A stretch of DNA of 33,979 nucleotides from an uncultured bacterium (GTDB lineage Bacteria; Cyanobacteriota; Vampirovibrionia; Gastranaerophilales; Gastranaerophilaceae). Both the position numbers and the translations under genes were made by a program. Location of the stretch: positions 1-33,979 of the forward strand of contig CASGCE010000009.1 in assembly GCA_949299935.1 (NCBI GenBank), given 5' to 3'. Each line of letters begins with the position of its first letter. Positions within the stretch are counted from its first letter, which is position 1. Shown here piece by piece: positions 1 through 33,979 of this stretch. The notes under the pieces are model-generated. The model searched no databases. It had not been told where the DNA came from and saw only the letters and a program-made list of their open reading frames with translations.

Positions 1-2
1 AC

Positions 3-335
3 AAACACAAAAATGATGAAGATTATAATGAAGAATACTGGCAAGATTATGCAACGAGAAATTGTGGAGGATTCAATACCTCCAAGATTTTAAATGAAAA
101 AACGGTATATGTTTTAGCGGATGGTACTATACTGTTTTGCTCTGGTAATAGTTCCTGCAGGATTATAGCTATTGATGTAAACGGAATGAAAGGACCAAAT
201 AAGTGGGGATATGATTTGTATTCGTTGACAATAAGATCTGACGGAAATCGTTTCAGATATGAAGGTGATGCTTGTGTTTATCCTGAAAAAGGCGGAAAAA
301 CCTTTGTGCAAAGGTATACTGAAGTGTTCCAATAA
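3..335 (+). CDS. Type IV prepilin-like protein, 3' end only
   Basis: The reading frame is open from the left edge to a TAA at 333-335, so the start and the N-terminal helix lie outside the window. The 110 visible residues contain the block IDVNGMKGPNKWGYDLYSL near the middle. The same D-[IV]-N-G-x-x-x-PN block recurs late in the prepilin-like genes at 13854 and 20042 and in the minus-strand gene at the right edge, which is how this fragment is identified. Four cysteines are visible, as expected for a disulfide-stabilised extracellular pilin head. The assignment to a secretion-system or pilus subunit is inference, because the diagnostic N-terminus is missing. The gene ends at a perfect palindromic terminator shared with the convergent ferritin gene. 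Confidence 0.72.
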   Translation, partial: KHKNDEDYNEEYWQDYATRNCGGFNTSKILNEKTVYVLADGTILFCSGNSSCRIIAIDVNGMKGPNKWGYDLYSLTIRSDGNRFRYEGDACVYPEKGGKTFVQRYTEVFQ

Positions 336-367
336 AAAAAAGAGCCGAAAATTTTCGGCTCTTTTTT
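336..367. terminator. Bidirectional intrinsic terminator
   Basis: A perfect palindrome with arms AGAGCCGAAAA and TTTTCGGCTCT at 341-351/352-362 is flanked by an A-run on the left and a T-run on the right. It can therefore terminate both the prepilin gene (+) and the ferritin gene (-), whose stops are 335 and 370. Confidence 0.92.
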
Positions 368-369
368 AT

Positions 370-879
370 TTAACCTATAACCGGTGCAACGAATGTCCTT
401 GTTGCAAGATCTTTATCCAACAGTAACAAAGCATGTTTATCGTCGCCGATTAACTCTAATTTTGCAAGAACTCCGCCTACGTTATTTTCTTCCTCGACTT
501 GTTCTTTTAAATACCAATCCAAGAAGGATAATGCGGCACGGTCTTTTTCTTGTTCTGCAACATCCATCAGAGCATTAATTCTTGAAGTTACATATTTTTC
601 ATGTTCAAGGACATTTTTAAATACATCCAACGGAGATTTCCAATCGGTTTGCGGTTTATCAATGGACATAAGCTCGACTTTGCCGCCTCTTTCGTGTAAA
701 TAGTTATACATTCCCATTGCATGAGCATGTTCTTCTTGGACTTGAACGGTCATCCAATTTGTAAATCCTGTCAGATTTAATCTCTCAAAATATGCTTGCA
801 TAGAAAGATACAAGTATTCAGAAAATAATTCCTTGTTAATTTGTTCATTAAAAGCTTTCTCCATTTTTTCAGAAATCAT
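370..879 (-). CDS. ftnA: Non-haem ferritin (FtnA type)
   Basis: Iron-storage ferritin, 169 residues, forming cytoplasmic 24-subunit cages that oxidise Fe(II) and store it as mineral. The four-helix bundle carries the full set of ferroxidase residues: E17, E50 and H53 (in QEEHAHA), E94, Q127 and E130, with FtnA-like numbering. There is no bacterioferritin haem-ligand pattern. The start is placed at 879 because AAGGAG lies about 6 nt upstream of that ATG; a longer in-frame reading from 912 has no ribosome site and adds a non-conserved tail. It is transcribed alone, convergent with the left-edge gene. No clear Fur-like box was seen in the 880-986 gap. Confidence 0.95.
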   Translation of the reverse strand: MISEKMEKAFNEQINKELFSEYLYLSMQAYFERLNLTGFTNWMTVQVQEEHAHAMGMYNYLHERGGKVELMSIDKPQTDWKSPLDVFKNVLEHEKYVTSRINALMDVAEQEKDRAALSFLDWYLKEQVEEENNVGGVLAKLELIGDDKHALLLLDKDLATRTFVAPVIG

Positions 880-986
880 AATTTTCTCCTTTTTTATTAT
901 TAAGTTTAACATGTAAAAATTTAAATGAAACTATTAATATTTCGGGTAATGAAATAATTTTAGATTTTATTTATACGTAAATTATT

Positions 987-2306
987 ATGAATTATGTAAA
1001 CAAACTTTTAAAAGCTTTGGGACATACGATAAAGCTTAAAAAAGATACATGGGCAGAAAACCATACTTATTATGCGATAAATACATCAAAAAAATGGATA
1101 GCAAATATTGTTCCTTCTGAACTTTTAAGTCGTGATGTCAAAAAAGCGGTCGAATCAATATTAACTTTATCTGAAAGTAATATTTTTTATGAAAAGTTTC
1201 CTGATTATATAGAATCTCCAAACTATGGTGATAAATGGGGGCGTCTTGCAAATTACATAGAAATAAATGACAGAGCTATATCAGAAATGCACGGAGATAA
1301 AGATTGTTGCGGAATATTAAGTATGATAAAGATTCTTCCGGCAATACCACCTTCAGCAAAAAGTTGGGCAAATTGTGTAATTATTTCACAAATCTTCCCG
1401 AATATTTACGGTGACGGTTATAATAAAGGTGCTTTTGAAGAAAATTCAATTTATGGAATAAAACTTAATGCAGGTTACAGTCAAAATATTATTTCATATC
1501 ATATTTCTGAAAAAATTTCTCCGGAAGAACAATTAAAAGCTTATAATGATTTAGCCCATTTCCGCGGGATTAAATCCGGTTTTAGAATGGTAATTTCTGC
1601 AGACCAGATAAAAATTGCACACCCTCAAAAGCAAGATGTGAACTTTGATTGGCATAATGATAAACACATAGAACTTTATATAAGTGAGTGTGTAAAGCTT
1701 ATGAATCTTGGATTTGAAGCTATGTTTATTGATTCAGCAAAGCATATCGGGGGATATGATATGGAGAATTACACAGGTGTTGGAGCTTTGCCTGAATATT
1801 CACAGATGCAGTACATTTTAAACGAAATTCGCAGCCGCTCGGGCAAAACTGATATAAGTTTTGTCGGCGAAAAAAGTTCTGATGATTTTGAACGATACAG
1901 AAATATGGGGCTTACGGCCGGCAGTGATTATATAACGGGTGATGATTTTTATGCTGTTAAAGAATTATCAAAAAGATGCAGATATATGAGAGATTATGCC
2001 CCGGGGGTTGAAGTCGAAAATGATAATAATCAAGGTGGTCTATCCTACGAACAAAGACTTAACAGGGTTAATACTGCACTTTTTGCTTTTTATTCGGCAA
2101 ACGATAAATTACCGAGTTTTATGCAGACAGGTGATATTTTCCCGTTACAATATGAAACAAATACTCATCTGATTATGATGACAAATCCTTCATATTCTCA
2201 AAACGGTTCTCCTGAAAATCATTGGGAAAATTTATTTGCCCAAGATGATGGTAAATATTATAACCATAAGTTGGGTGAACTTTTTGCATATGCATTAGCT
2301 TTATAA
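987..2306 (+). CDS. Remote GH13/alpha-amylase-like TIM-barrel protein
   Basis: 439 residues, no signal peptide. I do not recognise it as a named family, but the order of motifs mimics the GH13 conserved regions. They are: a region-I-like SADQIKI (D206); a region-II-like GFEAMFIDSAKHI with candidate nucleophile D249 followed by the usual K-H pair; a region-III-like SFVGEKSS with candidate acid E295; and a region-IV-like VEVENDNNQGG around D346. This is followed by ALFAFYSANDKLPSFMQTGDIF, which resembles the GH13 stretch after region IV. If correct it acts on an alpha-glucan or related sugar in the cytoplasm. The usual region-IV NHD appears as ENDN, so activity may be altered. No Shine-Dalgarno is visible; a TATACG box lies 9 nt before the ATG. 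Closest alternative: a catalytically changed amylase relative. Confidence 0.55.
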   Translation: MNYVNKLLKALGHTIKLKKDTWAENHTYYAINTSKKWIANIVPSELLSRDVKKAVESILTLSESNIFYEKFPDYIESPNYGDKWGRLANYIEINDRAISEMHGDKDCCGILSMIKILPAIPPSAKSWANCVIISQIFPNIYGDGYNKGAFEENSIYGIKLNAGYSQNIISYHISEKISPEEQLKAYNDLAHFRGIKSGFRMVISADQIKIAHPQKQDVNFDWHNDKHIELYISECVKLMNLGFEAMFIDSAKHIGGYDMENYTGVGALPEYSQMQYILNEIRSRSGKTDISFVGEKSSDDFERYRNMGLTAGSDYITGDDFYAVKELSKRCRYMRDYAPGVEVENDNNQGGLSYEQRLNRVNTALFAFYSANDKLPSFMQTGDIFPLQYETNTHLIMMTNPSYSQNGSPENHWENLFAQDDGKYYNHKLGELFAYALAL

Positions 2307-2333
2307 ATGGAAAAAATCTTAAAGGAGTAAGTT

Positions 2334-2579
2334 ATGAATAAAATTACAAGTATTATATTGAGTACTATAGCTGCGACAGTGGGTGCTGCTATGATTTTTA
2401 TTATTATTAAAAAGCAAAAAAAAACTCGAATGACTAAACTTCATTGCGGACAATATACGGTAGATATGTTCAGAAAGATTACAAAAGATTTGAACAGGGC
2501 AATAGCAAATACTGAAAGACGTCTTGCAAAACACGATAAACTCCAAAAACTCTATGAACAAATGCAATGGTTGCCATAA
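2334..2579 (+). CDS. Small single-pass membrane protein, unknown
   Basis: 81 residues preceded by an AAAGGAG ribosome site 6-7 nt before the ATG. One membrane segment spans about residues 5-27 (ITSIILSTIAATVGAAMIFI), followed by a Lys-rich stop-transfer stretch and a charged, probably helical tail (about 33-78) with many Lys/Arg and one Cys. It follows the GH13-like gene by 27 nt and may be co-transcribed with it. No family recognised. The topology is inferred from the positive-inside rule, with the tail in the cytoplasm. Confidence 0.7.
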   Translation: MNKITSIILSTIAATVGAAMIFIIIKKQKKTRMTKLHCGQYTVDMFRKITKDLNRAIANTERRLAKHDKLQKLYEQMQWLP

Positions 2580-2592
2580 TCAGAAGATTTTA

Positions 2593-2781
2593 TTAATAAC
2601 AATTACACGTAGGGCTTAATGTTCCGTCACAACATTGTGCTTGTTGACCTGCACATCCGCAAACGCCACCATGGTTTGAACAGCAACCGCGCTTATTGAG
2701 AATATCAAAATTTGTCATAAAAGTTAAACCGGTGATGACTATTGTTATTAATATGGCGGAAAAAATAAAAATTCGTTTCAT
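2593..2781 (-). CDS. Small secreted or anchored Cys-rich protein
   Basis: 62 residues: a hydrophobic N-terminal segment (about 3-22) that could be a signal peptide or anchor, then a compact cysteine module spaced CC-SNHGGV-C-G-C-x6-CC-DGTLSPT-C-N-C. The CCSxHGGVCGC...CCDGTxSPxCxC pattern recurs in bacterial secreted proteins as I recall it, but I know no established function; metal binding or a disulfide knot are plausible. It starts 7 nt after the carbonic anhydrase stop, with a weak GGGTAA overlapping that stop, so the two are probably co-transcribed. Confidence 0.72.
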   Translation of the reverse strand: MKRIFIFSAILITIVITGLTFMTNFDILNKRGCCSNHGGVCGCAGQQAQCCDGTLSPTCNCY

Positions 2782-2788
2782 ATTAAGA

Positions 2789-3373
2789 TTACCCTATCAG
2801 TTCAACTATACCTGTATCGTGATTAAAATGACATTTTGCAATATATAAATTATTGTTTCTTACAGCTTCATTTATTATTACAGAATGCTTCATCAGGTAA
2901 TCCTCTACCCAAATTGTATGCTGTTGCGCGAAAAAATTGTGACAAGTTATGTCTTCTTTTTTATCCAAAACGGGATAAACACATTTTAATATTGATGAAA
3001 AATCACTCATAGGTTCAGGATAATGCTCTTTTGCATACTTCATCACACCACAATCATCATGTCCTAAAAGTATTAACAGAGGAACTTTAAGTTTTTTAAC
3101 AGCATATTCAATACTTTCTATAACATTTGCTCCTGTTGTCATGCCTGCAACTCTTACTACAAAAAGTTCGCCTATTCCGCAGTCAAAAATAATCTCAGGT
3201 ATTACTCTTGAATCAGAACAAGTTAATACACAAGCATATGGCGCTTGGTGGTATGCATATTTTTTTAAGGCCTCAAAACACATATTTTTTGTTGTTGGTG
3301 TGCCGTTTACAAAATTTTTATTGCCGTTTAATAGTCTTTCAAATTTTTTTCGTGACCTTTCAGGTATATTCAT
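2789..3373 (-). CDS. Beta-class carbonic anhydrase
   Basis: 194-residue enzyme interconverting CO2 and bicarbonate. The beta-class zinc site is complete: C52-S-D54-S-R56 with the D/R dyad, and H105-D-D-C108. The flanking VRVAGM and LLGHDDCG blocks are typical of the family. No signal peptide, so it is cytoplasmic. The ATG at 3373 has no ribosome site; a TAAAAT box lies exactly 6 nt upstream, suggesting a leaderless message driven by a -35 hexamer shared with the divergent glycosyltransferase gene. The Cys-rich peptide follows downstream. Confidence 0.95.
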   Translation of the reverse strand: MNIPERSRKKFERLLNGNKNFVNGTPTTKNMCFEALKKYAYHQAPYACVLTCSDSRVIPEIIFDCGIGELFVVRVAGMTTGANVIESIEYAVKKLKVPLLILLGHDDCGVMKYAKEHYPEPMSDFSSILKCVYPVLDKKEDITCHNFFAQQHTIWVEDYLMKHSVIINEAVRNNNLYIAKCHFNHDTGIVELIG

Positions 3374-3379
3374 AAGTTT

Positions 3380-3431
3380 ATTTTATAATATTTATCGGCA
3401 TATTGCAACTAAATTAGACCTATTATATAAT
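3380..3431. promoter_or_regulatory. Divergent promoters sharing one palindromic -35 box
   Basis: TTGCAA at 3403-3408 is its own reverse complement. Rightward it is followed after 17 nt by TATAAT (3426-3431), ahead of the ArnT-like gene. Leftward it is followed after 17 nt by TAAAAT (3385-3380 on the minus strand), which sits 6 nt before the carbonic anhydrase ATG. Both spacers are the sigma-70 optimum, so the two promoters should compete for the same hexamer. Confidence 0.7.
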
Positions 3432-3452
3432 CATCTTGAAGAGGTTTTGATT

Positions 3453-5132
3453 ATGACAGTTATAAAAAATTTAACTGACAAATTGTTTTTGTTGGAAAAA
3501 TTGAAAAATAATAAGGTAGTCCGATTTGTAATTGCACATCCCGAATTGTTTACATTGATTGGGTTGTTGATAGCTTTTTACTATATTTTCTTTAATGATA
3601 TAGGGAAATATGCATTAATGGATGTTGATGAAACAAGGTATGTATCAATGGCTCGGGATATGTTTTTATCAAAGGATTTTATGACTTTGTATTTAAACGG
3701 AGAATATTTTTTCGAAAAACCACCTTTGTATTTTTGGGGTGAATGTTTATTTTTTGCTTTGTTTGGAAAAATAAATGAATTTACAGCACGATTTCCGGTA
3801 GCTTTGTATGGTACTTTGACATGCTTTTTGGTATATTTTACAGGGAAAAAAATTATTTCAAGAAAATTCGGTGTGCTTTCTTCGTTGATTTTGGCTACAA
3901 GTTTGGAATTTGTTATTCTTGCAAAATTTGCAATTTTAGATATTGTTCTTGCTATTTGTATAGCATTTTCTGTTTATTTTGGAATGTTAACTTATTTCTG
4001 TCAAGAAAAAAATAAAAAATATTTTTGGTGGTTATTTTATATATTTTCTGGACTTGCTGTTATGGCAAAAGGAATTCCGGGTTTTGTGGTTCCTTTTGGT
4101 ACTATGTTTTTTACCGCTTTAGCTGCTAAGCGTTTCAAAGAACTTTTTAAGCCATTATATGTGTTTCCGGGTATTGTTCTATTTCTTTTGATTGTTGTTC
4201 CCTGGCATGCACTTATGTTTAATATTCATGATCCGTTGTTTTTTCAGGAATATATTATTAAACATCATTTAGAAAGATTTTTTACTTCCGATGATATTGG
4301 TCGTGAACAACCGTTTTATTTCTTTATGCTGACCTTTTTGTGGGGATTTTTTCCTTGGATTTTTTCTTTTATTGCCGCCGTTGTTGCAAAATTTAAATCG
4401 ATAAAGCTTTATGATTACTCAGCTTTATCAACGGAACATAAATTTCTTTATCTGAATTCTATAACATTTTTGTGGATTATGTTTTTTTATTCCCTTTCAA
4501 GTACAAAACTTATAACATACTTGTTGCCTATATATGTTCCTGCAGCATTTATAACCGGATATATTTGGAATAATTATAATAAATTCAAAAAACAATTAGA
4601 TATAGCGGCTTATATACTTGGTGGTATTGTTCTTATAGCTTTTATTGCAGGATTATGTACATCTTTATATTTACCGGAGCAACTTTATCAGGATATTTTA
4701 TATATAAAATGGTTTTGTGTAATTTTGTTGTTTGTAACAGGAATTTTAATAATAACTTTTGTAAAAATTAATAAACCTTATGCGCTGTTCGGAGTATTGG
4801 TTGCTTTTATACTATCTGTATCTGCATTTTTAACGAAAGAGTTTTTTGAAGTAGATTATACTTTTGGACAGAATGATTTAATGCAATTTGCGAAATACGC
4901 AAAAGAAAATAATTATGATATAGGTGCTGTTGAGCTTGAGCGTAAATATTCGTTACTATATTATGGTGGTAAAAAGGTAGATTATAGGGAGGATTATGAT
5001 GCACAAGAGTTACTCAAAGATAATAACAAAGTAGTTGTAATCCTAAAAAAAGATCTTAAAAGAGTAATGAATAACAGTGAATACAAAATAATAAAAGCCG
5101 GTAGACGGTACTATCTTTTAAAAAGAAAATAA
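3453..5132 (+). CDS. ArnT/PMT-like membrane glycosyltransferase
   Basis: 559 residues, the usual ArnT length (about 550). Polytopic GT-C-fold transferase that moves a sugar from an isoprenoid-phosphate donor to an envelope acceptor. The first loop has the catalytic Asp-type motif DVDETRYVSMARDM (compare D-x-E-x-R-Y in ArnT), followed by FFEKPPLYFW. About a dozen hydrophobic segments follow, then a short soluble C-terminal domain. The start at 3453 is chosen because GAAGAGG lies about 8 nt upstream and the promoter ends at 3431; the in-frame extension back to 3141 overlaps carbonic anhydrase and is not conserved in type. The donor (aminoarabinose or another sugar) cannot be told from sequence. 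The gene is convergent with the permease, with a 5-nt gap. Confidence 0.85.
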   Translation: MTVIKNLTDKLFLLEKLKNNKVVRFVIAHPELFTLIGLLIAFYYIFFNDIGKYALMDVDETRYVSMARDMFLSKDFMTLYLNGEYFFEKPPLYFWGECLFFALFGKINEFTARFPVALYGTLTCFLVYFTGKKIISRKFGVLSSLILATSLEFVILAKFAILDIVLAICIAFSVYFGMLTYFCQEKNKKYFWWLFYIFSGLAVMAKGIPGFVVPFGTMFFTALAAKRFKELFKPLYVFPGIVLFLLIVVPWHALMFNIHDPLFFQEYIIKHHLERFFTSDDIGREQPFYFFMLTFLWGFFPWIFSFIAAVVAKFKSIKLYDYSALSTEHKFLYLNSITFLWIMFFYSLSSTKLITYLLPIYVPAAFITGYIWNNYNKFKKQLDIAAYILGGIVLIAFIAGLCTSLYLPEQLYQDILYIKWFCVILLFVTGILIITFVKINKPYALFGVLVAFILSVSAFLTKEFFEVDYTFGQNDLMQFAKYAKENNYDIGAVELERKYSLLYYGGKKVDYREDYDAQELLKDNNKVVVILKKDLKRVMNNSEYKIIKAGRRYYLLKRK

Positions 5133-5137
5133 GATTT

Positions 5138-6475
5138 TTAATGCAAATATCTGAAGTATAAATAAATTGAACTTAAAGTAAGAGAAATAAATGTAATCAA
5201 AGCCCCATATTTCATAAATCGCATAAATGATATAGGATGATTTTTAGAAGCAGCGGTTTCACTGACAATGACGTTAGCTGCAGCACCGATTATTGTTAGG
5301 TTTCCGCCAAGACAAGCCCCTAAAGATAAAGCCCACCACAAAGGGTGATGATGATGCGCATTGCCTAAATAAGGTAATGTGTGTTGAACCTCGGCTATTA
5401 AAGGTGCCATTGTTGCAGTATAAGGAATATTATCAACCACTCCCGACAATATACCCGACCCCCATAGAATTAACATTGTTGCTGCAGCAAGACTCCCCTG
5501 CGTAAGTTCAATAAGTTTATCTGCCAAAAAACTTATTCCGCCATTAGCCTCAAATCCACCGATTATAATAAATAATCCGACAAAGAAAAATATTGTCATC
5601 CATTCTACATTTTCATATATTTCTTTTGGTTTTTCAAATATTAACAGTATTGCAGCACCAGAAAGCGCAAATGCATATGCCGGTATTCCAGTAATATCGT
5701 GTGTTATAAATCCCAAAATTACAAGGAATACTACGATCATTGAACGTATCATAAGATTTTTATCCGTAATTGTTTTTGAATTATCAATATTAGCTATTTG
5801 TGCCATTTTTTCAGGTGTAGAAACTAAACTTTTTCTAAACATAAAAATAAGTACAGAAATACTCACCAGAAATATTAATGTAACAATGTCGGTTAATTCA
5901 TACAAAAAATCAGTAAAGCTTAAACCTGCTTTAGTACCGATAATTATATTTGGGGGATCTCCGATGAGCGTTGCAGTTCCTCCTATATTGGAAGCCAGAA
6001 CCTCAGAAATCAAAAATGGTATAGGGTCAATATCAAGTTCTTTTGCAATAACAAAGGTAACAGGCATCATCAATACAACAGTTGTAACGTTATCTAAAAA
6101 TGCCGATGCTACGGCTGTAAATGCGGCAAGTGTGAAAAGAACTAATTTCGGATGTCCTTTAGTCGATTTTAAAAGTTGTAAAGCCATCCATTTGAAAACT
6201 CCGCTTCTACTTGCAACTTCAACTAAAATCATCATTCCTACAAGTAAAAATATCACATCAAAAGAAATGTATTCAAAAACTGATTTTACATAAACTCCTG
6301 CTTTTTCATCATAATATGAATGAAAAGGCAACAACCCCAATAATAAAGTTAAACCAGCACCAACTAAAGCAATTACTGATTTTTGAATTTTTTCGGTCGC
6401 TATAATTATATATGCAATTAAAAGAATTGCTCCTGAAATTATCATTCCGTTATTTGTAACAAAGTTTTCAATCAT
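5138..6475 (-). CDS. ArsB/NhaD-type ion permease
   Basis: 445 residues with about 11-12 membrane segments. Family hallmarks are FLDNVTTVVLMMPVT in the first half, SNIGGTATLIGDPPNIIIGT, and the mirrored GVVDNIPYTATMAPL and GGNLTIIGAAANVI in the second half, which are the two pseudo-symmetric repeats of the ion transporter superfamily. Members include NhaD Na+/H+ antiporters, ArsB and related SLC13-like carriers; substrate is not decidable here, and with no ars genes nearby a Na+/H+ or organic-anion role is likelier. A strong AGGGAGGG ribosome site precedes the ATG. A His-rich loop (HAHHHHPL) near residue 370 is unusual. Transcribed alone. Confidence 0.88.
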   Translation of the reverse strand: MIENFVTNNGMIISGAILLIAYIIIATEKIQKSVIALVGAGLTLLLGLLPFHSYYDEKAGVYVKSVFEYISFDVIFLLVGMMILVEVASRSGVFKWMALQLLKSTKGHPKLVLFTLAAFTAVASAFLDNVTTVVLMMPVTFVIAKELDIDPIPFLISEVLASNIGGTATLIGDPPNIIIGTKAGLSFTDFLYELTDIVTLIFLVSISVLIFMFRKSLVSTPEKMAQIANIDNSKTITDKNLMIRSMIVVFLVILGFITHDITGIPAYAFALSGAAILLIFEKPKEIYENVEWMTIFFFVGLFIIIGGFEANGGISFLADKLIELTQGSLAAATMLILWGSGILSGVVDNIPYTATMAPLIAEVQHTLPYLGNAHHHHPLWWALSLGACLGGNLTIIGAAANVIVSETAASKNHPISFMRFMKYGALITFISLTLSSIYLYFRYLH

Positions 6476-6547
6476 AATGAACCCTCCCTTTTGTAGAGTA
6501 ACACAAAAAATGTTCAGATGTCCAATAAAAAATAATTCTGAGAATAA

Positions 6548-6573
6548 TTCTTAATTTTTGTAAAAATTAAGAA
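6548..6573. repeat. 12-bp perfect inverted repeat
   Basis: TTCTTAATTTTT and AAAAATTAAGAA are separated by 2 nt. It lies in the 295-nt gap (6476-6770) between the divergent permease and GGDEF/HD-GYP genes. It could be an operator or a weak hairpin; in DNA this AT-rich chance is not excluded. Apart from this and the repeat at 6642-6676 I see nothing definite in the gap. Confidence 0.5.
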
Positions 6574-6641
6574 CTTACTACTAGAAAAAATATAAAAATA
6601 GAGTTATACCGAAAATAGGGTTAATGTAAGCGGAATAAATA

Positions 6642-6676
6642 GTAATAATTATAGTAATATATATTATAATTATTAC
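6642..6676. repeat. 12-bp perfect inverted repeat with 11-nt spacer
   Basis: GTAATAATTATA (6642-6653) and TATAATTATTAC (6665-6676) are exact reverse complements with centre-to-centre distance of about 23 nt, near two helical turns, as in operators bound by dimers. It is about 95 nt upstream of the c-di-GMP gene. Confidence 0.5.
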
Positions 6677-6770
6677 ATTTTGCCATCTAAATAGCGTATT
6701 GCATAAGAGAAAAAATGATGTAAAATTGTTTAAGTAATGTTAAATTTAAATGTTAAGCTAACAAAAAAAT

Positions 6771-8759
6771 GTGATTAAACGGTTTAACATAATAAGTAGG
6801 TGGAACTCAGTTTTGGAAAAAAATAAGGTAGAAAACAATAAAAAACGGACTGCAAAAAAGTCTTTGAATTCGAATCCTCTATTAGATAAAAAAACAAATC
6901 CGATTGTGGATAAGCTTGTGCAGTCTGTGGTTCCTCAAAAAGAAGAAAATTTACATAAAAAAATTTCAAATCCTTTTTCTGAAAAAACAAATAACATAGT
7001 TGCAAAAATTAATAATTTTAATACTTATAGAACCAATAACAGATTATATTCAGGCGGAATAACAAATCCCATAGCAACGAATGATAAAATTGTAGATTAT
7101 GCAGATTTATTACAGGAGTTGAGTAATCAGTTTAATAAAAAAGAGTCGCTAAGTGAAACTTTTAGTTTGATTAACAATACTTTTTATGACAAGATTGATT
7201 CTAATTTTACGGCATTTGGTGTGTTCCATGAAAAAGCCAAATGTATAAATCTAAGGTTATATACAAAACGCGGTGAGACATATTCTTCAAAGGTATTGCT
7301 ATCGGATGAATTGAATCCGGTAATACAATCTTTCAAAAATTTTGAAGTAATTTCTCAAAAAAACATTAACTTTTTAAATATTCCTTATTTACAAAATTCG
7401 CCTGCGCTAATTTTGCCTATGGTTTCTGTAAACCAATGTATTGGAGTTATGATATTAGGTAAAGAAAGTACGAATGTAAATATAAATATACTGGAGCTTT
7501 TTGCCAATTATTTTGCTATGTTCATTCACAATATTGAATTAATGGCAAAAACAAACAAATATGCCAATACAGACACTTTAACTTCGTTATATAATCACAG
7601 AGGATTTCAGGAAGTTTTATCTTCAGAAATACAAAAAGCAGAGGATAATAAAACGGCACTTTCGATTGTGATGCTTGATGTTAATAACATATCAAAAATT
7701 AATCGCGAACTCGGTCATGCAAAAGGTGATGAAGTAATTAAGCTTGTGGCAGAAAAAGTAAAACAAAATATAAGGCCGTCAGATAGTGCCGGCAGATACG
7801 GCGGGGATGAAATAGCTATCATAATGCCTAATACAGACACAAAAGAGGCAAAATACCTTGCAGAATATATAACGTATTGTCTTTCGTGTTGTTTTGTTGA
7901 TGATGTAGGGCCAGTAAAGGTTTCTGTAGGTATATCAACTTATCCTGAATGTACTAAAAATCAAGAAAAGTTGTTAATTTTGGCAGAACAGGCTATGTAT
8001 ATTTCACAAGCTAAAGGTTATAAAGAAGGAATGTCTGCTATTATAAGTTCTACAGATTATAACTTCTGGGATGATGTTGCTCTTAATTCCTTTGCTGAAG
8101 TTTTAACAAAGCGTCATGCACAAATCGGGATTAATTTTGAAGAAGAACTTTTACATAAATTTAATAATGAACAAATAAAATCTCATAACCATCTTATGGA
8201 AATGGCGACATCACTTGCGGGTGCAATTGATGCAAAGGATCCTTATACAAAAAATCATTCAACATCTGTTTCGAGATATTCCGAGGCTCTTGCACGTGCG
8301 GTAAACCTTCCTGAAGAAGAAGTAGAGCAAATTAAATTAGGAGCATTGTTGCATGATGTCGGGAAAATAGGTATTCCGGAAAGCGTTTTGAAAAAACCGG
8401 ATAAATTATCGGATGAGGAATGGGAGATTATGAAACAACATCCTGTAATTGGTGCGGAAAAAGTTATTGAGCCTAATGAGGCTTTGCGGAATTTAATTCC
8501 GATTGTTAAATACCACCATGAACGTATTGACGGAAATGGCTATCCCGACAAATTGAAAGGGAATAAAATTCCGCTTGCTGCCAGAATAGTCTCTGTTGCG
8601 GATGCTTATCACGCACTAATCAGTGACAGACCCTACAGAAAAGGTATGCCGGTTGAAAAGGCTTGTGAAATATTGAAAATGGGTTCAGGTACTCAGTGGG
8701 ATTCAGATTTGGTAAGACATTTCATTTCTATTGCCCCATCTCTTTCCACAAGTGTGTAG
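6771..8759 (+). CDS. GAF-GGDEF-HD-GYP cyclic-di-GMP turnover protein
   Basis: 662 residues. Residues 1-100 are Lys/Asn-rich and probably disordered; about 110-270 resemble a GAF sensor (ALILPMVSVNQCIGVMILGK then a long helix). The GGDEF domain has an intact RxxD inhibitory site (R335-D338), five residues, then GGDEI (344-348) in which the last residue is Ile instead of Phe. The C-terminal HD-GYP phosphodiesterase is complete: H528-D529 in HDVGKIGIP, and HHERIDGNGYP at 582-592. It is thus predicted to make and/or degrade c-di-GMP, probably with degradation dominating. No membrane segment, so cytosolic. The GTG at 6771 has no ribosome site; a TTG at 6813 has AGGTGG 9 nt upstream and is a plausible alternative start (648 residues). 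Confidence 0.92.
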   Translation: MIKRFNIISRWNSVLEKNKVENNKKRTAKKSLNSNPLLDKKTNPIVDKLVQSVVPQKEENLHKKISNPFSEKTNNIVAKINNFNTYRTNNRLYSGGITNPIATNDKIVDYADLLQELSNQFNKKESLSETFSLINNTFYDKIDSNFTAFGVFHEKAKCINLRLYTKRGETYSSKVLLSDELNPVIQSFKNFEVISQKNINFLNIPYLQNSPALILPMVSVNQCIGVMILGKESTNVNINILELFANYFAMFIHNIELMAKTNKYANTDTLTSLYNHRGFQEVLSSEIQKAEDNKTALSIVMLDVNNISKINRELGHAKGDEVIKLVAEKVKQNIRPSDSAGRYGGDEIAIIMPNTDTKEAKYLAEYITYCLSCCFVDDVGPVKVSVGISTYPECTKNQEKLLILAEQAMYISQAKGYKEGMSAIISSTDYNFWDDVALNSFAEVLTKRHAQIGINFEEELLHKFNNEQIKSHNHLMEMATSLAGAIDAKDPYTKNHSTSVSRYSEALARAVNLPEEEVEQIKLGALLHDVGKIGIPESVLKKPDKLSDEEWEIMKQHPVIGAEKVIEPNEALRNLIPIVKYHHERIDGNGYPDKLKGNKIPLAARIVSVADAYHALISDRPYRKGMPVEKACEILKMGSGTQWDSDLVRHFISIAPSLSTSV

Positions 8760-8841
8760 TGTTGTTTTACAAAAATAATAAAATTTTGAAACTTTATACA
8801 TAAATTTAAGAATTATATTAAGGGTTTTGAAAAGTACCCAC

Positions 8842-8870
8842 TTGCATGATTTTCAAAAATAGTGTATAAT
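8842..8870 (+). promoter_or_regulatory. Sigma-70-type promoter of the zinc-ribbon gene
   Basis: TTGCAT at 8842-8847, 17-nt spacer, TATAAT at 8865-8870. The predicted transcript start near 8877 leaves a leader of about 50 nt, ending in AGGAG before the ATG at 8929. Confidence 0.75.
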
Positions 8871-8928
8871 CTCAAGAATAAAAGGAATTAAGGTTTCTTT
8901 TTAGTATTACCAAATCAGGAGAAAAACC

Positions 8929-9222
8929 ATGTACGAAGACGAAAAATTAGTTTGTGAAGATTGCGGAGTAGAATTCATCTTTACATCAGGTGAACAGGAA
9001 TTTTATGCAGAAAAGGGCCTGGTAAATAAGCCCAAAAGATGTCCTGAATGCAGAAAAAAACGCAGACAAAATAACAGAAGAAACCGAAAGATGTATGATG
9101 CTGTTTGTTCAAAATGCGGTGTGCAGACACAGGTTCCTTTTAGACCGATTGAAGGCAGAGAAGTTTATTGTAAGGATTGTTTTGCAAAGCTTTCTGAAGA
9201 AAATAATAACACTAAAGAATAA
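8929..9222 (+). CDS. Zinc-ribbon protein with two CxxC pairs per half
   Basis: 97 residues. The N-terminal half has C-E-D-C (9-12) and C-P-E-C (38-41), as in the zf-trcl/CxxC-x17-CxxC type of probable zinc-ribbon domain. The C-terminal half has a second set, C-S-K-C and C-K-D-C. A Lys/Arg/Asn-rich linker (about 42-55) between them could contact nucleic acid. No enzymatic motif. Function unknown in the family; an RNA- or translation-related role is only a guess. Strong AGGAG ribosome site and its own promoter. Confidence 0.88.
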   Translation: MYEDEKLVCEDCGVEFIFTSGEQEFYAEKGLVNKPKRCPECRKKRRQNNRRNRKMYDAVCSKCGVQTQVPFRPIEGREVYCKDCFAKLSEENNNTKE

Positions 9223-9253
9223 TTTAGAGGGGTTTTATAAAGACCCCTCTAAA
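9223..9253. terminator. Stable hairpin between convergent genes
   Basis: The 11-bp perfect stem TTTAGAGGGGT/ACCCCTCTAAA has a 9-nt loop and starts directly after the zinc-ribbon stop. No long T-run follows on the plus strand (CATTTAT), so termination may be partial. The stop of the minus-strand gene (9249-9251) lies inside the stem. Confidence 0.7.
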
Positions 9254-9548
9254 CATTTATACAGTTATTTAAATATTCTATAGTGTTTATTTTCTCGTCA
9301 TAAAGATATTTGATAAAGTTTAAATAAGCTGTATCATATGATGTTATCACAAGATTAATTTCGAATCCGTCCGTACAGAATGGTTCATAATCGTAGACAA
9401 CGTAGCTGTTATATTTGCTTTTCCATTCTTTTCTTTCTATGCGGCTGTTGTTTTCTTCAATAATATCTTCTAGCCAATCGATGATATTTTTATCAACATT
9501 TTTTATTTCCAGTCGGTTGTATTTGCCGCAACTGTTTTCCATAAGCAT
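9249..9548 (-). CDS. Hypothetical protein, unknown
   Basis: 99 residues, not recognised. Mixed alpha/beta composition with an acidic helix-like segment (NIIDWLEDIIEENN) and a beta-rich middle (SKYNSYVVYDYE, FEINLVITSYD). No signal or membrane segment. The start at 9548 is chosen because AGGAG lies 7 nt upstream; the in-frame extension to 9590 has no ribosome site. A second Met sits two codons in. It stands beside the ZorAB-like cassette but faces away from it, and no link is shown by sequence. Confidence 0.65.
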   Translation of the reverse strand: MLMENSCGKYNRLEIKNVDKNIIDWLEDIIEENNSRIERKEWKSKYNSYVVYDYEPFCTDGFEINLVITSYDTAYLNFIKYLYDEKINTIEYLNNCINV

Positions 9549-9650
9549 AATACATCTCCTGTTATATTTGAATTTTAAATTGATTTGCAACGGAAATAAT
9601 CCCCAAAAGGTATAGGTTATTATAGTAGTATTTGCTAATATTGTTATAAT

Positions 9651-9679
9651 TTGCCACTTAGTTTGTTATATGGTATAAT
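9651..9679 (+). promoter_or_regulatory. Strong promoter of the ZorAB-like cassette
   Basis: TTGCCA at 9651-9656, 17-nt spacer, TATAAT at 9674-9679 with an extended -10 (TGG immediately before). Predicted start near 9686, just upstream of the AAAGGAGAG ribosome site of the first gene. Confidence 0.8.
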
Positions 9680-9700
9680 CCTGCTAAAGGAGAGATATAA

Positions 9701-10603
9701 ATGAACTTTATGTATATTTTTACAGATATTCCTATACTGATAGTTATATTGACATTTGTAACATCAATAATATTTTGTATAAGAAAATATGTATTTATCA
9801 ATAAGAATTTGGTATTTTTATATAACTTTTTAGCAAACTTCAATAAAAATGACCTAAATTTCAGATTTAAAGAAATAGATGAATGGATGAGAGTAAACCC
9901 ATATGTTTCTGCGTGTTGGCTTGAATTTAAAAATACTTTAATATTTTCCGAATCCGTAGCTTTAAAAAGTGAGGATAATGATTTAACCTATCAAGATGTT
10001 TCATCAACGGTTCAAAATATTCAAACAACGGTTGACCCGTTATATTTTTTCAATGAAGAAAGTCTTGTAACATCAAATTATAATTCGAAATTAATGGCAG
10101 CTATGCCAACTATTTTGACAGGGTTTGGGCCTTTATTTACGTTTTTAAACATAGCAATAGCATTTGGTAAAATTGATTTTTCAACACAAGAGAGAACGAT
10201 TGCTTCAGTAGCCGGTTTAATGAGCAGTATGCAGATTGCGGCTTTGGTTTCAGTTATTGCGGTAGGTTCATCATTGATGTTCATGATTATTGAGAAAATA
10301 TTGTATGGATTCAAATGTGCAAGGCCTCTTGCCAAAGTACAGGATAAAATAGCATATTTATTTGACAACATTTCTTCTGAGAAATTTTTATTTGAACTTT
10401 TGAGGGAAACAAAAATTCAAAACAATTCAGTATCAAACTTAATTATGGCAATGCCCAATCATTTTAAAATGGCGCTTAATGCGGGTATAGCGAGTAACGT
10501 TGTGCCGTATTTAGAAAATTTAATCTTCGGTGTAAACCAAATGAATAAGCAATTAAAAGAAAATATTAAAACTGGCGGTGATTCAGTTGACGATTTGTTT
10601 TAG
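9701..10603 (+). CDS. ZorA/MotA/ExbB-family proton-channel subunit
   Basis: 300 residues. Inner-membrane stator subunit expected to form a pentamer around a dimer of the next gene's product and use ion flow to do mechanical work. Membrane segments at about 9-28, 132-156 and 168-200. The stretch FNEESL...MPTILTGFGPLFTFL before and in the second segment resembles ZorA of Zorya anti-phage systems more than flagellar MotA (established knowledge: ZorA has a PxxLTGxGxLxTFxG-like block). Canonical Zorya ZorA has a very long cytoplasmic tail; here only about 95 residues follow the last helix, so the tail that signals to effectors is missing or replaced. AAAGGAG ribosome site; 10 nt separate it from the next gene. 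Function as defence is inference. Confidence 0.75.
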   Translation: MNFMYIFTDIPILIVILTFVTSIIFCIRKYVFINKNLVFLYNFLANFNKNDLNFRFKEIDEWMRVNPYVSACWLEFKNTLIFSESVALKSEDNDLTYQDVSSTVQNIQTTVDPLYFFNEESLVTSNYNSKLMAAMPTILTGFGPLFTFLNIAIAFGKIDFSTQERTIASVAGLMSSMQIAALVSVIAVGSSLMFMIIEKILYGFKCARPLAKVQDKIAYLFDNISSEKFLFELLRETKIQNNSVSNLIMAMPNHFKMALNAGIASNVVPYLENLIFGVNQMNKQLKENIKTGGDSVDDLF

Positions 10604-10613
10604 CAGGTGAAAA

Positions 10614-11300
10614 ATGGCAATATTAGTTAAAAAAAATAAGCCGTCATATTCAAATGACAACATATTCTGGACTACTATGGCCGATCTTTTATTAGGTTTA
10701 GCGATAATATTTATGACGTTGTTTGTACTTGCAATGACTGGTTTTACGCAAAATTCTATTCAGCAAAAACAAGAACAGATTAAAGCCTCGGAGGAATTAA
10801 TAGAAAAGCTTGAAAAAGAAGACATTCGTGCTGAGGTAGACAAAATGACCGGTGATATAAAGATTTCGGATTTAGAATTATTTGAATTAAACAGTTGGAA
10901 TTTATCCGCAAATGGTAAACAATATCTTGATAAGCTTATACCAATATACATAAACACTATATTTTCCAAGCAGGAATTAGTTGACGGTATTAACAATATT
11001 GTAATACAAGGTCATACTGATTCTCAGTCTTTTTCGGGTTTAAAGACGAAGGATGAGCAATACATTAAGAATATGGAGTTAAGTCTGAAGCGTGCGAACT
11101 CTGTTGCGGAATACATTTTTAAGACTGATTATAACAAGGATTACAGTGAACAATTGCGTGATAAAATTATTGTTGAAGGAAAAAGTTTTTCAGATCCTAT
11201 ATTAAAAAGTGACGGCACGGAGGATTTTGATAAAAGCAGGCGTGTCGAACTTAAACTCACGGTCAAACGTTGGGATTTATCGCAAGCATTTGGCTTGTAA
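10614..11300 (+). CDS. ZorB/MotB-like OmpA-domain stator protein
   Basis: 228 residues. A short cytoplasmic N-terminus is followed by one membrane helix (about 24-44) starting with FWTTMADLLLGLAIIFM. D24 matches the ion-carrying Asp of MotB/ZorB in position. A Glu/Lys-rich coiled segment follows (about 50-75), then a periplasmic OmpA-like peptidoglycan-binding domain with IVIQGHTDSQSF, LSLKRANSVAEYIF and DKSRRVELKL. Length is close to known ZorB proteins. It is co-transcribed with the channel subunit and should anchor the complex to the cell wall. CAGGTGA ribosome site. Could also serve an unknown non-defence motor; no flagellar genes are near. Confidence 0.82.
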   Translation: MAILVKKNKPSYSNDNIFWTTMADLLLGLAIIFMTLFVLAMTGFTQNSIQQKQEQIKASEELIEKLEKEDIRAEVDKMTGDIKISDLELFELNSWNLSANGKQYLDKLIPIYINTIFSKQELVDGINNIVIQGHTDSQSFSGLKTKDEQYIKNMELSLKRANSVAEYIFKTDYNKDYSEQLRDKIIVEGKSFSDPILKSDGTEDFDKSRRVELKLTVKRWDLSQAFGL

Positions 11301-11404
11301 GCATAAAAAACAAAGACGTAATTTTTGAGGTGAAGAATATTATAAATATGTATACTTTAGGTATAGATTAGTAAATTTTATAAGTACAAAAAACAAGGGA
11401 AAAT

Positions 11405-11746
11405 ATGTCAAAAACACTAAGCGAATTATCGCGTTCATTAAAGGAATTTATAGCTGAATCACAAGATGCGCACACCTCGGGTGACATTAAAAAATACAGA
11501 TACAATAATTTAAAAATAGACATTTCCGATCCGAGGACGACGAAAATTCCTCAAGTTATAATAACGATAGGGATGTCCGAAGCTTCATTTGACATAATGA
11601 CCGGAGAGAAGATATCCGGGGGATTAGGGCCTGATGAGAAGTATATCTTTAGGTGGTTAGACAGGGGTTCTAACAGAGGGGAATTAATAACGATTATGAA
11701 AAATGCGCAAAGGCATATAGGAAAAGCTCAAAGCGGAATAGATTAG
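11405..11746 (+). CDS. Unknown 113-residue protein next to ZorAB-like pair
   Basis: Not recognised. Soluble, no signal peptide. The N-terminal third looks helical (LSELSRSLKEFIAESQDAH), the middle is beta-like (YNNLKIDIS, QVIITIGMSEASFDI) with a Gly-rich turn (GEKISGGLGPDE), and a helix with RGELITIMKNAQRHIGKA ends it. No nuclease, helicase or HNH motif, so it is not ZorC, ZorD or ZorE. It begins 104 nt after the ZorB-like gene with a modest AAGGGA ribosome site; read-through from the cassette promoter is likely, as no terminator is seen in the gap. It ends 3 nt before the stop of the convergent uvrC. Confidence 0.68.
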   Translation: MSKTLSELSRSLKEFIAESQDAHTSGDIKKYRYNNLKIDISDPRTTKIPQVIITIGMSEASFDIMTGEKISGGLGPDEKYIFRWLDRGSNRGELITIMKNAQRHIGKAQSGID

Positions 11747-11749
11747 CAA

Positions 11750-13408
11750 TCAGTTATTTTTCATTGTTTTTGAGCGTAGCTGTCTGTGGTAGGTAATTGC
11801 AAATCTGTGTGCTTCATCTCTTATTCTTTGTATTAAAAATAGTGCGCTTGAATTTCTGGGTAAGATTACCGGTTTTGGTTTTTCCGATAAGAATACTTCT
11901 TCATTACGTTTTGCCAAGCTAACAACGTCAATTCCTTTTACATCAAGATCTTTTATAATTTGCATAACACTTGATAATTGGCCTTTGCCCCCGTCTATTA
12001 TTATTAAATCAGGTTTTGCCCATTTTTTTTCACCCAAATGAATTAATCTGCGTGTTAAAACTTCTTTCATTGATAAGAAATCATCGGGTTTACCTTCAGT
12101 TATTTTAATTTTAAATTTTCTATATTCGGATTTCTTTTTAACACCATTTATAAAAGTTACCATTGAGGCTACAGTATTTGTTCCCTGAATATGTGATATA
12201 TCATAACATTCTATGCGGTGAGGGAAATTTTTCAGGTATAATTTTTCAGCCAGATAAGAGCCAATTTCATTAAAATCATCTTTTATTTTTGACATTTTGG
12301 TTATTTTAGCATTTTGCAGAAGGACATTTGCGTTTTTGTCCGCAAGCATTTGAAGTTCTTTACCTTGAGATGATTTACCATAGCTTATTTTAACCTTTTT
12401 TTGTGCTAAAATCTCCAACCATTGTTCGTATAATGTTTTTTCTCCGACCGCTTCGAGTTCTCCAGAAACTATTTTGTCGGGATATCCAAGGGTAAGTGTG
12501 CTGTAATATTCCTTGAAAAATGTTGCAAAAAACTCTACATGATCATCTTTTTCCACATCATATACAAAATCCTTTTTATCGATAAGTCGTCCTTCTCTAA
12601 TCATTAAAATTACTATTGCAAAAATACCCTCATCAGCTGCAAGAGCTATAACATCTTCGTTAAGTTTAGTATTTTCATATACGACTTTTTGTTTTTCAAG
12701 GGTTTTTTTCAAATCAAGGTAACTGTCACGAAGTTTTGCGGCTTTTTCGAATTGAAGGTTGTCAGAATATTTTTGAATTTGTTCCATTAACTGTTCCATT
12801 AATTCCGACTGTTTGCCTGATAAAAATAATTCAGCCTGACGGACTACGGCTTTGTATTCTTCACTTGTAACGAGGTTTTGACAAGGTGCAAGACAGCGTC
12901 CTATATGGTAATACAGGCATGTCCTGTTTTTAAATTTCGGAGTTTTACACTGCTTTAGCGGAAAAATTTTCTTTAAAAAATCAAGAGTTGAATGCATTGC
13001 CCTAATATCTGTATAAGGTCCGTAATATCGACCTTTTTCAGAGTTTATATTTTTTTTACGGACTATCGATATTCTGGGAAAATCTTCGTCCGTAACAAGA
13101 AAATACGGATATTTTTTATCATCTTTTAATAATACATTATATTTTGGCTTATGTTTTTTTATCAGATGACTTTCTAAAATTAATGCCTCAACTTCTGTAT
13201 TTGTAATTATATATTCCAGATGGTCAATTTGTGAAACAAGCACCTGCACTTTTATGCTGTCATGTTTTTTGTTGAAATAGCTTTTTACACGGCGTTTGAG
13301 AATTTTGGCTTTACCGACATAAATTATTTCATTATCCTTGTTGTAATAAATATAACAACCGGGTAACGAAGGTAAAAGTTTTAAACTTTCTTTCAATTTG
13401 TCGTTCAT
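11750..13408 (-). CDS. uvrC: Excinuclease ABC subunit C, lacking HhH domain
   Basis: Nucleotide excision repair nuclease making both incisions in UvrB-bound damaged DNA. Visible in order: GIY-YIG domain (residues about 15-90; PGCYIYY, YVGKA, LKRR); Cys cluster near 154-176 (four Cys); UVR domain about 203-238 for UvrB contact; RNase H-like nuclease with YDISHIQG near 403, IIDGGKGQ near 473 and RDEAHRFA near 533. The protein stops at 552 residues, about 15 residues after that block. Most UvrC proteins run to about 600 with a C-terminal tandem helix-hairpin-helix; none is encoded here or in the following sequence on this strand. An ATG with TATAAT 7 nt upstream and no ribosome site suggests a leaderless message. 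Confidence 0.95.
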   Translation of the reverse strand: MNDKLKESLKLLPSLPGCYIYYNKDNEIIYVGKAKILKRRVKSYFNKKHDSIKVQVLVSQIDHLEYIITNTEVEALILESHLIKKHKPKYNVLLKDDKKYPYFLVTDEDFPRISIVRKKNINSEKGRYYGPYTDIRAMHSTLDFLKKIFPLKQCKTPKFKNRTCLYYHIGRCLAPCQNLVTSEEYKAVVRQAELFLSGKQSELMEQLMEQIQKYSDNLQFEKAAKLRDSYLDLKKTLEKQKVVYENTKLNEDVIALAADEGIFAIVILMIREGRLIDKKDFVYDVEKDDHVEFFATFFKEYYSTLTLGYPDKIVSGELEAVGEKTLYEQWLEILAQKKVKISYGKSSQGKELQMLADKNANVLLQNAKITKMSKIKDDFNEIGSYLAEKLYLKNFPHRIECYDISHIQGTNTVASMVTFINGVKKKSEYRKFKIKITEGKPDDFLSMKEVLTRRLIHLGEKKWAKPDLIIIDGGKGQLSSVMQIIKDLDVKGIDVVSLAKRNEEVFLSEKPKPVILPRNSSALFLIQRIRDEAHRFAITYHRQLRSKTMKNN

Positions 13409-13415
13409 TAACTAT

Positions 13416-13421
13416 ATTATA
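13416..13421 (-). promoter_or_regulatory. -10 box of uvrC, leaderless arrangement
   Basis: TATAAT on the minus strand, 7 nt before the uvrC ATG. A clear -35 is not seen (nearest TTATTG at a 17-nt spacing). Confidence 0.55.
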
Positions 13422-13479
13422 TAATTTTAATATTTTTCTGCAATAAGTTATACATTTGTTGTATTTTCTTATGAACATC

Positions 13480-13507
13480 TTGACAAAAACTGAAAAACAA
13501 ATATAAT
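13480..13507 (+). promoter_or_regulatory. Consensus sigma-70-type promoter
   Basis: TTGACA at 13480-13485, 16-nt spacer, TATAAT at 13502-13507: perfect hexamers, the strongest promoter seen in the window. The predicted start is about 13514, at the A of an ATG and at the 5' side of the structured leader. Confidence 0.88.
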
Positions 13508-13513
13508 GTTGTC

Positions 13514-13814
13514 ATGATTAAAAAAGATATGGAAAAGATTAATATAGATATAGAAATGTCTAAAACCCTTGCCAAGACTAGCTCACAAGTCGGGGGGGGG
13601 GTACCATTCTTTAAGCTTTAAGAGGCTTTTCCGTATAATAGAAAATTTATTTGATATCACAACCCTATTGCGGCCCGTAATCGCTATGAACAAACGAAAT
13701 ATGACGGGTCTTACTTGTCATGTTGATACAATATTGATTTCACCTTTCGATAATTGTAACAACTTGGGCTGCAATGGGGCTTTGATATCAACGCACGGTT
13801 ATGCGTGAATAACC
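13514..13814 (+). ncRNA. Candidate structured RNA or leader, undescribed
   Basis: No convincing gene fills the 445 nt between uvrC and the next prepilin gene. From the promoter onwards the sequence folds by eye into long-range pairings. P0 is 13527-13537 with 13626-13636 (11 pairs, one G-U). P1 is 13651-13677 with 13765-13791 (27 positions, 22 Watson-Crick, 3 G-U, 2 mismatches). Inside P1, H1 is 13701-13708/13714-13721 (8 pairs, two G-U), and directly abutting it H2 is 13722-13732/13753-13763 (10 pairs, one A-A mismatch). A further hairpin lies at 13791-13814. Wobble pairs favour RNA over a DNA palindrome. It could be a stand-alone small RNA or a 340-nt leader of the prepilin gene at 13854. 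I see none of the tmRNA, RNase P, SRP or 6S hallmarks. Confidence 0.55.
13592..13601 (+). repeat. Homopolymer of ten G
   Basis: An uninterrupted run of 10 G in an AT-rich genome, inside the leader. It also interrupts a short reading frame starting at the ATG 13514: with 10 G the frame ends at 13621 (35 residues); with 9 G it would continue to 13808 (about 98 residues). It is therefore a possible slippage site. Confidence 0.7.
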
Positions 13815-13853
13815 AAGAGATAGTTGTATAAAAAAAGAAAGGTAAAAAAGATT

Positions 13854-14645
13854 ATGACAAAAAGATTTGGCTTTACTTTGGCAGAAGTATTGATCACATT
13901 AGGTATTATCGGCGTTGTAGCTGCCATGACAATTCCGACATTGATTTCAAACACAAACGGAGCCCAGTTCAAAACAGCTTACAAAAAAGCATTATCAACT
14001 TTGAACCAAGCAATATTAATGAATATTGCAATGGAAGATACTGTTTTAAGTACTATTGGTGATGACAACGCCACTCAAGCAAATGCTGGAACAAGATTAT
14101 CTGAAATTTTGGGTAGTCGTATGCAATCAGCAACTGAAATTTCAGCATCTTATCCTGCAACTGGTATTACTTTGAAAGAAAATAGTCCAACACCTGCTGC
14201 TCCGATTATGGATTATACAATTCAATGTGAAAATGAAGGTAGTGCAGAGTCGCCAAACTGGCAAATCCCTGCCCCTAGTGCAGGTTCTGGTTTGACAGTT
14301 CCTGAGGGTGCTAGTTGTGATGCAACCACTCATACTGCGGTAATAAAAAAATCAATGTCAACAACTGTCGGCGACTATGTAAAATATTCATTCGCGGATG
14401 GTACAGCATTTTGGTATAATAAAAATGCTTATAAATGTACAGATGAAACGGCAACGGAAAATGACTGTTATGGTTTCATTGATGTAAACGGTGCAACAGG
14501 TCCTAATACAGTTATTTACTGTGCAGATGCAGCATCAGGCTCATGTGAATCATCAGAAATTACAGATATGTTCCCTGTAATCTTCCACGGACAAACATTT
14601 GAACCTGCAACAGATTCAGCAAGAGCAGTATTGTTTGGCAAATAA
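13854..14645 (+). CDS. Type IV prepilin-like protein
   Basis: 263 residues. N-terminus MTKRFG followed by FTLAEVLITLGIIGVVAAM: prepilin peptidase should cut after G6, leaving F+1 and the conserved E+5, with the hydrophobic helix that packs in a pilus or pseudopilus. The body is Ala/Thr/Ser-rich and hydrophilic, with several Cys, and contains YGFIDVNGATGPNTV near residue 205, the motif shared with the other prepilin-like genes here. The start at 13854 is chosen because an AAAGG site precedes it and it begins directly at the leader peptide; a longer in-frame TTG reading is unlikely. It lies behind the structured leader and ends at its own terminator. No pilus assembly gene is in the window, so the machine it serves is unknown. 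Confidence 0.9.
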   Translation: MTKRFGFTLAEVLITLGIIGVVAAMTIPTLISNTNGAQFKTAYKKALSTLNQAILMNIAMEDTVLSTIGDDNATQANAGTRLSEILGSRMQSATEISASYPATGITLKENSPTPAAPIMDYTIQCENEGSAESPNWQIPAPSAGSGLTVPEGASCDATTHTAVIKKSMSTTVGDYVKYSFADGTAFWYNKNAYKCTDETATENDCYGFIDVNGATGPNTVIYCADAASGSCESSEITDMFPVIFHGQTFEPATDSARAVLFGK

Positions 14646-14668
14646 TTCATGTATATATGTTCATTATA

Positions 14669-14697
14669 AGGCGGGGTGTATATCCCGTCTTTTTATT
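14669..14697 (+). terminator. Intrinsic terminator
   Basis: Stem AGGCGGG/CCCGTCT (14669-14675/14684-14690, one G-U) with an 8-nt loop, followed by TTTTATTT. It ends the prepilin transcript. Confidence 0.85.
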
Positions 14698-14803
14698 TAC
14701 TATTACAAGGATTTGAACACAAATTTGCAAATGTTTGAAACTTTGGAAATAGTTTTAAGATTACATATGTAACTAATTCTTAATCGTGCAACAATTTTTA
14801 CAA

Positions 14804-15169
14804 TTATACGAAATCTTCGACAGAGAGCTGAACTTTTCCGGCTTCAGGGTTCATAACTTCAATAACGATTTTGTTTTTACCCTCAACAACGCAATCTTTG
14901 CCATTCATAATAAGGGTACCCTCCTGATTTAATCTAAAGGCAATTTGATTTGACTCTGACACACTTTCTCCTGCAAGCTCCTGACCGCCTGTGATAAATT
15001 TAACATCTTTTGGTTCAAAAAGTGCATCATTAATTTTTACGTAATTAAATCCGCTAATAAATCCAGGCCCCAGAACATTTTTTAATTCCAGACTTGCTCC
15101 GTTGTCAATTTTTTTTAATGAACCTTTTTTGTAAACTCTTTTAATCAAAAATTCAGGGACGACAACCAT
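14804..15169 (-). CDS. Conserved-looking protein of unknown function
   Basis: 121 residues, beta-rich, no signal peptide or membrane segment. The N-terminal block VPEFLIKRVYKKGSL and the block LELKNVLGPGFISGF look like family signatures, but I cannot name the family with confidence. No catalytic motif stands out. It starts 29 nt after the GH35 stop with AGAGGT upstream, so it is very probably co-transcribed with that beta-galactosidase and may act in the same sugar pathway, for example as a small carbohydrate-related accessory protein. That role is inference from position only. Confidence 0.7.
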   Translation of the reverse strand: MVVVPEFLIKRVYKKGSLKKIDNGASLELKNVLGPGFISGFNYVKINDALFEPKDVKFITGGQELAGESVSESNQIAFRLNQEGTLIMNGKDCVVEGKNKIVIEVMNPEAGKVQLSVEDFV

Positions 15170-15198
15170 TTCAAATACCTCTTTTCAGTAAAATCCAG

Positions 15199-17616
15199 CT
15201 ATTTAAACAATTGATACATTTTTTGCGTACCTATCTGTATTATAACATTTTTCATGTCAGATTTAAAGCCCCATACCGATTTTATGTTCCTGTCTTTTTC
15301 CCAAATGACTATTTCCAAGGTGTTATGCGGTTTTAAAAATTCGTTAATAAGATAGAATTTATCCTGAACACGTGTTCGTTTAATATAACGTCCTATTTTA
15401 ACTCCGTTTAGAAATATTGTTGCACGTCTGTACCAAAAATTTTCCAATGAAAGGTATTTAGCAAAAAATACATCATTTTTGAAATCAACATCAAAATTTA
15501 CAGTAATTTTTGTAAGATAAGGATTATCGCTTTCTCTGTTATCTCCGCGTTCCAGTGAAAGTTTTTCGTTTACATAAAATTGAACGGGGATTTCGGGTTT
15601 AGTCACAAAAGTTACGAGTCCTCGCGGGGAGTTTGTGTCACCCGAAAATCCCTTATCAAACCCTAAATTTTGCACAAGTATGGTAAGTTCATTTATATCT
15701 TGCGAAAGAATATTTTTATCAAGCATAATTGAAATTGTTTCAGGGACTTCTTGTAACTTTTCAATTTTATAGCTGTTACGGTTTAGAACTTCTTTCCCGT
15801 TGATGTATACCGCAAAAAGATGCCTTGCACTGAGAGTAATTTCTTCAATATTATCGGGGATTTGTGCTTTGTACCATACAAATTCATCATACAAGCCGCA
15901 AGAGAGTGAATCTGTTTTTTCTCCTATTTTTCTCCAATTTGAATAGTCGTAATGCAAATCTATTTCCGGTGAACAAAAATCAATTGAAAAATCTTCTATT
16001 ATTTCGGGTTTGTGATAATCTTTAAATTCAGTTACAACACAATATTTTTTGGCGAATTTATGCTTTAAATCAAAATAAGCGATATCGGCATTTTTTTCTA
16101 TTGCGGCAGCACCGTTTGGAAGTACATAGTCAGCGTTGAAAATAAGTTTGTCCTTCAGCATCCAGCTTTTGTCAGCCATATGTTTTGTCAAAAATACAAA
16201 CTGAGTCTTTTTGCCGTCTTTTTCAAATGTCAGATTGTCGAAATCCTTTCTGTCACCTGAAATAATTCCGTGTTCTTTTAAATATATGTTTGCATCTTTG
16301 TCTGCTATCATAAAGATTGCTTCTTCATTTTTATTGTGAAGTCTTGCAAATATCTCTACGTCTGAAAATTCAATTTCGCACCCTTTTAACTTTAGATTTA
16401 CCGGACAAATTTTCATATCATAAGGTCTTAATTTTATGTCTTTTTCGAACGGCAATTCTATTTCCTTTGTTTCGGAATTCATATTACGGATGAAAAGCCA
16501 GTCACAATCATTTATATTGTCGTGCCTTAGCTTGGTATAAATATTTTCCTGATTAAATTCAAAATCAATAGGATAAGTGTTTGTAAATTCAAAAGAATCT
16601 AAAAAATAATTAATTTCTTTTGCTTTGAATAAGTTGTTCTGTACAATACCAAACTCATCAATAGGAGCGGTGAATTCATAACTTGTGTAGACTTCATCAC
16701 AAGCCAAATCATCCCAAGAAGTTCCACCTGCAGCCATATAATGATTGAAAAGCGTTACTCCTTGAGAAAGTGCGGTTTTTGTCATTATGTTGATGTGCTC
16801 ATCGCCGAGTGCATCACGTATGTGCTTGTAGCCGGAACCATCCCATTTATCAAACCATCCGGATTGCATCTCGGCAATAAATGGCGGCGAATTTTCTTTT
16901 GCATTTCTAAAAATTTCTTCTACATTATCAAGTGTGTCAAAGCAGAAATTGTCTTGCCGCCAGTTCTGGTTTGGATTTATGTAAGGATATAAATCAAGTG
17001 CATAAATATCTACCACGTTGGCCCATAATCCGGCAAAATACGCATCATTATGAAATATTGGACACTTGATTCCTTTATCACGCGCCATTTTGTATAACTG
17101 GCGCATATAATCCTCCTCCATGGTGTCTGTAGCGTACTCGTTCTCTATTTGAAACAAAATTACATTGTCAAATTCGTTTATTATGGGAATTATTTGATTA
17201 TACCATTCCTCTATGTATTGCATATACTTTTGTGAATAATGATATTCAGTACCAATACGGTTTCTGGGGATTACATCCTCCATTTTTAAAAGCCAAAAAG
17301 GTAATCCCCCGGCATTTACCTCTCCGTTGATAAATGGGCCCGGACGTGCTATTACGTATAAATCGGTTTCCTTTGCTGCTTGAAGGACTTTTCTTACGTC
17401 TTTTACACCCGTAAAATCATATTCGCCTTGTTTTTCACTGTGATAATTCCAGTTAAAATATATATCAACAGTATTATATCCGCTCGCCTTCATCTTTGAA
17501 AAACGGTCTAAAGCCATTTCATATCCGGGGGTTCTGAAATAGTGGAAGGCTCCGCTTTTTATAAATTCTCTTCTGCCGTTGATTATAAGAGAATATTTGT
17601 CAAAAGTAATCTCCAT
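15199..17616 (-). CDS. GH35 beta-galactosidase family protein
   Basis: 805 residues. The N-terminal TIM barrel (about 1-330) shows GH35 landmarks: GAFHYFRTP, YFNWNYHS, RPGPFINGEVNAGGLPFWLL, acid/base E160 in QIENEY, and nucleophile E249 in FIAEMQSGWFD. Beta-sandwich domains follow, with a jelly-roll near 580-670 (ARHLFAVYINGKEVLNRNSY) and a second near 710-790 (RRATIFLNGVKIGRY), as in large bacterial enzymes. No signal peptide, so it probably hydrolyses imported oligosaccharides in the cytoplasm. Exact specificity (beta-1,3 or beta-1,4 galactosides) cannot be read. It has TTGACC-16-TACAAT with the -10 only 6 nt before the ATG and no ribosome site. Confidence 0.92.
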   Translation of the reverse strand: MEITFDKYSLIINGRREFIKSGAFHYFRTPGYEMALDRFSKMKASGYNTVDIYFNWNYHSEKQGEYDFTGVKDVRKVLQAAKETDLYVIARPGPFINGEVNAGGLPFWLLKMEDVIPRNRIGTEYHYSQKYMQYIEEWYNQIIPIINEFDNVILFQIENEYATDTMEEDYMRQLYKMARDKGIKCPIFHNDAYFAGLWANVVDIYALDLYPYINPNQNWRQDNFCFDTLDNVEEIFRNAKENSPPFIAEMQSGWFDKWDGSGYKHIRDALGDEHINIMTKTALSQGVTLFNHYMAAGGTSWDDLACDEVYTSYEFTAPIDEFGIVQNNLFKAKEINYFLDSFEFTNTYPIDFEFNQENIYTKLRHDNINDCDWLFIRNMNSETKEIELPFEKDIKLRPYDMKICPVNLKLKGCEIEFSDVEIFARLHNKNEEAIFMIADKDANIYLKEHGIISGDRKDFDNLTFEKDGKKTQFVFLTKHMADKSWMLKDKLIFNADYVLPNGAAAIEKNADIAYFDLKHKFAKKYCVVTEFKDYHKPEIIEDFSIDFCSPEIDLHYDYSNWRKIGEKTDSLSCGLYDEFVWYKAQIPDNIEEITLSARHLFAVYINGKEVLNRNSYKIEKLQEVPETISIMLDKNILSQDINELTILVQNLGFDKGFSGDTNSPRGLVTFVTKPEIPVQFYVNEKLSLERGDNRESDNPYLTKITVNFDVDFKNDVFFAKYLSLENFWYRRATIFLNGVKIGRYIKRTRVQDKFYLINEFLKPHNTLEIVIWEKDRNIKSVWGFKSDMKNVIIQIGTQKMYQLFK

Positions 17617-17622
17617 TTCTCT

Positions 17623-17650
17623 ATTGTAATCTTTTTTGAGGTTTGGTCAA
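17623..17650 (-). promoter_or_regulatory. Promoter of the GH35 gene, leaderless arrangement
   Basis: On the minus strand: TTGACC (17650-17645), 16-nt spacer, TACAAT (17628-17623), then 6 nt to the ATG at 17616. Confidence 0.7.
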
Positions 17651-17660
17651 GTTTTTACAA

Positions 17661-17690
17661 TTGATTGAATATTAATGTTTGTGATATACT
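17661..17690 (+). promoter_or_regulatory. Promoter of hom, leaderless arrangement
   Basis: TTGATT (17661-17666), 18-nt spacer, TATACT (17685-17690), then 6 nt to the hom ATG at 17697. No ribosome site fits between. Confidence 0.7.
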
Positions 17691-17696
17691 TAAACT

Positions 17697-18974
17697 ATGG
17701 AAAGTAAGAAGATTAAAATAGGGTTGATTGGCTTAGGTACCGTAGGTTCCGGTGTTTATAAAACGTTGCAGACATTTGATGATATTGATGTTGTTAAAAT
17801 TGCCGTTAAAAATAAAAATAAAAAACGTGATATTCTAAATTTGAATGAAAATTTAATTACGGATAATCCATACGAAATTATAAATAATCCGGAAATTGAT
17901 GTGGTATGTGAACTTATAGGCGGTATGGAACCGGCTTTTGACTTGATAATGAAAGCTATAGCGAATGGTAAACATATAGTTACTGCAAATAAAGAACTTT
18001 TGGCAAAAAAAGGTCTGGAAATATTTAGTTTTGCTGAAAAACATAACAAGGTTGTTCTTTATGAAGCTGCAATAGCAGGCGGAATTCCGATTATTATGCC
18101 CATAAAGACAATTCTTGCAGGTAACAAAATTAATAAAATTGAAGCTATTTTAAACGGGACAACAAATTATATTTTAACAAAAATGGATGTTCAAAATGCA
18201 CCATATGATGATGTTTTAATGGAGGCTCAAGATTTGGGTTATGCTGAAGCGGATCCCACCGGTGATGTGGAAGGGTTTGATGCAGCCTACAAAATTACAA
18301 CTCTTGCTACTTTAGCATTCAAAAAAAGAATTGAATTTGAAAATGTGTACAGAGAAGGTATAACAAAAATTCGTACGGAAGATATGAAAGCAGTCAATGA
18401 TTTGGGTTATAAGATTAAACTCGTTGCCTCAGCTAAAATGGATGAAAATGGTTTTGCTGATGTGAGAGTTCACCCGATGCTCGTGTCTAAAAATTCGACG
18501 CTTGCTCATATTGATTTTGTTAATAATGCGGTAACTCTTACGGGCCACCCTATAGGACATATAACGCTTTCAGGTTTGGGTGCCGGAGAGTTTCCTACCG
18601 CAAGTTCGGTTGTAGGTGATATCTTGACTATAGCAGCAGAATTCGGTACTACTGATTATTTATTGCCTATGATGCGTTGCCACCATGAAGAACTTGCAAA
18701 GTGTTTAAATATCTTGGATACTGAAAATAAGTATTACATATCTTTAAATGCAAAAAATAATAAGGGTGTTATAGGTAATATCGGAAATATTTGTGCAGAT
18801 TGTGATATCAGTGTCGAAAGCATTGTGCAGAAAAATGTCTCAGATAATAATACGGCTGATATCACTGTAATTACCGAAATTTGTAAAGAAAAAAACATGC
18901 GAAATGCCGTAAAAGCTTTTCAGGAAAGTGACTTTATTAACAATGTTAATAGTTTGATAAGAGTTCAGGTGTAA
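17697..18974 (+). CDS. hom: Homoserine dehydrogenase
   Basis: 425 residues. Reduces aspartate semialdehyde to homoserine, the branch point to threonine and methionine. The N-terminal Rossmann fold has GLGTVGSGV (12-20). The substrate domain has [19 protein letters not shown] and the catalytic-region [18 protein letters not shown]-terminal ACT domain (about 345-425; [20 protein letters not shown]) implies feedback by an amino acid, typically threonine. Not fused to aspartokinase. It is followed after 2 nt by threonine synthase, giving a small thr operon. No attenuator or leader is possible if the message starts at the ATG as the promoter predicts. Confidence 0.96.
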
Positions 18975-18976
18975 TT

Positions 18977-20029
18977 ATGTATTATAAAGGTTTGATAGAT
19001 AAATTCAGAGAATATCTTCCGGTTACGGATAAAACGCCGGTGATAACCTTGAATGAAGGAAATACACCGTTAATTAAAGCGGATAATTTGGCCGGTAAAA
19101 TAGGATTGGATGCGGAAGTTTATTTGAAATTTGAAGGCTCGAATCCTACGGGAAGTTTTAAAGATCGCGGTATGACAATGGCTGTTTCTAAAGCTAAAGA
19201 AGAAGGTTCTGAAGCGATAATTTGTGCCTCGACAGGCAATACAAGTGCATCCGCTGCTGCATACGGCGCAAAGGGCGGTCTTAAGACTTATGTCATTATT
19301 CCTGACGGATATATTGCGCTTGGAAAACTTTCTCAAGCTATGATGTATGGCGCTGAAATTATCGCAATTCAAGGAAATTTTGATGTTGCCCTTGAAATGG
19401 TTAGAAATATTTCTCAAAATTACCCGATTACTTTGGTTAATTCCGTAAATCCTTACCGGATTGAAGGTCAAAAAACCGGTGCCTTTGAAATATGTGATGC
19501 GCTCGGTGATGCACCTGATTATCATTTTATCCCTGTGGGTAATGCTGGCAATATTACAGCTTATTGGAAAGGATATAAGGAATTTTATTCTTTGGGTAAG
19601 TCTAAAAAATTGCCTAAAATGATGGGTTTTGAAGCAGAAGGTTCTGCTGCAATAGTAAAAGGTCAAAAAATTGTCAAACCTGAAACAATCGCAACCGCAA
19701 TTAGAATAGGCAACCCCGCAAGTTGGAAACAGGCAGAAAATGCTCGTGATGAAAGTGGGGGTGTTATTAATTTCGTTTCTGATGATGAAATAATGAAAGC
19801 ATATAAACTTATTGCTTCAACTGAAGGTGTTTTGGCTGAACCTGCAAGCGCTGCCTCAGTTGCAGGGTTGATTAAGTTTAAAAATAATTTAAGACCGGGA
19901 ACTAAAATTGTTTGTGTTTTGACCGGAAATGGCTTGAAGGATCCCGATAATGCTATAAAATATTCTAATGCTGATGTTAAAAAAACTCCTGCGGATTTGC
20001 AAGAAATATTGAAAGTTATGCGTTTATAG
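18977..20029 (+). CDS. thrC: Threonine synthase
   Basis: 350 residues, the length of the short bacterial form. PLP enzyme converting O-phosphohomoserine to threonine. The PLP lysine is K62 in [10 protein letters not shown]; the phosphate-binding loop is [14 protein letters not shown]; other family blocks are [29 protein letters not shown] and [11 protein letters not shown]. Only 2 nt separate it from hom, and its AGGTG ribosome site lies in the hom 3' end. A prepilin-like gene follows 12 nt downstream, so the operon may extend into an unrelated function. Confidence 0.96.
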
Positions 20030-20041
20030 AAGGATAGAATT

Positions 20042-20704
20042 ATGAAAAGAAAATTTAATGCGTTCACTCTTGCAGAAGTCTTGATTTCAATTACCATAAT
20101 AGGTGTTATTGCTATGTTGACTCTGCCAAATGTTATTAATAATTACCAAAAAAAGGTCTATGTAACTAATGTCCAAAAAGTTTATAATGTGGTCTCTGAT
20201 GCAGCTCAAAAATATATGACCGATAATAATTCGGATTCCTTAGAAGAAACTGACTTGACAAGTATTGAAGGTGTGGGTGAGTTTTTAAATAATTATTTTA
20301 AAATAATTAAAGATTGCAATGTTATAAGTAATAAAACCAAAAATATTTGTTTAATACCTTCATATAAAGATGTTGATGGTGTTAGTATTTATACCCCTTA
20401 TTTTGATGAAAGATATTGTGTAATACTAAATACAGGTGCCTTCGTTTGTATGGATACTATGAGAATGCTCTCTCCGCTGTCTCATGGTTATTCATCGGTA
20501 ATTTTTGATATTAATGGTGTTAAACCCCCTAATACTAAAGGACTTGACCTTTTTAGTTTTGAACTTTATTCAGATGGTAAAATTAGTGAAGGATATGAGA
20601 AACAAACTAAAATTGAATTTTGTGTCTCTAATGCCCAAGATGGCGGTTATGCTGCCGGTTGTTTTACAAAACTAAGACAAAATAATTGGGTTATGGATTA
20701 TTAA
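20042..20704 (+). CDS. Type IV prepilin-like protein
   Basis: 220 residues. The leader MKRKFNA precedes FTLAEVLISITIIGVIAML; cleavage would follow A7, since this member has Ala instead of Gly at -1, and E+5 is conserved. The head is about 190 residues with paired Cys (KDCNVI, KNICLI, ERYCVI, FVCMD, EFCVS, AAGCF) and the block IFDINGVKPPNTKGLDLFSFELYSDGKI near 160-187. GAAGGA lies before the ATG. It starts 12 nt after thrC without an intervening terminator, probably expressed with the thr operon. No pilus assembly genes nearby; the role as minor pilin or pseudopilin is inference. Confidence 0.88.
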   Translation: MKRKFNAFTLAEVLISITIIGVIAMLTLPNVINNYQKKVYVTNVQKVYNVVSDAAQKYMTDNNSDSLEETDLTSIEGVGEFLNNYFKIIKDCNVISNKTKNICLIPSYKDVDGVSIYTPYFDERYCVILNTGAFVCMDTMRMLSPLSHGYSSVIFDINGVKPPNTKGLDLFSFELYSDGKISEGYEKQTKIEFCVSNAQDGGYAAGCFTKLRQNNWVMDY

Positions 20705-20713
20705 CAGGAATTC

Positions 20714-20723
20714 ATGGTATAAT
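20714..20723 (+). promoter_or_regulatory. Extended -10 promoter, leaderless arrangement
   Basis: TATAAT at 20718-20723 preceded by TGG (extended -10), 6 nt before the ATG at 20730. The 14-nt stretch 20714-20727 is identical to 9670-9683 at the ZorAB-like promoter. Confidence 0.65.
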
Positions 20724-20729
20724 CCTGTT

Positions 20730-21614
20730 ATGAAAAAGTCGCTTTTAACAGGATTGCTTCTTATATTCTTTTGTCCTTTTGCTTGTTCAAATGAAGTCAC
20801 TGAGGATTATTTTGATTTTGCAACAAATTACTGTATTGAAGGAAATTATATTGAGGCGATTAATTATCTTGATAAAATTTTGTTAATCGAGCCGAATAAT
20901 AAAAATGTTCAAGATTTGAAAAATGGTTTGAGACAAATTATTCAAGGTAATAATAGTTCATTTGTTCCGCCAAAAAGTAATGCCGTAAAACAGGCAATAA
21001 ATTGTAAGAAATCCGGCGATATACAGGGAGAATTAAATTCTCTCGAGGGTGGACACGATTACTGGGCATACTACTTCTTGGGACAATTCTATCGCCAAAA
21101 TAAAAATTACAAGCAAGCAATAAGTTATTTTATTAAGTCTGTAAATCTGAAACCGAGTTTTAATCAATGTTATCTCGAAATTGCAGTATGTTATTTTGAA
21201 CTTGGAAATTTTCAACAAGCAATTACATATCTCAAGCAGTATTTAAAAATTAATCCTCAAGATGATTTTGCTTATGCATTAAAAGCCAGATGTGAAGCTA
21301 ATTTGAATAATAATGATGTTGCATTAAGTGACATTTTAACCGCTGTGGCTTTGGAAAATTCTATCGATAACAGATTTTTGGAAGGTAAAATATTATATAA
21401 TATGAGAAGGTATGAACAGGCAAAAACTAAACTTGAAAAATTGACGAATGAAATTCAAACGGCTGAGATATACAAATATATAGGATTATGCTACGCTGAG
21501 TTGGGCGATTTTTCAGAAGCATTGAATAATTTAGATAAATCAATCCTCCTGTCTGATGACGACAAAACAGTCAATGCAAGATATAATGAATTGAAAGCTA
21601 AAATTGAGAAGTAG
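20730..21614 (+). CDS. Secreted TPR-repeat protein
   Basis: 294 residues with a signal peptide (about 1-20, LLTGLLLIFFCPFACS). The Cys at 19 is not in a good lipobox (Pro at -3), so lipoprotein status is uncertain. Tetratricopeptide repeats follow: one pair near 25-65, then a continuous array from about 105 to 290, with typical phrases such as YYFLGQFYRQNKNYKQAISYFIKSVNLKP and YIGLCYAELGDFSEALNNLDKSI. It should be a periplasmic protein-interaction scaffold. First gene of a five-gene run whose start and stop codons touch or nearly touch; the next ATG follows the stop immediately. Confidence 0.88.
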   Translation: MKKSLLTGLLLIFFCPFACSNEVTEDYFDFATNYCIEGNYIEAINYLDKILLIEPNNKNVQDLKNGLRQIIQGNNSSFVPPKSNAVKQAINCKKSGDIQGELNSLEGGHDYWAYYFLGQFYRQNKNYKQAISYFIKSVNLKPSFNQCYLEIAVCYFELGNFQQAITYLKQYLKINPQDDFAYALKARCEANLNNNDVALSDILTAVALENSIDNRFLEGKILYNMRRYEQAKTKLEKLTNEIQTAEIYKYIGLCYAELGDFSEALNNLDKSILLSDDDKTVNARYNELKAKIEK

Positions 21615-22580
21615 ATGAGACATAAAAAAGAAAAATTTATTACTAAATTCAAAAATTGGGTATTTACGGTTATCCTGGTTAGCATAATGTTGTTTTGTGT
21701 ACAGGGTTATACTAATGTGTCAGGTTTGAAATTTGTTCAATTATCAGATACTCACTTTTCAAAAAACTCTCCGAATACCACATTTAAAATGATAGCCGAA
21801 AGTCCAAACCTTTTGGATGATGCAATTGATGAGATAAATTTTATACCTAATGTGGATTTTGTCATGTTTACCGGTGACTTGATTGATAAACCTTTTGAAA
21901 AGGAACTGCACGCTGTTTTACCGCATTTGGATAATTTGAATGTACCTTGGTATTTTTCTTTTGGTAATCATGATATTTGTGTCGGCGGATATCTGACAAA
22001 AAGTTTGTACTTTAGCATTTTAAAAGAAAATAACCCTGATTTTGTGTTTGAAAAACCGTATTATTCGTTTATACCTAAAAAAGGTTACAAAGTAATTGTA
22101 TTGGATAGTATTATAGATTCCGAAATCACTGCTAACGGATATATCTACCCTGAACAGTTAAAATGGCTTGATGAAGAATTGAAAAATTCGCAAAATGATG
22201 TCGTACTTATCTTTATGCACGTTCCCATAATAGAACCTTTTTTAAGTCCAAATCATTGTTTGAAAAATGCTGATGAAGTTAGGACTTTAATTGAAAAATA
22301 TAAAAACCCTATAGGAGTTTTTACGGGTCATTACCATGCTGCTAAAATTACACAGAATAATAATGTTTTATACGTCAGTACTCCTTCATTGGTTTCTTAT
22401 CCTAATGCATTTAGGGTTATTAGTATAATTAATAAAAGAAATAAAGTTATTTTTGATATACGGTTTAAAGAAACCCGTTTAAAAAATGTTCAAAAACTCG
22501 CCAAGCTTATGGTACTTGCATCTTCATTGTATAGTGGGGAAGAAAAAGATCAAAACGGTGTTTTTATAATAAAAAAATAG
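21615..22580 (+). CDS. Calcineurin-like metallophosphoesterase, membrane-anchored or exported
   Basis: 321 residues. A basic N-terminus and hydrophobic segment (about 14-32) act as signal or anchor. The dinuclear metal site is complete: D45-x-H47 (SDTH), GD88 (TGDLID), GN118H119D120, H202 (FMHVP) and GH239-Y-H241. These proteins hydrolyse phosphomono- or diesters; substrate unknown (nucleotides, phospholipid head groups or teichoic-type polymers are possible). The active domain would face the periplasm. It begins directly after the TPR stop and precedes the MBL hydrolase by 10 nt. Confidence 0.9.
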   Translation: MRHKKEKFITKFKNWVFTVILVSIMLFCVQGYTNVSGLKFVQLSDTHFSKNSPNTTFKMIAESPNLLDDAIDEINFIPNVDFVMFTGDLIDKPFEKELHAVLPHLDNLNVPWYFSFGNHDICVGGYLTKSLYFSILKENNPDFVFEKPYYSFIPKKGYKVIVLDSIIDSEITANGYIYPEQLKWLDEELKNSQNDVVLIFMHVPIIEPFLSPNHCLKNADEVRTLIEKYKNPIGVFTGHYHAAKITQNNNVLYVSTPSLVSYPNAFRVISIINKRNKVIFDIRFKETRLKNVQKLAKLMVLASSLYSGEEKDQNGVFIIKK

Positions 22581-22590
22581 TGAGGTGTTG

Positions 22591-23520
22591 ATGAGTGAAT
22601 TTAGTTTAAAATTTAGAGGTGTCAGAGGCAGTTATCCTATAGCTAATAAAGATTACTTGCAGTACGGTGGAAATACTGCTTGTGTAGAGGTTAATGTCGG
22701 AGGACATCTTGTGGTTCTGGATGCAGGTACCGGTATGATTGATGCGGGTAACGAATTAATGGAAAAATATATCACATCCGGTGCTACTTTTCAGGAAAGA
22801 CAACCCATTAAAGCTATCGTACTTCTTTCTCATATTCATCAAGACCACATACAGGGTTTTACATTTTTTAGACCTCTGCATTTAAATTCAACCTGTTTGG
22901 AAGTTTTTGGTTCTGTGTGCGAAGAAGAAAATTTGGCTGGTGAGCTTTCAAGTACTTTATTTGGTAAAACTTTTCCACTAGATTTGGGTGATATTGCCGG
23001 AAAGCTTGATATAGTCAATATTGTTTCAGGGCAAACAATAATTTTAAATCATAATTTTGAAACTAAAATTTTAGAACCGTTGGCGGATTATCAACCTAAT
23101 TTTGATGATGTTGTAATAACTTGTTATAAGTCTTATGCACATCCGCAAGACGGTGTAATGGTTTATAAAATTATGTATAAGGATAAATCTATAGTATATG
23201 CTACCGATAAAGAAAGTTATCTTGGCGGAGATAAAAATTTAATTGATTTTGCTCGACATTGTGATGTTCTCATTCATGATGCGCAATATACTACTGAAGA
23301 TTATCTTAACCAGTACATTCCAAAACAAGGTTACGGTCATTCTACTTTCGATATGGCTTTGGAAGCTCAAAGACAAACTAATGCTGACAAGCTTGTATTT
23401 TTCCATTTTGATCCGGGCTATGATGATGAAAAGTTAAACAGAATTAAAGAGCATTATTGCAGCAAATATCCGGATAAAATTTTCATGGCATACGAGGGTT
23501 TGGAGCTTGAAATCCTGTAG
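22591..23520 (+). CDS. MBL-fold metallohydrolase
   Basis: 309 residues, no signal peptide. N-terminal FRGVRGSYPIA with YGGNTACVEV is typical of cytosolic MBL proteins related to PhnP/RNase Z-like phosphodiesterases. The zinc signature is LSH81-I-H83-Q-D85-H86 with downstream D (YATDKE), D (IHDAQY) and H (YGHST, FFHFDP). Substrate unknown; cyclic phosphate or phosphodiester is likely by family. The start at 22591 is preferred because GAGG lies 5 nt upstream; a GTG at 22585 overlaps that site. Part of the 20730-24758 operon. Confidence 0.88.
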   Translation: MSEFSLKFRGVRGSYPIANKDYLQYGGNTACVEVNVGGHLVVLDAGTGMIDAGNELMEKYITSGATFQERQPIKAIVLLSHIHQDHIQGFTFFRPLHLNSTCLEVFGSVCEEENLAGELSSTLFGKTFPLDLGDIAGKLDIVNIVSGQTIILNHNFETKILEPLADYQPNFDDVVITCYKSYAHPQDGVMVYKIMYKDKSIVYATDKESYLGGDKNLIDFARHCDVLIHDAQYTTEDYLNQYIPKQGYGHSTFDMALEAQRQTNADKLVFFHFDPGYDDEKLNRIKEHYCSKYPDKIFMAYEGLELEIL

Positions 23521-23538
23521 GAGAATATTAATAATTTT

Positions 23539-24090
23539 ATGATGAAAAAATCTTTTTTAACAGTATTGATAATTATGTCTTTTTTAACATCAGCTTATAA
23601 AAAACCGAATGTTTATATTATTGATGCTGAGAAAAATGCATATATGCATAATAACTTGGGTTTAATGTATGTTAATGAGAAATGTTATTATGCGGCTATT
23701 CAGGAATATAAAATTGCTATAAGCCTTAATCCGAATACTCAGGCTACGGCTGTTTATTATAACAATTTGGGAGAAGTTTATCTTACAATAGGTTTTCCTG
23801 ATTACGCTTTAGATTGTTTTCAAAGAGCTTTGGCTCAATTTAGCCTTAATTTTAAATATTATCAGAATCTAGCAAGAACCTATAAAGCTCTTAATGTTGT
23901 AGAAGAGCAAATCGCAAAGTATTCTGATGAATCAAATCCTTTGAATAAGGTTATGCTCGGGGTATTATACGCACAAAAAGGTGAAACAAAAAAAGCAATT
24001 ACGATTTTGGACGAGTTTTGTATGACAGAGCCGGATTTAATCATTACACCTTCAATTAAAAAATTTATTAGGGAATTGGTTTATCAATGA
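23539..24090 (+). CDS. Secreted TPR-repeat protein
   Basis: 183 residues. A short signal peptide (about 1-18) is followed by two clear TPR units (HNNLGLMYVNEKCYYAAIQEYKIAISLNPN and YYNNLGEVYLTIGFPDYALDCFQRALAQ) and a partial one near 130-165. The AGGAG upstream sits 15 nt from the first ATG and 18 from the second, longer than usual. A second TPR protein in the same operon suggests that both scaffold one periplasmic assembly. Its stop overlaps the next start (ATGATGA). Confidence 0.82.
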   Translation: MMKKSFLTVLIIMSFLTSAYKKPNVYIIDAEKNAYMHNNLGLMYVNEKCYYAAIQEYKIAISLNPNTQATAVYYNNLGEVYLTIGFPDYALDCFQRALAQFSLNFKYYQNLARTYKALNVVEEQIAKYSDESNPLNKVMLGVLYAQKGETKKAITILDEFCMTEPDLIITPSIKKFIRELVYQ

Positions 24091-24758
24091 TGAATGTAAG
24101 AAAAAAGCTTTTAGAACTTAAAGATGATAAATACAAAAAATTCAATTCTATTTTAGTTCCGAATGTTAATAATATTTTAGGTGTGAGAGTTCCTGATATT
24201 AAAAAACTTGCAAGGGAGTTTGCTAAAAATCCAAACTGGCAATATTATAATGACGAATTGTATTATGAAGAGTTGATGATTCAAGGTCTTTTGATAGGTT
24301 ATGCTAAAATTGATATCGAACAAAGACTTAAATTACTGGAGAATTTCATACCTAAAATAAACAGCTGGGGTATTTGCGATGTGGTTTGCTCAAATTTGAA
24401 ATTTACAAACAAAAACAAAGAAGTTATGTGGAATTTTCTGCAAAATTACTTGAATTCAGATAAAGAATTTGAAATACGGTTTGCTGTTGTAATGCTATTA
24501 AATTACTATATAGATGACAAATATATAGACAAAGTTATAAAAATCTTGGGTAAAATTAATCACGAAGGATATTACGCAAAAATGGCTGTTGCATGGGCAT
24601 TTTCAATATGTTTCGTAAAATATTGGAACAAAACCCTAAGATATTTTGAAAAGTCAAATGTTTCTAAATGGATTTATAACAAGTCTATCCAAAAAACTTG
24701 CGAATCTTACAGAGTTTCAAGTGAAGAAAAAGAGTTAATAAAAAAAATTAAAAAATAA
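24087..24758 (+). CDS. AlkD-like DNA alkylation repair protein
   Basis: 223 residues, all-helical HEAT-like repeats as in AlkD glycosylases that excise N3- and N7-alkylated purines without base flipping. Family blocks seen: GVRVPDIKKLAREF near 34, YYEELMIQGLLIGY near 61, INSWGICDVVCSNL near 95 (the SWD-type segment reads SWGICD), FAVVMLLNYY near 142, and YYAKMAVAWAFSICFVKY near 168. A catalytic Asp-Trp-Arg set is only partly checkable by eye. Starts within the 3' end of the TPR gene (4-nt overlap) and ends in the bidirectional terminator. Confidence 0.85.
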   Translation: MMNVRKKLLELKDDKYKKFNSILVPNVNNILGVRVPDIKKLAREFAKNPNWQYYNDELYYEELMIQGLLIGYAKIDIEQRLKLLENFIPKINSWGICDVVCSNLKFTNKNKEVMWNFLQNYLNSDKEFEIRFAVVMLLNYYIDDKYIDKVIKILGKINHEGYYAKMAVAWAFSICFVKYWNKTLRYFEKSNVSKWIYNKSIQKTCESYRVSSEEKELIKKIKK

Positions 24759-24780
24759 AAGCCCTTTTATAAGGGCTTTT
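24757..24780. terminator. Bidirectional intrinsic terminator
   Basis: Perfect 10-bp stem AAAAGCCCTT/AAGGGCTTTT with loop TTAT between convergent genes, T-rich on both strands. It overlaps the AlkD-like stop codon. Confidence 0.92.
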
Positions 24781-24785
24781 ATTTT

Positions 24786-25994
24786 TTATAAAGGTCTTAA
24801 AGAGTTCCTGTAAATTTCTTCAACAACATTACGGCAATTTCCTGATGGAGCTATGTCTAAAAGTCCTGATAAAGAAGGAGTTGTATATACAAGATCAACA
24901 AGTCTTTTAACATCATCCTCAACAAATCCTTCATCCATTAATTTTTCTTTTACGCCAACTGAAAACAGCCAATTTTGAACACCTTTAGCTGCCTTATCGG
25001 TTTCAGATACATCACCGGTTAATCCTGGAACCATTGGTGATAGAATATCAGCTAAAATGTTTGCCTTATCTTTGTATATAACTTTTATCACGGCAGGCAA
25101 AAGTATTGCAAGCCCTAAACCGTGTGAGAGTTCGTGTTTGACAGCACTTAGTGGGTGCTCCAAGGCGTGTGTATAGTGTAATAATCCGTTATCAAAGCAT
25201 ACACCACCCATCATTGCAGCATATGCAAGAAAATATCTCGCCTGCAAGTCATCAGGATTTTCAAGAGCTTTAGGCAAATATTTAACTACATCTGCAATAA
25301 CTTCTCTGGCTAAAGTTACCGCATATGGTGAAGTAACTGTACTGGTTGCAGCTTCAATAACATGATTAACCGCATCTATTGAAACATAACGAGTTTGTTT
25401 TGGTGACAATTTGGTCATCAATTGTGGATCGTCTATTGCATACATCGGATAAATACAATCATATGCAATTGCAGGTTTGAAATCTTTTTCCGGAACTGTT
25501 ACAACTGCAAATCGGTTTGTTTCTGTACCGGTTCCGTGTGTAAGATTTATAGAAACAATAGGAGCTGCTTTTTCGGGTATAAATCTGAATTCATAGATAT
25601 CATTCGCATTTCTGTCAGGATATTCCATCAAAATAGCAACGGATTTACCTGCATCTGTAGGAGAGCCTCCGCCTATTGCAATTACTGCTTTAGCTCCAAA
25701 ATCTTTAGCTGTTTTTGCAGCTTCATTTACATGTTGTGTTGTAGGATTTGGAGTTACCTGATCATAATTTACATAACTAATGCCGTTTTCCTGCAATGCT
25801 TTTTCAACATAATCCCATGCCCCGGTCGCTTTGTAGGCATTTCTTCCGGACATCACTATAACTTTGTCGAGTCCTTTGTTCTTTAAATCTTTTGCAATGT
25901 CGTTAATTTTTTTGATTGCACCAACACCGAAAAATACGGAGGTTCGTGTCCTTATTTCGCGTATATCGTTAATATTTATGTCCTTTTCCCACAT
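24786..25994 (-). CDS. Iron-containing alcohol dehydrogenase
   Basis: 402 residues, cytoplasmic NAD(P)-dependent oxidoreductase for alcohols/aldehydes. The nucleotide site is GGGSPTDAGK (108-117) with THGTGTETN (152-160). Metal ligands: D207 and H211 (SIDAVNH), H276 and H291 (HYTHALEHPL...HELSHGLG). The N-terminal FFGVGAIKKI and the SGLLDIAPSG region are typical of butanol or 1,3-propanediol-type enzymes; substrate cannot be fixed. AAAGGAGAG ribosome site before the ATG. Monocistronic, consistent with a role in fermentation. Confidence 0.93.
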   Translation of the reverse strand: MWEKDININDIREIRTRTSVFFGVGAIKKINDIAKDLKNKGLDKVIVMSGRNAYKATGAWDYVEKALQENGISYVNYDQVTPNPTTQHVNEAAKTAKDFGAKAVIAIGGGSPTDAGKSVAILMEYPDRNANDIYEFRFIPEKAAPIVSINLTHGTGTETNRFAVVTVPEKDFKPAIAYDCIYPMYAIDDPQLMTKLSPKQTRYVSIDAVNHVIEAATSTVTSPYAVTLAREVIADVVKYLPKALENPDDLQARYFLAYAAMMGGVCFDNGLLHYTHALEHPLSAVKHELSHGLGLAILLPAVIKVIYKDKANILADILSPMVPGLTGDVSETDKAAKGVQNWLFSVGVKEKLMDEGFVEDDVKRLVDLVYTTPSLSGLLDIAPSGNCRNVVEEIYRNSLRPL

Positions 25995-26087
25995 TATAAA
26001 CTCTCCTTTCTACAACTTTACATGAATATTTTAAATCATTAATCCGTCTTTTGCAATAATCACCATATGTAAATAATTTTTGATGAT

Positions 26088-26115
26088 TTGATAAAAATAT
26101 CTTTATAAGTATAAT
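26088..26115 (+). promoter_or_regulatory. Promoter of the CDF gene, leaderless arrangement
   Basis: TTGATA (26088-26093), 16-nt spacer, TATAAT (26110-26115), then 7 nt to the ATG at 26123. No ribosome site. Confidence 0.7.
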
Positions 26116-26122
26116 AAAGATT

Positions 26123-27016
26123 ATGAACATTAATTTACAAAAAAAATATGCTGCTGGAATTTCGATATTTTCTAATGCCGCAATAATAATTTTAAAACTT
26201 ATTGCGGGATTTATGTCAGGTAGTATAAGTATAATTTCTGAGGCAATTCACTCATTAAGTGATATGTTTGCATCGTTATTAACATATTTTTCCGTAACAA
26301 TGGCTGCTGAACCTGCTGACAAAGACCACCCTTTTGGACATGCCAGGTATGAAGATATGTCCGGATTTATTGAGGGACTTTTAATTATTTTTGCGGCTGT
26401 TTTTATAATTGTCGAGGCAGGTAAAAAACTATTTTTTGCTTCAGGCAATGAATTTGAACCAATATTGGGTATTTATGTAATGTTATTTGCAGTTTTAGCA
26501 AATTTATTTGTGAGTGCCTATCTTTTTAAAGTGGCAAAAAAAGCCGAATCAATAGCTCTTTTAGCTGATGCTGAACATTTAAGAACGGATGTTTATTCTT
26601 CTTTTGGAGTATTACTGGGACTTGTGTTAATTAAAATTACGGGGATACAAGTTCTGGATCCGGTTATAGCTTTTTTAGTTGCCGTATTAATCTTAAAAAC
26701 AGGGTTATCAATTACAAAAACAGCCTGGAATAATCTTTTAGATTGTTCGTTGCCGGATCAAGATGTCAGGTTGATTGAAAAAGTTTTGTCAGAGTTTAAA
26801 ACCAGAGGCGTTCTAAATTATAAAAATATTAAATCACGTCGTGTGGGAGTACACAAAATGATAGAGATGACTTTGATTTTTCCTTCACAAATGATACTTT
26901 TAGATTGTCATAATTTGTGTGATGAAGTTGAAGAAAGGCTAGGAAACAAACTCGGTAATACAGTTGTGGTTATTCATGCGGAACCGGATTGCGAAAAATG
27001 CATTGATAAAGTCTAA
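26123..27016 (+). CDS. Cation diffusion facilitator (divalent metal exporter)
   Basis: 297 residues, six membrane helices and a cytosolic C-terminal domain. Membrane metal site by analogy with YiiP: H43 and D47 (SEAIHSLSD) with H152 and D156 (AEHLRTD), a His/Asp set common in Zn-preferring members. The loop ADKDHPFGHARYEDMSGFIEG is the family signature. The C-terminal domain ends with HAEPDCEKC, near usual metal ligands. It exports Zn, Fe, Mn or Co using the proton gradient; exact metal unknown. Its stop codon overlaps that of the convergent thiS-like gene. Confidence 0.93.
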   Translation: MNINLQKKYAAGISIFSNAAIIILKLIAGFMSGSISIISEAIHSLSDMFASLLTYFSVTMAAEPADKDHPFGHARYEDMSGFIEGLLIIFAAVFIIVEAGKKLFFASGNEFEPILGIYVMLFAVLANLFVSAYLFKVAKKAESIALLADAEHLRTDVYSSFGVLLGLVLIKITGIQVLDPVIAFLVAVLILKTGLSITKTAWNNLLDCSLPDQDVRLIEKVLSEFKTRGVLNYKNIKSRRVGVHKMIEMTLIFPSQMILLDCHNLCDEVEERLGNKLGNTVVVIHAEPDCEKCIDKV

Positions 27017-27222
27017 CCACCACCGAAAAATCCTACAATCTCTATTACGTCACCATCTTTTATAACTTCTGTTTCATAGCGGTCTTTATTTATGATTTCA
27101 AGATTTTTTTCTATAGCAAACATCTTTCCGGTGATATGACGTTTTGCTATAAAATCTTGTATTGTCGAATTTTCTTTAATTTCTACATCATTTCCGTTAA
27201 CAATAATTTTGATATTGGTCAT
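27013..27222 (-). CDS. thiS: ThiS-family sulfur carrier protein
   Basis: 69 residues, beta-grasp fold. IKIIVNGNDVEIKENSTIQDFI at the start and DGDVIEIVGFFGGG at the end; the free C-terminal Gly-Gly is adenylated and loaded with sulfur for thiazole synthesis of thiamin. AAAGGAAA precedes the ATG. Divergent from the ThiF-like gene with only 35 nt between, so the activating enzyme and carrier are transcribed from back-to-back promoters. Other carriers such as MoaD or CysO cannot be excluded by sequence alone. Confidence 0.88.
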   Translation of the reverse strand: MTNIKIIVNGNDVEIKENSTIQDFIAKRHITGKMFAIEKNLEIINKDRYETEVIKDGDVIEIVGFFGGG

Positions 27223-27257
27223 TATATTTCCTTTTTTGTTTATTATAAAATAAATTT

Positions 27258-27962
27258 ATGCAAAGGTACAGCAGAAATATTTTATTAATTGGTGAAGATA
27301 ATCAAAAAAAACTTTTGCAGTCAAAGGTTTTAATATGTGGTTGCGGCGGTTTAGCGTCAACTGTAATTATGAATTTAGTCGGCTTAGGAATAGGCAATAT
27401 AGGACTTATAGATGATGATAATGTCGAAGTTACTAATTTCAACAGACAATTTATTCACAAGAATATCGGAGAAGATAAAGTTAATTCTGCGAAAAAATGG
27501 ATTGTGGAACACAATTCTGAAATTAAAGTGAGTACTTATAAAATCAAATTGGATAAAAATAATTATGAAGAAATAATAAAAGATTATGACATAATAGCAG
27601 ACTGTTTTGATTCTTATAAGTCGAAGTTCCTGCTAAATGATATAGCCGTCAAGACAGGAAAAACACTTATTCATGGAGGTGCCACGGAGTTTTTTGGGCA
27701 GGTAACGGTCGTAAAACCGCATACACCATGTCTGAAGTGCATTTTCCCAGATATTGATATAAATAAACAAATTTCTAAGGGTATTTTGAGTCCCGTAGTT
27801 TCTGCAATAGCTTCAATTGAATCTATGGAAATCGTAAAACAAATTTTAAATATAGGTATACCTTTGGAGAACATATTATTAACATATAATGCGTTAACAA
27901 ATGATTTTAAAAAACTGAAAATTACAAAAAATACTGCATGTAAATGTTACAAAACTGAATAA
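27258..27962 (+). CDS. thiF: ThiF/MoeB/HesA-family adenylyltransferase
   Basis: 234 residues, E1-like enzyme that adenylates the C-terminal Gly of a sulfur carrier. N-terminal RYSRNILLIGEDNQKKL is typical; ATP loop GCGGLAST (residues 29-36); DDDNVEVTNFNRQF; D in DCFDSYKSKFLLND; zinc Cys in PCLKCIF and in the C-terminal CKCY. No rhodanese domain. Being next to thiS makes ThiF the best call. TATAAA lies 8 nt before the ATG with no ribosome site, another possible leaderless gene. Confidence 0.9.
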   Translation: MQRYSRNILLIGEDNQKKLLQSKVLICGCGGLASTVIMNLVGLGIGNIGLIDDDNVEVTNFNRQFIHKNIGEDKVNSAKKWIVEHNSEIKVSTYKIKLDKNNYEEIIKDYDIIADCFDSYKSKFLLNDIAVKTGKTLIHGGATEFFGQVTVVKPHTPCLKCIFPDIDINKQISKGILSPVVSAIASIESMEIVKQILNIGIPLENILLTYNALTNDFKKLKITKNTACKCYKTE

Positions 27963-27974
27963 TATTGTTATAAT
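27947..27974 (+). promoter_or_regulatory. Promoter of the acyltransferase gene
   Basis: TTACAA (27947-27952), 16-nt spacer, TATAAT (27969-27974) with TGT before it (extended -10). It overlaps the 3' end of the thiF-like gene, and CGGAG precedes the ATG at 27995. Confidence 0.65.
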
Positions 27975-27994
27975 TAAATTTCGGAGAAAACAAA

Positions 27995-28654
27995 ATGACA
28001 ACAGGATTAAGTATAACCGGTGAAAATAATAAAATAGTGTTAATAAAAGACGGAAAAGAACAACCGTTTGAACCTGTGGAAGGTTTAAATATTACTATTA
28101 CCGGTAATTCTAATATTGTAATGATTGAAGTACCGACAAAGTTTATTGCCGTTTCAATAATAATGAACGGAGATAACAATTTTTGTTCAATAAAATCAAC
28201 AAAACACAGATATATTAGACATACCAGTTTCGGCATGGAAAATGGAGGAGTAATCACTGTAGGAAGCGGGCTGTCAGTATATAGAAATCTTAATGTTGTA
28301 GCTAAAAACGGAAAGAAGGTAGAAATAGGCGATGAATGTATGTTTGCCAGAGACATTATAGTAAGAAACAATGACGGGCATACAATAACAGATACACTTA
28401 CTGGTGAAGTTTTAAATATTCCCGAGGATATAATAATACGAGATAAAGTCTGGATTGCAACAAGAGCGATGATTTTAAAGGGCAGTGAAATAAAAGAAGG
28501 TTCTGTTGTGGGTGCGATGTCACTGGTTAATAAAAAATTTGATGAACCAAATATCATGATAGCGGGAGTACCGGCAAGGAAAATTCGTGGGAATATTTCT
28601 TGGGATAGAGCTGATTTTGACAGTTATGTCGCTAAGAATAACATAATTATATAA
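27995..28654 (+). CDS. Hexapeptide-repeat (left-handed beta-helix) acyltransferase
   Basis: 219 residues. Repeated hexapeptide turns run through the middle (VITVGSGLSVYRNLNV, VEIGDECMFARDIIVRN), with the candidate catalytic His in NDGHTI near 130 and the C-terminal coil VWIATRAMILKGSEIKEGSVVGAMS. It ends with the family's AGVPARKI. Such trimers transfer acetyl or acyl groups from CoA to sugars. The N-terminal 90 residues are also beta-rich. Acceptor unknown; surface polysaccharide is the usual one. Its 3' end overlaps the convergent bioB by 8 nt. Confidence 0.87.
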   Translation: MTTGLSITGENNKIVLIKDGKEQPFEPVEGLNITITGNSNIVMIEVPTKFIAVSIIMNGDNNFCSIKSTKHRYIRHTSFGMENGGVITVGSGLSVYRNLNVVAKNGKKVEIGDECMFARDIIVRNNDGHTITDTLTGEVLNIPEDIIIRDKVWIATRAMILKGSEIKEGSVVGAMSLVNKKFDEPNIMIAGVPARKIRGNISWDRADFDSYVAKNNIII

Positions 28655-29552
28655 TTTTTTTATTCAATTCCAAAACGGTTTTCATATCTTCAACGGGGTT
28701 TTTGCCTGTGGTTGTGAGGTAATTTCCTATTAAAATCCCTTCCACACAATTTTTTAATGCCAATTTTTGGTTTTCATTACTTAATTTTATTCTTCCTCCA
28801 CAAAACCGCAAAACAGATTTTGGATTTGCAATTTTAAATATTGCTAAGGTTCTTAAAATATTTTCTTCATCAATTTTATCGTGATAATCTTCAAATGGTG
28901 TTTTAGGAATAGGCATTAAGATATTTATAGGAATAGACTCCGGTTGAATTTCAGCAAGCTCAAGAGCCATTTCAATTCGTTGTTGTTCGGTTTCTCCCAT
29001 TCCAAGAATAACACCACAGCAAAGTTCCATTCCATATTTTTTAACGAGTTTACAGGTATTTAGTCTCTCTTGCCAAGTGTGAGTTGTGCAAACTTCTGGA
29101 TAATAAGACTGACAAGTGTTAATATTGTGGTGAAATCTTTTCAACCCTGCATTAGCAAGTTTTTTTGCCATATCTTCATCTAAAATACCTATTGAAGCAC
29201 AACTACTTATTCCTTCAATTTTGTTTACAGATTTAATAAGATTTAAGACTTTATCAAAATCTTCTTCTGCGGGAGTTTTCCCTGAGGTTACAATAGCAAA
29301 CCTAAAAGCATGATTTAACTTTGCTTCGTTTACTGCTTTAATAATTTTATCTTCATCAATTAACGGATATGTTTCAATATTTGTTCTGTAATATGAACTT
29401 TGTGCACAATACTTACAATCTTGAGAACACTTACCATTACGTGCATTTACTATTGAACAAAATTCAACATTGTTTGAAATATATTCTGAAGAAATTTTTA
29501 ATAATTCTTGCAGGTTCATATTATATAATTTAAATAATTCATCTTTTTGCAT
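28647..29552 (-). CDS. bioB: Biotin synthase (radical SAM)
   Basis: 301 residues, slightly shorter than the usual 310-350. Inserts sulfur into dethiobiotin. The radical SAM cluster is C42-x3-C46-x2-C49 (KCSQDCKYCAQS), and residues for the second Fe-S cluster appear in ISSCASIG, ELCCGVILGMGE and RFCGGRIKL. HHNINT and PINILMPIPKTPF match BioB blocks. AGGAG ribosome site before the ATG. No other bio gene is in the window, so it may act on imported or elsewhere-made dethiobiotin. Confidence 0.93.
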   Translation of the reverse strand: MQKDELFKLYNMNLQELLKISSEYISNNVEFCSIVNARNGKCSQDCKYCAQSSYYRTNIETYPLIDEDKIIKAVNEAKLNHAFRFAIVTSGKTPAEEDFDKVLNLIKSVNKIEGISSCASIGILDEDMAKKLANAGLKRFHHNINTCQSYYPEVCTTHTWQERLNTCKLVKKYGMELCCGVILGMGETEQQRIEMALELAEIQPESIPINILMPIPKTPFEDYHDKIDEENILRTLAIFKIANPKSVLRFCGGRIKLSNENQKLALKNCVEGILIGNYLTTTGKNPVEDMKTVLELNKKII

Positions 29553-29633
29553 ATATCAGCTCCTAAATTATGTTATGTTGAAAATATACTAAAATCAACT
29601 CTAATTTTGTTTAATTCATATAAATGATGATTT

Positions 29634-29654
29634 CTTAATGATAATCGTTATAAT
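29634..29654 (+). promoter_or_regulatory. Possible Fur-like box over a -10 element
   Basis: The 19 nt at 29634-29652 match 15 of 19 positions of the classical Fur box, including the core AATGATAATC. They overlap TATAAT at 29649-29654, which is 6 nt before the ATG at 29661. In AT-rich DNA the match could be chance. Confidence 0.4.
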
Positions 29655-29660
29655 AAAAAT

Positions 29661-30287
29661 ATGAAGAAATTATTTGCAATAATTTTCACAATACTTTTCT
29701 GTATGCCGGTTTACGGCGCGAAAAAAAGTTTTGATTTTGAAGGTAAGGGTTATTTAGGGACTTTACCCAATCTTACGCGTCAATACCAGCCTGCTGAACC
29801 TAAATCAACAAAACCTATTATTGAACAAGTGGAGAATTTTCATTCTGCAGACTTAATAAAACCTGTCCCGCGTGACAACCCTGCATTTGTCAATATTATA
29901 TTAAAGCAAGATAAAACAACGAGATATGTAAATGATATTAATGAATTTATCCCAATGTTAGAGAAAATATATAATTCTATAGAAAACGGTGAAAGTGTCC
30001 AGCTATTTAATGCTAAGGTTTATTTCTTCAACAAAAATGCGGATTATTTAAGAGATAAATATATTGAAAGACCGGAGGGGGAATACATATCTTTCAAACG
30101 ACTTATGGCTTTAAGCACTCATGCCAAATCAATAGCCCTGTTACGTTTTGAAGCACAAAAATATAATCCGTATCTTGCATATTCAGGTGCAGGTTACATT
30201 TACGATCCTGATAACATTGCGCAGCAACTGGAATATCTAAAAAAAGAAGTTGAACGAGCAATATTGTTATTAAAAGATGCTAATTAA
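29661..30287 (+). CDS. Secreted protein of unknown function
   Basis: 208 residues with a clean signal peptide (cut after VYG-A, about residue 20). The mature part begins with a Pro-rich, probably extended stretch (about 30-75), then an alpha-rich domain with LEKIYNSIENGESVQLFNAKVYFFN, YISFKRLMALSTHAKSIALLRFEAQKYNPYLAY and a C-terminal helix YLKKEVERAILLL. No family recognised and only one Cys, which lies in the signal peptide. Promoter architecture is leaderless. The 3' end overlaps the convergent binding-protein gene by 8 nt. Confidence 0.8.
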   Translation: MKKLFAIIFTILFCMPVYGAKKSFDFEGKGYLGTLPNLTRQYQPAEPKSTKPIIEQVENFHSADLIKPVPRDNPAFVNIILKQDKTTRYVNDINEFIPMLEKIYNSIENGESVQLFNAKVYFFNKNADYLRDKYIERPEGEYISFKRLMALSTHAKSIALLRFEAQKYNPYLAYSGAGYIYDPDNIAQQLEYLKKEVERAILLLKDAN

Positions 30288-31062
30288 TTCCCCATTTTGC
30301 TTTAAGCTGTCGAATTTTCCCGTTATTTAAGGCTTCTTCAAGTTCCATATTAACAGTTTTTAAAAGTTCTTTAGATTCTTCACCTTTGCGGAATACAAGT
30401 GCATAAGGTTCTTTGGAATAGCGTTTAGGAAGAATTTTCAAAGTTTTGTCATTCATTGTAAAGCCCAGTAATATTGTATCATCCGCAATCATTGCATCAG
30501 CTTTACCTGCTTTTAATGCCTGATAAGCTTCGGGATATGTTTTATAGCCTAAAATTTTTATATTGGGAATATTTGATCGTAAACTCTGTTCCACAGTTGA
30601 GCCATATACTATAATTACTTTTTTATTTTCCAGATCACTTAACGAAGTAATTTTACTGTTTTTTTTAACCAGGATTGCTTGTCCTGCGACGTGGTATGGT
30701 AAAGAAAAGTCTAAAATAATTTGTCTTTGAGGAGTTATGGACATTGTTGCTGCAATCATATCAACTTCACCGGAGGCAAGTTTCATAATTCTGTTTGCAG
30801 TATTAACAGGAACAAAAGTAATCTTATTTGAATCTTTTAAAAGTTTTTCAGCGATAAATCTTGCAAGGTCAACATCAAATCCAATATTTTGACCATTTTT
30901 ATCAAGGTAACCAAAAGGCGGAGTGTCGACTTTTACGCCAACAGTTAAAATATCTTTTTCGAGGATTGCGTTTAATGTGTCATTAGTTATTTCTTGTTTT
31001 TTCCCGCACCCGCAAAGAAATAAAGATACTAATAATAAGGCTCCGCATAGTTTTTTTATCAT
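30280..31062 (-). CDS. Family 3 solute-binding lipoprotein (amino-acid type)
   Basis: 260 residues. Signal peptide with lipobox L-C-G-C (lipidated Cys at about 19), then a bilobed binding protein: LTVGVKVDTPPFGYLDKNGQNIGFDVDLARFIAEKL, then MKLASGEVDMIAATMSITPQRQ, then FSLPYHVAGQAILVKKNS, the standard SBP_bac_3 order. The ligand is probably a polar amino acid. No permease or ATPase is adjacent, so it is an orphan binding protein within this window. TATAAT lies 6 nt before the ATG with TGT before it (extended -10) and no ribosome site. Confidence 0.93.
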   Translation of the reverse strand: MIKKLCGALLLVSLFLCGCGKKQEITNDTLNAILEKDILTVGVKVDTPPFGYLDKNGQNIGFDVDLARFIAEKLLKDSNKITFVPVNTANRIMKLASGEVDMIAATMSITPQRQIILDFSLPYHVAGQAILVKKNSKITSLSDLENKKVIIVYGSTVEQSLRSNIPNIKILGYKTYPEAYQALKAGKADAMIADDTILLGFTMNDKTLKILPKRYSKEPYALVFRKGEESKELLKTVNMELEEALNNGKIRQLKAKWGIN

Positions 31063-31068
31063 AGATTA

Positions 31069-31074
31069 ATTATA
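31069..31074 (-). promoter_or_regulatory. -10 box of the binding-protein gene, leaderless arrangement
   Basis: TATAAT on the minus strand, preceded by TGT (extended -10), 6 nt before the ATG. The rest of the 263-nt gap 31063-31325 holds only the SLH-gene promoter and no gene I can support. Confidence 0.65.
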
Positions 31075-31236
31075 ACATAAAATACAGAATTAATTTAACA
31101 ATATCCGTTAACAAATATATTAATAATTGTAGTAAGGCTATAAAGCACCAATAATTATATATTTGTACGAATGTATATTTTTGAAGAAAAACCAAATAGC
31201 CCAGGTGAATAACCGCTTTTGGCAATGTTTCTGATG

Positions 31237-31265
31237 TTGGAAGAAGTACATAATTTGTGTATAAA
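31237..31265 (+). promoter_or_regulatory. Promoter of the SLH protein gene
   Basis: TTGGAA (31237-31242), 17-nt spacer, TATAAA (31260-31265). The predicted leader is about 54 nt, ending in AAGGAGGT, the best ribosome site in the window, which suggests high expression. Confidence 0.7.
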
Positions 31266-31325
31266 GTTTGTTTTTTAACTTTTGGGGTTTTTAAAGCAAA
31301 AACCCACAAACACAAGGAGGTAAAA

Positions 31326-33371
31326 ATGACTATTAAAAAACTTACTGTGGCAGCTGCAATTGCCGTTGGAATAGCAACGTGTTCCTTGAATCAAGCAATG
31401 GCGGCTTGTCCATGTGCAGAACCTTTACCAACGGTAACAGGGCCTGCATGTCCTATTGAAGAGCAAATGCCTGTAGTGACAGGCGGAGCTTGTCCGTGTG
31501 AAAAGCCGGTACCAAAATGTAACACTTGTAAAAAAGCGTTACCGGAATGTGAATGCCAGAAACCTGCACCTTGCGATCCATGCGAACAACAAAAATCAGA
31601 CTGTGGATGTCCTGACGAAATAAGCTGTGATGAACCTGCAGTTCCGGCATGTGCATTGTGTCCTCAAACAGGGAAACCTGAAAAATCTCAAATGAAACAG
31701 GTTTACGGTTATCCTCAAGCCATTTATGGTACAAATAATTATGTAGGTGAGCCGGCTAATTCTATTTTTTCAACAGAAACAGCAATGAAAGGTTGTTCTA
31801 CAAGTAAATTATCATCTAACATAAGCGGTGTAACTGTTGCGACGGATGGTAATATCACAGGTGCTGCGGCACAAATGCCTTGTTTAAATGAATTGCCTTC
31901 AATGAATAACGGTGTTTCTGTTAACAGAAATGAAGCAACTATGGACGGGAACAATTGTCCGATAGATTTTCAATCATCAAATTCAATTGAAGCCATAAAG
32001 AAATCATTAGTCCCTTTTGATTTGGCACCATTTGCAAATCAAACAACAGGAGCCGCAGCCGGAGTTGCCGGTGCTTGTATATTCCCGGATGTTCCTAACA
32101 GTCACTGGGCAGCATGTGATATAGATAAATTAGCCATGAATGATGTTGTTGTAGGTTATCCTGACGGTCAATTTAAACCAAACAGAAAAATTTCCCGTGC
32201 TGAATTTGCAACAATGTTAGTTAAAGGTTTTAATTTAGATTCCTGCGGTCTTGAACGTGAAAATATTTTTACGGATGTTCCGCGAGGTAATTGGGCAAAT
32301 GCAGCTATTGCAAAAGCAGTTGATGAAAACTTGTTAAAAGGTTATCCAAACGGTCAGTTCAGACCTAACAACAATGTAACAAGAGTAGAAGCTTTGACTT
32401 CAATTGCAAAAGGTATGACTTGTGACATAGATCAATGCAAAGCTGATGAAATTTTAAGCAAATACGCTGACGGAGCATCAGTTCCTTCTTGGGCCAAAAT
32501 TCCTGTTGCAAAATCTTTGGAAAGTGGTGCTTTAAAAGATTCACCTAATCCAAACATGATTATGCCAAATAAAGATGCCTCCAGAGCTGATGTTGCATCC
32601 ATGATGCAAACAGTTCGTGTAGCATTGGGTTATGACACTAATCCAAAAACAGCAAACAGCATTTGTCCGGCATGTCCTGTAGATAAAAATGCTTTTGTTC
32701 AAGAAGAAGAAATCGTTAAAATACCTACTCTTCAAATTGAAATGATAGATCAATTAACTGCAAAATCATCTCATGTAGGGCAATACTTTAGAGCTAACAC
32801 TCTTGAAGATGTTACGATTAACGGTGTAACTTATCCTTGCGGATCTACAGTTACGGGTCAAGTTGTTGAAGTTATCAGACCTTCAGGTTGTGAAAAAGGT
32901 GCTTTAAAATTAGCATTTACCGATATTAAAAATGGCGATTGTAAAACCAAGTTACCTAAACAAATCTTAAGCGCACAAATTAATAAATCTAAAAACGTAA
33001 ACCCTGTTGCAAGACTGGTTGAAATGCCGTTTACATGGGCAGGTTCATTGGTTGGTGTTGCCGGAAGAACTGTTGGTGGTGCTGTAACTAATTTAGGTAA
33101 TGCTGTTGAAAATGTGTCTAATGATGCAGGTTACATGTTAGGTCACGTATTCCAGGGTAAATTTGGTGCTGCAGCACGTAATCTTGGCGACGGATTGTGG
33201 GAAACTGTTAAGGCTCCTGTTGACGTAACAAGAACTGCTTTGTCAGGTACTATGGGTTTATTCCAGACAACAGGCGACGAATTTGCTTACCTTGTTGACC
33301 CTCGCGGATATAAAATATCTGCCGTAAATCCAAGAGAACACGTTACTATTGCCTTTGGTTGTAATGAGTAG
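31326..33371 (+). CDS. Cys-rich secreted protein with three SLH domains
   Basis: 681 residues. Signal peptide cut after NQAMA (about residue 26). Residues 27-110 hold about 16 Cys, many as C-P-C, C-x-C and C-D-P-C, with repeated P-x-V-T-G-x-A-C-P units. Three S-layer homology domains follow at about 253-300 (GYPDGQFKPNRKISRAEFATM), 314-362 (GYPNGQFRPNNNVTRVEAL) and 379-435 (more diverged). The C-terminal 215 residues include a beta-rich segment with GSTVTGQVVEVIRP and a Gly/Val-rich part with no clear beta-barrel. SLH domains bind cell-wall polymers, so this is an envelope-anchored protein. The start at 31326 is fixed by AAGGAGGT and the signal peptide. Confidence 0.9.
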   Translation: MTIKKLTVAAAIAVGIATCSLNQAMAACPCAEPLPTVTGPACPIEEQMPVVTGGACPCEKPVPKCNTCKKALPECECQKPAPCDPCEQQKSDCGCPDEISCDEPAVPACALCPQTGKPEKSQMKQVYGYPQAIYGTNNYVGEPANSIFSTETAMKGCSTSKLSSNISGVTVATDGNITGAAAQMPCLNELPSMNNGVSVNRNEATMDGNNCPIDFQSSNSIEAIKKSLVPFDLAPFANQTTGAAAGVAGACIFPDVPNSHWAACDIDKLAMNDVVVGYPDGQFKPNRKISRAEFATMLVKGFNLDSCGLERENIFTDVPRGNWANAAIAKAVDENLLKGYPNGQFRPNNNVTRVEALTSIAKGMTCDIDQCKADEILSKYADGASVPSWAKIPVAKSLESGALKDSPNPNMIMPNKDASRADVASMMQTVRVALGYDTNPKTANSICPACPVDKNAFVQEEEIVKIPTLQIEMIDQLTAKSSHVGQYFRANTLEDVTINGVTYPCGSTVTGQVVEVIRPSGCEKGALKLAFTDIKNGDCKTKLPKQILSAQINKSKNVNPVARLVEMPFTWAGSLVGVAGRTVGGAVTNLGNAVENVSNDAGYMLGHVFQGKFGAAARNLGDGLWETVKAPVDVTRTALSGTMGLFQTTGDEFAYLVDPRGYKISAVNPREHVTIAFGCNE

Positions 33372-33373
33372 GG

Positions 33374-33481
33374 AGACCCCCTCACCCTGACCCTCTCCCA
33401 CAAGGGGAGTGGAAAAGGTACAACCCAGTAGTTGTTTGATTCGTTTGCCTAGCGAGGTCCGCCAAGTCGGCGGACCTCGCT
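33374..33481. repeat. GC-rich intergenic element with two palindromes
   Basis: The 110-nt gap between two convergent genes is much richer in GC than its surroundings. It contains a hairpin at 33393-33409 (CTCTCC/GGGGAG, one U-G) within a CCCTCACCCTGACCCTCTCCC tract, and a perfect 13-bp stem AGCGAGGTCCGCC/GGCGGACCTCGCT with a 5-nt loop at 33451-33481, abutting the stop of the right-edge gene. The first motif resembles dispersed CCCTCACCC-type palindromes known from many bacterial genomes. The hairpins may also terminate both genes. Confidence 0.65.
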
Positions 33482-33979
33482 TTACCATGGATGATCGTCT
33501 GCAAACTTCCATCCGTCCATTTGGATTAAAGCGGTACAATAAATATTGTCGTAGTAATTACCATCAGACCTTTTACTGCATAAATTTAGAAGTCGACTTC
33601 GTGAGTATTCAACTCCGGCAGTTTCCAATCGGTTTTTAGTTGATGATAGTCTAACTGCAAAAAAATCTTGTCCTGTTATATTAGGATTTTTTTTTCCGTT
33701 AACATCTATATAAATTACAGGATCATTTCTATATGCAACATCATCTCTTCTTACACCGTTATAGTTGAAAAACAATGTGGTTCCGTTGTTGAGCTCCACT
33801 GTGTAGAGTTCTTCTCCGGCAGAGAAATATGTTTTCCCGTCCTTTGATTTATAACGGGAATAACCTATATCTTTCAGCTTAACCTCGCCGTAATTTTTTG
33901 ATACCTTGAGGTAAGGAAGAAAATATTTTTCTGCATATTCTTTTATATATTCTGAATTGCCATCGTTCGGATCAACAGT
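33482..33979 (-). CDS. Type IV prepilin-like protein, 3' part
   Basis: The minus-strand frame is open from the right edge of the window to a TAA at 33484-33482; at least 165 residues are visible and the start lies outside. A GTG inside (33799) is not the start, as coding sequence continues upstream (EYIKEYAEKYFLPYLKVS, YKSKDGKTYFSAGEELYTVE). The block VIYIDVNGKKNPNITGQDFFAV matches the late motif of the other prepilin-like genes, followed by a Cys-containing C-terminus (LLNLCSK, IYCTALI). The N-terminal helix is missing, so the class is inferred from that motif. Confidence 0.8.
   Translation of the reverse strand, partial: TVDPNDGNSEYIKEYAEKYFLPYLKVSKNYGEVKLKDIGYSRYKSKDGKTYFSAGEELYTVELNNGTTLFFNYNGVRRDDVAYRNDPVIYIDVNGKKNPNITGQDFFAVRLSSTKNRLETAGVEYSRSRLLNLCSKRSDGNYYDNIYCTALIQMDGWKFADDHPW

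What the first reader, a model, noticed from the sequence alone, without database searches (positions are those of the whole stretch)
13514..13853. Undescribed structured RNA/leader upstream of a prepilin gene
Seen directly: a perfect-hexamer promoter is followed by 340 nt with no convincing gene but with nested pairings. The 27-position stem P1 (13651-13677/13765-13791) encloses two hairpins that abut each other (13701-13721, 13722-13763), and a separate 11-pair stem P0 (13527-13537/13626-13636) lies upstream. Six G-U pairs across these stems keep RNA pairing where DNA symmetry is broken, which points to selection on RNA. I do not recognise any known family. It may be a cis-regulator of the pilin or an independent small RNA.
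Basis: partly seen in the sequence, partly recalled or inferred. Interest (0 to 1): 0.8.

Follow-up and report, generated by a model that had tools for sequence, protein, structure and literature searches.

The report
Pilin leader RNA targeting another pilin
In a genus of uncultured gut bacteria (Gastranaerophilales), the start of one pilus-gene message carries a conserved folded RNA whose two exposed loops match, base for base, the ribosome-binding region of a second pilus gene, so making one pilus protein probably shuts off another, and a slippery run of Gs in front may switch this on or off.

Summary
The structure is real: promoter, P1 and both hairpins check out, fold z = -6.2, no Rfam match. 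It is a leader RNA family in one Gastranaerophilales genus, 1-4 copies per genome; every copy whose flank is assembled lies directly before a prepilin gene. P1 covaries (17 pairs with two-sided changes, 0/500 shuffles).

(1) The transcript begins with a leaderless upstream ORF (ATG 6 nt after the -10) containing a poly-G tract of 8-10 G. One of three tract phases reads through the whole P1 domain. That frame has 0 stops in 1337 codons (column shuffles 21, minimum 12), yet pN/pS is about 1: translation is selected, not the peptide.
(2) Two invariant loops, GCUAUGAACAA and UUUCACCUUUC, match the 5'UTR of a different prepilin by 11 and 9-11 nt, the second covering its Shine-Dalgarno, in 25/25 copies. 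The leader's own Shine-Dalgarno usually matches only 6-7 nt.
(3) That target site is conserved across the genus and absent before the related prepilins examined in another genus.

Best reading: a trans-acting antisense module in an mRNA leader that represses a paralogous pilin, gated by a slippage-prone upstream ORF. Pairing, conservation and the open frame are shown; repression, switching and transcript ends are inferred.

The parts
13480..13507 (+). sigma-70-type promoter TTGACA-N16-TATAAT
   Evidence: 12/12 match; conserved with the same spacing to the ATG in the leader copies
13514..13621 (+). leaderless upstream ORF (uORF), 35 codons in the present G10 phase (MIKKDMEKINIDIEMSKTLAKTSSQVGGGVPFFKL*); ATG 6 nt after the -10
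   Evidence: ATG 6 nt after the -10 (7 in one) in copies with a visible promoter; frame open to the tract; pN/pS 0.87, i.e. no peptide selection
13592..13601 (+). poly-G tract (10 G here); 9 G would put the ribosome in the frame that crosses P1
   Evidence: 8, 9 or 10 G in relatives; 9 versus 8 between two leaders 96% identical
13527..13636 (+). P0 stem (13527-13537/13626-13636) enclosing uORF and tract
   Evidence: paired in 92% of cells but no covariation beyond shuffles
13602..13808 (+). through-frame (uORF continued if the tract is 9 G): open through P1 to TGA 13806-13808
   Evidence: 0 stops in 1337 codons of 23 copies against 21 (minimum 12) in column shuffles; off frames as in shuffles
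13651..13791 (+). P1 domain: long stem 13651-13677/13765-13791 enclosing three hairpins
   Evidence: 95.8% of cells paired, 17 pairs with two-sided changes, 0/500 shuffles
13681..13697 (+). hairpin with invariant loop A; GCUAUGAACAA at 13683-13693
   Evidence: 11-nt complement to the target prepilin 5'UTR in 25/25 copies; closing pair switches U-A/C-G
13701..13721 (+). hairpin H1
   Evidence: fold
13722..13763 (+). hairpin H2 with invariant loop B; UUUCACCUUUC at 13738-13748
   Evidence: 9-11 nt complement to the target SD in 25/25 copies; 6-7 nt to its own SD in most
13797..13814 (+). P2 stem-loop GGUUAU-GCGUGA-AUAACC; the through-frame stop lies in its loop
   Evidence: read by eye from the alignment: stem kept while its sequence changes, e.g. 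GGUCGU/ACGGCC, GGCA/UGCC, GAGC/GCUC
13837..13843 (+). GAAAGGU, Shine-Dalgarno of the downstream prepilin
   Evidence: sequence; 7 bp with loop B
13854..14645 (+). prepilin gene (MTKRFGFTLAEVLITLGIIGVV..., 263 aa)
   Evidence: Pfam PF07963 N_methyl 24.3 bits (cut-off 21.2); NCBIfam TIGR02532 22.1 bits (cut-off 16.3)

Best explanation
The leader of this prepilin mRNA carries a trans-acting antisense module. The P1 domain presents two loops. Loop A pairs with a hairpin loop in the 5'UTR of a second, genus-conserved prepilin gene (in this genome G000:C35:42081-42115, minus strand); loop B pairs with that gene's Shine-Dalgarno. Together they block its translation, so transcribing this prepilin represses the other one. 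The leader begins with a leaderless ORF holding a slippage-prone G tract. In two tract phases ribosomes stop before P1 and the module folds (active; the state in this window, G10). In the third (G9) ribosomes run through P1 and end just before the pilin SD, keeping the module unfolded (inactive). Shown: promoter, fold, covariation, homologue distribution, two-block complementarity in every copy, selected open frame without peptide selection, tract length differences between close relatives. Inferred: transcription start, uORF translation, that pairing occurs and represses, and that tract length switches the module.
For: Loop A/target 11 bp (-15.9 kcal/mol) and loop B/target SD 11 bp (-14.5), against -8.2 for loop B with its own SD. 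25/25 copies keep 11-12 bp and 9-11 bp with their own genome's target. Among 177 own-genome upstream windows sampled, the target prepilin ranks first for both loops; 1/5000 and 12/5000 shuffled loops do as well. The target site TTGTTCATAGC plus SD occurs before a prepilin in 13 of the 14 genus genomes sampled, and in G001 and G014, inside the loop of a predicted stem in most. G005, the one without it, has no leader either. MTKRFGFTLAEV prepilins examined in another genus keep the SD but lack site A. Leader pilins mostly have SD GAAAGGUAAA, targets always GAAAGGUGAA, as if escaping self-pairing. P1 covariation. Stop avoidance in the through-frame only, pN/pS about 1. Tract 10/9/8 among close relatives.
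Against: No expression data. Both sides of the loop-target pairing are nearly invariant, so there is little compensatory evidence for it. Loop B can also pair with its own SD (6-11 bp) and, with G-U pairs, with the G tract, so a cis role remains. Three copies match their own SD as well as the target (G011b, G012b, G010c). Only 2 of 22 tract-bearing copies are in the through phase, plus one tractless copy that is open throughout. No intrinsic terminator or processing site marks the end of a free RNA. Another prepilin class in this genome has G tracts of exactly 9 in 24/24 cases, so tracts here need not switch by length change.
Confidence: 0.62

Rival explanations
1. Cis-acting translational switch: loop B of the P1 domain sequesters the SD of the prepilin on the same transcript, and ribosomes crossing P1 in the right G-tract phase release it.
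For: Loop B matches its own SD by 6-11 nt in 20/20 complete leaders. The through-frame ends 21-68 nt before the pilin ATG where both are visible.
Against: It leaves invariant loop A unexplained. The own-SD match is usually 7 nt (-8.2 kcal/mol), weaker than the trans match (-14.5). The leader pilins' SD has lost the G that would extend pairing.
Confidence: 0.15
2. Trans antisense module as in the best explanation, but tract length in the DNA is not the switch: RNA polymerase or ribosome slippage on the G run sends a constant fraction of ribosomes through P1, or the tract tunes RNA pairing as in the RepG/tlpB case.
For: In the other prepilin class of this genome the tract is exactly 9 G in 24/24 anchored cases although 10 is needed to join the frames. 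Loop B can pair with GGGGGGU.
Against: In the leader class the length does vary (8, 9, 10), also between 96%-identical copies.
Confidence: 0.2
3. The through-frame encodes a functional, phase-variable small protein (about 70-105 aa) and the RNA fold is secondary.
For: The frame is free of stops in all 25 copies.
Against: pN/pS 0.99 and no excess of third-position change; no Pfam or NCBIfam match; an 8-nt deletion changes the reading frame at the C-terminus in part of the copies; conservation is explained by P1 pairing and the loops.
Confidence: 0.05
4. The complementarity works the other way: the second pilin's mRNA binds the leader and regulates the prepilin downstream of it.
For: Pairing is symmetric.
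Against: The bound site in the target is its SD; the bound parts of the leader are loops far from any start site.
Confidence: 0.06

Closest known systems
5'UTR-derived trans-acting sRNAs (Rli51 in the mpl 5'UTR of Listeria, PMC11394854; Vsr217 in the malK 5'UTR of Vibrio, PMC8265627; RhlS in the rhlI 5'UTR of Pseudomonas, PMC6786874)
   Same: A regulatory RNA located in the 5' leader of an mRNA, reported to act on other genes.
   Different: Here it lies before several paralogous prepilins, the predicted target is another prepilin of the same family, pairing is by two loops at once, and a translated uORF with a G tract precedes it. No transcript has been observed.
Replication-slippage G-tract switches of Bifidobacterium breve sortase-dependent pili (PMC9187656)
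   Same: G tract controlling reading frame in a pilus locus of a gut commensal.
   Different: There the tract is inside the pilus gene and joins two ORFs; here it is in an upstream ORF whose peptide is not conserved and which overlaps an RNA structure.
RepG sRNA / tlpB leader G-repeat of Helicobacter pylori (PMC8295292)
   Same: Variable G-repeat in an mRNA leader; a C/U-rich RNA loop acting by base pairing.
   Different: RepG is a separate gene and binds the G-repeat; here the C/U-rich loop is in the same leader and fits best a Shine-Dalgarno of another mRNA.
Antisense RNA at pilE of Neisseria meningitidis (PMC4402397)
   Same: RNA-based influence on a major type IV pilin.
   Different: That RNA is in the pilE locus itself (cis-antisense); this one is encoded at other loci and matches only two short blocks.

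Membership tests
Trans-acting base-pairing RNA (5'UTR-derived) | conserved single-stranded seed in a conserved structure | tested here: met
   loops A and B nearly invariant; P1 covaries
Trans-acting base-pairing RNA (5'UTR-derived) | complementarity to a target translation start region, conserved with the RNA | tested here: met
   25/25 copies, target present in every genome with the leader
Trans-acting base-pairing RNA (5'UTR-derived) | regulation of the target shown by mutation and compensation | not testable with these tools
   needs reporters
Trans-acting base-pairing RNA (5'UTR-derived) | discrete RNA or leader transcript present in cells | not testable with these tools
   no RNA-seq; no intrinsic terminator found
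Homopolymeric-tract phase variation | tract inside a translated frame, other phases stop early | tested here: met
   one phase open through P1, two stop soon after the tract
Homopolymeric-tract phase variation | length differs between close relatives | tested here: met
   10, 9, 8 G in leaders 87-96% identical
Homopolymeric-tract phase variation | reversible length change within one population | not testable with these tools
   only consensus MAG sequences
Transcription attenuator with leader peptide | intrinsic terminator before the gene | tested here: not met
   0 terminator-like sites in 13300-14000
Known Rfam families | score at or above a family's gathering score | tested here: not met
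   0 matches in the window; best local hits far below threshold
Riboswitch | binds a small ligand | not testable with these tools
   no known aptamer matched

The most novel reading that the evidence does not exclude
A slippage-gated pilin exclusion switch: several prepilin mRNAs each carry the same two-loop antisense module against a conserved master pilin, and the length of a G tract in an upstream ORF decides whether ribosomes melt the module. Expression of a variant pilin would then either exclude or permit the master pilin, heritably and at random, entirely by RNA.
Probability: 0.4. Interest if true: 0.88.

Novelty: new variant of a known kind. Interest (0 to 1): 0.78.

Why it matters
How bacteria with many pilin genes decide which to display is an open question outside a few pathogens. 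This would be an RNA-only way for one pilin message to silence another, with a built-in stochastic switch, in a common but uncultured gut lineage of non-photosynthetic cyanobacterial relatives. It also shows a way in which an open frame can be selected for ribosome traffic rather than for its product. It is directly testable with a two-plasmid reporter in E. coli.

Tried and rejected
Rfam at gathering and at relaxed E-value: nothing credible. tRNA/tmRNA: none. Protein families for the uORF products: none. Amino-acid selection on the uORF and the through-frame: rejected. Intrinsic terminator/attenuator: none. P0 as a covarying helix: not supported beyond shuffles, though conserved. Pure cis SD sequestration was my first model; downgraded once the second pilin's UTR was read. 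Simple DNA phase variation for the other prepilin class: doubtful because the tract is 9 in 24/24 anchored cases. Distribution beyond the genus: covariance model search of 239 genomes of the family hit one genus only; a pattern scan of 84,980 species' genomes gave 22 stretches whose contigs match genus MAGs already found, 20 of them named Candidatus Gastranaerophilales. The second exact TTGTTCATAGC elsewhere in this genome (C14:164004) is not near an obvious start site.

Full report
WHAT WAS CHECKED. The region folds at -100.9 kcal/mol against -66.9 +/- 5.5 for dinucleotide shuffles, z = -6.15. Nothing in Rfam reaches threshold, and relaxed hits are chance-level eukaryotic or viral families.

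FAMILY. The same DNA occurs a second time in this genome at 79% identity and in most genomes of the genus. After fetching the flanks, every copy with an assembled downstream region is followed directly by a prepilin starting MTKRFG..FTLAEVLITLGIIGVV (MTRRFA in one); one copy (G006a) runs off its contig. A covariance model of P1 searched in 239 genomes of the family hits 12 genomes, all of this genus (1 of 41 genera), with 1-4 distinct places per genome. A pattern scan of 84,980 species' genomes returns 22 stretches; 20 are named Candidatus Gastranaerophilales, and the other two lie on a contig of the same length as that of genus member G012.

STRUCTURE. On 22 copies P1 and its hairpins keep 95.8% of cells paired; 17 pairs have two-sided changes against 10.8 in shuffles, and 0/500 shuffles reach any of the five measures; sliding the partners by 1-3 columns drops pairing to 36-48%. 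Each copy folded alone gives P1. P2 (13797-13814) is retained with changing sequence (read by eye). P0 is conserved but shows no covariation beyond shuffles.

UPSTREAM ORF AND G TRACT. In copies with a visible promoter an ATG sits 6 nt after the -10 (7 in one), i.e. about at the expected transcription start: a leaderless ORF (the transcription start is inferred). The ORF runs into a G tract of 8-10. In the window (G10) it ends at 13621. With 9 G it would run through the whole P1 domain and stop at 13806-13808, inside the P2 loop. In all 25 copies the frame crossing P1 is open from the tract onwards. In 23 copies it has 0 stops in 1337 codons, where column shuffles give 21 (minimum 12), while the other two frames behave as in shuffles (144 against 137; 85 against 89). 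In 15 copies under 80% identical it is 0 against 15.8, minimum 8, 0/1000. pN/pS is 0.87 before and 0.99 after the tract, with no third-position excess. So being translatable is selected and the peptide is not. Caveat: copies are related, so shuffle counts are not probabilities. Tract length differs between close relatives: 10, 9 and 8 in three leaders 87-96% identical. Two of 22 tract-bearing copies are in the through phase, and one copy without a tract is open throughout.

TRANS TARGET. Looking at prepilins of the same N-terminal type that lack the leader, I found a 5'UTR reading ...TTGTTCATAGC...GAAAGGTGAAAAGATT-ATG. These two blocks are the exact reverse complements of the two invariant loops, GCUAUGAACAA (13683-13693) and UUUCACCUUUC (13738-13748). 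In 25/25 leader copies loop A matches its own genome's target by 11-12 bp and loop B matches the target SD by 9-11 bp. Energies for the window copy: -15.9 and -14.5 kcal/mol, and -8.2 for loop B with its own SD. Of 177 upstream regions sampled from this genome, this prepilin ranks first for both loops. The site-plus-SD pattern occurs before a prepilin in 13 of 14 genus genomes sampled, and four further hits in other genera do not show the prepilin 5'UTR sequence; G001 and G014 also have it. The genus member without it (G005) shows no leader either. MTKRFGFTLAEV prepilins of another genus keep GAAAGGTGAAAAGATT but lack site A, so loop B fits an SD that exists without the leader, and site A is found with the leader. 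In most targets site A lies in the loop of a predicted stem (AUUAGUAAAG/CUUUAUUAGU). Leader-bearing prepilins mostly have SD GAAAGGUAAA, all 15 targets have GAAAGGUGAA, which reduces self-pairing.

MECHANISM. The most economical reading is an mRNA leader that also acts in trans: loop A anchors by a kissing contact, loop B covers the SD of the second prepilin and represses it. When uORF ribosomes are in the through phase they unfold P1 and the module is off; otherwise they stop before P1 and it is on. The gate is the less certain half: RNA-polymerase or ribosomal slippage could replace DNA length change. A second prepilin class in this genome has 9 G in all 24 anchored cases although 10 G would be needed to join the ORF to GFTLAEV, which looks like programmed slippage or frameshifting rather than switching.

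COMPARISON. 5'UTR-located RNAs acting in trans are known (PMC11394854, PMC8265627, PMC6786874), as are G-tract pilus switches in a gut commensal (PMC9187656), a G-repeat leader with a C/U-rich antisense loop (PMC8295292), and an antisense RNA at a pilin locus (PMC4402397). I found no description of this RNA, or of phase variation in Gastranaerophilales, in the papers library. I rate it a new RNA family and a new variant of known kinds.

Noticed in passing
own genome, e.g. G000:C6:9007, C11:12297, C28:7477 (L058-L085); not in the window: About 50 G tracts of 9 or more in a 1.68 Mb AT-rich genome; of the 30 loci read nearly all sit between an SD-ATG and GFTLAEV of prepilin genes, with a conserved follower CGACTCCTCTAAGTAGAAATAGCAAGGG. 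Length is 9 in 24/24 anchored cases, one G short of joining the frames: looks like a programmed frameshift or slippage signal.
   Followed up: partly
same loci (L058-L085): Many of these prepilins also have a promoter-like TTGACC-N17-TATAAT just before an internal ATG 6 nt downstream (MKNYSSRKGFTLAEV), suggesting a second, leaderless start.
   Followed up: no
L036/L039 (G011a, G001a), L182 (G003): In-frame insert of about 14 aa (VPQARQDRSNALTA and similar) inside the prepilin signal peptide between KRFG and FTLAEV; other prepilins carry longer palindromic-element-like inserts (CHPELGSGS...) at the same place.
   Followed up: no
13819-13826: GATAGTTG between P2 and the SD is conserved in most leader copies but unpaired and without an assigned role; possible processing site.
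   Followed up: no
20042-20704: A second prepilin gene in the window (MKRKFNAFTLAEVLISITIIGV...) without this leader.
   Followed up: no
L137, L138 (other genus, same family): Prepilins with the same N-terminus have a different conserved 5'UTR (GCGTAGAGCATTTTGAGAAATCAGAAAGTTTTAC...), which might have its own regulator.
   Followed up: no
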